DNA from: a virus
Strand: one strand, 5' to 3'
Length of the DNA stretch: 40,766 nucleotides
IMG/VR virus record: IMGVR_UViG_3300018063_000027
Coordinates: 1 to 40,766 of that record
Position 1 is the first letter of the stretch. Every line of letters begins with the position of its first letter. The position numbers and the translations under genes were made by a program. Below the pieces are notes generated by a model that was not told the origin of the DNA, made no database searches, and was given only the letters and a program-made list of their open reading frames with translations. This document shows positions 1-40,766 of the stretch, in pieces.

Positions 1-118
1 GGCAGCGGCGTTGGCCGTCATCTGGCCCGTGGCGGCCGCTGCCGCCGTCGCGCTCAGGACCGCGGCGCCCTCGTGCGTCGTGGCACCCGTCTCCTTGATC
101 GCGAAGTGCACCGCTGCC
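1..118. repeat. Direct terminal repeat, left copy
   Basis: The first 118 bases are identical to the last 118 (40649-40766). The reading frame of the virion gene crossing this point is continuous when the two copies are superimposed. The simplest reading is an assembly overlap of a circular or circularly permuted molecule of 40,648 bp. The length resembles an assembler k-mer overlap more than a biological terminal repeat. Confidence 0.95.
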
Positions 119-747
119 CGGTCATCGGAAGTCCCCGAACTGAAGCCGACTGATCGGCTGCCCTGACCGGCGGTCGTCTCCACAACGACTCTGGCAGTCT
201 GGTTCCCGGTATCGAAGCTCTGGACATCGGAGCTATTCGCGCCGACAGGAGGAATGGCGGCGAGACCTGAGAATATCCCTGCGAATCGGAGGCTGCTGCT
301 ACCCGGCGAGCCATCAGTGACGCTCTGTTCAGCGAGCGTCCCGTCACCCTGAAGAAGCACGATGCCCGCCGTATGGACTGCCGTATCCTTGCCTGCGGCT
401 GCAACTACGGTGACGACAACCGCCCACAGTTCGTCGGTGCTGTTGGTCCGGTTGACCACGACATTGGCTGGGTCGGTAGTTGGGACGCCAGACCCAAGGA
501 AGTAGGCTCCGCACCAGCCCGCTTCGCCCGCCGAGTCGATGGCTTCCCCGCCGCTCACGAGCGGGACCGTCACGCCGTCGTAGGTGACCGACGAAACGAT
601 GTTGGCACCGGAGACGAGATTGACAACGAAGACCAGGACGCCCTGGGGCGCAGCGGTAGGATTATGCAACCACGAGAAGGAAGCCTCGCTGATGGAGCCA
701 GTAGCCCCGGTGTGACTCTCTGTACCGAGGTCGATGGCGACAGTCAT
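1..747 (-). CDS. Virion fibre-like protein, N-terminal part (wraps across contig join)
   Basis: From ATG at 747 the frame is open to base 1 (249 codons) and continues in phase at 40648 down to the stop at 39860, giving about 511 aa in total. The N-terminal ~215 residues are rich in Val, Gly, Ser and Thr with alternating hydrophobic residues, the look of a secreted or virion beta-sandwich. The part after residue ~220 is an Ala-rich repeat. The start overlaps the stop of the 58-aa gene by ATGA. It lies between capsid accessory genes and the head-tail connector, so a virion surface or fibre role is inferred. No enzymatic motif is seen. The start codon and frame are well supported; the function is not. 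Confidence 0.8.
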   Translation of the reverse strand, partial: MTVAIDLGTESHTGATGSISEASFSWLHNPTAAPQGVLVFVVNLVSGANIVSSVTYDGVTVPLVSGGEAIDSAGEAGWCGAYFLGSGVPTTDPANVVVNRTNSTDELWAVVVTVVAAAGKDTAVHTAGIVLLQGDGTLAEQSVTDGSPGSSSLRFAGIFSGLAAIPPVGANSSDVQSFDTGNQTARVVVETTAGQGSRSVGFSSGTSDDRAAVHFAIKETGATTHEGAAVLSATAAAAATGQMTANAAA

Positions 748-920
748 TTCAGACTCAGCCGAATCAAAAGGATGCGCTCCTTCGTTCGCTCCAGGCTGTA
801 GACCTTTGTGATCGACGCCACGTCGCCGACCCTAGCGCGGAGCCAGCCCTTCTCAATTGAGGGGGGATACGAAACGATCGTCTCGATGCCGCCTTGCTGG
901 ACCACCCGCTCCCACGTCAT
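744..920 (-). CDS. Small protein of 58 aa, unknown function
   Basis: This short gene starts at ATG 920, overlapping the stop of the upstream membrane-protein gene (ATGA). It ends at 744, overlapping the ATG of the fibre gene in the same way. The product is basic and carries hydrophobic and charged stretches such as RARVGDVASITKVYSLERTK and a C-terminal ILLIRLSL. A longer open frame to 1307 exists, but its extra N-terminus reads like an Arg-rich shadow of the neighbouring gene, so the short form is preferred. The double overlap suggests translational coupling within the structural operon. No family is recognised. Confidence 0.65.
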   Translation of the reverse strand: MTWERVVQQGGIETIVSYPPSIEKGWLRARVGDVASITKVYSLERTKERILLIRLSLK

Positions 921-1588
921 ATCGCGGCCCAGCGCGGTTCCCGCCCGGGCAGATCGACGATGCCGGGACAGCGCCACGCGATCTCCTGGGGGTAATCGGT
1001 CGAGATGGTCACCAGCGCCAGCGCTCGATTCAGCGGATGACGGCCATCGTTGCGGATGGTGAACGTGATCCAGTGGACATGGCCGACCCCGCCGTTGCTC
1101 CCCGCGATGGAGGAGAGGTTCGGGTTGGCGAAGTCGTGGTCGTAGTCGGGGCCGACGATGCAGAGACTCGCGGTCGGGCCTTCGCTGGCGGTGATCTGCG
1201 TCGTCACCCCCTCCGAAGCGCCGATGCTGAACAGGTGTGCCGCCCAATCGCCGACCACGCAGATTGTCAGGCTCTCGGACTGCCCGCGATTCAGGCGCCC
1301 GTACCATGCGGCTTCTACGCGGTCATCGGCGTCCCACAGGCATGAGGTCGGGTTGACGACCCACAGGCTTTGATCGAGCTGGCCCGCGCCGCCCGGCGTC
1401 TGCTGCTCGACCGGCTGCTGCTGATTGAACTGGCTGATGAACCACTGCGGCGTCGATTGGCCGGCCTGCACTGGTGACGCCACTAGCAGCAGGAGGCCTA
1501 GCGCCAGCGCGAGCGCGAGCACCAGCAGCAGCAGGAACGGGCGCCTGCTGCCGCTGGTAGCGGTTGCCTCGACGGCGGGGGAGGCCAT
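917..1588 (-). CDS. Signal-anchor or secreted virion-operon protein
   Basis: The protein has 223 aa. After a short basic start there is a long hydrophobic segment (about residues 18-42, mostly Leu, Ala and Val) ending in SPVQA, which could be a membrane anchor or a cleavable signal peptide. The remainder is a hydrophilic domain with three or four Cys residues and a beta-rich look (VHWITFTIRNDG, LVTISTDYP). A Gln/Pro-rich linker follows the hydrophobic segment. A membrane or export signal is unusual among head genes. It could act in host surface modification, assembly at the membrane, or be a virion protein with a hydrophobic tip. Gene position and start are clear; no family is recognised. Confidence 0.75.
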   Translation of the reverse strand: MASPAVEATATSGSRRPFLLLLVLALALALGLLLLVASPVQAGQSTPQWFISQFNQQQPVEQQTPGGAGQLDQSLWVVNPTSCLWDADDRVEAAWYGRLNRGQSESLTICVVGDWAAHLFSIGASEGVTTQITASEGPTASLCIVGPDYDHDFANPNLSSIAGSNGGVGHVHWITFTIRNDGRHPLNRALALVTISTDYPQEIAWRCPGIVDLPGREPRWAAI

Positions 1589-1591
1589 CAG

Positions 1592-1996
1592 CTACGCCAG
1601 CGTGATGTCCAGCGCGCCGGCCAGGAACTTGAAGATGTCGCCGTTGTTGACGACCTTGCTCGCCGCGAGGGCCCCGTGGAACAGGAGGTTCCCGGCAGTC
1701 ACCGCGTCGAGGATGCCGACATGCGTGATCGTTCCCCAGTTGGCCGTGGCGGTGGCGAACACGATGTCGTTGATGTTGTCGGTCAGCCCGGCCGCGCCCG
1801 GTGCCGACCACTGCGAAGTCGTGCTGACGGTGGCCCGCGCGTATGACCCGCCGCTGACCTCGGTCCCACCGCCCGAGTCGGACGGCGCCGCCGTGTAGAG
1901 CGCGATGTAGACGTTGGCCGGCACCGCGCCGATATCGGTGTTGCGGAAGAAGTGGTTGAGGATCGCGGCCTCAAGAAAGTCGGAGAAGGCTGTCAC
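1592..1996 (-). CDS. Gp80-like phage virion/tail fibre protein
   Basis: The 134-aa product opens with MTAFSDFLEAAILNHFFRNT followed by NVYIALYTAAPSDSGGGTEV, GSYARATV and a C-terminal ITHVGILDAVTAGNLLFHG. This is the signature of a family of small structural proteins common in actinophages and other siphophages, usually annotated as tail fibre or Gp80-like. The segment reporting a value as 'IALYTAAP' and the 'GILDA..GN.L' turn are highly characteristic. It starts at GTG 1996, four bases after the stop of the SAP-domain gene. The exact virion location is not known for this family; its place among capsid genes may mean a head-associated role. Confidence 0.75.
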   Translation of the reverse strand: MTAFSDFLEAAILNHFFRNTDIGAVPANVYIALYTAAPSDSGGGTEVSGGSYARATVSTTSQWSAPGAAGLTDNINDIVFATATANWGTITHVGILDAVTAGNLLFHGALAASKVVNNGDIFKFLAGALDITLA

Positions 1997-1999
1997 TGC

Positions 2000-2467
2000 T
2001 CAGCCCTGAACCTTCGCGCTGTCGGGCATGTCGCCCAGGGTGATGGCCCCGGCCGAGAGGGCGCCGTCCCCCTCGGCGCCCTCCCCGTCCTCGTCCTGGC
2101 CGCTCTCTCCGCCGGCGTTGTCGGCCTCAGCGGCAGCAGCCTCAGCAGCTGCGGCCGCGTCGGCATCCTCGAGGCGAGCGATGATCTCGGCGTTCTTGCC
2201 GCGGACCTTGAGCCCACGCTCTTTGGCCAGGGCCGCGAGCTCCTTCGCCGACATCCCGCTGTAGCCGCCGGCGGCGGCCGCGGCTGCGGCCTCGCCGGCT
2301 TCCATGGCCGCGACGTCCTTCACGGCGGGATCGGTGAGGAGGATCGCGGCCGTCTCGGCGTCGGTCTCGAAGTCCTCCCCCTTGGCCACCTTGTGGCGGA
2401 CCTGGTCCTTGTCGCGGAAGGTCAGGTCCGCCCCGCCCTCATAGCGGAGGGTCTTCGTCCCGCTCAT
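2000..2467 (-). CDS. SAP/HeH-like domain protein downstream of capsid gene
   Basis: The protein has 155 aa. Its middle part (GYSGMSAKELAALAKERGLK to RGKNAEIIARLEDAD, about residues 68-102) has the two-helix SAP/HeH pattern, in which a short helix starting MSAKEL is followed by a basic turn and an acidic helix. The N-terminus contains a small beta-like segment (LRYEGGADLTFRDKDQVRHK) as in short head-tail joining proteins. Flanks are Ala- and acid-rich low complexity. Proteins of this architecture often follow major capsid genes and may contact DNA or assist head completion; that role is inferred from position. It begins two bases after the capsid stop codon. Confidence 0.7.
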   Translation of the reverse strand: MSGTKTLRYEGGADLTFRDKDQVRHKVAKGEDFETDAETAAILLTDPAVKDVAAMEAGEAAAAAAAGGYSGMSAKELAALAKERGLKVRGKNAEIIARLEDADAAAAAEAAAAEADNAGGESGQDEDGEGAEGDGALSAGAITLGDMPDSAKVQG

Positions 2468-2469
2468 GG

Positions 2470-3423
2470 CTACGCCACCATGCCGTAGGTGTCGACGACG
2501 CCGTCGTCCTCTTCGATGATCGGGTCATCGTTGAGGAAGATCGCGAAGAACCGCTTGTCGGTCCGGATCGCCTCCCGGCCCTCCACCGTCCGGCGCACCC
2601 GGATATCCCGGGTGTTGACGGCGATGAAGTTCTGCGGGTTGGCCAGCAGGAACCGCGTGTTCGGCAGCGCCGGCACGCGGACCACGTCGATGCCCAGCAC
2701 CTGGCTCAGCTGCCCGTTGATCAGGGCCGCGTCGCCGGCCGCCGTGGCACGACTGGTCAGGTACTCGACGTAGCGCTCGAACAGGGTCGGGGATCCGATC
2801 CAGCGCAGACCGCCCTGGGTCTTGTACTTGTTCGGCATCGCGTTGAGCGCGTCGAAGAAGTGCGCCTTCTCGATGACACCGCCGGCGACGGCTCCGCCGT
2901 TCACGCGGTGGGTGGTCGCAGACCCAGCCAGGTTCTTGAGCCACCCGTCGTTCTGGGTCAGGAACGGCGCATCGACCGAGACGTCGGCCGTGTCGCCGTT
3001 GAAGTGCAGGTCCTCGAGGTCACGCCCGGTCTGACCGGTCATGAGGTTGAAGAGGTGCTGCTCGAGCCCCTCGCCCTCGATGTTGTCCTCGAAGACTTCC
3101 TCCTCGACTTCCCAGTCGAGGCGGGAGGCGACGGTCGTGTAGCTGACGTCGCCGAAGAGCGGCTTCTGCAACGTCGCGTCGTCGACTCCGGCGGTCTTCT
3201 TGCGAAGCAGCCGACCGCCGATACCGATCTTGGCGATCGACCCGGTCCTCGACCGGCGGCGCTCCTTGCGGTGGAGGGCACTGAATGGCGTCGCCTCGAA
3301 GACGGCGTCCAGGAAGGACGACGCCTGCTCGGCAGCCAGGAGACCCGACGCAGCGATGAAGTCGCTGGTCGAGATCGGCCCTGCTGCCTTACGCAGCAGC
3401 TCGGCCTGGGACAGGGGTGCCAT
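2470..3423 (-). CDS. Major capsid protein (HK97-fold type)
   Basis: The 317-aa product resembles known phage major capsid proteins. An N-terminal helix (LLRKAAGPISTSDFIAASGL) precedes a basic arm. An acidic long-helix segment follows (EEVFEDNIEGEGLEQHLFNL). Then comes DLEDLHFNGDTA with DAPFLTQNDGWLKN, a hallmark of P2/SPO1-like capsid families, followed by RWIGSPTLFERYVEYLTSRA and the P-domain strand IFLNDDPIIEEDDGVVDTYG. Length fits a shell subunit without a large scaffold fusion. A strong AGGAGGT Shine-Dalgarno lies 8 nt before ATG 3423, in keeping with high expression. It sits directly after the protease, scaffold and decoration candidates, the canonical head order. Confidence 0.92.
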   Translation of the reverse strand: MAPLSQAELLRKAAGPISTSDFIAASGLLAAEQASSFLDAVFEATPFSALHRKERRRSRTGSIAKIGIGGRLLRKKTAGVDDATLQKPLFGDVSYTTVASRLDWEVEEEVFEDNIEGEGLEQHLFNLMTGQTGRDLEDLHFNGDTADVSVDAPFLTQNDGWLKNLAGSATTHRVNGGAVAGGVIEKAHFFDALNAMPNKYKTQGGLRWIGSPTLFERYVEYLTSRATAAGDAALINGQLSQVLGIDVVRVPALPNTRFLLANPQNFIAVNTRDIRVRRTVEGREAIRTDKRFFAIFLNDDPIIEEDDGVVDTYGMVA

Positions 3424-3444
3424 GTTCGCTTACCTCCTCGTCGA

Positions 3445-3858
3445 CTAGCCGTTCGCGGCCAGGCGGACGTACTCGATGAACGCCCGAGCCTTGCCCGTGG
3501 TCGGGGCAGTGCCAGTCGGCGTGTAGTAGACGTAGACCTCCTTCTCGGCGGTCTCGGCCGCCATCGGGATCCCGGCGACACCGGGGTACACACCGGGCGT
3601 GCCCTCAGTCACGGTGTCGACGATGTCGTCGGCGGTGCCGGCGCCGACGGCTCCATGCCCGACCGTGACGAGGTTGGTGGTCCCTGCGTTGAACGCGGTC
3701 AGGACCTCCACCCAGGCACGGGTAATCACCGCGCCGATGGGCAACTTGGCGATGAGCACCCGTGCGGCCGCCGCGGCGAAGGTGATCTCCGCCTCCGCGA
3801 CGCTCGACGCGCCCGCGTTGGCCGCGTTCCACGGGCGGGTTCGCTGTGTTCCAGCCAT
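3445..3858 (-). CDS. Candidate head decoration protein
   Basis: The 137-aa product is rich in Ala, Thr, Val and Gly and has alternating hydrophobic strands (AEITFAAAAARVLIAKLP, NLVTVGHGAVGAG, EVYVYYTPTGTAPTTGKARA). It starts at ATG 3858 behind a GAGGAG box and lies between the scaffold-like gene and the major capsid gene. That is the usual place of decoration or stabilising proteins, which bind the capsid surface. No strict sequence motif identifies it, so decoration function rests on position, size and beta character. Confidence 0.65.
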   Translation of the reverse strand: MAGTQRTRPWNAANAGASSVAEAEITFAAAAARVLIAKLPIGAVITRAWVEVLTAFNAGTTNLVTVGHGAVGAGTADDIVDTVTEGTPGVYPGVAGIPMAAETAEKEVYVYYTPTGTAPTTGKARAFIEYVRLAANG

Positions 3859-3879
3859 GGTCTGTATCTCTCCTCTCGC

Positions 3880-5109
3880 TTAGTGGCCGATGCCGAAGAC
3901 GTTGCCCCAGCCCGTGCCCTTCTTGACCGCGCTGTCCTGGCCCGGGATCGCGGTCGGCTGGCCGGGAGTCTTCTCCACGGCCTCGACCCGGTCAGCGAGC
4001 TTGCTGACTGCGGTGAGCACGTCGTCCAGGGTTGCCGGCTGGCTGCCGTCGGCCGGCGGCTCCGCGGCCGAAGCGGCGGCCGACTCAGGTGCCGAGGGTG
4101 CCGCTGCGTTCTTCTCGGGTGCTGGGGTGGCGATGGCCTTCTCGATCACCTCGAGGCGGGTCGAGAACGGTTCCATGGCCTTGGTGAACTCCTCGGGTGT
4201 CATCTCGTCCTCCTGCGCGCTGTCGCGCTTCTCGGTGGCGGTGTCGTCCGCCTCTGCTTCGGCGAGGATCGCCGACAAAGCGTCCGCCGCCTCCTTGAGC
4301 CGCGTCAGACGCGCGGCGCTGATCTTTCGGCCGACCTTGGCCACGATCCCCTCTATCGCGAGGACCGCTGTGCTGGTGCCGCTGGTGTCGCGCTTGGCCA
4401 TGCCCGCGTCGATCAGGCCCAGGGCGTACTCCTTGAACTGGTCGAGGTTCGTGGCCACGAGCGCCTTCCGCTCGTCGATGGGCAGCGGCTGGTCGTCGTC
4501 GCCGTAGGCCCACATGGCCCCCCAGATCGAGCTCTGCAGCGTCTGGAAGGCCTCGGGCAGCTCCTCGTCCAGCTCGGCGCTGGCCCGGTAGTCGTTGAAG
4601 GTGCGTGTCGCCTTGGCGATTACCTCGGGCATATCGCCCTCCTCTGCATCGGGGTGCGCCTTCTTCCAGGCGGCGCGGACCTTGGCCTTGACCTTCGCCA
4701 GGTCGTCGGCGGGGATCTGGACCTTGTTGCCGCGGAAGCCCTTGCCCAGCGCGGCGATCGCCGCCCCGACGATGCCCGGATCCGGGTCACCGCCAGGCGA
4801 GCTGGTCAGCCGCAGCTTCCAGGTCGACGGCTTATCGGGGTCGGGCACGTAGGCGTAGTCGGACGCCGGGAAGTCCTGGCCGTCCTCGGTCTTCGAGGCC
4901 TTCGCGATGCCGATCAGGGCGGCGACCCGCTTGGCGATCGCCTCGAGCCACGACGGATTGGACGTCATGCCAGACCCGAGGCCAGCCGCCCAGGCCTGGC
5001 CCACCGCCGTCGGCGTGTCCCGCTTTAGGATCGCGAACTGGCGCTGGTTCGCGCCCTTGTCGACGAGAGAGACCCGGTCGATGGTCATCTTGGTAAGCCT
5101 CTGGGGCAC
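3880..5109 (-). CDS. XkdF-related scaffold-like protein (C-terminal half of a split protease/scaffold)
   Basis: The 409-aa product begins with MTIDRVSLVDKGANQRQFAI (after a 7-residue lead), the motif that follows the protease domain in PBSX XkdF-type proteins. Next comes a region with DFPASDYAYVPDPDKPSTWK and ALGKGFRGNKVQIPADD, seen in phage proteins with a small DNA- or capsid-associated domain. The C-terminal half is acidic, Ala-rich and helical (EEFTKAMEPFSTRLEVIEKA), as expected of an internal scaffold. Translation starts at GTG 5109, one base beyond the protease stop, with GGAGGG six to eleven bases upstream, so the two products are coupled. In relatives protease and this segment can be one polypeptide. 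Scaffold role is inferred. Confidence 0.75.
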   Translation of the reverse strand: MPQRLTKMTIDRVSLVDKGANQRQFAILKRDTPTAVGQAWAAGLGSGMTSNPSWLEAIAKRVAALIGIAKASKTEDGQDFPASDYAYVPDPDKPSTWKLRLTSSPGGDPDPGIVGAAIAALGKGFRGNKVQIPADDLAKVKAKVRAAWKKAHPDAEEGDMPEVIAKATRTFNDYRASAELDEELPEAFQTLQSSIWGAMWAYGDDDQPLPIDERKALVATNLDQFKEYALGLIDAGMAKRDTSGTSTAVLAIEGIVAKVGRKISAARLTRLKEAADALSAILAEAEADDTATEKRDSAQEDEMTPEEFTKAMEPFSTRLEVIEKAIATPAPEKNAAAPSAPESAAASAAEPPADGSQPATLDDVLTAVSKLADRVEAVEKTPGQPTAIPGQDSAVKKGTGWGNVFGIGH

Positions 5110-5110
5110 G

Positions 5111-5530
5111 TCAGCCCTCCTCGATCATGCGGACGCCGCGACCCGCCACGGAGACGGCGTCGTACTCGCCGGCGACGATGCCGGCCCAGATGTCCGAGTC
5201 GGGGTAGTGGATGCCCATCACCCAGCTGCCCTTGGTCACGAGCTCGATCCGGTCGCCCGCGCCCCACATGAAATCGACCGGCGCGATGAAGCTCTCCACC
5301 GCGTACCCGACCGCCGCCCCGTCGTCGTGCATCAGGTCGGCCGCCGCGTCCCCCTTGGCCACCATCTCCAGGAAACCGTGGGCGGCGAGCTCGATCTCGC
5401 CGGCGTCGTAGTAGTCGCCCTGGCTGTCGGGGTGGTCTGCGTCGCGTGGCTCAAGCACCACGCTGTACGCGATCTGGCGCTGCGCGTCGCGCTTCACAAT
5501 CCGGGTCGCCAAGGCGAACTGGTCGGTCAC
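5111..5530 (-). CDS. XkdF-type prohead serine protease domain protein
   Basis: The 139-aa product matches the XkdF putative phage protease pattern: an opening strand AYSVVLEPRDADHPDSQGDY, the acidic helix EIELAAHGFLE, a likely catalytic His in ADLMHDDGAAVGYAVESFIA, then VTKGSWVMGIHYPDSDIW and the terminal GEYDAVSVAGRGVRMIEEG with the candidate nucleophile Ser. It should process scaffold and capsid proteins during head maturation. It begins with GTG 5530, overlapping the preceding stop (GTGA). It is shorter than full XkdF because the scaffold-like half is a separate downstream gene. Assignment of individual catalytic residues is by pattern only. Confidence 0.82.
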   Translation of the reverse strand: MTDQFALATRIVKRDAQRQIAYSVVLEPRDADHPDSQGDYYDAGEIELAAHGFLEMVAKGDAAADLMHDDGAAVGYAVESFIAPVDFMWGAGDRIELVTKGSWVMGIHYPDSDIWAGIVAGEYDAVSVAGRGVRMIEEG

Positions 5531-5928
5531 AGCTGGAACCCGTCGGCGTGCACGATGGCCGACGTGTTGCCGGCACCGAACGTCGGCACATTGACGACGA
5601 TCGCGGTGTTGAGGGCCGACGCCGGGATGGGTCGAGCGAACTGGACCGCCAGGCGGGCGATGGCCGCGGTCACGCCGGCCGGGATCGTCAGCTTGAAGCG
5701 CATCGTGCCGCCCAGGGTCCCGGTGATCGTGACTTCGATCACGCTTCCGGCGGTGGCCCCCAGGCCGTCCACATGGAAGCCGGTGATGTGGGTCGTCTTG
5801 GCGGCGGCCGCGGCCAGCGTCGCCGTGATCGCTCCTGCCGCGCCGGTCGCGTTGTCGGCGACGGACGCGCCGGACGGAGCCTGGATGGCGGCCAGCATCT
5901 CGGCTGAGGTGGGATCGGTCGCGCTCAT
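5527..5928 (-). CDS. Small beta-rich virion-operon protein
   Basis: The 133-aa product is Ala/Thr/Val-rich, with a beta-strand look (HITGFHVDGLGATAGSVIEV, TITGTLGGTMRFKLTIPAGV) and a C-terminal IVVNVPTFGAGNTSAIVHAD. AAGG AG precedes ATG 5928 at good spacing. It overlaps the protease start by GTGA. The sequence resembles small phage structural proteins with receptor- or decoration-like jellyroll folds, but no family is firmly recognised. It is the first head gene after the interruption by the plus-strand gene. Confidence 0.65.
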   Translation of the reverse strand: MSATDPTSAEMLAAIQAPSGASVADNATGAAGAITATLAAAAAKTTHITGFHVDGLGATAGSVIEVTITGTLGGTMRFKLTIPAGVTAAIARLAVQFARPIPASALNTAIVVNVPTFGAGNTSAIVHADGFQL

Positions 5929-5960
5929 GGCTGCTCCTTCATGCGGTCGAGGTCAGGTGC

Positions 5961-5966
5961 TACAGT
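5961..5966 (+). promoter_or_regulatory. Candidate -10 box of a leaderless promoter
   Basis: TACAGT lies seven bases before ATG 5974, the spacing expected when transcription starts at the start codon. It matches the TAnnnT -10 consensus of GC-rich actinobacteria. A weak -35 (TTCATG, 5938-5943) sits 17 bp upstream. There is no Shine-Dalgarno before this ATG. The same TACAGT/TACTGT form occurs in the lysogeny switch. Confidence 0.5.
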
Positions 5967-5973
5967 GGGTGCC

Positions 5974-6204
5974 ATGCAGATCGTCGCCAGCGCTGGGAAC
6001 GGCGCCCGCCTGCTGCTCGCGGAGAGCTCGAGCGCCGACCTTGCCCAGGTCTGGATCCGGCGCACGAACGAGCTCCACCCGCCGCACAGCCGCGACGCGA
6101 TCGTGAAGTTCGGCGGCTGGACCCCATACGACGGTGACGAGGACGGGGACGCGATCATCAGCGACGCCTCGGCTCTACAAACACCGGATCCCACGACCAG
6201 CTGA
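5974..6204 (+). CDS. 76-aa antisense cargo gene, candidate immunity protein
   Basis: This small plus-strand gene stands alone in the leftward head operon. From ATG 5974 nearly every third codon position is G or C until the last few codons, as in the real genes of the window. The product begins MQIVASAGNGARLLLAESSS and contains IRRTNELHPPHSRDAIVKFG followed by a Trp and an acidic DGDEDGD stretch; it has no membrane segment. Its end overlaps the last 47 bases of the convergent head-protein gene whose C-terminus looks like a toxin domain. A private leaderless-type promoter suggests expression in the lysogen. Immunity or moron function is an inference from context. An alternative in-frame start at 5941 would lie upstream of the proposed -10 box. 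Confidence 0.6.
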   Translation: MQIVASAGNGARLLLAESSSADLAQVWIRRTNELHPPHSRDAIVKFGGWTPYDGDEDGDAIISDASALQTPDPTTS

Positions 6205-7774
6205 TTCCGGCCTCCTTGAGGGCCGCCTTGATCTCCGCCGACGGCTCGGCGCCCGTGAAGATGACCTGCTCGATGTCGTCGACCGCCACCCCGCCGTGGA
6301 TCTGCGCCTCGGCGTAGGCCGGCAGTTCCCTGAGGTCCTCGAACTGCAGGATCGACCCGTACAGCTGGTCCGGTTCCCACGGCATGGCCGACTGCCAGCT
6401 CGGGTCGTTGAGCGGTGAGGGCATCAACTCCTGGCCCTGCTCGAAGATCGTTCCTGTGCCGCGATACGCGTCGAGCGAGTCGAAGAAGCTGACCGATGTC
6501 CGATCGCGGATGTCGTCGTCGAGCTGGACGATGACCTCGCCGTACTGCTGGGTCGTCCACTCGTCGCCCTGGCCCGCGACGTAGCCGTAGATGGGACGGT
6601 CCTCGCCCGGCGTGTCCTCGTAGCCGAAGTAGAAATTCTCGATCTGGTCGCGCAGCTCCGGGTTCAGGGCACCCTCGGACGTGCCCGTCTCGAACTGGGT
6701 CTTGAAGCGCCCGTCCTCGAGGATCGAGCCCAGCGCATCCTCATCGACCCGGACCCGGACCTTGGCCTTGGCGGTGAGCTCCCGCATCTTGGCGCTGACC
6801 GCGTCGTGCAGCTCGTCGAGCGTCGGGTAGTCCTCTGACCAGACCTCATGGATCCGGTCCCAGGCGGCCTTGGTGCGCTTCTCGACGAACGCCCGGCTCC
6901 CCTCGTTGATCGGGACGCCGCTGGTCGGCGGTTCCTCGGGTGGCTCGCCGCCACCGGTCACCGGACCAAAGGCTCGCCGGCAGCGCGGATGGGCGATCGG
7001 GTGCTCAGTCGCCTCGTCGAGGCTGCGGAGCGAGCCGTCGGCCTTGTCCTCGTCGTCGTGGGTGCGCCAGCCGCAGCCGGCCCCATCGAAGACCTGGACC
7101 TGCTCGACCACGCCCGAGTCGCGGTACGCGGCCAGGGTCGAGCCGTTGTAGGCCGTCGCGGTCTCCGTGACCGCGATCAGGGCGGCCCGGCTGCCGGCGA
7201 GCCCCGTCGGGGTGGAGGCCCAGCCTTGCACGAGCGCTCGGAGCCCGCCGAAGCTATCGGCCTCCACCCCACGCACCAACTGGTCGATTGAGTAGCCACG
7301 GTCGATCGCGACTGTCAGCTGGGCCTGCAGCCGGGCCCGCGACTGGTCGGTGATGCTCTTCACCTGGCGCCCGAGCGTGTCGAGCACGGCCTGCACGCCG
7401 GGCTTGTCGCTGTCCCACGGCACATCGACCGCGAGCTCCGTGCTCGCGCCGGCGTAGGCGTCCTGGCTGAGCTCCGCGTACCAGCGGCCGATCACCTGGC
7501 GCAGACGGCGCTCCTCGTCGGGCCAGTCGACATCGTCGACATCCCATGAGAGCTGGCGGGCCTTCGCGATCGACGGCAGGACCCGGGCTGCCATCCCCTC
7601 GAAGTAGGCGGCCAGCTCCTCGATCATCGGATCCAGCGCGGCCGCGATCGCCTTCGCCCGGTGTCGCTGGGCCTGGGCGAATCCGGCCTTGACGATCACC
7701 GCCATGGCATCGGCGAGCGCGGCGTCGAGCAGGGTGGCCGCCACCTGCAGGTCGGGCCCGCGCACGACGGTCAC
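6158..7774 (-). CDS. Mu F-like minor head protein fused to an ART-like C-terminal domain
   Basis: The 538-aa product has a helical N-terminus, then a phage Mu F/SPP1 gp7-like head-morphogenesis region (about 140-270) with TDQSRARLQAQLTVAIDRGY, ALIAVTETATAYN and a terminal C234 ... HPRC265 pair. After a Pro-rich linker, residues ~335-510 form a second domain: ILEDGRFKTQFETG, RPIYGYVAGQGDEW, QYGEVIVQLDDDIRDRTSVS and YAEAQIHGGVAVDDI. This order resembles DUF3626/ADP-ribosyltransferase-like domains that occur in polymorphic toxins and some phage head proteins. A candidate catalytic Glu lies in EAQIHGG (E489) and a Ser-rich strand at 427-429. It follows the portal gene by a four-base overlap. The head role is firm; the toxin or enzyme role is inferred. 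Confidence 0.82.
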   Translation of the reverse strand: MTVVRGPDLQVAATLLDAALADAMAVIVKAGFAQAQRHRAKAIAAALDPMIEELAAYFEGMAARVLPSIAKARQLSWDVDDVDWPDEERRLRQVIGRWYAELSQDAYAGASTELAVDVPWDSDKPGVQAVLDTLGRQVKSITDQSRARLQAQLTVAIDRGYSIDQLVRGVEADSFGGLRALVQGWASTPTGLAGSRAALIAVTETATAYNGSTLAAYRDSGVVEQVQVFDGAGCGWRTHDDEDKADGSLRSLDEATEHPIAHPRCRRAFGPVTGGGEPPEEPPTSGVPINEGSRAFVEKRTKAAWDRIHEVWSEDYPTLDELHDAVSAKMRELTAKAKVRVRVDEDALGSILEDGRFKTQFETGTSEGALNPELRDQIENFYFGYEDTPGEDRPIYGYVAGQGDEWTTQQYGEVIVQLDDDIRDRTSVSFFDSLDAYRGTGTIFEQGQELMPSPLNDPSWQSAMPWEPDQLYGSILQFEDLRELPAYAEAQIHGGVAVDDIEQVIFTGAEPSAEIKAALKEAGISWSWDPVFVEPRRR

Positions 7775-9270
7775 GCCGCCACCGACTCGGGATCCGGCAG
7801 TAGCGCCGTGACCCGCTTCCGGAGGGTCGCCAGCTCGCTGACCTCAGAGCGCCAGGCGTCGGCCTGCTCGGGGGTCAGCTGGCGCTTGGCCAGGACAGCC
7901 GGCGCGAAGCCACCGCCCAGCTCGGCCTGGAGACGCAGGAGGTCGGACCGGTGCATAGCCCCGATGTCGTCGCCGCGGGCGTCGTAGCCGAAGAAGCGCG
8001 CGTTGTCGTCGACGGTCGTGACGTCGAGCTCCCACAGGGTGGTGGCCTTGGCCAGGTCGCGCAGCTCGTTGCGTGTGTCGAGCTCGTTGGCCTTGATCTC
8101 CCAGTCGTTGATCTGCAGGCCCTTCTCGCCCAGGAGGGCCCGGGTGAGGCGCTGCTCCCAGGTCTCCTGGCGGGGCTGGACGATGCCGTCGTTGTAGATC
8201 TGGGTCATCTCCTCGGCCGTCGCGCCGCCGAGGGAGCCCATCAGCGCCCAGCCGACGCGGTACGGCGGGATCCCGTGGGCGATGCAGATCTCGATCGCGT
8301 TGTCCTGCTTGTACATCCGGAAGCTGGCGTCCTTGATGTCGGCCGCCAGCTTCTCGAAGCGGACCTTGGGAGCAGCCGCGTCGTCTCCGGCGGTGCCCGG
8401 TACGGGCAGGACCAGGGTCCGGTGCGGGTCGCCCTTGATCTTCTCGAAGTGCTCCGTGATCAGCTGCTCGAGCTCGGGCGTGATGTCGGCGCCCTCGATC
8501 ACGACCGCCATGGCCGGCACGGCATGGCGGTCAAAGAACTTCACGTTGAACTCGGCCTGGGCCCGCCAGCCGGCCAGGGCCGGCATGGCCGGAATGTGGT
8601 CAGGCAGCCCGTAGAAGCTCGAGCGCGGGGTGTAGTTGCGGATGATGATCAGCTCGTTGCCCGGCTTCTCGATCCTCGCCACGCGCTCACTGAACCCGCC
8701 CCGCTCTCGATCGACGGTGCCCTCGAGCCCGAACCGCTTGAACCACACCAGCTTGCCAGCGCGCTTCTGGGCGAACCGGCGTCCGTCGGCGTGGGCCCGC
8801 ATGGTGTGGGCCGGGACGTGCCACAGGCCGTCGAGCTGCCCGGATCGGTCGCGGCTGACCTCGACGACGGCCCAGCCGATCGACTCGAAGTCCTCGTGGG
8901 CGTGGACCAGGCGCTCCTTCAGCGCCTCGTCGCTCCGCTCGTCGCTCTCGACGGCCTCGACGAACGCGCCCCAGCGCCCCTCTTCCTCGGGCGAGTTCTG
9001 CGCCTGGCCCTCCCCGGGGAGCTCCTTGCCGCGGAGCACGATCCCGCGGCCCAGGATGTCGGCCGCCTTCTGCTTCACCGCGCGGCGATGCAGGCTGTTG
9101 GTCTCGAGCGTCTGCGCCAGCTGGTCGAGGTCGTAGGGCGGGGTCACGAGGCCGCTCTCGCCAGCCTCGGCCGAGTAGCGGAACGGATCCTCGGGCAGCT
9201 GCTGGCTGTCGGCCTTCACGATCTGGCCGTCGCTCATGATCCAGGCCACGCTGAGCTGCGGTCGGGTCAT
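7771..9270 (-). CDS. Portal protein (PBSX/XkdE-like family)
   Basis: The 499-aa product has the expected portal features: an N-terminal segment on residual-angle PYDLDQLAQTLETNSLHRRA, then KAADILGRGIVLRG, FESIGWAVVEVSRDRSGQLD, a helical stem region and AIEICIAHGIPPYRVGWALM with GSLGGATAEEMTQIYNDGIV, which is characteristic of phage portal proteins. It forms the dodecameric ring at the head vertex through which DNA enters. It lies between the large terminase and the Mu F-like gene, the universal order. ATG 9270 overlaps the stop of the small basic gene; an internal Met at codon 12 is an alternative start. Confidence 0.92.
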   Translation of the reverse strand: MTRPQLSVAWIMSDGQIVKADSQQLPEDPFRYSAEAGESGLVTPPYDLDQLAQTLETNSLHRRAVKQKAADILGRGIVLRGKELPGEGQAQNSPEEEGRWGAFVEAVESDERSDEALKERLVHAHEDFESIGWAVVEVSRDRSGQLDGLWHVPAHTMRAHADGRRFAQKRAGKLVWFKRFGLEGTVDRERGGFSERVARIEKPGNELIIIRNYTPRSSFYGLPDHIPAMPALAGWRAQAEFNVKFFDRHAVPAMAVVIEGADITPELEQLITEHFEKIKGDPHRTLVLPVPGTAGDDAAAPKVRFEKLAADIKDASFRMYKQDNAIEICIAHGIPPYRVGWALMGSLGGATAEEMTQIYNDGIVQPRQETWEQRLTRALLGEKGLQINDWEIKANELDTRNELRDLAKATTLWELDVTTVDDNARFFGYDARGDDIGAMHRSDLLRLQAELGGGFAPAVLAKRQLTPEQADAWRSEVSELATLRKRVTALLPDPESVAA

Positions 9271-9512
9271 CGGCCCTGCTCCGGTGCCCGGGTCCGATAC
9301 AGGCTGTCGCGGCGGCCGATGTTCCGTGCGGAACGCTCCGCCAGGATCGCCCGCTCAGCACGGCGCGCCTCGAGGAACGCCGTCATCCGCTCGCGCAGAG
9401 CGGCGAACCACGAGGCCCACCATGGACGCCGCGGCGCAGCCGGAGAGGTCCCGTGCAACTGCGCCCAGCGCCGGCGCCGTCGGTCGATGTGGGATCCGGG
9501 CAGGCGCGTCAT
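9267..9512 (-). CDS. Small basic protein between terminase and portal
   Basis: The 81-aa product is strongly basic (MTRLPGSHIDRRRRRWAQLH ... ARNIGRRDSLYRTRAPEQGR) with a Trp-rich helix (WWASWFAALRERMTAFLEAR). ATG 9512 shares one base with the terminase stop (TGATG), and its own stop overlaps the portal ATG. Longer open frames through it are out-of-phase readings of the terminase gene, so the short form is chosen. Function is unknown; DNA or RNA contact is possible from the charge, and small ORFs occur here in other phages. Confidence 0.65.
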   Translation of the reverse strand: MTRLPGSHIDRRRRRWAQLHGTSPAAPRRPWWASWFAALRERMTAFLEARRAERAILAERSARNIGRRDSLYRTRAPEQGR

Positions 9513-11035
9513 CAGGCCGCCGCCTTCCGTTGCCCGGGGCTGACATCGAGAGTCCGCCCGAACGCGCGGCGGCGGAGTTGCCAGGCGATGGCCAGGGCCA
9601 GGACGGCGTCGTCGTGGTAGCCCTCCTGGGCCTCCGGCCGGCCGTCGTCGTTGTATGCGAAGGTGCCGAGCTGGTCGACGGTGCCCGCGTCGTGGACGGT
9701 CAGGGCCTTGGTCCGCAGAGCCGCCTCGAGCTGGTCGACCATGACCGGCCGGGTGGCGGACGTCGTCGGCCAGCCCAGGTGCTTGTCCCAGGCGCGATAG
9801 ATCGCGTAGGGCGCCCCGCCGGCGCTCAGGTGGCGGAGCTCGAGGATCACCGCGTGGCCGTGGTTGTTGCGCTCGACGCCAACGATGACCGTCTGACTGC
9901 CACGGCTCGCGTGCTGGCCGTAGTGGCGGGCCAGGCGATCGAGCTTGGCGGCGTACACGTCGGGCGCCCAGCGGCCGGCCAGGACCGCGACCTGGTCCCC
10001 GCTGTCGCGCTCGAGGACCTCGGCGTAGCACCAGTTCGACTGGGCCAGCCCCTCGGACGTGTCGGCGCCAATCACGTACACCTTGCCCGGCTCCGGATCG
10101 GCGAAGTAGGTCACGCCCGTCTCGCCACCCTTGCCGACGACGACCGACTGGGCGGTGATGTCCTCAGCTCGGAACACCGGGCGGCCGGACACGATGAAGG
10201 CCTCTGTGTCGTTGGCGGGGTACTCCTGGGCGAACTCGGCGTCGTCCAGGTCGCTCATCTCCGCCCGGGCCCGTTCGCGCCAGTAGGCGTCACGCTCGGG
10301 GTGGGCCGACCACGGGATGAAGACCGAGACGAAGCCGTTCGGACCCGGAGATCCGCGCTTCTGGCCCGCTCGTGGCTTGCCGTTCAGGTAGATGTGGGTG
10401 TGGAGCGCGCCCTGGCCGTTGGCCGAACTAATGCTGATCAGCTGGCCGTTCTCGACCACCGGCTTGAGGGCCAGGAAGATCTTCCGCGCCCAGCGCTGGT
10501 GGCCGTGCTCGTCGATGATCACCACCGACGCGGTCTTCGATCGCCCGACTCCCTCGGTGGCGGGGAACGACTCGATCGAGCTGGCCAGATCGGGGAACTC
10601 AAGCTCGGACGTGTTGCGCCGGCTGAACGGGCGCAGCCACTCGGGCAGGCGGTCGAAGATGAAGGTGACCTTGGCCAGCAGGTCGTCGGCCTCGTCCTGG
10701 CCCTTCGAGATGAGGAGCACCTTCTTGCCCGGCTTCATCGCCACCCACAGGGCGTAGATGGCGGCCAGCCAGGACACGCCGAGCTGGCGGGCCTTGAGGA
10801 TCACCAGCAGGCGGGTCGTGGCGAACATGTGCAGCAGGTCCGGCTGCCAGCGCCACGGCTTGAACGGGATCTCGCCGCGCTCGGGGTGCAGGATCCGGGC
10901 GTAGCGGGCGAACACGCGGACATCGGCGGCCGCTGCCAGGCGCTCTCGCTCCTGTCGGCCGCGCTCGGTCCCTGCGTCCAGCCGATCAGCGGCGATGGCC
11001 AGCGGGTCACGAGGCAGCGTCAGCGAGGGGATCAT
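9512..11035 (-). CDS. terL: Terminase large subunit
   Basis: The 507-aa DNA packaging motor has an ATPase and a nuclease domain. ATPase: Walker A-like KARQLGVS (81-88), Walker B VVIIDE (171-176) and coupling motif SISSANG (201-207). RNase H-like nuclease: VIGADTSEG, then VIVGVERNNHGHAVILEL and the C-terminal YHDDAVLALAIA, giving the acidic triad. The start is ATG 11035, which overlaps the upstream stop by ATGA. An upstream extension of the frame to 11938 is an Arg-rich shadow of two other genes and is rejected. It works with the portal and the small-terminase candidate. Confidence 0.95.
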   Translation of the reverse strand: MIPSLTLPRDPLAIAADRLDAGTERGRQERERLAAAADVRVFARYARILHPERGEIPFKPWRWQPDLLHMFATTRLLVILKARQLGVSWLAAIYALWVAMKPGKKVLLISKGQDEADDLLAKVTFIFDRLPEWLRPFSRRNTSELEFPDLASSIESFPATEGVGRSKTASVVIIDEHGHQRWARKIFLALKPVVENGQLISISSANGQGALHTHIYLNGKPRAGQKRGSPGPNGFVSVFIPWSAHPERDAYWRERARAEMSDLDDAEFAQEYPANDTEAFIVSGRPVFRAEDITAQSVVVGKGGETGVTYFADPEPGKVYVIGADTSEGLAQSNWCYAEVLERDSGDQVAVLAGRWAPDVYAAKLDRLARHYGQHASRGSQTVIVGVERNNHGHAVILELRHLSAGGAPYAIYRAWDKHLGWPTTSATRPVMVDQLEAALRTKALTVHDAGTVDQLGTFAYNDDGRPEAQEGYHDDAVLALAIAWQLRRRAFGRTLDVSPGQRKAAA

Positions 11036-11370
11036 GTGACCAGAGCCACCGTCACGGTGGTGACCCCTGAGAAGTCGACGTAGGCGAAGCCCGCATCTGT
11101 CTCGCCGCTGGCCCGGACCAGGAGGTCGCGGCTGTTGAGCTTGATCATCTTCTCGGCGCCGGCGCCGACCGCGATGACGTCGTCGGCGATGGCCCGGCCT
11201 TCGACGCTCTTGTAGGTCTGGACCGTGACGTTGATCGAGCCACCACCGCCGTTCTTGACGTGGAGGATGGCCGGGACCGCGACAAAGTGGCCGTCGACGT
11301 TGGCGGCCGTGTAGGACGGGACGGTGCCCAGCTCGCTGATGACCTGAAGTGCCAGCGCTGTCCGTGCCAT
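11032..11370 (-). CDS. Small beta-rich protein, unknown function
   Basis: The 112-aa product (MARTALALQVISELGTVPSY, ILHVKNGGGGSINVTVQTYK, AGFAYVDFSGVTTVTVALVT) has alternating hydrophobic strands and no charged active-site cluster. It resembles small phage structural or capsid-decorating proteins found near terminase genes. It starts at ATG 11370 with an AGGAGGGACC box just upstream and overlaps the large terminase start. A decoration or head-fibre role is possible but only inferred. Confidence 0.65.
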   Translation of the reverse strand: MARTALALQVISELGTVPSYTAANVDGHFVAVPAILHVKNGGGGSINVTVQTYKSVEGRAIADDVIAVGAGAEKMIKLNSRDLLVRASGETDAGFAYVDFSGVTTVTVALVT

Positions 11371-11379
11371 CGGTCCCTC

Positions 11380-12087
11380 CTACGACAGCTCTGCGCCGGC
11401 CGGGGCGGCCGCGCGCAGCTCGGCCACGACCGCCTGCTCGGCGGCCAGACGGCCCTTGCCCTTCACGCCGGCGGCGTCGAGCGCCGCGGTCACGGCGCGG
11501 ATGACAACCTCGGCCTGACGCTCGGCGAGCCGGACCTGGGCTTCGGCCACGCCGGCGTCGACCGCGGCCTTGGCGTACTTCACCAGGCGGTCCATCCAGA
11601 CCCCGTACAGCTCGCGCTCGGACGACGTCGCCTCGTCGTCCTGGGCCCGCTGGCGCAGGAACGCGGCGGTGCCCGCCGCCTGGCGGACCGCGCCCAGGAG
11701 GGCCTCGATCGGTCCGACCTCGATCTCGATCCCGAACTTCAGGGCGAGCGCCGCAGCGGCCTCGGCGGCCGCGTGTTTCTTGCCGTTCGGGGCGTTGCCG
11801 CCGTGGAACTTGCAGTTGCCGAATCCGACGTGGTCCGTGGCCCAGCCCTTGGCCTTCAAGCACAGGTGGGTGGTGTCGGTGCAGCCCTTCCCGCCGTGAC
11901 AGCCGCCGACGCGGGCCGGCCGGCGGTGAGAGCCGCACATGCGCTTGGGGTCGAACACGAGCGCCTTGGCGCGGCGTGTCGCGATCGCCTTCTCGGTCAT
12001 CTCCGCCATGCTCAGACGCGGCGATGCCGGGGCCGGCGTCTCCGCCGCCCCGGCCGGTGCCGTCCGCGGGAGGGTGTCGGTGGTCAA
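11380..12087 (-). CDS. Terminase small subunit candidate with Cys/His cluster
   Basis: The ~235-aa product has an N-terminal Cys/His-rich segment (MCGSHRRP, GGCHGGKGC, HLCLKAKGW, GFGNCKFHGGNAPNGKKHA). The CxFHGGxxPxGxxHA motif is typical of small proteins encoded just before large terminases. The rest is helical and Ala-rich, suited to oligomerisation. TTG at 12087 is chosen because GAGGAG lies seven bases upstream. The longer frame to 12138 would overlap the preceding gene and start without a ribosome-binding site. Recognition of viral DNA for packaging is the inferred job. Confidence 0.65.
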   Translation of the reverse strand: MTTDTLPRTAPAGAAETPAPASPRLSMAEMTEKAIATRRAKALVFDPKRMCGSHRRPARVGGCHGGKGCTDTTHLCLKAKGWATDHVGFGNCKFHGGNAPNGKKHAAAEAAAALALKFGIEIEVGPIEALLGAVRQAAGTAAFLRQRAQDDEATSSERELYGVWMDRLVKYAKAAVDAGVAEAQVRLAERQAEVVIRAVTAALDAAGVKGKGRLAAEQAVVAELRAAAPAGAELS

Positions 12088-12106
12088 CCGACGGCTCCTC
12101 GCGTGC

Positions 12107-12364
12107 TCATTCCGCCGCGGCCTCGGCGGGATCGTCACGGACCTGGTCGTCCGCGTCGGCGGTGGCGTTGTACTCGGCCAGGGCGGTGTGGGCCTTGGCG
12201 ATGGCGTCAGTCGGCGCCGACGCGAACACCGAGAAGAACGAGCCGCTGAACGAGAAGGCGCCGCTGGCCTCGAGCTCCTCGGCTAGGTCGGCCGCCTTCT
12301 TCAGCGCGGTGGCCTCGGCCTTGGCGGAGTCGACGTGGCCGCTGATCGTGATCTGGTAGCTCAC
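12107..12364 (-). CDS. Small acidic helical protein
   Basis: The 85-aa product begins MSYQITISGHVDSAKAEATA, a strand then a helix, continues with FSFSGSFFSVFASAP and ends in an Ala/Asp/Glu-rich tail. Proteins with this opening occur in actinophages near lysis or packaging genes and have no assigned function. ATG 12364 follows the holin-like gene by one base. Nothing suggests a membrane segment or enzyme. Confidence 0.6.
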   Translation of the reverse strand: MSYQITISGHVDSAKAEATALKKAADLAEELEASGAFSFSGSFFSVFASAPTDAIAKAHTALAEYNATADADDQVRDDPAEAAAE

Positions 12365-12365
12365 C

Positions 12366-12725
12366 TCAGCCTCCTATTGGTCCGGATGACGTGCCCGCCG
12401 TCGGCTCCCCAGTCAGCGACCCCGGTGAGCGGGTGACGTCGTCGTGGATCCCGAGCGCCAGGCGGGTGATGCCGTACCAGGACAGGACCCCGCTCAGGGC
12501 GAACGCTGCCCACTCGTTGATCGTTCCCGGCTTGGGCTCGACGCCCGTTAGCGCACCCATGACCAGGACGGCGGCCGCGACCGCGGCCAGCTGCGGCTCC
12601 CATTGGTGGCGGCCGATCACCGGGATCAGCCGCTTGAGGACCTCGACGAGGCCGGTGATGAAGGCGGACGCCGCCACGGCGCCGCCGGCAAGGATCGCGG
12701 GAAGGGTGAGATCGACTTCAGGCAT
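12366..12725 (-). CDS. Holin-like membrane protein
   Basis: The 119-aa product carries three hydrophobic segments (about residues 9-29, 46-61 and 71-91) separated by short polar loops, and a hydrophilic Gly/Ser/Thr-rich C-terminus. Size, three-span layout and position next to the candidate lysin suggest a holin that permeabilises the cell membrane at lysis. ATG 12725 has GAGGAG five bases upstream; an upstream in-frame extension to 12785 reads like a shadow of the next gene. Holins share no universal motif, so the assignment rests on topology and neighbours. Confidence 0.65.
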   Translation of the reverse strand: MPEVDLTLPAILAGGAVAASAFITGLVEVLKRLIPVIGRHQWEPQLAAVAAAVLVMGALTGVEPKPGTINEWAAFALSGVLSWYGITRLALGIHDDVTRSPGSLTGEPTAGTSSGPIGG

Positions 12726-12735
12726 GGGGTCTCCT

Positions 12736-13644
12736 CTACTGGATGTCCTCGAAGCGATGGAGGCGCCGGTCCAAGTCGGCGACATCGGCGGCGACCGGGT
12801 CGACGGCAGCCTTCACGATGGCCTCGACCTCCGCCTCGGTCACGCCGGCCGGCGGCGGCGTCGGGGTGGGAGTGGGCGGCAGAGGCCAGACGGGATCCGG
12901 AAGCGTGATGTCCGAGTTGGCGACTAGGTAGCCCGCCATCGCCCCGTTCATGACGAGCTGGTACGGCCCTGCGGGCCATCCAGCCGGGGTCGGGGCGATC
13001 GTGTACTCAGCACTGGCCAGCGCGGGAGACCCCCCCAGGAAGGTCCCGCTCATGGTGAGCGGCGCGGGGTCGAGCCGGCGCCCCACCAGGACACCGCCCT
13101 TCGTGAGCCACGTCCGGGGGGTGGGGTAGGCGCGGACCTGGACGTCGGTGGCCATGGCGAACTCGTTCTCCTTCACTTCTCGGGCGTCGTTGGGGCCGGC
13201 GCCCTTCGACCAGGCGACGATCCGGCTGGCGTCGATCGGGACGCCGGCGCTCTGGTTCGCCGCGAGGGGGTCGAAGAGCAGCCCGGCCGTCTGGCTGGTC
13301 GGCAGGTAAAAGACCGAATGGATGGGGGCGGTGGTCGGGATCAGCAGCCCGCCGTAGCCGGCGGCGACCAGGCCGATGCCGACCCTGGTCACGGCATCGT
13401 CGATCCCTCCGGTCGACAGCTTGCGGAGCTGGACGCCGTAGCGGGCTTGGCTCGTCGCATCGGTCGTGTGGTAGTCCTGGGGCTCGTCGGCGACCTGCTC
13501 GAGGGCCTCTCGCTCGGCCTGGGTGTAGATGCCCAGCGGGAAGCTGTGAAGCCCGCCGTACACCAGTCCGATCAGGTATGAGCTGATGACGCAGGCTTCC
13601 CAGTCGCCACCCTCGCGCTCGGACCAGACCAGCGGCGGCGGCAT
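12736..13644 (-). CDS. Candidate endolysin with C39-like cysteine peptidase domain
   Basis: The 302-aa product starts with a domain in which C18 (GGDWEACVISSYLIGLVYGG), H109 (APIHSVFYLP) and D125 (LLFDPLA) follow the order and spacing of papain/C39-type cysteine peptidases, including the His-strand-DP turn. Residues ~150-240 form a second, possibly beta-rich, domain. A Pro/Thr linker (LPPTPTPTPPPAG) precedes a C-terminal coiled-coil helix. It lies between two membrane proteins, so it is the best lysin candidate; no other muralytic domain is recognised in the window. Cleavage of peptidoglycan cross-links is inferred. It could instead be a virion-associated peptidase. Confidence 0.55.
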   Translation of the reverse strand: MPPPLVWSEREGGDWEACVISSYLIGLVYGGLHSFPLGIYTQAEREALEQVADEPQDYHTTDATSQARYGVQLRKLSTGGIDDAVTRVGIGLVAAGYGGLLIPTTAPIHSVFYLPTSQTAGLLFDPLAANQSAGVPIDASRIVAWSKGAGPNDAREVKENEFAMATDVQVRAYPTPRTWLTKGGVLVGRRLDPAPLTMSGTFLGGSPALASAEYTIAPTPAGWPAGPYQLVMNGAMAGYLVANSDITLPDPVWPLPPTPTPTPPPAGVTEAEVEAIVKAAVDPVAADVADLDRRLHRFEDIQ

Positions 13645-14021
13645 CAGCGCGTCCCGCCCACGTCGATGGTGAGGAAGCCCAGAGCCCCGAGCAGAGCGAC
13701 CACCAGGACAGCGAGGCCCTTCCAGTTAGCGCCGAGCAAGCTCACGATCCAGCCCAGCATCCCGAGCGCGCCCTGGCGCCGCGCGTCGAGGAGAGCGGTG
13801 GCCTGGAAGCGCCCCATGATCTCGTCGAGTTGGCCCTTCGACCAGGTGTCGTGTTCGGCGTGGACCGTGGCGTGGGTCGTCATGTAGGCCTCCAGGCGCT
13901 CGGCCAAGGCACGCATCGACCGCTCGAGCTTGTCCTGGCCATCGACGAGGCGGTCCTCGACCCGCCACAGCTCCTGGCGAATGGTCCCGCCGTTGCTGTG
14001 ACGCTCATGGTCGGCCGTCAA
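13644..14021 (-). CDS. Coiled-coil plus membrane-segment protein, holin/antiholin-like
   Basis: The 125-aa product has a long charged coiled coil (about residues 12-72) and a C-terminal hydrophobic region (about 84-118). This layout is common in phage lysis cassettes and tail-anchored membrane proteins. It starts at TTG 14021 with GGAGG seven bases upstream and is the first gene of the late leftward block. Its stop overlaps the candidate lysin ATG by TGATG. It may be a second holin or a regulator of holin timing. Confidence 0.6.
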   Translation of the reverse strand: MTADHERHSNGGTIRQELWRVEDRLVDGQDKLERSMRALAERLEAYMTTHATVHAEHDTWSKGQLDEIMGRFQATALLDARRQGALGMLGWIVSLLGANWKGLAVLVVALLGALGFLTIDVGGTR

Positions 14022-14047
14022 TCCGTGCCTCCGACGGCGACCGACAC

Positions 14048-14095
14048 AGCCACCGGCCCGGGTTGGCCGCCCAATGCCGCGCCGGACCGGTGGCT
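14048..14095. repeat. Long inverted repeat in the gap before the lysis genes
   Basis: Arms AGCCACCGG (14048-14056) and CCGGTGGCT (14087-14095) pair perfectly. After one mismatch, four further G-C pairs (14058-14061 with 14082-14085) extend the stem. The loop is about 20 bases and there is no U tract. It could be a leader structure, an integrase-site arm or a terminator-like barrier. Confidence 0.55.
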
Positions 14096-14180
14096 CCTCG
14101 GAGGGAGGGTGAATCGGGGCCCCTCATCGCCGTGGCGTGTACCACAGCGGGCGGGAGCTATTAGAGGGGCTGAGCGTGAG

Positions 14181-14193
14181 ACTTCATTGAAGT
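14181..14193. promoter_or_regulatory. 13-bp palindrome, candidate operator
   Basis: ACTTCATTGAAGT is a perfect inverted repeat around a central T. It lies in the gap upstream of the late leftward genes and differs in sequence from the ACAA/TTGT elements of the switch. Its symmetric, AT-rich character in a GC-rich genome fits a protein binding site. Function is inferred. Confidence 0.35.
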
Positions 14194-14211
14194 GCTGTCG
14201 GCTTGCTTAGA

Positions 14212-14562
14212 TCAGGCGGCGGTCTCGCCTCGCTCGCTCGGGCGGGGCCAGCGGTGTTCCCAGGGCCGGACCCGGAGGGCTCGCTCGCGGCGACGGGCCC
14301 GCTCCTCGAGCGAGTACGAGGGCTTCCTCGGCCCCCTCGGCCGGATGGTCCGCGGATCGAACCAGCTGCAGTCGATCGACAGCTCGACCGGCTGGCTGGG
14401 CGCGCCCCCGACCAGGTGGGATCGGGCGTCCTCGACCCCGATGCGGAGGGTGAGGTCCTGCTCAAGCTGCTCTTCGATGATGCACACGCCCTGGTGCACG
14501 CAGCGCCCACAGGGCAGCTGGACCTCGATCATCTGCCGAGGCCGCCGCTCCTCCATGGCCAT
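14212..14562 (-). CDS. Small Cys-motif protein next to the integrase
   Basis: The 116-aa product has LPCGRCVHQGVC near its N-terminus, a Cys/His arrangement able to bind zinc, then an acidic stretch and a strongly basic C-terminus (GPRKPSYSLEERARRRERAL). ATG 14562 overlaps the integrase stop by TGATG, so the two are likely co-translated. Several actinophages encode small zinc proteins at this position. A recombination directionality role is conceivable but nothing in the sequence proves it. Confidence 0.6.
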   Translation of the reverse strand: MAMEERRPRQMIEVQLPCGRCVHQGVCIIEEQLEQDLTLRIGVEDARSHLVGGAPSQPVELSIDCSWFDPRTIRPRGPRKPSYSLEERARRRERALRVRPWEHRWPRPSERGETAA

Positions 14563-16109
14563 CAGCCGGCCCGCCGGATGGCCGCCAGGTCGTCCGATCG
14601 GCCCACGATCGAGACCCGGTACGATGTGGCTGGCGCGCGGCCCACTCCTGCCCGGCGCGCCACGGCCACATGCTCCGGCAGGGCCAGGGCCAGCCCGTGG
14701 CGTCGGGCCCAGGGCGTGAGCTCCTCTTTGACGATCTGCCCATCGGCGACGGTGATCCGGGTGAACAGGGCCGCCACCAAGCCCGCGCGAGCGGCGTCGT
14801 CCGCATCGCGCCAGGCTGACCGCAGGTCGCGCAGCGTGGCCACCACGAGGTCGGGATCGGTTGTCAGATCGGGTGGCGAATATGCCGTTTCTATTCCGTC
14901 GAGCTCGGCGTTGAGGCGGGCCTGCTCGGCGGTGAAGGCCTCGAGCGTCAGCCGTCGCTGGACGAACGAGCGGGCTAAGCCTTCGAGCTCACGCTGCAGC
15001 TGGTGTCGGCGCAGCTCGCCTGACGGCGGAGCGGTGGCCTGTCTCGCGGCGAGACGGCGGATCCGGTCCAGGGTGGCGGCGTCGAGTCGCAGACCGGCGA
15101 CCTGGCCGCCCACCGGCCCCTCGAACACCGCGGCGACATGGCTGCCCTGGGACCAGGCCGGACACGAGCTCGGGTGGCGGTAGCGGCGCACGACGCGCTC
15201 GTTGGCCTGGTGCGCCGAGTCGGCCCGAACCCGGCGGCCGCAGGTGCACCACAGCCGGCCAGCCAGCAGGTGGACCCGCCTAGCCTGACCACCGCCGCCG
15301 TTGGCGCGCTCGGATCGGACCCGCTGGACCCGGGCCCACAGCTCGTCGTCGACCGGAGGGTGCGATCGCCACGGAGCGGCGGTCCGGACCTGGTGCGCGC
15401 TGCGCCGGTGCCGGACCGCCCAGCCGTTGTACAGCGGGTTGCCCAGGATGGCCCTGATGGCATCGGCCGCGACGCCGGTCTCCGCCTCGAGCTGGCGGTA
15501 GGACACCGATCCGCCGGCGTAGCGCTCGAACAGGGTCACCGCGGTGGGCATGGTGCCGGTGTCGATCGCCAGCCGTGACTCGGGCGCTGACGTGCGACGG
15601 AAGCCGAGGCCCGCGGATCCGCCCTGGTCACCGGTCCGGAACTTGGCGGCGTAGGCCTCCGCGATGCGTCGTGCCAGACGCCGGCTGTAGGCCTCGGCCT
15701 CGACCGCCTCCCGGGCCCAGGCCTCCCAGGCGTCCTCGTCGGAGCTCAGCAGCCGCTCGTCGCAGAAGAGCAGGGCCGCGCCGGCGGCGTGCAGGTCGTG
15801 GCGGGCGTTGACCGCGGTCCGCAGATCCCGGGCGAAGCGGCTGACGTAGCCCACCAGGAGGACATCGAAGTGGAGCCCCGCGGCCGCGATCATCTCGCCG
15901 AAGGCCGAGGTCGACCCGATGGTGCGCCCCGAGTGGGCCACCTGCCAGCTGATCCCGGTGTCGACCAGCCCGTACCGCTCGAGGGCCCGGTCCTGCTGCT
16001 CACGCTGGGCTGCCGGGCCGTATCGGTCCACCTGGCCAGCGGTGCTCTCCCGGATCCACCGCGCGGCGCGGAGCCCGTGCAGCTCGTCGAGCGAGCGGGG
16101 CAGCGTCAT
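14562..16109 (-). CDS. int: Large serine recombinase (integrase)
   Basis: The 515-aa product has a resolvase domain with the catalytic Ser22 in WIRESTAGQ, the following GPAAQREQQDRALE segment and RFARDLRTAVNARHDL with the supporting Arg residues. A recombinase domain follows (GLGFRRTS ... NPLYNGWAVRHRR), then a zinc ribbon beginning LWCTCGRRVRADS with a second Cys at SSCPAW, and a C-terminal helical coiled region. The family integrates phage DNA at attP/attB sites. Its presence makes the phage temperate. It ends the early leftward operon, and its start overlaps the stop of the preceding 92-aa gene. Confidence 0.92.
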   Translation of the reverse strand: MTLPRSLDELHGLRAARWIRESTAGQVDRYGPAAQREQQDRALERYGLVDTGISWQVAHSGRTIGSTSAFGEMIAAAGLHFDVLLVGYVSRFARDLRTAVNARHDLHAAGAALLFCDERLLSSDEDAWEAWAREAVEAEAYSRRLARRIAEAYAAKFRTGDQGGSAGLGFRRTSAPESRLAIDTGTMPTAVTLFERYAGGSVSYRQLEAETGVAADAIRAILGNPLYNGWAVRHRRSAHQVRTAAPWRSHPPVDDELWARVQRVRSERANGGGGQARRVHLLAGRLWCTCGRRVRADSAHQANERVVRRYRHPSSCPAWSQGSHVAAVFEGPVGGQVAGLRLDAATLDRIRRLAARQATAPPSGELRRHQLQRELEGLARSFVQRRLTLEAFTAEQARLNAELDGIETAYSPPDLTTDPDLVVATLRDLRSAWRDADDAARAGLVAALFTRITVADGQIVKEELTPWARRHGLALALPEHVAVARRAGVGRAPATSYRVSIVGRSDDLAAIRRAG

Positions 16110-16384
16110 GGGTGCCGCGCCAGCTCGTCGTCGAGCAGATCATGGAGCTCGCCCACCGTGAGCGCGTCGACCTCGTCGTCGGGACCGCGGTGCGACGGGA
16201 ACACCGCCGGCCGAGACCTGACTCCGCGCCGAATGTGGTCGAAGAGCCAGCGTGCGTGCAGGCCGAGCAGCGTGTCCACGTCGACCTGCCAATCCGCCCG
16301 GGTCATGCCGGTCGGGGGCTGCACGTCCCGGATACGCCGACGCAGGGCCTCGAAGGGGTCCTGGTCAATGTCCGTCGGGCTCAC
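16106..16384 (-). CDS. Small acidic protein upstream of integrase
   Basis: The 92-aa product starts at GTG 16384 (VSPTDIDQDPFEALRRRIRD), overlapping the upstream stop by GTGA, and ends four bases inside the integrase start (ATGA). It contains a helix WQVDVDTLLGLHARWLFDHI and an acidic C-terminus with VGELHDLLDDELARH. The longer frame to 16501 carries an out-of-phase Arg/Pro-rich lead and is rejected. No family is recognised. Tight coupling to the integrase suggests a shared regulatory context. Confidence 0.6.
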   Translation of the reverse strand: MSPTDIDQDPFEALRRRIRDVQPPTGMTRADWQVDVDTLLGLHARWLFDHIRRGVRSRPAVFPSHRGPDDEVDALTVGELHDLLDDELARHP

Positions 16385-16587
16385 CGCCGCTTGGGCGCGG
16401 TCACGCCCCTCCTGCTCACGACGCGGAGGATACGCCGACGGGCATCGGCCTCGGTCCGGGTTCGGAGCGCTGCCGCGGCCAAGTTGAGCCAGGCCCGGCA
16501 CAGTGGGCAGGCGCAGGACTCGCTCTCGGACCAGTTCCCCTCGCCTGACCCGTCGGGATTGACGTAGCCGCTGATGGTGTCGGTCAC
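16381..16587 (-). CDS. Small zinc-ligand protein of 68 aa
   Basis: It starts at GTG 16587 inside the stop of the LuxR-type gene (GTGA). The product contains SESESCACPLCRAWLNLAAA, a CxCxxC cluster that could bind a metal, and an Arg-rich C-terminal helix. Upstream extension of the frame is a shadow of the neighbouring genes. Unknown function; one of many small Cys-rich proteins in this operon. Confidence 0.6.
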   Translation of the reverse strand: MTDTISGYVNPDGSGEGNWSESESCACPLCRAWLNLAAAALRTRTEADARRRILRVVSRRGVTAPKRR

Positions 16588-16802
16588 TGCTGCTTGTCCC
16601 CCAGCACCGGGACCCAGCCGTGGCTGATCGCGTAGTGGGTAACGTCGACGGCGCTCCGCAGCCCGAGCTTGGTCATCAGGAGCTGGCGGTGCCAGCGCAC
16701 GGTCGCCACGGCGATGTTCAGCTCGGCTGCGATCTCGGGGTTGTTGAGTCCCGTCGCGATCAGGCTCCCGACCTGGCGCTGGCGGGGCGACACGGCGATC
16801 AT
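16584..16802 (-). CDS. LuxR/GerE-type HTH protein, DNA-binding domain only
   Basis: The 72-aa product is essentially one GerE helix-turn-helix domain: SPRQRQVGSLIATGLNNPEI, AAELNIAVATVRWHRQLLMT and KLGLRSAVDVTHYAISHGW follow the LuxR pattern closely. It has no receiver or ligand-binding domain. ATG 16802 overlaps the nuclease stop. It may regulate the integrase-proximal genes or late expression. Function as a transcription factor follows from the family; its target is unknown. Confidence 0.8.
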   Translation of the reverse strand: MIAVSPRQRQVGSLIATGLNNPEIAAELNIAVATVRWHRQLLMTKLGLRSAVDVTHYAISHGWVPVLGDKQQ

Positions 16803-17152
16803 CGGAGCAGGGCCTCGACGTCGGCCCAGTCGTTGTCGGTGGGTCGGGCCACGTAGGCGGCGACGGTCTGCACCTTCCCCAGGGCCCGGAGCCAGGTCCA
16901 CTGCGCCTCGGTTGGCTGCTCGCCGTCGCGCTTGCACTCGATCGCCACCAGCCGAGTGCCACGGATCAGGATCAGGTCGGGGAAGCCTGCCGGGGAGTGG
17001 CGGCTGTCGTGGGTGTGGTACACGAGCCAGCCGAGCGTCACGGCCAGGTCGATGACCTGCTGCATGAACTCGCCCTCGAGGACACGGGACCGGCGCTGGT
17101 CCATGGTGAGCAGCTTCAGCCGATCGGTCTCCTGGGGGCCGCCGTAGCTCAC
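16799..17152 (-). CDS. VRR-NUC domain nuclease
   Basis: The 117-aa product matches the compact VRR-NUC fold of phage nucleases: an N-terminal Glu helix (LEGEFMQQVIDLAVTLGW), HDSRHSPAGFPDLILIRG with the metal-binding Asp, IECKRDGEQPTEAQ with the E-x-K pair, and WLRALGKVQTVAAYVAR. Family members resolve branched DNA or nick flaps. It fits phage replication and recombination next to the replication gene. The start codon is GTG 17152; Met17 is an alternative start. Confidence 0.88.
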   Translation of the reverse strand: MSYGGPQETDRLKLLTMDQRRSRVLEGEFMQQVIDLAVTLGWLVYHTHDSRHSPAGFPDLILIRGTRLVAIECKRDGEQPTEAQWTWLRALGKVQTVAAYVARPTDNDWADVEALLR

Positions 17153-17185
17153 GGTCGCACCCTCCCGGTCAGGGCCAGAATCGCG

Positions 17186-17911
17186 TCAGGCATCCGGCGC
17201 CACCTGTTCGCCTGGCGACGCTCCTTCCGCGGGTGGTGCCCCGAAGTCGACGTCCTCGCTGGCTGGTACCGGAGCTGGGTCCTGCGTCGGGGTGCCGTTC
17301 AGCTTGGCCAGGGCCTTCTCGGCTGCCGCCCGCGCTGCTGGATGACTCTCCGCGTTGTCCAGGATTGACTGCGCGGCTGCCCGGGCCTCGGCTCGTTCGT
17401 CGTCGGTTGGGATCCTCACCGGTGGCGCCCGTAACGGGGCGCCGCCTCCGCTTATGCCTCCGCCTCCGCTGGTTGCGCGTGGCGCGCGACGGTCAGGCGT
17501 TACCGGTGGCGTTACCTCGGCCGTTACCGGTGGCGTTACATCAGGCGTTACCGGAGCGTTCTTGCGGCGGAAGCGGGCGACGCGCTCGGCGACGGTGAAA
17601 TCGCCCTCCTGCCATTCGTCCCAGCCGTCCACGTAGAGTTCGCCGGGCATCGGATCGCCGGCCGGACAGCTCGGGCACCTGTGTTTTGAGGCCTCGATCA
17701 GGTCGTGGTGGTCGAGCAGAAACGGGACCCAGCGCCGACGCTTGACCCCCAGGAACGCGCGAAGAATCGACACGGACTCGAACCTTCCGCGTCGGGGCTG
17801 GCCCTCCGCCGCGCACAACATGAGGATGTACGCGGCCAGCGCACCGTCGGGATAGGCCTCTTTCTTGCGACGAAACTGGGGGTCGAGCCGCAGATAGGCG
17901 CGGGTCGGCAT
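17186..17911 (-). CDS. Winged-helix phage replication initiator-like protein
   Basis: The 241-aa product starts MPTRAYLRLDPQFRRKKEAY and has AAYILMLCAAEGQPRRGRFE, LRAFLGVKRRRWVPFLLDHH and YVDGWDEWQEGDFTVAERVA, the conserved N-terminal module of a phage family usually annotated as replication or helix-turn-helix protein. The middle is a run of VTxx tetrapeptides followed by a Gly-rich linker and an Ala-rich, acidic C-terminus. The VT run is encoded by a regular 12-bp DNA repeat, listed separately. ATG 17911 overlaps the preceding stop. A role in opening the origin is inferred by family and by the in-gene repeat. Confidence 0.65.
   Translation of the reverse strand: MPTRAYLRLDPQFRRKKEAYPDGALAAYILMLCAAEGQPRRGRFESVSILRAFLGVKRRRWVPFLLDHHDLIEASKHRCPSCPAGDPMPGELYVDGWDEWQEGDFTVAERVARFRRKNAPVTPDVTPPVTAEVTPPVTPDRRAPRATSGGGGISGGGAPLRAPPVRIPTDDERAEARAAAQSILDNAESHPAARAAAEKALAKLNGTPTQDPAPVPASEDVDFGAPPAEGASPGEQVAPDA
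17498..17551. repeat. 12-bp tandem repeat with CGTTAC core inside the replication gene
   Basis: CGTTAC begins at 17498, 17510, 17522, 17534 and 17546, exactly 12 bp apart, with GG(T/C)GGCGTTACC-like surroundings. On the coding strand it encodes five VTxx units. It could be a set of iterons forming a replication origin inside the initiator gene, as in lambdoid O genes, or merely a repeat that builds a protein linker. Confidence 0.6.
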
Positions 17912-18405
17912 CAGCCCCGTCCCCCGGTGAGCAGCAGCGGCGGCATCCTGCCGTCCGCGTAGGCCGATGGAAGCTGCTGGGCGGTCCAGGCGTCCATCGT
18001 CTGGCCCGTCGGCAGCACCAGGTGGGCGAGCAGGGCCCGGGCAACCTCGGCCTCCCCCTCACCGGCCGCGAACTCGAGGGTGGCCTTGAGCCACAGCAGC
18101 CGGGCGCGCCAGCGGCGCTTCCATTCGCGCTCGGCGCGGCCCTCGTAGTCGACCTCGTAGGGCTGACCGCGCCGGCGGGTGCGCTGATATTCCTCGCGGA
18201 ATGACTCGGTGCTGGGGCGCTCGACCTCGAACCGGTACGGCAGCCCGTGGAGCACGAACTGGATCCCCGATCGGTGGGTGCCGTCGGGCCCGGGGCCCTC
18301 GGCCAGGCCAAAGGCGGTCACGCCGTGGCGGGCCAGGAGGCCGCGGATCTCAGTCTGGGTCTGCGCGACCTCGACCGTGGTGCCCTCGGCGTAGCGGCGG
18401 GTCAC
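17911..18405 (-). CDS. Conserved phage protein of 164 aa, unknown function
   Basis: It starts at GTG 18405, overlapping the stop of the 33-aa gene (GTGA). The product opens VTRRYAEGTTVEVAQTQTEI and continues RGLLARHGVTAFGLAEGPG, then a strand-rich core, ERPSTESFREEY and REWKRRWRARLLWLKATLEF, ending in HLVLPTGQTMDAWTAQQL. This pattern recurs in many siphophages of GC-rich hosts with no assigned role; the helix with RRWRARLLWLKA is typical. The longer frame to 18648 crosses two other genes and is rejected. It belongs to the replication segment. Confidence 0.72.
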   Translation of the reverse strand: MTRRYAEGTTVEVAQTQTEIRGLLARHGVTAFGLAEGPGPDGTHRSGIQFVLHGLPYRFEVERPSTESFREEYQRTRRRGQPYEVDYEGRAEREWKRRWRARLLWLKATLEFAAGEGEAEVARALLAHLVLPTGQTMDAWTAQQLPSAYADGRMPPLLLTGGRG

Positions 18406-18503
18406 CTGGCCCTCCACCGGCAGAACGTCAGGTGGCCCCGCCGCTGCCGACACACCGGGCAGCCCCGCACCAGCTGGCGGATCCGGCGCACCAGGCGTGT
18501 CAT
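18402..18503 (-). CDS. Hidden 33-aa Cys-motif protein
   Basis: ATG 18503 overlaps the stop of the upstream 60-aa gene (ATGA) and its TGA overlaps the GTG start of the next gene. The peptide, MTRLVRRIRQLVRG then CPVCRQRRGHLTFCRWRAR, is basic and has a CxxC with a third Cys after a His. Perfect double coupling and the same CPVC motif as its neighbour support a real gene despite the size. Confidence 0.55.
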   Translation of the reverse strand: MTRLVRRIRQLVRGCPVCRQRRGHLTFCRWRAR

Positions 18504-18682
18504 CCCAGCACCACGTGGGCAGGCCGGCCGGATCCTTCACACGTTCGGACCCGTCCCAGCGGCTTCTCAGGCTCCTGCTCGCGCTGGGGCCGGTACACGT
18601 AGTGCTCGCGCACCAGGTCGCCCTTCCGCAGTGCGGTGTTGCCGCCACAGACGGGGCAGATCCCTCGAGGTAGGGCTGTCAT
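18500..18682 (-). CDS. 60-aa zinc-ribbon-like protein
   Basis: The product begins MTALPRGICPVCGGNTALRK and continues GDLVREHYVYRPQREQ, ending with a Cys-containing TCEGSGRP. CPVCGG plus the later Cys and His residues suggest one zinc site. Similar short proteins are common in actinophages. ATG 18682 overlaps the stop of the C2H2 gene. Unknown function. Confidence 0.7.
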   Translation of the reverse strand: MTALPRGICPVCGGNTALRKGDLVREHYVYRPQREQEPEKPLGRVRTCEGSGRPAHVVLG

Positions 18683-19254
18683 TCCCAGCCTCGATGTCCG
18701 ACGGTCGGACGGCCGACTGGCTTGCCGCGATCCGGTGCCGGGTGGCTCGCGCGGTGCGTGTCGCGATCGAGCTCGGTCTTGAACGACATGGGGCAGAGGT
18801 CGCAGAGGAACGAGCGCTTGCTATGCGCGACCTGACGCGGGCCCGGGTGGCGGTAGCGACGATGGGCCCCGAGCGACTGGGCGCTCTGGCCCGAGTAGTC
18901 GCAGTCACGGCACTTGAACGAGAAGGTGCGGGTGGAGCCCTCAGCGGTGGGCGCAGACTCCTGACCAACGCCGTCCTGACCGGTGGGCTTCGCTTGGCGA
19001 CGGCTCCTGCTAGGCCCGGATCGCTTACGCCGCTCGCCATCGCTGGCCACGTCCTCGTCCACCGGGTGAGGTTCTGTCGGCTGTTCGCCTCCCTCGCCTG
19101 CACCACTCGGCCCCACGCTTCCCAGCCCCATCGGGGCACCCGCATCATTGGCGCCGTCCAGGAGCGCCCGAAGCTCGCCCATCGCTTGAAGGCGATAGCG
19201 CTCGGCCTGTTCCAGCTCGTCGGCGATCGCTCGCAGCTGCTCAGGCACGATCAT
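18679..19254 (-). CDS. Protein with two classical C2H2 zinc fingers
   Basis: The 191-aa product has an N-terminal helix (EQLRAIADELEQAERYRLQA), a charged Gly/Ser/Pro-rich linker and two fingers. Finger 1: C115, C118, H131, H136 in FKCRDCDYSGQSAQSLGAHR. Finger 2: C151, C154, H167, H171 in FLCDLCPMSFKTELDRDTHR. The CX2C-X12-HX3-4H spacing is that of classical fingers, uncommon in bacterial viruses. Nucleic acid binding is likely. ATG 19254 is preceded closely by a run of ten G (coding strand) that acts as or displaces the ribosome-binding site. Confidence 0.75.
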   Translation of the reverse strand: MIVPEQLRAIADELEQAERYRLQAMGELRALLDGANDAGAPMGLGSVGPSGAGEGGEQPTEPHPVDEDVASDGERRKRSGPSRSRRQAKPTGQDGVGQESAPTAEGSTRTFSFKCRDCDYSGQSAQSLGAHRRYRHPGPRQVAHSKRSFLCDLCPMSFKTELDRDTHRASHPAPDRGKPVGRPTVGHRGWE

Positions 19255-19259
19255 CGAAG

Positions 19260-19269
19260 CCCCCCCCCC
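19260..19269. repeat. Homopolymer of ten C (G10 on coding strand)
   Basis: Ten consecutive C lie five bases from the start codon of the C2H2 gene. On the coding strand this is G10 just upstream of GCTTCGATG. Slippage here would change ribosome-binding-site spacing. It could also be a sequencing or assembly length error. Confidence 0.85.
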
Positions 19270-19285
19270 GCGATCTCGAGATAGA

Positions 19286-19492
19286 TCACACCGCCACCCC
19301 CAGCCGCTCCCGCACCTGGTCCAGGGTCAGCTCGTAGATGCCGATCGGGTCGCCGATGATCTCCTCGACCTGGCAGCGTTCCGCCAGCTCGGCGGCCGGC
19401 AGGTGGCGCACCATGCGGCGGAATCGGCGCCACGCCTCGTCGGCGTCGGGGGCTTCGATCGGGAAGGTGACCGTGAAGAGGGGGTCGGTCAC
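19286..19492 (-). CDS. Small protein of 68 aa
   Basis: The product MTDPLFTVTFPIEAPDADEA continues with WRRFRRMVRHLPAAELAERC and ELTLDQVRERLGVAV, a strand followed by two helices. GTG 19492 overlaps the preceding stop (GTGA). The 84-aa frame across it is a shadow. Unknown; perhaps a small regulator or inhibitor. Confidence 0.6.
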   Translation of the reverse strand: MTDPLFTVTFPIEAPDADEAWRRFRRMVRHLPAAELAERCQVEEIIGDPIGIYELTLDQVRERLGVAV

Positions 19493-19710
19493 GTCTCCTC
19501 CCCATGGGTCTCGAGGTACTCCGTGACCCGCAGCTGGTTGCGGACGTGGGCCTTCATCAGGGCCGCCTCGAGGCGCTCGATCTGGACCAGCGTCATGTCG
19601 GCGGCGTAGAGGTTGCCGAGGAGGTGCTCCAGCCTGGTCAGTTGGTCATGGACGTAGACCCCGGCTGAGACGCCGACCGGCCCGGGGAGCGTGCGCGGCA
19701 TGGCCATCAC
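19489..19710 (-). CDS. Small helical protein of 73 aa
   Basis: The product has a Pro/Gly lead and a helical body with LTRLEHLLGNLYAADMTLVQ, IERLEAALMKAHVRNQLRVT and EYLETHG. GTG 19710 overlaps the upstream stop; ATG 19707 and 19701 are close alternatives. A coiled coil is likely. Unknown function. Confidence 0.6.
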   Translation of the reverse strand: MMAMPRTLPGPVGVSAGVYVHDQLTRLEHLLGNLYAADMTLVQIERLEAALMKAHVRNQLRVTEYLETHGEET

Positions 19711-20063
19711 CAGCTCGCGATGATGTGGATGGGGGAACTGAATGGATTGGCGGCCATCCAGCCGTCACGGCTGTCGTGGTCCTCGCAGAGCATCGTGCCC
19801 TGGCCGAGCCAACGACTCTCTAGCCCACCGCCGGTCCAGTTGTCACACCCGTCGACCGCGCAGTGGTGCTGGGTGCCCTCCAGGTGAAACTCACGGAGGT
19901 TGGCGACCTCGTGGTCGTAGAAGTGCCTGTCGGCCTCCTCCTGGGTGGCGTGGCCGTCGCTGTGGTCGGTGCAGGGCGCGGCCGTCGTCACGACCTTGTC
20001 GTTCATGTTCGTCCAGTCCCAGCGGCCATCGGTCGTGCGCTGGCGGGCTTCGCGGTAGTTCAC
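19707..20063 (-). CDS. Cys/His-rich small protein of 118 aa
   Basis: The product has several potential zinc ligands: APCTDHSDGHAT, QHHCAVDGCDNWTGGG and TMLCEDHDSRDGW. The CxVDGC...C..H arrangement resembles small zinc-binding proteins of actinophages. GTG 20063 overlaps the upstream stop. Unknown function within the early operon. Confidence 0.65.
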   Translation of the reverse strand: MNYREARQRTTDGRWDWTNMNDKVVTTAAPCTDHSDGHATQEEADRHFYDHEVANLREFHLEGTQHHCAVDGCDNWTGGGLESRWLGQGTMLCEDHDSRDGWMAANPFSSPIHIIASW

Positions 20064-20362
20064 TCGCCCCTCCTCATGCCGACTGAGCCGTCGGCGACGA
20101 CCGTGCGCCGCGGGGGTAGCAGCGACAGGAGCGGGTCCGCCTTCGTGCGCTTATAGGCCGTCCGCAGGTTCCTCAGCGCCAGGTCGTAGGGGTTCCCGTC
20201 GCACCAGCGCTGCTCGTGGGGCTCGGTCTTGGAGCATCCCTGGCGATGGAGCAGGGCGCACTCGGGGCAGGCGCTGGCTCCGAAGAGCGGCTTGTCACAG
20301 TCGATCACATGGAGCAGCTGAGCGACGGCGCCGACGAGGTTGGTCACGACCGGGAGGCTCAT
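20060..20362 (-). CDS. Cys-rich small protein of 100 aa
   Basis: ATG 20362 overlaps the preceding stop by ATGA; the 118-aa frame extended upstream is out of phase with the real neighbour. The product begins MSLPVVTNLVGAVAQLLHVI and has DCDKPLFGASACPECALLHR with RQGCSKTEPHEQRWCDGNPY, giving five or six Cys and two His that could bind zinc. Unknown function. Confidence 0.65.
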   Translation of the reverse strand: MSLPVVTNLVGAVAQLLHVIDCDKPLFGASACPECALLHRQGCSKTEPHEQRWCDGNPYDLALRNLRTAYKRTKADPLLSLLPPRRTVVADGSVGMRRGE

Positions 20363-20715
20363 GCCGCCTCCTCGACGAGCCCGAGCGTCAGCGGCTGCCT
20401 CCGCCCCCGCAGCCACCGCCGCAGCCCGTGGCGGCGCTGCAGCATCGAGCGGATCCGTGCGTCGTGGCGCTCGAGGTACTCGGCGACATCGGCCTCAGAG
20501 CCCCACCAGCACCCCATGGGAGGCCGGGAGGACGCGCAGATCGGGTAGATGCCGCCATCCGCCATCTCCTGGAGGGCGGTCTCGACGTCGCGTCGGCTGG
20601 CGTGGCACTCGTGGGCCAGGCGGTCGATCGTCATGGCCTCCGCGCGCGAACGCGGCAGGACGACGACCAGGAGGTCGATGAGGGGCAGGTCTGGCGTGCC
20701 CGGCCAGCTGGCCAT
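20359..20715 (-). CDS. Putative winged-helix/HTH small protein
   Basis: The 118-aa product has an N-terminal helical segment (PLIDLLVVVLPRSRAEAMTI), then DRLAHECHASRRDVETALQE, which reads as a helix-turn-helix, a turn with GGIYPICASSRPPMGCWWG and a basic C-terminal helix (RRHGLRRWLRGRRQ). The arrangement resembles phage regulators or replication accessory proteins. Its start follows the next gene's stop by three bases. DNA binding is inferred from the HTH-like segment and charge. Confidence 0.55.
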   Translation of the reverse strand: MASWPGTPDLPLIDLLVVVLPRSRAEAMTIDRLAHECHASRRDVETALQEMADGGIYPICASSRPPMGCWWGSEADVAEYLERHDARIRSMLQRRHGLRRWLRGRRQPLTLGLVEEAA

Positions 20716-20718
20716 CGG

Positions 20719-21072
20719 TCAGTCGTCGCCGAGCAGGGTGATCTGGATCCGGCTGCTCGCCTTGGCGTCGAACGCGACGCTGCGGGCCGGGATAGCTCGC
20801 TTGGTGATCCGGAAGCGGCCAACGCGGACGGCGGTGTCGTCGGCCATCCGCAACTCGACGATCTCGACGCTCGCCTCTTCGGCGGCGACGTCGTAGGCCT
20901 TCCGCGCGACGTCGAGCAGGACCTTCTTGGCCAGGCGCTTCTCGAGGAGTTCCTCGAGTTCGGGGTGGTCGACGACCTTCTCGTCCATGCCAAGCTGGTC
21001 CTGCGACTTCACGCTCTGCAGGTGGCGCTCGGTGGGTTCGGCTTCCTCGAACGGTGGGATGGGGGTGGCCAT
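20719..21072 (-). CDS. Conserved early protein of 117 aa
   Basis: Start ATG 21072 has AGGAGG seven bases upstream, which decides it over the longer frame to 21231. The product (MATPIPPFEEAEPTERHLQS ... ELEELLEKRLAKKVLLDVAR) has an acidic N-terminus, a helix pair and a strand-rich C-terminus with ELRMADDTAVRVGRFRITKR. It may be a small DNA- or protein-binding factor of the replication module. No family is recognised. Confidence 0.62.
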   Translation of the reverse strand: MATPIPPFEEAEPTERHLQSVKSQDQLGMDEKVVDHPELEELLEKRLAKKVLLDVARKAYDVAAEEASVEIVELRMADDTAVRVGRFRITKRAIPARSVAFDAKASSRIQITLLGDD

Positions 21073-21089
21073 GGGGTGCCCTCCTGCGG

Positions 21090-21335
21090 TTAGGTGGGCC
21101 GGATCGGTCCGGCGGTCAAGATGGCTTGGTCGATGACGGCGCTGACGTGGTGGTCGTGGATCTCGTCGAAGAGCTGACGGGCTTGGCGGAGCCGCCCCAG
21201 GCCAGCGCGCCGGATGCGGCAGTCCTGGCACAACACCCGGCGGCGTCCGGTGAGTGGTTGCCCGACCTCACGACCACAATCAAGACACCGGCTGGCGTTC
21301 GCGGCGGTCAACGCTGCAGCCTGTTGGGTGGCCAT
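21090..21335 (-). CDS. Zinc-ribbon protein of 81 aa
   Basis: It contains CLDCGREVGQPLTGRRRVLC followed by QDC, that is CX2C-X15-CX2C, a zinc ribbon, and a helical C-terminus (ARQLFDEIHDHHVSAVIDQA). ATG 21335 overlaps the SbcC-like stop (TGATG). It may be a small regulator or accessory protein of the recombination genes. Confidence 0.7.
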   Translation of the reverse strand: MATQQAAALTAANASRCLDCGREVGQPLTGRRRVLCQDCRIRRAGLGRLRQARQLFDEIHDHHVSAVIDQAILTAGPIRPT

Positions 21336-23551
21336 CAGGACACGAGGCCCACATGGCTGCCCGCGGCGTCCTTGGTGACCGCGTAGACGGCATCGCCGTA
21401 CTCGGCCAGATCGGGGTGGTGCGACACGAGAATCACGCGCTCGAGCTCGCCGGCGTGGGCCAGGACGCGGAGGGCCTGGCCAAAGGCCCGGCGGGCGTCG
21501 GCATCGAGCCCGTCGGGCTCGTCGATGACTAGGGTCCGGATGGCGGTCCCGGCTCGTCGAGCGACGAGCCGGCTGAGCCCTACTGCCAGCGCCAGGCTGA
21601 CACTCATCCGCTCGCCGCCCGAGAACAGGGCCAGCGGCCGTTCGCCCGCGTCGTCGCTGACGATCAGGTCCAGGGCCTCGACGACCCCGTCCCCGCTCTT
21701 CTTGGCGCGCTGGGCGCGGATCTCGAGGGCCAGGCCCGGGCGCAGCTGATTGAGGAGCTCGTTGGCGTGACGCGACAACTCGGGCAGGACCGACTCGATG
21801 ATGCGGGCCGGGATCCCGTTCACCCCGAACGCGGTGACCAGCCGCTGCAGGATCCGCTCCTCGAGCACGGCCACGTCGAGGGCGGCTTCCAGCTCGGCGA
21901 CGATCGCGGCGTCGGCGTCCATCTGCTCCAGGAGGGTCTCGGCCTGAGTGACCGCGTGCTCCCAGGCGCGCGCCGTGGTGGCGATCTCGGTGACCCGACC
22001 CTCAAGGTGCGCGACGGTGCTCGTCGTCTGACGCTTGCGGGCGACGATCTCGTCCAGTCCGCGGAGTCGAACCTGGGCCCCGTCGAGGGCCGCGCGGGCC
22101 GCCTCACCGGCCGCGTTGGCGACGTCGCGGTCCTTCTCGGCCTGCGCGATCGCTGCGGTGGCGTCGGTCTTTGCGCGCTGCGCCTCGGTCATCCGGTCGG
22201 CCTGGCCGGCCACGACCTCGGCCGCCATCAGCGCGGCGCGGAGACGCGCGAGCTCCGATGGATCGGGCGCCGGGCCGAGAGCCTCGGCGGCACTACTGAC
22301 CGCCTCCCGGAGCTCGACGAGGGGGGGAGACTCATCGAGCGTCCGGGGCAGGGCGGCCAAGGCCTGGCGCGACGCCTCCACGCGCTCCGCCAGGCCGGCG
22401 GGATCGGCGGCGAACGTGGCGCCGCACTCGGGGCAGGTGACCGGTTCGAGAGCGTCGATCTGCGCTTCGAGTTGCGCGACCTGGTTGGCCACCAGCTGGT
22501 AGTCCAGCGCGACCTTGGCCGCCAGGCGCTCATGGTCACGCTCGGCGGTCGCCAGTTGGGACCGGAGCTCGCCGTAGGCCTCAGTGGCGTCCAGGTGGGC
22601 CGTGGCCCGCGCCTCTTCGGCGGCGAGGTTCCGGCGGATGCTCGGCAGGAGCCGCTTGGCCTGGGTGACATCCGCCTTCGAGGCGAGGATCTCATCGGCG
22701 CGGACCACGCGGCTGACCGCGTCGATGCGTCGCCGCTCGGCAGCCTGATAGGCGACCTTGGCCTCGTCGACCTGCCGCGTCGCGCGTCGGACATCCTCGA
22801 CCGCCGCGCCGGCGAGTGCGTGCTCCTCAGTGATTTGGAGAAGCAGCCCGCGGGCCTCAGCCAGTGCGCTCGCCACGGTGGCACCCTCGGCTTGGGCAGA
22901 GTTCACGGCCGCCCTGGCCTCGGACAACGTGGCCTCGACCTGGGGTCGGTCCGCGAGCCGCTCCATGAGTTGTTCGCGCTGCTCGCGCCGGGTCATCGCT
23001 GTGGCGTAGACGTCCCGCACGAGCCCGCGAGTGAAGTCCTCAGCCCGCTCGTAGCGGTCGAGGCCCAGCACCGTCGACAGGATCCGCTTCCGCTCAGCAG
23101 CAGTGGCCTCAGCGAAGGCGCTGGCCTTGCCCTGCATCAGCCAGGCTGCGGTGGCGAAGGTGGCCGCGTCCATGCGGAGCAGCTGCTCGATGAGGGCCTG
23201 GGTCTCCCGGATGGAGTCGGCGGTCAGCGGCCGCCAGCCGTCGCCGTCGGCGATCGCCAGCTCAAGGAACGACTTGCCGCCGGCGCGGGTCGATCGCCCA
23301 CGGATGGCGCGGTAGCGCTCGCCGGCGTACTCGAACTCGACGCTGGCGCTCATCTCGCTGGCGCCCAGCTGGACCAGGTCGTCGGTGCGGGCGCGGGCCG
23401 CGTCGTACAGGACGAACGAAACGGCGTCGAGCAGCGAGCTCTTGCCGGCTCCGTTCGCACCAACCAGCGTCGTCAGCCGAGCACCGTTCAGGGTGAGGTC
23501 GGTGTCGGGGTGCGAGAGGAAGTGCTTGAGCGTGATCCGGTCGACCCTCAT
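21335..23551 (-). CDS. sbcC: SbcC/Rad50-like ATPase
   Basis: The 738-aa product carries Walker A GANGAGKS (31-38), long coiled-coil arms, a zinc hook CPEC (C373, C376), the ABC signature FSGGERMS (about 643-650), Walker B LVIDEPDGL (about 669-677) and a switch His in VILVSHHPDLAEYGD. It is shorter than cellular SbcC, as in phage and archaeal-size forms. It should pair with the SbcD-like nuclease to process DNA ends or hairpins. It overlaps both neighbouring genes. A role in phage recombination or protection of ends is likely. Confidence 0.9.
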   Translation of the reverse strand: MRVDRITLKHFLSHPDTDLTLNGARLTTLVGANGAGKSSLLDAVSFVLYDAARARTDDLVQLGASEMSASVEFEYAGERYRAIRGRSTRAGGKSFLELAIADGDGWRPLTADSIRETQALIEQLLRMDAATFATAAWLMQGKASAFAEATAAERKRILSTVLGLDRYERAEDFTRGLVRDVYATAMTRREQREQLMERLADRPQVEATLSEARAAVNSAQAEGATVASALAEARGLLLQITEEHALAGAAVEDVRRATRQVDEAKVAYQAAERRRIDAVSRVVRADEILASKADVTQAKRLLPSIRRNLAAEEARATAHLDATEAYGELRSQLATAERDHERLAAKVALDYQLVANQVAQLEAQIDALEPVTCPECGATFAADPAGLAERVEASRQALAALPRTLDESPPLVELREAVSSAAEALGPAPDPSELARLRAALMAAEVVAGQADRMTEAQRAKTDATAAIAQAEKDRDVANAAGEAARAALDGAQVRLRGLDEIVARKRQTTSTVAHLEGRVTEIATTARAWEHAVTQAETLLEQMDADAAIVAELEAALDVAVLEERILQRLVTAFGVNGIPARIIESVLPELSRHANELLNQLRPGLALEIRAQRAKKSGDGVVEALDLIVSDDAGERPLALFSGGERMSVSLALAVGLSRLVARRAGTAIRTLVIDEPDGLDADARRAFGQALRVLAHAGELERVILVSHHPDLAEYGDAVYAVTKDAAGSHVGLVS

Positions 23552-24591
23552 GCGGCGGACTCCTCAGGCCAGCCGGCGAAACGACGGGCGATGTCAGCCG
23601 CCAAGGCCCGCTGCGCCTCCCGCCCTCTGTGGTTCGTCGGGAGTGGCTCGATATCGAAGGAGGCCAAGACGGCCCGCACCCGTTCGAGCGACAAGTGCGT
23701 AATCCCGCGCACGTACTCCATCGACGGATAGACCGCATAAGCCGTGATAATCGCCAGCCTCTCGTCGCCCGAAATCGGTCGCGGGACAGGAAGGTTGATT
23801 GGCAACTTGACCCGCTTGCAGGCGGCCCCGTAGCTCCCAAAGTGATTGGCGTAGGTCGTGGTCGCGGGAAGGCCGTAACGTCGGATGTCGCTCCTGGTTG
23901 GGGTGCGCCCTAGATCAAGGGCCACTGCTACCAGCCCCTCGAGCATCTCGTTCTCGCTCAGTCGTCTCTGGGTCTGCTGAGGCGGCCGGCTCTTCACCCA
24001 CGTCCGCAGCCGCTCAATAGATCCGGCGTAGCGCGTGACGGTGCCCTCGCCGATCCCGTACCGGCGGAGTTGGGCATGGGTAACCGATAGGCCTTGCCCT
24101 GCGATCGACCGCGCCACCGCCACCATCTGCGCCAAGCACTGACCAGTACGGTTCTCGGCCTCGGCGGTCTGCTGCCAGTTGGCCCGAGGCGGGACGGCCC
24201 TGCCGTGCCCGAACTCACCCTTGATTGAGGGGGGTGGCATGGCCCCCGCCCGCCAGCGGCGCAGCCCGCTGGCGATCAACGCCTGGCGATGTCTCTCTGA
24301 TATCAAGGCTGTCTTCTGAAGGAGACCGACCTCCTCCTTGAACTGTCTGGCGGGCAGCCCGTGCGCGAGACGAGAGTGATTACCCAAGTGGTCGAAGGTC
24401 CGGCCGCACCAAGGGCAGAGCAGCTTCCCGTCGTCGGCTTTGAGCACGACGCCCTGCGGATAGCCGGGCACCGCGCCTTCAAGCTGGACAAACGGCTCCT
24501 TGTAGTCGCCGTACCAGAACTCCCCGAGGTCGCCGACGGCGATCTTCTTCATCGTCCCACCTGCCATGCCCCTCGTGAGTCCCGGCTTCAT
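23548..24591 (-). CDS. Ros/MucR-like zinc finger plus HNH-repeat regulator
   Basis: From ATG 24591 the product has 347 aa. Residues 59-77 carry CPWCGRTFDHLGNHSRLAHG, a CX2C-X9-HX4-H finger of the prokaryotic Ros/MucR type. Further on, LGRTPTRSDIRRYGLPATTT and YANHFGSYGAACKRVKLPI match the homing-endonuclease-associated repeat; a less perfect copy with YGIGEGTVTRYAGSIERLRT lies before it. No HNH catalytic domain is visible. It sits between SbcD and SbcC genes, coupled to a 33-aa gene by ATGA; Met14 is an alternative start. DNA binding is likely; a regulatory or targeting role is inferred. Confidence 0.65.
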   Translation of the reverse strand: MKPGLTRGMAGGTMKKIAVGDLGEFWYGDYKEPFVQLEGAVPGYPQGVVLKADDGKLLCPWCGRTFDHLGNHSRLAHGLPARQFKEEVGLLQKTALISERHRQALIASGLRRWRAGAMPPPSIKGEFGHGRAVPPRANWQQTAEAENRTGQCLAQMVAVARSIAGQGLSVTHAQLRRYGIGEGTVTRYAGSIERLRTWVKSRPPQQTQRRLSENEMLEGLVAVALDLGRTPTRSDIRRYGLPATTTYANHFGSYGAACKRVKLPINLPVPRPISGDERLAIITAYAVYPSMEYVRGITHLSLERVRAVLASFDIEPLPTNHRGREAQRALAADIARRFAGWPEESAA

Positions 24592-24689
24592 CGGATCCGC
24601 ACCCAGACGGGGCCGTTGAGCCATTGGGGCCCGCGCAGGATCCAGGTCTCGGTGTGGCGAAGGCGGACCCAGCGCAGGAAGCGAGTCAT
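24588..24689 (-). CDS. Hidden 33-aa basic peptide
   Basis: ATG 24689 overlaps the SbcD-like stop and its TGA overlaps ATG 24591 of the next gene. The peptide (MTRFLRWVRLRHTETWILRG, then PQWLNGPVWVRIR) is basic and Trp-rich. Coupling on both sides and no alternative explanation for the 60-bp gap support it. Function unknown; it may act only as a translational relay. Confidence 0.5.
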   Translation of the reverse strand: MTRFLRWVRLRHTETWILRGPQWLNGPVWVRIR

Positions 24690-25822
24690 GACCCGACCTC
24701 CGCCAGGATGGCCCGGCCGCGCTCGATCAGCGCATCAGCCTCGGGGTCGTCTGCGAAGTAGGCGACGAGCGCCTCCTCCGCAGAAAGGGACTCGCTCATG
24801 CCGCCGGCGACGTCGTCGTCGCCCGGGCGGTGCCGCAGCTCGGCGACCTCGAACGCGCCGGCGCGTCCCAGGTCCTCGCGGAGCGCGATCAGGTCGACGG
24901 CCGGATCGAGGTCGACGCCGCGCACGATCGCGTCGTTCACCGTCGGCGGGATGGGGTCGGTCCCCGTCAGCGTCACGTAGCGGCGGGCCGGGGTCTCGAC
25001 GAACTCCCACTCGAACCGGCCCGGGCCGACCTCGGCGATGACGAAGCCTTTGACCTCGTCCTGTTCGCCGAAGTCGACCCGCTCGACCGATCCGGTGTAG
25101 AGGATGGGCGGGTCGGTGGAGAGGACCTGGTGGCGGTGCAGGTGGCCGGCGACGATGCCCTCGAAGCCGATGGCTCCCAGGTCGGCGGCGTCGATCACCA
25201 GCTGCTGGTCGCCGAGGAAGGCCTGCTGCGAGGCGCTCAGATGGGCGCCGGCCAGCGTCTGGTGGCAGACCAGGACGACACCATCGGGGTCGGGATGCTT
25301 CGCGTAGGCCTCCGCGTACAGGCCGCGGGCGATGGCCATGTACTGCTCAGCGAGGGCCGCGAAGAGTTGCGACTCGGGGACGTCCTCGAAGCCGGGCTGC
25401 GTCCGGAGCCAATGACGGTCGAGATACGGGATGGCGGCGATCGCCGTCCGCTTGACCCAGGTCACGCCCGGGCGGGCGAAGGCGTTCTGCCAGCCTCGCG
25501 TGTTCAGCCCGTAGCCCATGACGGTGACGATCGAGGCGCCGGCGATCTCCCCGTCGTGGTTGCCCCGGACGATGATCAGCTCAGGCGGGCACTCCTCGAG
25601 CGCGTCCTGGATCGTCCCCACCAGCCAGGGTGCCGGGTGCCGCCGCTCGGTGAAGTCGCCGGCGATGACCAGCGCGTCGCAGCCGCGCGCGAGCGCCTGG
25701 GTGGACACGAACCGCACCGTCTCGAGGTAGTCGACCAGGCGGGCGTTGAGCCCCGTTGCCGGATCACGGCGGGATCCGTACTCGTCGACATGAAGGTCGG
25801 CCGTGAAGCCGATGCGGGTCAC
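24686..25822 (-). CDS. sbcD: SbcD/Mre11-like nuclease
   Basis: The 378-aa calcineurin-like phosphoesterase has the diagnostic motifs: TADLHVD (8-14), VIAGDFTERRHP, IIVRGNHDGE, VCHQT and AGHLHRHQ, followed by a beta-rich and then an acidic helical C-terminus. It is the nuclease partner of the SbcC-like ATPase. It starts at ATG 25822, four bases inside the preceding gene. The complex should cut DNA ends and hairpins in the cytoplasm. Confidence 0.9.
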   Translation of the reverse strand: MTRIGFTADLHVDEYGSRRDPATGLNARLVDYLETVRFVSTQALARGCDALVIAGDFTERRHPAPWLVGTIQDALEECPPELIIVRGNHDGEIAGASIVTVMGYGLNTRGWQNAFARPGVTWVKRTAIAAIPYLDRHWLRTQPGFEDVPESQLFAALAEQYMAIARGLYAEAYAKHPDPDGVVLVCHQTLAGAHLSASQQAFLGDQQLVIDAADLGAIGFEGIVAGHLHRHQVLSTDPPILYTGSVERVDFGEQDEVKGFVIAEVGPGRFEWEFVETPARRYVTLTGTDPIPPTVNDAIVRGVDLDPAVDLIALREDLGRAGAFEVAELRHRPGDDDVAGGMSESLSAEEALVAYFADDPEADALIERGRAILAEVGS

Positions 25823-26922
25823 GCGTCGCCCTCACCGGCCGTGGCCACCGCGAGCTCGCCAGCAGCGGTGGCCCACGACGTGGCGAAGTGCTCGTCCTCG
25901 GCAGCCATCGACAGAATCGCGTCCGCCTGGGCGGAGCTGATGTCGCCGGGTGCCTTGAGGTCCCACACCGCGCCCAGGACGGTCATGACGTTCGCCTGAC
26001 CCAGGCCCCGGAGCAGTTCCTTGAGGGCGTCGCGCTGCTTCTGCGTGGCCGTGCCCTTGGCCGGGCTGGACTCGGTCCACTCGCGGAGCTTGTGGACGAA
26101 CTGCTCGCCTGGCGTCACCGTCTGCGTCGACGCCCAGTCGGGCTCCTCAACGCGTTCACCGGTCTCGGTGTCGACGCCCTCGGGCGCCGCATCGTCATCG
26201 GGCGCCTGTTCGATCAGGAGCGGCTCCTGGCGCTCGACGTCGCCGTTGGTCGGTCCGAACAGACGCGCACTGGCCGGTGCCAGCTGGCCGAGATACGCCT
26301 TCTGGACGTCGGGGTGGGCCATGTTCGGGACCCAGCGCAGGATCGCGAACGGCTTGGCCAGCTGGCTCTTCGGGAACGAGCCGTGGAGGCTGAGGACGGA
26401 TCGGATGGCCCGGTTGAAGGCCTTCGTCTCGGCGTTGGCCACCAGGTGCTCGCGGGCCTTGGCCAGGCGCTGGGGCGTCCAGCCCTTGGCCAGCTGGTTG
26501 AGGTCGATCCGCTTCGAGCCGAAGCCGCGCACGACACGGCCAGACGGGAGGGTCATCTCGATCTCGACCCGCCACTCGACGATCTCGGGATCCTTCCCAT
26601 CGTCCATCCGGCGGCTGTCGAGCTGGGTGATTCCGGCGACGCTGGCCAGCCGGGCCAGGGCCCGCGCGGTGGGCGCGAAGTGGTTGTCCTTCATCTGGCT
26701 GTCGTGGTAGATGTCGCCGCCTTCGGCGTCGGTCGACAGCTGGACGACCTCGATGTCGGGGACCAGGTACGGGTTGATCTGACGGATCGCCACCGTCGGG
26801 ACGAGCAGGTTGTACTTCGACTCGGGGAACGACCCGAGCAGCTCGACCTCCTTGGGGCCGGCCCACTCGGGGACGGCTGACGCCCGGGTGGCGAGCGCCG
26901 TGGTGGTGGATTCCTTGGGCAC
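25819..26922 (-). CDS. Putative single-strand annealing recombination protein
   Basis: The 367-aa product has a central module with AREHLVANAETKAFNRAIRS and VLSLHGSFPKSQLAKPFAIL, similar to the 'AxTKAxxRA' helix of Rad52/Sak-like phage annealing proteins, preceded by strands (VEIEMTLPSGRVVRGFGSKR). The C-terminal third is acidic and helical. GTG 26922 has GGAGG eight bases upstream. Its place before the SbcCD genes fits a recombination module. The annealing role is an inference; it is otherwise a conserved phage protein of unknown function. Confidence 0.45.
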   Translation of the reverse strand: MPKESTTTALATRASAVPEWAGPKEVELLGSFPESKYNLLVPTVAIRQINPYLVPDIEVVQLSTDAEGGDIYHDSQMKDNHFAPTARALARLASVAGITQLDSRRMDDGKDPEIVEWRVEIEMTLPSGRVVRGFGSKRIDLNQLAKGWTPQRLAKAREHLVANAETKAFNRAIRSVLSLHGSFPKSQLAKPFAILRWVPNMAHPDVQKAYLGQLAPASARLFGPTNGDVERQEPLLIEQAPDDDAAPEGVDTETGERVEEPDWASTQTVTPGEQFVHKLREWTESSPAKGTATQKQRDALKELLRGLGQANVMTVLGAVWDLKAPGDISSAQADAILSMAAEDEHFATSWATAAGELAVATAGEGDA

Positions 26923-26934
26923 GGGTGTGACCTC

Positions 26935-26982
26935 CTAACGGCCGCTGGTGCGGCGTGGATAGGGACCGGGGGTTCGGCTCAT
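26935..26982 (-). CDS. Possible 15-aa leader peptide
   Basis: ATG 26982 overlaps the previous stop (ATGA) and the frame runs MSRTPGPYPRRTSGR to a TAG at 26935, within the ribosome-binding site of the next gene. Translation through it could couple the two genes. It may be non-functional. Confidence 0.25.
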   Translation of the reverse strand: MSRTPGPYPRRTSGR

Positions 26983-27287
26983 GCGCCCTGCTCCCCGTCG
27001 AAGCAGCCGTCGGCCAGTGGCATCTGCCCTGGCGCGATGAAGGTGATCCCGGCAGCCTCGGCGGCGTGCCGGCGTGCGTACTCGTTCAGTCGGTTCAGGC
27101 GCTGATCGGCGGCGAAGATCCGAGGCCACGGGTCCCGCCCGGTCACCTTCGCGACCACCGCGTGGCCCAGCTGGCGCCGCGCCTCGAGAGCCAGGGCCTG
27201 GACGTCCATCCAGGACTCCTCTGCAGCCGCTCGGGTCACGACCTCTCGGCTGCGCGCCTCGACGGCGGCTCGGCCCGCTCGGGTCAT
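26979..27287 (-). CDS. Early protein of 102 aa, unknown
   Basis: The product is helical (AGRAAVEARSREVVTRAAAE, WMDVQALALEARRQLGHAVV) with a C-terminal ITFIAPGQMPLADGCFDGEQ. ATG 27287 overlaps the stop of the HTH gene. It lies second in the leftward early operon. No family is recognised. Confidence 0.62.
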   Translation of the reverse strand: MTRAGRAAVEARSREVVTRAAAEESWMDVQALALEARRQLGHAVVAKVTGRDPWPRIFAADQRLNRLNEYARRHAAEAAGITFIAPGQMPLADGCFDGEQGA

Positions 27288-27517
27288 GCGATCGCCTTCC
27301 GACGCCGGGCGCGGATCCCAAAGTTCGCCATCCAGCGGGAGACCGTGCCTTTGGTGAGGTTCAGGCGGGTGGCGATCTCCTCCATGTCGAGTCCCTGGAC
27401 CTCGTAGAGGTCACGCAGGAGCTCGTCGATCGGCTGGCCGTGCTCGGCCTCCAGGAACTGCATCTCGCGGGTCCGTAGGACAACTCGTTGTTCCACGCCG
27501 GCGATGATGGCCGACAA
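27284..27517 (-). CDS. Early HTH protein, Cro-like position
   Basis: The 77-aa product has a helix-turn-helix near its C-terminus: GLDMEEIATRLNLTKGTVSR followed by WMANFGIRARRRKAIA. It is the first gene of the leftward early operon, divergent from the repressor. The start is TTG 27517 as drawn; GTG 27496 (VEQRVVLRTREMQF) is a good alternative. It could act like Cro or as an early regulator. An operator palindrome overlaps the likely transcription start. Confidence 0.65.
   Translation of the reverse strand: MSAIIAGVEQRVVLRTREMQFLEAEHGQPIDELLRDLYEVQGLDMEEIATRLNLTKGTVSRWMANFGIRARRRKAIA
27480..27491. promoter_or_regulatory. Operator-like inverted repeat O1
   Basis: ACAAC-TC-GTTGT is a perfect 12-bp inverted repeat near the alternative GTG start of the early HTH gene. 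It shares the ACAA/TTGT half-sites of the neighbouring elements. Confidence 0.4.
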
Positions 27518-27524
27518 TGAGTCC

Positions 27525-27535
27525 GGTTGTCAACC
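27525..27535. promoter_or_regulatory. Operator-like inverted repeat O2
   Basis: GGTTG-T-CAACC is a perfect 11-bp palindrome at the position expected for the leftward transcription start. GACAA (27513-27517) and TTGTC (27527-27531) also pair around nine bases. Binding here would block the early promoter. Confidence 0.5.
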
Positions 27536-27540
27536 CCCCA

Positions 27541-27546
27541 ACTGTA
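27541..27546 (-). promoter_or_regulatory. Candidate -10 box of the leftward early promoter
   Basis: On the minus strand the bases read TACAGT, identical to the -10 box proposed at 5961. It lies about 24 bases before the TTG start of the early HTH gene. No clear -35 is seen. Confidence 0.45.
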
Positions 27547-27556
27547 TCGGGTACCC

Positions 27557-27565
27557 ACAAGTTGT
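27557..27565. promoter_or_regulatory. Operator-like inverted repeat O3
   Basis: ACAA-G-TTGT lies between the two divergent -10 boxes. Repressor bound here could affect both promoters, as in a lambda-like switch. Short, so tentative. Confidence 0.4.
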
Positions 27566-27574
27566 CCCCACACC

Positions 27575-27580
27575 TACTGT
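27575..27580 (+). promoter_or_regulatory. Candidate -10 box of the repressor promoter
   Basis: TACTGT ends eight bases before ATG 27589, the leaderless spacing. No Shine-Dalgarno precedes this ATG. It matches TAnnnT and resembles TACAGT of the other two promoters. Confidence 0.5.
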
Positions 27581-27588
27581 TCGACGCG

Positions 27589-27963
27589 ATGGTGGACGAC
27601 GACACGCACGCGAAGCGGCTCGGATTCTGGGTCCGCATGGCGCGTGAGCGGGCCGGCAAGAGCCAGGAAGGCGTGGCCACAGAGCTCGGCCTGAAGGCCT
27701 CGTCCAAGTCGACCGTGTCGGATTGGGAGAACGGAGTACGTCCGCCGTCGCTGCCTCAGCTGCGGCGACTGGCCAGATACTTCCGGGTCCCGATTAGGGT
27801 CTTCGTGGAGCCCGCCCCCACCGCGTTTGAGGACCTGGATCGCTGGACCGCGCTTGCCGCCGACGCCATAGATCTAGAGCAGCAGGACTGGGAAGCGGGA
27901 CAGGAATCAGACCCAGCTGACGAAGACGAGCCTGACGGGCGGCGAGATAGACAGAGCGCATGA
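27589..27963 (+). CDS. XRE-family repressor, CI-like
   Basis: From ATG 27589 the product has 124 aa. Its HTH is KRLGFWVRMARERAGKSQEG, VATELGLKASSKSTVSDWEN and GVRPPSLPQLRRLARYFRVP, the XRE/lambda repressor pattern, followed by an acidic C-terminus without a self-cleavage domain. It faces the early operon across a compact operator region, so it is the likely immunity repressor of the lysogen. A longer frame from 27517 exists, but the leaderless -10 box favours the ATG. Target sites are inferred to be the ACAA/TTGT repeats. Confidence 0.82.
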   Translation: MVDDDTHAKRLGFWVRMARERAGKSQEGVATELGLKASSKSTVSDWENGVRPPSLPQLRRLARYFRVPIRVFVEPAPTAFEDLDRWTALAADAIDLEQQDWEAGQESDPADEDEPDGRRDRQSA

Positions 27964-28124
27964 AGGTGGCTTCGATGGCTTCGATGAGTCCTGGATCACG
28001 AGGCACGGGCACCGTCTCCTCCCTGACGGCACAGCCCCCCGATCATGCGCCGCCCCGCTTACTGACGGCTAGATATCGGGTTTCGATAGCGGTGCGTTGA
28101 GGCACCGCGGGAGGAAGAAGAACG
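27964..28124. other. Intergenic region upstream of the membrane-anchored gene
   Basis: No convincing gene. It contains TGGCTTCGA in tandem (around 27966-27983) and a hairpin at 28089-28108. Promoter elements for the next gene are expected here but none is clear. Confidence 0.5.
28089..28108 (+). repeat. Hairpin in the leader of the membrane-anchored gene
   Basis: GCGGTGC-GTTGAG-GCACCGC forms a perfect seven-pair stem with a six-base loop, just before the GGAGG box of the gene starting at 28125. No U run follows, so a regulatory leader is as likely as a terminator. Confidence 0.5.
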
Positions 28125-28478
28125 GTGGAAGCTAGAGAAGTAACAAACGCCCAGGTTGTCCGACGCGTCGCGCCGGCCGGCGTCCTCGTCGTGGCCCTCG
28201 TCGTCGGCGTATCCGTTTTCGGCGGAGAGGATCCAGGCGGCGGAGATGGGGGAGGGGGCAACACCGGCGATGGCTACATGGGCACCTACGGCGGGAACCC
28301 ATCCGTGTACCAACGCATCGCCTCCGACACCGACTGCGATTCCCTGCAGGCCCAGTTCGACCAGGCAGCGGCCAATCACGACCGGGATAGTGAGGCCGGC
28401 GACCTGGAGGCCATGAAGTGGTCGACGGGGTACATGTCGGCCGCCGACGACCGGATGCGAGCGATCGGCTGCTACTGA
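28125..28478 (+). CDS. Membrane-anchored small exported protein, lysogenic conversion candidate
   Basis: The 117-aa product starts at GTG 28125 behind GGAGG. Residues ~17-33 are a hydrophobic span (PAGVLVVALVVGVSVFGG), then a Gly-rich linker and a compact domain: VYQRIASDTDCDSLQAQFDQ ... MKWSTGYMSAADDRMRAIGC, with two Cys likely to form a disulfide outside the membrane. This domain occurs in small exported proteins of actinobacteria and their phages. Its orientation, together with the repressor, suggests prophage expression, for example in superinfection exclusion. That role is inferred. Confidence 0.72.
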   Translation: MEAREVTNAQVVRRVAPAGVLVVALVVGVSVFGGEDPGGGDGGGGNTGDGYMGTYGGNPSVYQRIASDTDCDSLQAQFDQAAANHDRDSEAGDLEAMKWSTGYMSAADDRMRAIGCY

Positions 28479-28610
28479 TCTACTCAGCGGCCGAGATGGG
28501 AGGAGATGGGCTGGCTCGTCACTCTCACGCTTGGCGACTGAGCTAAACGAAACTGCGGCTTCCGATGAGCAGGGGGAGAAGGTCGTCAGAGGTCGTGTCC
28601 CCGCCCACCG
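28479..28610. other. Convergent intergenic region
   Basis: Here the rightward cargo gene meets the end of the leftward late operon. A bidirectional terminator is expected. Only an imperfect repeat is visible (GCTCGTC at 28514-28520 with GACTGAGC at 28536-28543) and GGTCGT repeated twice at 28581-28596. No tRNA or attachment site is evident. Confidence 0.4.
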
Positions 28611-29324
28611 TCACCAGCCCGCCGTGTCCATCACGACTACCTGCTCCGGCTCAGGGGGCGGCGGCTCACCCGGACGGATCGCGATCGTAACGGCACGCGA
28701 CGAGTTAGAGGAGTTGCTATCGACCCACGCGACTGGGTTGTCGCTGGCGGCATTCAGCTCCCGACGAGCAACTCCGTGGTGAACGCCGCCGCCGGACGCG
28801 CTCGAGCTGCCATTGTGCTGACCGGCGGAATAGTTCGTCGGATAAGTGGTCGTGCTGTCCGCTCCGTCATTGAACTCGAGGGCGATCCAGAGCGTGTCCT
28901 CCGTACCCCATCCGGACGGGTCTAGGTTCGGCGAGTCAGGATGGGTGTTGACGCCTGTCGCGGCAGCAGCCTCAGGCGGGGTAGTCCCGTGCCAGTCGTC
29001 GATCAGCCAAACGTACCAGCACCGCTGCTCGCTGGGGTGCGTGACGGTGATCGTGTCTCCGGTCCCGTCCCATCCCTCGCCCCCGTCAACTATCCGATAA
29101 CGAATCTCGGCCCGCGAACGACCCGCGCCGTCGTCCCCCGAGTTGAGGTCGGTGAAGACGGTGGGCGAACCCGGCCAGCCGAGGGCCGTCACCCCGTCGA
29201 GGTTGAAGGCGATGATGAGCAGCCTACCGGACACGTTGCTCCCGTCTGGCAACGTGATGACCGTGGAGGTTGCCGCGGAGGACGAGTGGAAGTCCGTGGT
29301 GCCGACCACTGTCGGGAAGGTCAT
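28611..29324 (-). CDS. Free-standing lectin-like tail fibre protein
   Basis: The 237-aa product opens FPTVVGTTDFHSS and continues GRLLIIAFNLDG, RYRIVDGGEGW, LIDDWHGTTPPEAAA, TGVNTHPDSPNLDPSGWG, LWIALEFNDG, and ARRELNAASDNPVAW to AIRPG. It matches, in the same order, a domain inside the neighbouring tail-tip protein. Such beta-sandwich domains bind sugars or decorate fibres. It is the last gene of the late operon, following the tail-tip gene by one base. Receptor binding is inferred from position. Confidence 0.7.
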   Translation of the reverse strand: MTFPTVVGTTDFHSSSAATSTVITLPDGSNVSGRLLIIAFNLDGVTALGWPGSPTVFTDLNSGDDGAGRSRAEIRYRIVDGGEGWDGTGDTITVTHPSEQRCWYVWLIDDWHGTTPPEAAAATGVNTHPDSPNLDPSGWGTEDTLWIALEFNDGADSTTTYPTNYSAGQHNGSSSASGGGVHHGVARRELNAASDNPVAWVDSNSSNSSRAVTIAIRPGEPPPPEPEQVVVMDTAGW

Positions 29325-29325
29325 C

Positions 29326-32300
29326 TCACGACCTCGTGAACTTGAGTTCGAGCGTTACGCGCTTCACCGTCGAGGCCGAGTCGACGTTGATCATATAGAT
29401 GTCGCCCTCGGAGAAGCCGGTGGTCCAGCCGGTCAGGGTCGTATCCTCTGACTTCTGCGCTGAGGCCAGGGTTGGCTTGGCGCTTGCGGTGATCGTGTCG
29501 GCGACCGTCGGCGGGAAGTTGGCGTAGGTGTCCTTCCAGATGTCGACGACGATGCTCCCAGACACGTCGGCCAGCAGCGAGTTGCGCACGATCGTCCCGG
29601 CGAACGGCCAGCGGACGGCCATCTTGACGCCCGTCGGGATGACGTCCACGCCGTTCCCGATGACGAGGTTCAGGCTGCCGGGGTTGGTCTGCGCGTGGCC
29701 ATGGTTACCAGCGGCTGCCTGGGCGACGCCAGTACCGAGATCCACCGATACGTTGGCTTCCCCCGCGGGCGAGCTGGTGACGTTCAGGGCAGTGCGGAAG
29801 TCGATCGTCGAGACCGCGGCATCGACGGTTGTGTCGTCCTCCTGAACGATCAGTGCAGCAGCCGCGGAGAGAGCCGCGAAAGCGAGCGCCGTCGTGCCAA
29901 GCGTGATCGGCGCGTTTGTCGTACAGATGAAGACCTTGTCGGCGTTCGCCGTCCCCTCGGTGACGACCACGGCAGCTCCGACGGCCTCAGTACCGAGGTC
30001 AAAGTCAGTGGCCCGTGTGGGGGCGCCGGACGCGTTGACGGTGTAGATGCCATTCTCGGCACCTGCTGCCTGGTCCTTGATCAGGATGCGGTCGCCCGTC
30101 GCCAGGACGACCCCGTCGATCGTGTCGCCGTTCTCGAACGAGGAGGCCAGGGTTCCAGCTGCGGTCGCCGCAGCTCGGACCGGTTGCTTCCAGGCGATTA
30201 CCCCGACCGCGTCGGGCGGACCGAACAGGATGGCCGATGGCGTCGTCCCGCCCTTCAGGAACTGGCAGAACGCACCGACTGTTCGAGCCGCTGCGCCGGC
30301 TGCCTGCTTCGCGACGCTGTGGGTGAAGCCGTAGTGCCCACGTGTGACGCTGGAGCTGACGTTGACCAGCTCCACGTAGCCAACGATGGCCACGTACCCA
30401 GTGGCGTTGTTGGCGATGTCGCCCTGGGCAACCCCGATCAGCCGCGTCTCACCGGCGACCGCGCTGGTGGTGAAGGACTCGTCATTGGCTGGGTCTACGA
30501 CCACTACGTCACCGTGGACCACCGTCCCGCCTGACTTGTTGGTCAGCAGGCGCTTGAGGGTGGTCGGTGGGTTGCTCGAGACCGATACCACCCCGCCGCC
30601 CCCGCCCCCTCCCAACGAGGGCGGGGCCGAGGCGGTTGTGCGGGCTTCCTGGAGCAGGCCCCCCAGCTCCGGCTGAGGCCACCAGCTGCCCTTCTCGTCC
30701 ATCTTCCAGTTGATGGCGTAGACGCGCAGTGGAGCGTTGGTGTAGTCGCCCATCTCGGTGCCGGTGTGCAGCGTGACCAGGTCCCCGACCCAGTAGGTGT
30801 AGTCAGTCGTAGCACCAGGCCTGACCGAGATGGTGGCCGCTCCCCAGGCGCGCGTCGTGGACAGCGCCCAGGCGGGCGGGTTCTCAGAGGCGGCCTCCAG
30901 CTGCTTGTGGACGACGTTCATGCCCCAGCCGTGCGCGTAGCTGCTCTGGTCGACGGTGTAGCCCGACGGATGGCTGACGAGTGACGGGTCGCTGACCATG
31001 TTCGCGATCCACAGGATCTTCTGTGAGCCTCCCGTGGGCGTGTGGTTCGGGGCGTCGGGTGTGCTGCTGTTCCCGGTCGCGAAGGACACCTCGGGCGGAG
31101 CGCCTGCCCCGCCGTGATTGATGATCCGCAGGACGTTCGAGTACCAGGAGCCGTTGGCGTTCAGGTCTACCTCGATCGTGGCGCCCTCGGTGCCGTCGGC
31201 GATGCGATATGCGACGCCCCATTGGTGATTGGGTCCGAACGTACCCTGGTCCAGAATCTCGGTCCAGCCCGCCGGGAAGTCGAAGGTCGTGGCGTTCTCG
31301 AACGAGATACTGCAAAGCAGCAGTTCGCCGGAGACGATGGACGACGGCAGTGGCACCGTCGCAAAGTTGTCGCCCTCAGTGCCGCTCCCGTCAGCGTCTC
31401 CCACGATCGTCGGGAACCCCGCCAGTGGCGACAGAAACGGCGTGTACAGGCCGTTCAGAGCGCTGTGGCCTGACAGGTGCCTGAACGTCGGCACGTCGGC
31501 ACTGTCCGATCGTAGCTGGATGGCCTGGTCGCCGATCCCCTCCAACACGTCCACGGCATGGCTGCGATCGGTCTGCACGAACCCCTCGCGCACCACGTTG
31601 TACGCTCCGGCAGTCCGGGTCACCATGCTGGTCGGGGAGGCGGTGTCGCCCTTCACCAGGACGCGCGAGAGCTTCAACGAAAGCTTGGACTGGCGGCGGA
31701 GCTCTTCGAGGATGTTGGCGCCGGCCGCCCCATCGGCGTTCACGAAGCGGACCTTGTTGGCGGCGAACGTCGGGGAGGTCCGGTCAGTGCCGTAGAAGCC
31801 CTGGAAGGCTTGGAGCACCAGCTCACCGCTCATCTGGATCGTCAGCCCCACGTCGCGGAACTTCTGCACCATCTCGAGGTAGTTGGTCCCGACCGGCAGG
31901 CTGTAGTCCCCGCTGAACGTGTCCCACGCCGCACCAGCTGAGTCGAGGGTGCTCGAGAAGTCGTAGGTCAGATCCGGGATGCCGCGGCCCGCTGCCGGGC
32001 GGTCCGAGTCCTTGGCCTCGTCGATCGCCCGCTTGAGGATGTCGCCGTACTGGTCCTGATACCACCACCAGCTGCCATCGGCCCGGGGGCCGAACTGGGC
32101 GTCCTGGCCGAAGTTGACGTAGTTGGTATTCCACCACGTACACCGCCCAAAGTAGGAGAGCGCGCCCGGCCCGCCGACCTGCACGATCTCACCGCCCTCC
32201 TCGTCTAACGAGAGGACCTGCACCAGTTTGTTGTCAAGGAAGAACCCGCCCAACGGAACCACGTCGCTGATGCTCAGGTCGAACACCTGGACGAAGTTGT

Positions 32301-32481
32301 CGTCGGCGAAGTTGGCTGCCGTACATTCGGGCTGATTGCGGTTGATGACGATGATCCCGAAGCCGAGGCCAGACAGCTCAACCCGAAAGGCACTGCCAGC
32401 GTGCAGCTGTTCGTTGGTCAGGCGGACCAGTCGCGTCCCTAGGGGTGTGGCGGCAGGGAAGATGTCGAAGGCCAGGTTCAC
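29326..32481 (-). CDS. Tail-tip protein, ReqiPepy6 Gp37-like, with inserted lectin-like domain
   Basis: The 1051-aa product has a Gp37-like N-terminal part (LAFDIFPAATPLGTRLVRLT, GALSYFGRCTWW, YQDQYGDILKRAIDEAK), which resumes after an insertion with YWVGDLVTLHTG and INWKMDEKGSWWPQPELGG. The insertion (about 355-558) starts FPTIVGDADGSGT and ends SVRPG and is homologous to the next gene. The C-terminal part includes a domain TIDGVVLATGDRILIKDQAA, GAENGIYTVNASGAPTRATD, common in phage fibres, and a final beta domain. It should form the baseplate hub or adsorption device. Confidence 0.82.
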   Translation of the reverse strand: MNLAFDIFPAATPLGTRLVRLTNEQLHAGSAFRVELSGLGFGIIVINRNQPECTAANFADDNFVQVFDLSISDVVPLGGFFLDNKLVQVLSLDEEGGEIVQVGGPGALSYFGRCTWWNTNYVNFGQDAQFGPRADGSWWWYQDQYGDILKRAIDEAKDSDRPAAGRGIPDLTYDFSSTLDSAGAAWDTFSGDYSLPVGTNYLEMVQKFRDVGLTIQMSGELVLQAFQGFYGTDRTSPTFAANKVRFVNADGAAGANILEELRRQSKLSLKLSRVLVKGDTASPTSMVTRTAGAYNVVREGFVQTDRSHAVDVLEGIGDQAIQLRSDSADVPTFRHLSGHSALNGLYTPFLSPLAGFPTIVGDADGSGTEGDNFATVPLPSSIVSGELLLCSISFENATTFDFPAGWTEILDQGTFGPNHQWGVAYRIADGTEGATIEVDLNANGSWYSNVLRIINHGGAGAPPEVSFATGNSSTPDAPNHTPTGGSQKILWIANMVSDPSLVSHPSGYTVDQSSYAHGWGMNVVHKQLEAASENPPAWALSTTRAWGAATISVRPGATTDYTYWVGDLVTLHTGTEMGDYTNAPLRVYAINWKMDEKGSWWPQPELGGLLQEARTTASAPPSLGGGGGGGVVSVSSNPPTTLKRLLTNKSGGTVVHGDVVVVDPANDESFTTSAVAGETRLIGVAQGDIANNATGYVAIVGYVELVNVSSSVTRGHYGFTHSVAKQAAGAAARTVGAFCQFLKGGTTPSAILFGPPDAVGVIAWKQPVRAAATAAGTLASSFENGDTIDGVVLATGDRILIKDQAAGAENGIYTVNASGAPTRATDFDLGTEAVGAAVVVTEGTANADKVFICTTNAPITLGTTALAFAALSAAAALIVQEDDTTVDAAVSTIDFRTALNVTSSPAGEANVSVDLGTGVAQAAAGNHGHAQTNPGSLNLVIGNGVDVIPTGVKMAVRWPFAGTIVRNSLLADVSGSIVVDIWKDTYANFPPTVADTITASAKPTLASAQKSEDTTLTGWTTGFSEGDIYMINVDSASTVKRVTLELKFTRS

Positions 32482-32939
32482 GGCACCGCGACCCAGTCAG
32501 GCGGGTTGTCGTAGCACTCGAACCGGACGGCGAGGACCTGCATGAAGCCCCCGACCGTCACCTGCTCGATCGAGTTCAGCCAGCGGCCGTTGAGCTTCCG
32601 GTAGCCGCTGGCGATCCCGTACAGCGGCGCGTAGACGCGGAGCTCCTTGCCCAGGGCGTCTGCCGTGGTGGACTCGTACAGTGCGCGCAACTCGTCGGCC
32701 AGGACGAGGAAAGCCTGCTGAGCGAGGGCCTCGGTCGACCCGAGCCCCTTGATCTGTTGGCCCACGTCGATGATCCGTCGGGCCTTCACCAGCGGTGCGC
32801 CGAACGCTCCGGGCCGGCCCACGATCAGTGCGTTGCGTCCGCGGTACTCGGGAGGCCCGTAGAGACCCTTGTGGATCCAGCTGTGGACCGAGCCGTCGCT
32901 ACGCCGCAACTCGGTCCCGTCGAGGGTAATGAGCGCCAT
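32478..32939 (-). CDS. Distal tail-like protein
   Basis: The 153-aa product (MALITLDGTELRRSDGSVHS, WIHKGLYGPPEYRGRNALIV, GRPGAFGAPLVKARRIIDVG) lies between tape measure and tail-tip genes. That place and beta-rich look fit a distal tail (Dit-like) subunit which forms the hexameric ring at the tail end. It overlaps the tail-tip start by four bases. Sequence motifs are weak, so position is the main support. Confidence 0.65.
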   Translation of the reverse strand: MALITLDGTELRRSDGSVHSWIHKGLYGPPEYRGRNALIVGRPGAFGAPLVKARRIIDVGQQIKGLGSTEALAQQAFLVLADELRALYESTTADALGKELRVYAPLYGIASGYRKLNGRWLNSIEQVTVGGFMQVLAVRFECYDNPPDWVAVP

Positions 32940-35900
32940 CTAGGGCCCCATCTCGCCGAAGATCCCCATCCGCACCGCCGCGTCGAGGGCATCGAGCGGC
33001 GAGCGCACCGCCGATTCCCGACCGTTGAAGTAGAGCTGGAAGATGGTGTCGCGTGACACGGCCTCGGCCGCCGCCGCGGCCTGGCCAGCACTCCCACTGG
33101 CCACCCCGGCCACCCCGCCGGGCCCGCCCAGGCTCGCCAGGACGGTCGACGCGCTCACGGCCTTCGCCAGTCCTTGGGCCCAGGCACGCCCGACGTTCTC
33201 GCCCCACTTGTCGATGTACCGCAGCGGTCCTTCTTTCGGCGGCGACAAGCCTGCGAGCGGCCCACTGAGTGCGGTCCCGAGGTATATCGCCGCGGCGTGC
33301 GCCGCCGTCCACCTGGACCGGACTCCCGCGATCCAGGCGTCCATGGCTGCCGTGCCCCAGGTGTAGGCTCCGCTGGTTCCGGCCTCGATGCCCCGCTCCA
33401 TCTCCAAGCCGGCCTGATGCCCAGCGGTGAACGACGGGTCGTGCGCCGCCGCGAAGCCGCGGGCCACCGCCTGGCCGGTGGTGATCGCCGCGTTCTCGGC
33501 TATGTGGCGCGCCAAGTCGAGGGCCTCGGGGATCGTGAGGCCGAGCTTCGCGGCGATCGCTTCCGCGTCCAGCAGCATCACGTCGTACCGGACACCGACC
33601 GCATCGAATAGGGCTTGGAGCGCCTGCTGCGTCGCCGGATCGTTCGACGTGATGTATTTGGCCAGCAGCCCCGCCGCCTCCTGGCTCTTCGGGTCGGAGC
33701 GGAGGAGGTGGCCGGCGAGCTGGATCTCCAGCTGGGCGTACTCGGCCCGGGCCGCGCTGGCGGCAGCCGTCGCACCGTCGTTGATGGCCGTGGTCAGCGC
33801 CTCCTGCTGCTCGCCCATCTTCTGGCGGATCTCGTCGATGCGGGCCTGCTCGACGAGCGGATCGGTGGCCGCGTCGGCCAGCGCATCGGCCGCCTGGGTG
33901 ACCGCATCTCGACCCTCGAGGATCGAGGCCGCGATGTTGCCGGGGATCTCCCGCGCGATCTCTTGGGCACGCTCGTCGGCGCGCTCGAGGGCAGCGGGCA
34001 GTAATGCGGCCAGTTCTTCCACCGATCCTGCGAACACCGTGGTGCCGTCCTCGAGGACGGTGGACACCCCATAAGGGAACGTGCGGACGTGCTCGAGCGC
34101 TTCCTCCACCCGAGCCCGCACCCCCTCCGGCAGGCCAGCCAGAGTGCTGTCGATCGAGCCGAGGCTGTCGGCAAGCGCCTGCTGCGTTGCCTGCCATTCC
34201 ACGACCCAGCCGCGGTTTGCCTCCTGGAGCTCCGCTGCCGTCCCGGCGCGCCACTCGCGGATCTTGGCTACGTAGTCCTCGAACGAAACCCCGGTGGCGG
34301 CATTGGCGGCTAGCACCCGGGTGGCCAGCTCCTCGACCGAGACCCCCATCTCCTCAGCTGCCATCTGGAACTGCTTCGACCCGACGCCCAGGACCGCCAT
34401 GGCCTGGTGCATCTTCGCGGCCGCTGTCGCGCCGAAGGTGAGATCGTCGCCCCAGCGAGCGATCGCCGCGCCTACCTCGAGCAGGATCGGCAGACCGAGC
34501 AGGACGGCGGCCCAGGCGCTCTTGGCCGCCAAACCCATGAGCTTGAGGCGGATGGTGGCCAGGTCGAGGGCACCGACCAGGCGGACCGCCATGACAGCCA
34601 CCAGGGCCGGGACCAGGACACTAGCGTGCTCGATCCACACCTTCGACAGGGCGAGCAGGAAGTTCAGGAGAGGTGCGCCGGCCTGGATCACGCCGATGAT
34701 CGCGTTGGCGACTTGGGGCATCACCTCACCCGCGAAGTTGGCCAGATCTGTGGCCAGCGGCAGGAGCGCCGCCCCGATGCGCGCCAGGCTGTTTTCCCAG
34801 ATCGCCGCGTTCTGGCGCTCGGTGTTGGCCAACCCCGTCGACGTCCGCGCGAAGTCGCCCTGCTGCAGCGCCGTGTCCTGGAGGATCAGCGCGTAGCGCG
34901 CCTGGACCTTCTGGGCCTCGGTCAGCTGGGCGCCGACCTCGGCGATCCCGATCTCGTAGGCCTTGGCCTGGACCCGCGCCTCAGACAACAGGACACCGAA
35001 CACCCGCAGCGGCTCGGCCTCACCGGCAAGCCCGGACCGGAGCCGGTCGAGCATGTCCGACGGGTCCTGGTTGTTGAAGCTGGCCATGTCGGAGGCGAGC
35101 GTGACCATCGTGATCGACATGTCGGCCGCCGCCTCGTCGGCGAATCCGATGGTCCGGAACATGTTGCCGAAAGCACCGAGGGCACCAAGCGCCGCCACCT
35201 TCGACTGGCCCAGGGCGCGGTCCGCCCGCTCGGCGAAGGCCACGATCCTACCTGCGGCGGCACCGAACACGACCTGGGCTTTGCTTCCCTCCTCGTTCAG
35301 GTCGCTGGCGGCGTGGATTGCGCTGTTGAAGAACCGCAGGACGGTCGCCACCCCGAGGCCGATACCCAGCGCCGCCGCCGCCCCACTCAGTGTTCTGAAC
35401 TTCTCGGTCAGGGTGCCCGACTGCTGCTGGGTCTTCTGCAGGTTGGCCGCCGCCCCGCGGGCCTGGTTCGAGACCGCCTCGAGATGGGTGTCGGCGCGGA
35501 CGCCCTTCATCGCGTTCAGGGCGTTGGCCGACTCCCGCGCCTCGCGGCCGACGCGGTCGATCTCGCCGGCGGCCCGGCTCAGCTCGGGGGTGTTGAAGCG
35601 GGGATCGGAGGCCTGCAGCTGCTTGAGCTCGGCGACGGTCTGGTCGGCCTCGATCCCGATCTCGTTGAGCGCGTCGGCGTAGGCGCGCGCTTTCGCCGGA
35701 TCCAGATCCTTCGCCCGGCCCAACTCCCGCAGCGCCTGGTGGGCCTCCTCGGCCGCTGCCGCCGCCTTGGTCAGATCCCGCGTCAGCTCGTCTGGCCCGC
35801 GCCCGCTGAGGCTGTTGAGCGCGCCGGCGATCTTGCCCAGGCTCTCTCGCACCCGGGTCGCGGCCTGGTCCATCGGCCGCGCGAACGCCTCGGCGGCGAC

Positions 35901-36005
35901 CTGGCCCGAGGCCTTGATCCGGTTCTCGGCTTCCCGTAGCCCGCGGTCGAGCTGCTCGTTGCGGAGCCCGAGCTCGTACCAGGCACTGCCAATCGTTTCG
36001 TCCAT
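32940..36005 (-). CDS. Tape measure protein
   Basis: The 1021-aa product is the largest helical protein in the tail module. Residues ~1-230 are charged coiled coil; then a conserved FNSAIHAASDLNEEGSKAQV motif typical of tape measures, MVTLASDMASFNNQDPSDML, hydrophobic spans about 410-515, and a C-terminal TGGY-like SGPLAGLSPPKEGPLRYIDK, WGENVGRAWAQGLA motif. It sets tail length and may help DNA pass the membrane. Size predicts a tail near 150 nm by the usual rule. It follows the chaperone genes, with TGATG overlap at 36005. Confidence 0.93.
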   Translation of the reverse strand: MDETIGSAWYELGLRNEQLDRGLREAENRIKASGQVAAEAFARPMDQAATRVRESLGKIAGALNSLSGRGPDELTRDLTKAAAAAEEAHQALRELGRAKDLDPAKARAYADALNEIGIEADQTVAELKQLQASDPRFNTPELSRAAGEIDRVGREARESANALNAMKGVRADTHLEAVSNQARGAAANLQKTQQQSGTLTEKFRTLSGAAAALGIGLGVATVLRFFNSAIHAASDLNEEGSKAQVVFGAAAGRIVAFAERADRALGQSKVAALGALGAFGNMFRTIGFADEAAADMSITMVTLASDMASFNNQDPSDMLDRLRSGLAGEAEPLRVFGVLLSEARVQAKAYEIGIAEVGAQLTEAQKVQARYALILQDTALQQGDFARTSTGLANTERQNAAIWENSLARIGAALLPLATDLANFAGEVMPQVANAIIGVIQAGAPLLNFLLALSKVWIEHASVLVPALVAVMAVRLVGALDLATIRLKLMGLAAKSAWAAVLLGLPILLEVGAAIARWGDDLTFGATAAAKMHQAMAVLGVGSKQFQMAAEEMGVSVEELATRVLAANAATGVSFEDYVAKIREWRAGTAAELQEANRGWVVEWQATQQALADSLGSIDSTLAGLPEGVRARVEEALEHVRTFPYGVSTVLEDGTTVFAGSVEELAALLPAALERADERAQEIAREIPGNIAASILEGRDAVTQAADALADAATDPLVEQARIDEIRQKMGEQQEALTTAINDGATAAASAARAEYAQLEIQLAGHLLRSDPKSQEAAGLLAKYITSNDPATQQALQALFDAVGVRYDVMLLDAEAIAAKLGLTIPEALDLARHIAENAAITTGQAVARGFAAAHDPSFTAGHQAGLEMERGIEAGTSGAYTWGTAAMDAWIAGVRSRWTAAHAAAIYLGTALSGPLAGLSPPKEGPLRYIDKWGENVGRAWAQGLAKAVSASTVLASLGGPGGVAGVASGSAGQAAAAAEAVSRDTIFQLYFNGRESAVRSPLDALDAAVRMGIFGEMGP

Positions 36006-36307
36006 CAGTGGACCTTCACGCCCTCACGGCGCAGCTGCTCGCGGAAGGCCTCCCGCGACGCTTGGGCGCGCGCCTCGTCGTACAGGGGCACGCCCCAGTC
36101 ATCGGGGCCCTCGTATCGGCTGCCGGCGCCGATCACTTCAGCGTCCGGCTGGCTGGTCCGCTGGGTTCGCTCCTGCGCGAGGCGTAGCGCGAGGGCTTCG
36201 TCGATGAGCAGCCCGACGACCGGCGCGATTGGGCCCAGGTACTCCGACGGCCGCCCCTGCCACGTCTGTGCCGTGAGCAGCAGCATCCAGGCCTCGTCGG
36301 AACTCAC
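36005..36307 (-). CDS. Tail assembly chaperone, frame-2 part
   Basis: The 100-aa frame (VSSDEAWMLLLTAQTWQGRP, SEYLGPIAPVVGLLIDEALA) lies +1 relative to the upstream chaperone frame and overlaps it. There is no good Shine-Dalgarno before GTG 36307, so it is probably made as a C-terminal extension by frameshifting. It precedes the tape measure gene, the conserved position of G/GT-like chaperones that coat the tape measure protein. Confidence 0.68.
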   Translation of the reverse strand: MSSDEAWMLLLTAQTWQGRPSEYLGPIAPVVGLLIDEALALRLAQERTQRTSQPDAEVIGAGSRYEGPDDWGVPLYDEARAQASREAFREQLRREGVKVH

Positions 36308-36848
36308 GAAAGGAGGCCCAGCCCTCGATCGTGTTGACCCGCTCGGCCTCGATGATCCGACCCGCCGTCTCGGGATCCATCTGCTCGTGCGCGACGCGGC
36401 TGGTCGCGTCGACCATCCGCCCGCTCCTGATGTAGAGGACGATGTCGGAGAGGGCCGCCTGGTCGACGCGGGGCAGGATCGGTGGCTCCGCGGCCAGGAC
36501 CTCGGCGTCGAGCCGGTACGGCTGCTCCTCGATTGGCTTGGGCCGGCGCTCCGCGCAATCGGCGCAGGGGCACGTCCAGCGGACGGCGGTCACCGAGCGG
36601 CTGATCATCATCCGCTCGAGCTCAGCCCACTCCGCCCGCTGCTTCTCGTCGAGTTCCGACGGCTTCACGCCCTGGTCGGGCGTCGCGAACCTCAGCGCGA
36701 GTTGGCGCAGGCCACCAGGCAGGAAGCCGGAGCGGACCATCTCCGCCACCGGCACCTGCTCGAGGCGGACCTCCATCCCTGATGGCAGCATCGTGAGTTC
36801 GGTCCCGGCCGCCTGCCAGGCGGCCAGGACCGGATCGCCAGGTGCCAT
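36138..36848 (-). CDS. Tail assembly chaperone, frame-1 part
   Basis: The open frame encodes 236 aa. The first ~180 (MAPGDPVLAAWQAAGTELTM, LPSGMEVRLEQVPVAEMVRS ... EAERVNTIEGWASF) look like a real chaperone, with a Cys pair in WTCPCADCAERRP. After residue 180 the frame becomes Arg/Ala/Gly-rich, as expected for an out-of-phase reading of the following gene. Both an unshifted product and a shifted fusion of about 280 aa are possible. ATG 36848 overlaps the tail tube stop. Confidence 0.7.
   Translation of the reverse strand: MAPGDPVLAAWQAAGTELTMLPSGMEVRLEQVPVAEMVRSGFLPGGLRQLALRFATPDQGVKPSELDEKQRAEWAELERMMISRSVTAVRWTCPCADCAERRPKPIEEQPYRLDAEVLAAEPPILPRVDQAALSDIVLYIRSGRMVDATSRVAHEQMDPETAGRIIEAERVNTIEGWASFREFRRGLDAAAHGTDVAGAAVGVPGPNRAGRRAAHRRSPRATPRAGANPADQPAGR
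36305..36314 (-). promoter_or_regulatory. Putative +1 frameshift site
   Basis: The coding strand reads TCC TTT CGT G in frame 1. A tRNA-Phe on TTT (codon 180) can move one base to TTC, its better match, and continue at GTG into frame 2. The neighbouring CGT is uncommon in this genome. Most tail chaperones use -1 slips, so this would be atypical. Confidence 0.45.
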
Positions 36849-37849
36849 CAGTACGATGCCTGGCCGTTCTTTAGCGTCGCGACGATCCCCGTGCCGCTGG
36901 TCGGTCGCAGCGAGCGGTACGAGCTCGTCTTCTTGATCGGGTCGTTGTTGGTGTTGGGCTCATAGCCCTCCACCGCCGTGATCTGGACCCGGTTGCCACT
37001 CTGGATCCGGAGCGATCGCTCCGGGCCCGGCGCTGCGGCGACGCGGGTCCAGAGGAAGTCGAGGTAGGTGGTAGCCAGCTCGACGACGTCCTTGGTCGCC
37101 AGGGCCCCGTCGGATGGGGTGGCCGACCCGTAGTGGAAGCGGTTGTACTCAGCCACGTCCTCGATCAGGGTGACGACCTCGAACATGAGGTCGAGCATCC
37201 CCTCGGAGACGTCGTAGCCGCGGTGGCTGTCGCCCTGCTGGAAGGTGTTGTTGTTGTTGATCGTGGTCACGATCCGCTCGATCGAGCCGATGACCACGTT
37301 CTCCACCTTCAGCGCGCCGGCGCCGTCGTAGTGCATGAACGGAGCGCCCGACTCCTCGGCCACGGCGACCTCGGTGCCGTAGGTCCCCGAGGCCAGGTGA
37401 CGCGGATCGAGGCCCGCCACGGTCATCGCCGCCCGCAGCGGCCGGCCCGCCTCGCTGGTCAGCACCATCTGGGTGATCCGGCAGTCGACGAACTTCTCGT
37501 ACTTGAGGTTCTCGAGCTGCCGCCAGAAGGTCATGTACGGCTGCTCGGCCGTCTCGTTGAAGGTGTGAGTGAACGGATCGGCCCCACCTGCCACCGCCTT
37601 GGCACCGAGCAGGCCGAAGAGCAGCAGGCCGAGCGCCGTCGGTCGGGCCGCGTACTCCGGGTTGCCCTCGGCTCCGACCTGGAACACGTAGGCCTGGGTC
37701 CGCAGCCGGCTGATGCCGGTCTCCTCGAGGAGGTCGACCTGGCGGCGTGGCTTGACCGTCCCGCCGACCAGTGGGATCCGGAAGGCGGCCGCAGTGGCGG
37801 GCGTTCCTCGTGCGCTCTGCTTGGCGAAAGCCAGTTCGTGGATGCTCAT
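36848..37849 (-). CDS. Major tail tube protein
   Basis: The 333-aa product (MSIHELAFAKQSARGTPATA, QVGAEGNPEYAARPTALGLL, LFGLLGAKAVAGGADPFTHT, FWRQLENLKYEKFVDCRITQ, ASEAGRPLRAAMTVAGLDPR) has the strand-loop pattern of siphophage tail tube subunits. Its place before the chaperones and tape measure is canonical. It should polymerise into the tail tube around the tape measure. ATG 37849 overlaps the preceding stop. Confidence 0.88.
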   Translation of the reverse strand: MSIHELAFAKQSARGTPATAAAFRIPLVGGTVKPRRQVDLLEETGISRLRTQAYVFQVGAEGNPEYAARPTALGLLLFGLLGAKAVAGGADPFTHTFNETAEQPYMTFWRQLENLKYEKFVDCRITQMVLTSEAGRPLRAAMTVAGLDPRHLASGTYGTEVAVAEESGAPFMHYDGAGALKVENVVIGSIERIVTTINNNNTFQQGDSHRGYDVSEGMLDLMFEVVTLIEDVAEYNRFHYGSATPSDGALATKDVVELATTYLDFLWTRVAAAPGPERSLRIQSGNRVQITAVEGYEPNTNNDPIKKTSSYRSLRPTSGTGIVATLKNGQASY

Positions 37850-38151
37850 GACTCCTCCTGGCCGTCGTCGGCCTCAGCGTTGGCGGCAGCGAACGTGGGG
37901 GCCTCGTCGGTGGCACCCTCCGCGGCTTCCTGGTTGTCTTCGTCTCCCTCGGCCGGCGCCTCGGATGGCGGCGGGGGATTGAGGGCGTCGTCACTGAACC
38001 CGGCGAGAGCTCGCGCCTCGTCATCGTCGGTGGGGGTGATCGCCCAGCCACCCTTGCCATGCTTCGCCGTGAGGGTCCGCTCCTCGTCGTGCACGACGAC
38101 AGTGACCACGGTCCCCTTCGCCGCCGGACGCGGCTCGAACTCCTCGCTCAT
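37846..38151 (-). CDS. Small acidic tail-module protein
   Basis: From ATG 38151 (GAGGAGGACCTG upstream) the product has 101 aa. MSEEFEPRPAAKGTVVTVVV begins a small beta-like segment, then an acidic Ala/Glu/Pro-rich tail. Longer frame to 38184 is less likely. It lies between tail terminator and tail tube genes. Unknown function. Confidence 0.6.
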   Translation of the reverse strand: MSEEFEPRPAAKGTVVTVVVHDEERTLTAKHGKGGWAITPTDDDEARALAGFSDDALNPPPPSEAPAEGDEDNQEAAEGATDEAPTFAAANAEADDGQEES

Positions 38152-38162
38152 CAGGTCCTCCT

Positions 38163-38624
38163 CTATGGCCCGACCAGCCGCCATCCGCGGATGGTCACGG
38201 TGAAGCCACGGACCGCGTTCTTGCCGACGGTCCGGATGGCGTTGTGGTTGATGACCGCTGTCAGGTCGCCCCAGGTCCGGCTGCCCTGCGGAACGCCGGG
38301 AGGGTGGGCCCGGTTGGCGCGGATGCGCTCGGCGTACAGGTGCGCCCTCGCATCGAGCGCTTCGCTGATCGAGCGCTTGCGGTCCTTCGTCGTCCGCTCG
38401 CCCGCGTCGGTCACGGCATAGCCGGCCATGATCGTGAACCGCTCCTCGTCCTGGGCGCCGTCACCATGCTGGCGGTGCTCGTCGAGTGGCCCGGCCCAGA
38501 CGTACAGGGTGTTGTCCACGTACAGGAACGGCTGCGCGCAGTCGTCGTTGAGCAGCGCCCCAGTGGTGGGGGTCTCGAGGATGGTGCGGATCGCGTCGCA
38601 CACGTCGATCAGGCTCTCGGCCAT
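38163..38624 (-). CDS. Tail terminator-like protein
   Basis: The 153-aa product (MAESLIDVCDAIRTILETPT, LYVWAGPLDEHRQHGDGAQD, ERFTIMAGYAVTDAGERTTK, ARAHLYAERIRANRAHPPGV, WRLVGP) follows the helix-strand pattern of small tail completion proteins that cap the tube. It lies directly after the gp10-like gene, as in HK97-like tails. Assignment rests on pattern and order. Confidence 0.7.
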   Translation of the reverse strand: MAESLIDVCDAIRTILETPTTGALLNDDCAQPFLYVDNTLYVWAGPLDEHRQHGDGAQDEERFTIMAGYAVTDAGERTTKDRKRSISEALDARAHLYAERIRANRAHPPGVPQGSRTWGDLTAVINHNAIRTVGKNAVRGFTVTIRGWRLVGP

Positions 38625-38627
38625 CGC

Positions 38628-39017
38628 TCACCCTGCCCGCAGGTGGCGAGTCAGGAACTCGCCGAACTTGCGGCCGGCCGGGCGCAGCCACGGGCGGAAG
38701 CCCTGACTGTAGCCGCCGGGGCGCTGGGTGACCTGCTTGACCTTGACCCAGCGTCCGCGCCGCTTCCAGAAGAACACCAGGTATGGCTTGCTGTGGGCCC
38801 GGATCGTGCCGCCAAACTCGCGCATCTTGCCGCCGGGGTGATCGGTACCGACGACCGCTCGGAGCGGTCCCAGGAAGTTCGCATGGATCCGCCGGCGCAG
38901 ATCGCCCGTGTCGACCGGCGCGTTCTTCATGGCCTCGAGCTGGACGTCGTAGACGGCTGCCTTGAAGGCTGCCTCGGTCCGGCGCAGGAACTCGTCGCGG
39001 TGGCTGACTATCTTCAT
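38628..39017 (-). CDS. HK97 gp10-like head-tail joining protein
   Basis: The 129-aa product starts MKIVSHRDEFLRRTEAAFKA and has MKNAPVDTGDLRRRIHANFL, GTDHPGGKMREFGGTIRAHS and KPYLVFFWKRRGRWVKVKQV, the hallmark APVDTGxLR of the HK97 gp10 family. It helps join head and tail. ATG 39017 shares one base with the connector stop. The longer frame to 39329 is out of phase with the connector and is rejected. Confidence 0.85.
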   Translation of the reverse strand: MKIVSHRDEFLRRTEAAFKAAVYDVQLEAMKNAPVDTGDLRRRIHANFLGPLRAVVGTDHPGGKMREFGGTIRAHSKPYLVFFWKRRGRWVKVKQVTQRPGGYSQGFRPWLRPAGRKFGEFLTRHLRAG

Positions 39018-39856
39018 CAGACGGGACCGCCGCCGCTGGCATGAAAGTTGCCGCCCACCATCAGGACCACGCTCGGCGGGGGGCGGCGGGTGATGGACGT
39101 GATCTCGTTCTGGATGTAGCTCTCGCTCCACGAGTCCGATGATTGGCTGGCCAGCTCGGGGGCTGAGACCGGGTTGTCCTTGATCTGCTCCCAGCCCTGC
39201 TTCAGCCAGTCGAGATACCCCTGCTCGACGTCGTCGGGGATCTCGCCGGTGACCCGCCAGGTGAAGCGCAGGTAGTCGGCGGTGAGGTTGACCTGGATCC
39301 GGCCTCGGGAAGTCGACGCGATCCGCCACGACTCGGAGCCGGAGACCTCGACCACCGCCTCGGCCAGGGCGTGGGCGTAGCGCAGCGCCGGCTCGACTCC
39401 TGCCCCGGTGCCGCCGGCGCCAGCGGTGCCCACGCTGGTGACCCGGACGACCTCCTGGGCGGTGCTCGAGCCGACGCGCAGATGATCACCAACCGCGAGC
39501 CCGGTCATCGAGACGAGCTTGAGGTTGGTCGCGCCGATGGCCGCCGCGGCGGCCAGGGTGGTGCTCGCTCCACCGGCGACATCCCGCGGCGTGGCAACGG
39601 CGTCTTCGGACCCGTCGAAGTAGGTGCGGCGCACGGCGATGACGGTGTCGATCGGGACGTGCGGCAGGGTGAAGCCGGCCGCGTTGTCGACCTGGTAGAC
39701 CGCGTCGTACACCGTCGCCGTGCCCTCCAGGGCGCGCCGCGTCATCCGGCGGATGGTGGCGCTCAGGGCGTCACCCATCCGAGCGATGATTCCGTTCGGG
39801 TCCGTCGTTTCGCCCAGATAGACGAGGGAGACGGCATGGTCGACGAGCGGTGCCAC
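39017..39856 (-). CDS. Head-tail connector (adaptor) with inserted beta domain
   Basis: The 279-aa product has a helical N-terminus (ALSATIRRMTRRALEGTATV, YDAVYQVDNAAGFTLPHVPI) typical of gp6-like adaptors, but residues ~95-165 form an Ala/Gly/Thr beta segment (GATNLKLVSMTGLAVGDHLR, VVRVTSVGTAGAGGTGAGVE) like small inserted domains seen in prophage proteins. The C-terminal part ends in Ser-rich FHASGGGPV. It follows the fibre gene and precedes gp10-like, the usual connector place. Confidence 0.65.
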   Translation of the reverse strand: MAPLVDHAVSLVYLGETTDPNGIIARMGDALSATIRRMTRRALEGTATVYDAVYQVDNAAGFTLPHVPIDTVIAVRRTYFDGSEDAVATPRDVAGGASTTLAAAAAIGATNLKLVSMTGLAVGDHLRVGSSTAQEVVRVTSVGTAGAGGTGAGVEPALRYAHALAEAVVEVSGSESWRIASTSRGRIQVNLTADYLRFTWRVTGEIPDDVEQGYLDWLKQGWEQIKDNPVSAPELASQSSDSWSESYIQNEITSITRRPPPSVVLMVGGNFHASGGGPV

Positions 39857-39859
39857 CGG

Positions 39860-40766
39860 TCAGTCCTGCTCCAACTCGAGTCGTGCGCCGAATCCGGCTT
39901 CGCGTTCCCAGGACCAAGGGGGGCGGCGTCCCGCGCGACCGAGGGTGGCGGTGGTGATCGGCGCACCGAGGTCGGGAAGGGGTGCCGATTCTGGCGCCAC
40001 GTCGCCCCCGGCGGCGAGGCTCGCCGACGCCAGAAGGGCGGCCGCGGCCTGGAGGAGAAGGTGTCCGTTGCCGGTCAGGCTGGCGGCAGCCGCGAGCTGG
40101 ACGGCCGCATTGACCTGGAGCAGGCCACTGGCCGCGAGCTGGGCATCTGAGGCCAGGAGCGCGATGGCCAGCCGCTCCACCAGCGCCGCTGGGCTGACAT
40201 TGGCACTGGCGACGAGGGCGACGGCGGCCTGGGCCGTGAGCTGGCCAGTCGGGGCGAGCGTCGCCGCGGCGGCCAGAACCGCTTCGCCCAGGATTGCACC
40301 GGCCTGGACCGTTCCGTCTGCGGCGATCGCGGCTGACGCTGGCAGCGCCGCCTGAGCCGTGCGGGTGAGTTGAGCGTCGCCGGCCACCGTGGCGCTCGCT
40401 GGAAGGGCCGCCGCTGCGTTGGCCTCCACCGTCGCGGATGGCGCGACGGTGGCCGATGCCGCAAGGGCTACCGACGCGTTCGCAGTGACCATGCCTGCCG
40501 GTCCGACCGTCGCCGTTGCGGCCAGGGCGGCGCTCGCATTCGCGTTGACCATACCCACGGGTGCCAGGGCCGCGCTCGCACTGAGAGCAGCGGCTCCTGC
40601 GACCGTGAAGTCGGGGGTGGCGGCCACCGTCGCCGTGGCGCTCAGGGCGGCAGCGGCGTTGGCCGTCATCTGGCCCGTGGCGGCCGCTGCCGCCGTCGCG
40701 CTCAGGACCGCGGCGCCCTCGTGCGTCGTGGCACCCGTCTCCTTGATCGCGAAGTGCACCGCTGCC
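39860..40766 (-). CDS. Ala-rich repeat virion protein, C-terminal part (continues at 747-1)
   Basis: This is the downstream portion of the gene that begins at 747. The frame here contains about eleven imperfect repeats of 18-20 residues, each built on AALxATATVAxxGxVTANA-like units, followed by a unique acidic tail (ESAPLPDLGAPITTATLGRA, WSWEREAGFGARLELEQD). Such repeats usually fold as a beta-helix or extended fibre. The start of this window copy is within the repeat, so the apparent Met near 40759 is not the true start. Confidence 0.8.
   Translation of the reverse strand, partial: AAVHFAIKETGATTHEGAAVLSATAAAAATGQMTANAAAALSATATVAATPDFTVAGAAALSASAALAPVGMVNANASAALAATATVGPAGMVTANASVALAASATVAPSATVEANAAAALPASATVAGDAQLTRTAQAALPASAAIAADGTVQAGAILGEAVLAAAATLAPTGQLTAQAAVALVASANVSPAALVERLAIALLASDAQLAASGLLQVNAAVQLAAAASLTGNGHLLLQAAAALLASASLAAGGDVAPESAPLPDLGAPITTATLGRAGRRPPWSWEREAGFGARLELEQD
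40649..40766. repeat. Direct terminal repeat, right copy
   Basis: This copy is identical to bases 1-118. It lies in the Ala-rich coding repeat, so the exact number of repeat units at the join should be confirmed by reads. Confidence 0.95.

What the first reader, a model, noticed from the sequence alone, without database searches (positions are those of the whole stretch)
21335..26922. SbcCD pair split by a zinc-finger/HNH-repeat protein
SbcD-like, a 33-aa peptide, a Ros-type finger with HNH-associated repeats, and SbcC-like genes form one overlapping unit, next to a putative annealing protein. The inserted protein has DNA-binding parts but no visible catalytic HNH domain, so it may target or regulate the complex, or be a domesticated homing element.
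Basis: partly seen in the sequence, partly recalled or inferred. Interest (0 to 1): 0.55.

Follow-up and report, generated by a model that had tools for sequence, protein, structure and literature searches.

The report
Stray DNA-binding gene between sbcD, sbcC
In one soil phage, a gene for a zinc-finger DNA-binding protein sits between the two genes of a DNA-repair nuclease, but relatives of that nuclease lack it and its own relatives lie elsewhere, so it looks like a passing mobile gene rather than a new part of the nuclease.

Summary
On the minus strand lie a Rad52-like annealing protein, SbcD, a 33-aa ORF, a Ros-finger/HNH_repeat protein (here "ZnF") and SbcC, in tight or overlapping order. 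All 9 related viral contigs with this SbcCD pair keep the order annealing protein-SbcD-SbcC. None has the ZnF gene, at the junction or elsewhere in the record. Three of the 9 join sbcD directly to sbcC; six carry one or two small ORFs instead, so the junction is a tolerant slot. The only two full-length ZnF relatives found lie elsewhere: after a glycosyltransferase-like gene (L001), and between terminase and portal genes on the opposite strand (L005). No SbcD was found in either record, although both are short fragments. ZnF has a Ros zinc finger (Cx2Cx9Hx4H) and one clear HNH_repeat, but no recognisable nuclease in any of the frames tested. Best reading: a sporadic, free-standing mobile-type gene for a DNA-binding protein, most likely the DNA-targeting part of a homing endonuclease, now a site-specific binder or repressor. 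Low to moderate interest.

The parts
25819..26922 (-). Rad52-like (annealing) protein, phrog_13782, conserved neighbour of SbcD
   Evidence: phrog_13782 in 9 of 9 aligned members; a tblastn match upstream of SbcD in 9 of 9 relatives; AF2 pLDDT 72, best Foldseek matches RAD52 (E 4e-3, prob 0.98), VIA Z 7.9 (rmsd 6.9, 138 aligned). Fold-level inference only.
24686..25822 (-). SbcD (Mre11-type phosphoesterase)
   Evidence: phrog_100 9.7e-22, Metallophos 1.5e-9, TIGR00619 1.4e-12; DLH, GDF, GNHD, CH and GHLH motifs kept in L002 (motif names recalled)
24588..24689 (-). 33-aa ORF overlapping the SbcD stop
   Evidence: GC3 0.88; no homologue among the junction ORFs of relatives
23548..24552 (-). Ros-finger/HNH_repeat protein (ZnF), 334 aa from the likely start; the longer ORF begins at 24624
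   Evidence: stop overlaps the SbcC ATG
24448..24552 (-). conserved N-terminal segment (residues 1-35), function unknown
   Evidence: A6 alignment; lowest pN/pS of the three regions compared, 0.13-0.28; AF2 unconfident here
24361..24417 (-). Ros-type zinc finger C46-x2-C49-x9-H59-x4-H64
   Evidence: same pattern in 3 of 3 homologues; spacing equals Ros C79, C82, H92, H97 (PMC7283297 passages)
23992..24165 (-). degenerate first HNH_repeat-like helical unit (residues 130-187)
   Evidence: helices in the AF2 model; internal repeat in the window protein 0 of 2000 shuffles, not clear in the homologues
23809..23958 (-). HNH_repeat PF18780
23659..23763 (-). third helical unit, HTH-like (residues 264-298)
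   Evidence: three helices in the AF2 model; weak HTH_Tnp_ISL3 match in L005 only (E 0.32)
21335..23551 (-). SbcC (Rad50-type ATPase)
   Evidence: phrog_77 7.5e-72; Walker A GANGAGKSS, FSGGER, VIDEP and CPEC hook: the last three kept in L002, Walker A there GPNGAGKSS (motif names recalled)

Best explanation
The inserted gene is a sporadic, free-standing mobile-type gene that landed in a tolerant slot between sbcD and sbcC of one probably temperate soil-type phage. Its protein is a modular DNA binder: a Ros-type zinc finger, one or two HNH-associated helical repeats and a terminal HTH-like unit. It is most likely the DNA-targeting part of an HNH-type homing endonuclease that has no nuclease domain. 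It probably binds a specific site in phage or host DNA and acts as a repressor or autoregulator, as I-TevI's DNA-binding domain can. It is translated with sbcC because their stop and start overlap, but it is not a conserved part of SbcCD. Shown by computation: domain architecture, absence from related SbcCD cassettes, unrelated locations of its homologues, lack of a recognised nuclease domain. Inferred: DNA binding, homing ancestry, repressor role, translational coupling.
For: 0 of 9 SbcCD relatives hold the family anywhere in the record. Junction survey: 3 of 9 direct, 6 of 9 with other small ORFs. Full-length homologues lie after a glycosyltransferase-like gene (L001) and between terminase and portal genes on the opposite strand (L005); no SbcD in either record. 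0 of 79 other contigs found through the L005 terminase hold a full-length family member (tblastn 1e-3 on the DNA held). HNH_repeat in 3 of 3 homologues; Ros spacing in 3 of 3; Ros is the best PDB sequence match. No invariant His outside the finger, and no Pfam nuclease in the protein or in 7 alternative-frame/neighbouring ORFs. Lowest codon adaptation of the 25 genes compared (0.504; SbcD 0.772, SbcC 0.710). Precedent: T4's 12 free-standing homing endonucleases lie between conserved genes, for example mobE in nrdB/nrdA, and I-TevI's DNA-binding domain doubles as an autorepressor (PMC2988022, passages).
Against: Only three full-length members were found, so 'mobile' rests on three sites with no near-identical occupied/empty pair. 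L002 is a protein-level empty allele (SbcD 69%, SbcC 51%), and around L005 the flanking module itself is swapped (portal 36% in L027). L001 and L005 lie in 17.7- and 21.6-kb fragments, so an SbcCD elsewhere in those phages is not excluded. A tight stop/start overlap with sbcC is also what a co-expressed partner would show. GC3 (0.80) is not unique: terL has 0.77. Purifying selection (pN/pS 0.55-0.63 with dS near saturation) fits any useful protein.
Confidence: 0.6

Rival explanations
1. The protein targets or regulates SbcCD: it is co-translated with SbcC and brings the nuclease to, or keeps it from, certain DNA sites.
For: Position inside the cassette and a 4-nt stop/start overlap with sbcC; DNA-binding domains.
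Against: 0 of 9 SbcCD relatives have it, and the two homologues are in records with no SbcD match. Direct sbcD-sbcC overlap in 3 of 9 relatives suggests the pair works without it.
Confidence: 0.1
2. It is an active free-standing homing endonuclease with an unrecognised catalytic site, perhaps in the conserved N-terminal 35 residues.
For: Sporadic presence at three unrelated sites; HNH_repeat; invariant D8, E11, D16, K18, E19, E25 in the most conserved segment.
Against: No nuclease family match and no invariant His outside the finger. The N-terminal segment is short and modelled with pLDDT under 40, so it is untested rather than excluded. No nuclease fold match, though the model is too poor to exclude one.
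Confidence: 0.15
3. An ordinary Ros/MucR-like transcription regulator of the phage, spread by the usual gene shuffling of phages, with no homing ancestry; the HNH_repeat is just a general HTH module.
For: Ros/MucR fingers fused to HTH units occur in other actinophage proteins: Min1 gp68 and Gordonia phage Finkle gp29. Ros/MucR proteins are regulators (PMC7283297, passages).
Against: PF18780 is by its Pfam description a homing-endonuclease-associated repeat, and in HRTV-27 gp049 it is joined to an HNH_3 domain, which is just below its cut-off there.
Confidence: 0.15

Closest known systems
HNH homing endonucleases with HNH_repeat (PF18780), e.g. HRTV-27 gp049 (YP_010358238.1)
   Same: Same repeat; it matches ZnF of L005 over residues 197-327 at 31%; a small free-standing phage gene next to a recombination-type nuclease gene (Cas4-like)
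   Different: gp049 has an N-terminal HNH_3-like domain (23.3 of 24.8 bits) and two repeats; ZnF has a Ros finger in that place and no HNH
Ros/MucR prokaryotic zinc-finger regulators (PF05443; PDB 2jsp)
   Same: C-x2-C-x9-H-x4-H finger and the region after it
   Different: ZnF adds a conserved N-terminal segment and about 200 residues of helical repeat/HTH units; the window copy is below Pfam's cut-off
I-TevI and T4 free-standing homing endonucleases (PMC2988022, passages)
   Same: Beads-on-a-string DNA-binding modules including a zinc finger and an HTH; location between conserved genes such as nrdB/nrdA; DNA-binding part can act as repressor
   Different: T4 enzymes have GIY-YIG or HNH catalytic domains; none was found here
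Actinophage Ros-finger/HTH proteins (Gordonia phage Finkle gp29, Microbacterium phage Min1 gp68)
   Same: Ros/MucR finger followed by HTH units
   Different: No HNH_repeat; similarity restricted to the finger region
Phage SbcCD pairs (phrog_77/phrog_100)
   Same: SbcC and SbcD of the window belong here
   Different: In 9 of 9 close relatives the pair lacks the ZnF gene; the cassette starts with a Rad52-like protein

Membership tests
HNH homing endonuclease | catalytic HNH (or other known homing nuclease) domain | tested here: not met
   No such Pfam, PHROG, NCBIfam or PADLOC domain in ZnF; no invariant His outside the finger; none in 7 alternative-frame/neighbouring ORFs
HNH homing endonuclease | HNH-associated DNA-binding repeat | tested here: met
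   PF18780 above cut-off in 3 of 3 homologues
HNH homing endonuclease | sporadic presence at junctions of conserved genes, empty in relatives | tested here: met
   0 of 9 SbcCD relatives; 0 of 79 terminase relatives; no near-identical occupied/empty pair
HNH homing endonuclease | cuts the empty allele and is copied into it | not testable with these tools
   needs protein and crosses
Ros/MucR zinc-finger family | C-x2-C-x9-H-x4-H zinc site | tested here: met
   3 of 3 homologues; Ros ligands as in PMC7283297 passages
Ros/MucR zinc-finger family | Pfam PF05443 above gathering score | tested here: inconclusive
   window 15.8-16.0, L001 19.4, L005 27.1 against 25.4 bits
Ros/MucR zinc-finger family | oligomeric gene silencer activity | not testable with these tools
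   needs protein work
conserved SbcCD accessory subunit | gene linked to sbcC/sbcD across relatives | tested here: not met
   0 of 9 relatives; the two homologues lie in records without an SbcD match
SbcCD | SbcD phosphoesterase and SbcC ABC ATPase with CxxC hook | tested here: met
Rad52-type annealing protein (neighbour gene) | Rad52 fold | tested here: inconclusive
   Top 18 Foldseek ranks are RAD52 chains but E 4e-3 at best; VIA Z 7.9 (rmsd 6.9, 138 aligned), under 8

The most novel reading that the evidence does not exclude
A small family of free-standing phage elements that spread between unrelated gene junctions without any recognised nuclease of their own. They would use a Ros finger plus HNH repeats to choose the site, and either a new catalytic centre in the conserved N-terminal 35 residues or the phage's own recombination nucleases (here the surrounding Rad52-like/SbcCD cassette) to open it.
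Probability: 0.06. Interest if true: 0.6.

Novelty: new variant of a known kind. Interest (0 to 1): 0.22.

Why it matters
It shows that an interrupted SbcCD operon need not mean a new SbcCD partner: the junction takes up other small genes in 6 of 9 relatives. It also defines a small family joining a Ros/MucR finger to a homing-endonuclease-associated repeat without a visible nuclease. Beside it lies a cassette, Rad52-like protein plus SbcD plus SbcC, kept in 9 of 9 relatives, whose first protein had no function attached in PHROGs.

Tried and rejected
A conserved SbcCD accessory: rejected by the synteny survey.

A hidden HNH enzyme in another frame, as reported for the ShiLan element (PMC11855218, passages): seven ORFs from the region (62, 74, 94, 226, 192, 33 and 40 aa) gave no nuclease family; only one sub-threshold hit, ALN at E 0.07.

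Catalytic domain by structure: the ZnF model has mean pLDDT 55.3 and residues 1-40 below 50. Its best PDB match has E 0.064 and is not meaningful, so structure neither supports nor excludes a nuclease.

More relatives: three viral scans with ZnF and two genome-contig scans gave only L001 and L005 as full-length relatives. The genome scans relied on N-terminal peptide patterns, so cellular relatives could be missed. Phages and plasmids gave domain-level hits only. A single-sequence SbcC scan found nothing; the two-row alignment found L006 and L007.

Rows dropped: of the 12 loci, L015-L018 were left out of the survey, because only about 80-95 residues of SbcD matched at 25-26% and one search gave no SbcC or annealing match in them. 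L007 is the same contig as L002; L004, L019 and L021 the same as L001; L020, L023 and L026 the same as L005. L010 was left out of alignment A7 because its annealing ORF is cut by the contig end. L014 is distant (SbcD 28%) but counted among the 9.

A clean empty site at L005: not obtained. In L027 the terminase is 93% identical but the portal only 36%, and DNA similarity stops near the terminase end.

Literature: no paper was found that describes such a protein or an interrupted phage sbcD-sbcC pair, in searches of this library only; of their hits I read passages of PMC11855218 and PMC8078820 only.
Full report
What is there. The window is a virus record of 40,766 bases with terminase, portal, head and tail genes and a serine integrase, so it is a tailed and probably temperate phage. 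On the minus strand, in reading order, lie a 367-aa protein (25819-26922), SbcD (24686-25822), a 33-aa ORF (24588-24689), the ZnF ORF (23548-24624) and SbcC (21335-23551). SbcD and SbcC are supported by PHROGs (phrog_100, 9.7e-22; phrog_77, 7.5e-72) and weaker Pfam/NCBIfam matches. Their expected active-site motifs (recalled) are present and kept in the relative L002.

The inserted protein. Homology with L001 and L005 starts at the ATG at 24552, giving 334 aa. It has a Ros-type finger: C-x2-C-x9-H-x4-H in 3 of 3 homologues, the spacing of the Ros ligands C79, C82, H92 and H97 given in PMC7283297 (passages). The profile's best solved-structure match is Ros, at a modest E of 0.01. ROS_MUCR is above Pfam's cut-off only in L005. 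HNH_repeat is above cut-off in 3 of 3. A second, degenerate unit before it is clear only in the window copy (0 of 2000 shuffles, against 785 and 184 of 2000 in L001 and L005). The structure model is poor overall (pLDDT 55) but shows helical units from residue 130 onward. There is no recognised nuclease, and no invariant histidine outside the finger. The N-terminal 35 residues are the most constrained part, with pN/pS 0.13-0.28, and are unexplained.

Is it linked to SbcCD? Two viral scans with two-row alignments of SbcC and SbcD gave nine contigs with this cassette: L002, L006 and L008-L014. All nine keep the order annealing-like protein, SbcD, SbcC. The SbcD-SbcC junction is a direct overlap in three (L006, L008, L014) and holds one or two small ORFs in six; apart from one in L009 and one in L011 (43% over 35 aa) no clear similarity was found among these. 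None of the nine whole records has the ZnF family. Conversely, L001 and L005, the only two full-length homologues found, have no SbcD in their records, though these are 17.7- and 21.6-kb fragments. In L001 the gene follows a glycosyltransferase-like gene (that name is my reading of the sequence, no family search was run on it). In L005 it lies between terminase and portal genes, against their direction (these two names are my reading too, supported by the many terminase-type relatives), and none of 79 other contigs found through that terminase has it in the DNA held. The gene also has the lowest codon adaptation of 25 genes compared in the window (0.504), although its GC3 is not unique.

How it most likely works. 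A phage gene with a homing-endonuclease-associated repeat, present sporadically between conserved genes, resembles the free-standing homing endonucleases of T4. Twelve of those lie in intergenic regions, one of them (mobE) between nrdB and nrdA (PMC2988022, passages). Those have catalytic domains; this family shows none. The same review describes I-TevI as beads-on-a-string DNA-binding modules, with a zinc finger and an HTH, whose DNA-binding domain alone acts as a repressor. I therefore take ZnF to be a nuclease-less, sequence-specific DNA binder of homing-type ancestry, probably a repressor or autoregulator. DNA binding, ancestry and role are inferred; architecture and distribution are shown. 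A hidden HNH in another frame, known from the ShiLan element (PMC11855218, passages), was looked for and not found.

By-product. The conserved first gene of the cassette matches only a PHROG of unknown function (9 of 9 members) and no solved structure by sequence. Its model (pLDDT 72, nine-row alignment) has RAD52 chains as its top 18 Foldseek matches (best E 4e-3, probability 0.98), and VIA-align puts RAD52 and the yeast annealing protein Mgm101 among its first rows, with Z 7.9 at most.

Verdict. Real observation, correct domain reading; the SbcCD-partner idea is not supported. The gene is a sporadic mobile-type DNA-binding gene: a new variant of a known kind, of low to moderate interest. That the phage is a soil phage infecting an actinobacterium is only my guess from high G+C and from where domain-level relatives occur; no call tested it.

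Noticed in passing
window 25819-26922 (-): Protein of phrog_13782 (function unknown) kept beside SbcD in 9 of 9 relatives; its model resembles RAD52, suggesting an unannotated phage Rad52-like annealing family paired with SbcCD.
   Followed up: partly
L002 9143-9265; L009 9143-9394 and 9394-9561; L011 9134-9244: Small Cys-rich (CxxC) ORFs sit at the sbcD-sbcC junction in several relatives; whether this is more than the usual abundance of such ORFs in phages was not tested.
   Followed up: no
window 24448-24552 (-): The first 35 codons of the ZnF gene differ less at synonymous sites (pS 0.50-0.65) than the finger and C-terminal parts (0.69-0.85) in all three pairs; could be codon bias, a DNA or RNA signal, or recombination.
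   Followed up: no
window 18679-19254 (-): 191-aa ORF with two sub-threshold C2H2-like zinc fingers.
   Followed up: no
window 27284-27517 (-): 77-aa HTH protein whose best PHROG match is the N-terminal part of an HNH endonuclease family (phrog_7545, 2.3e-8), again without a nuclease part.
   Followed up: no
L001 6059-6748 (-); L005 13738-14289 (-): The two contigs with ZnF homologues also carry intact-looking HNH genes (NUMOD3+HNH in L001, HNH in L005), not adjacent to the ZnF gene; a nuclease acting in trans is an untested possibility.
   Followed up: no
L030 1989-3850: Terminase-portal interval of about 1.86 kb between matches, against 50-788 nt in the other 24 loci with both genes outside the L005 record; not the ZnF family. 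Contents not examined.
   Followed up: no
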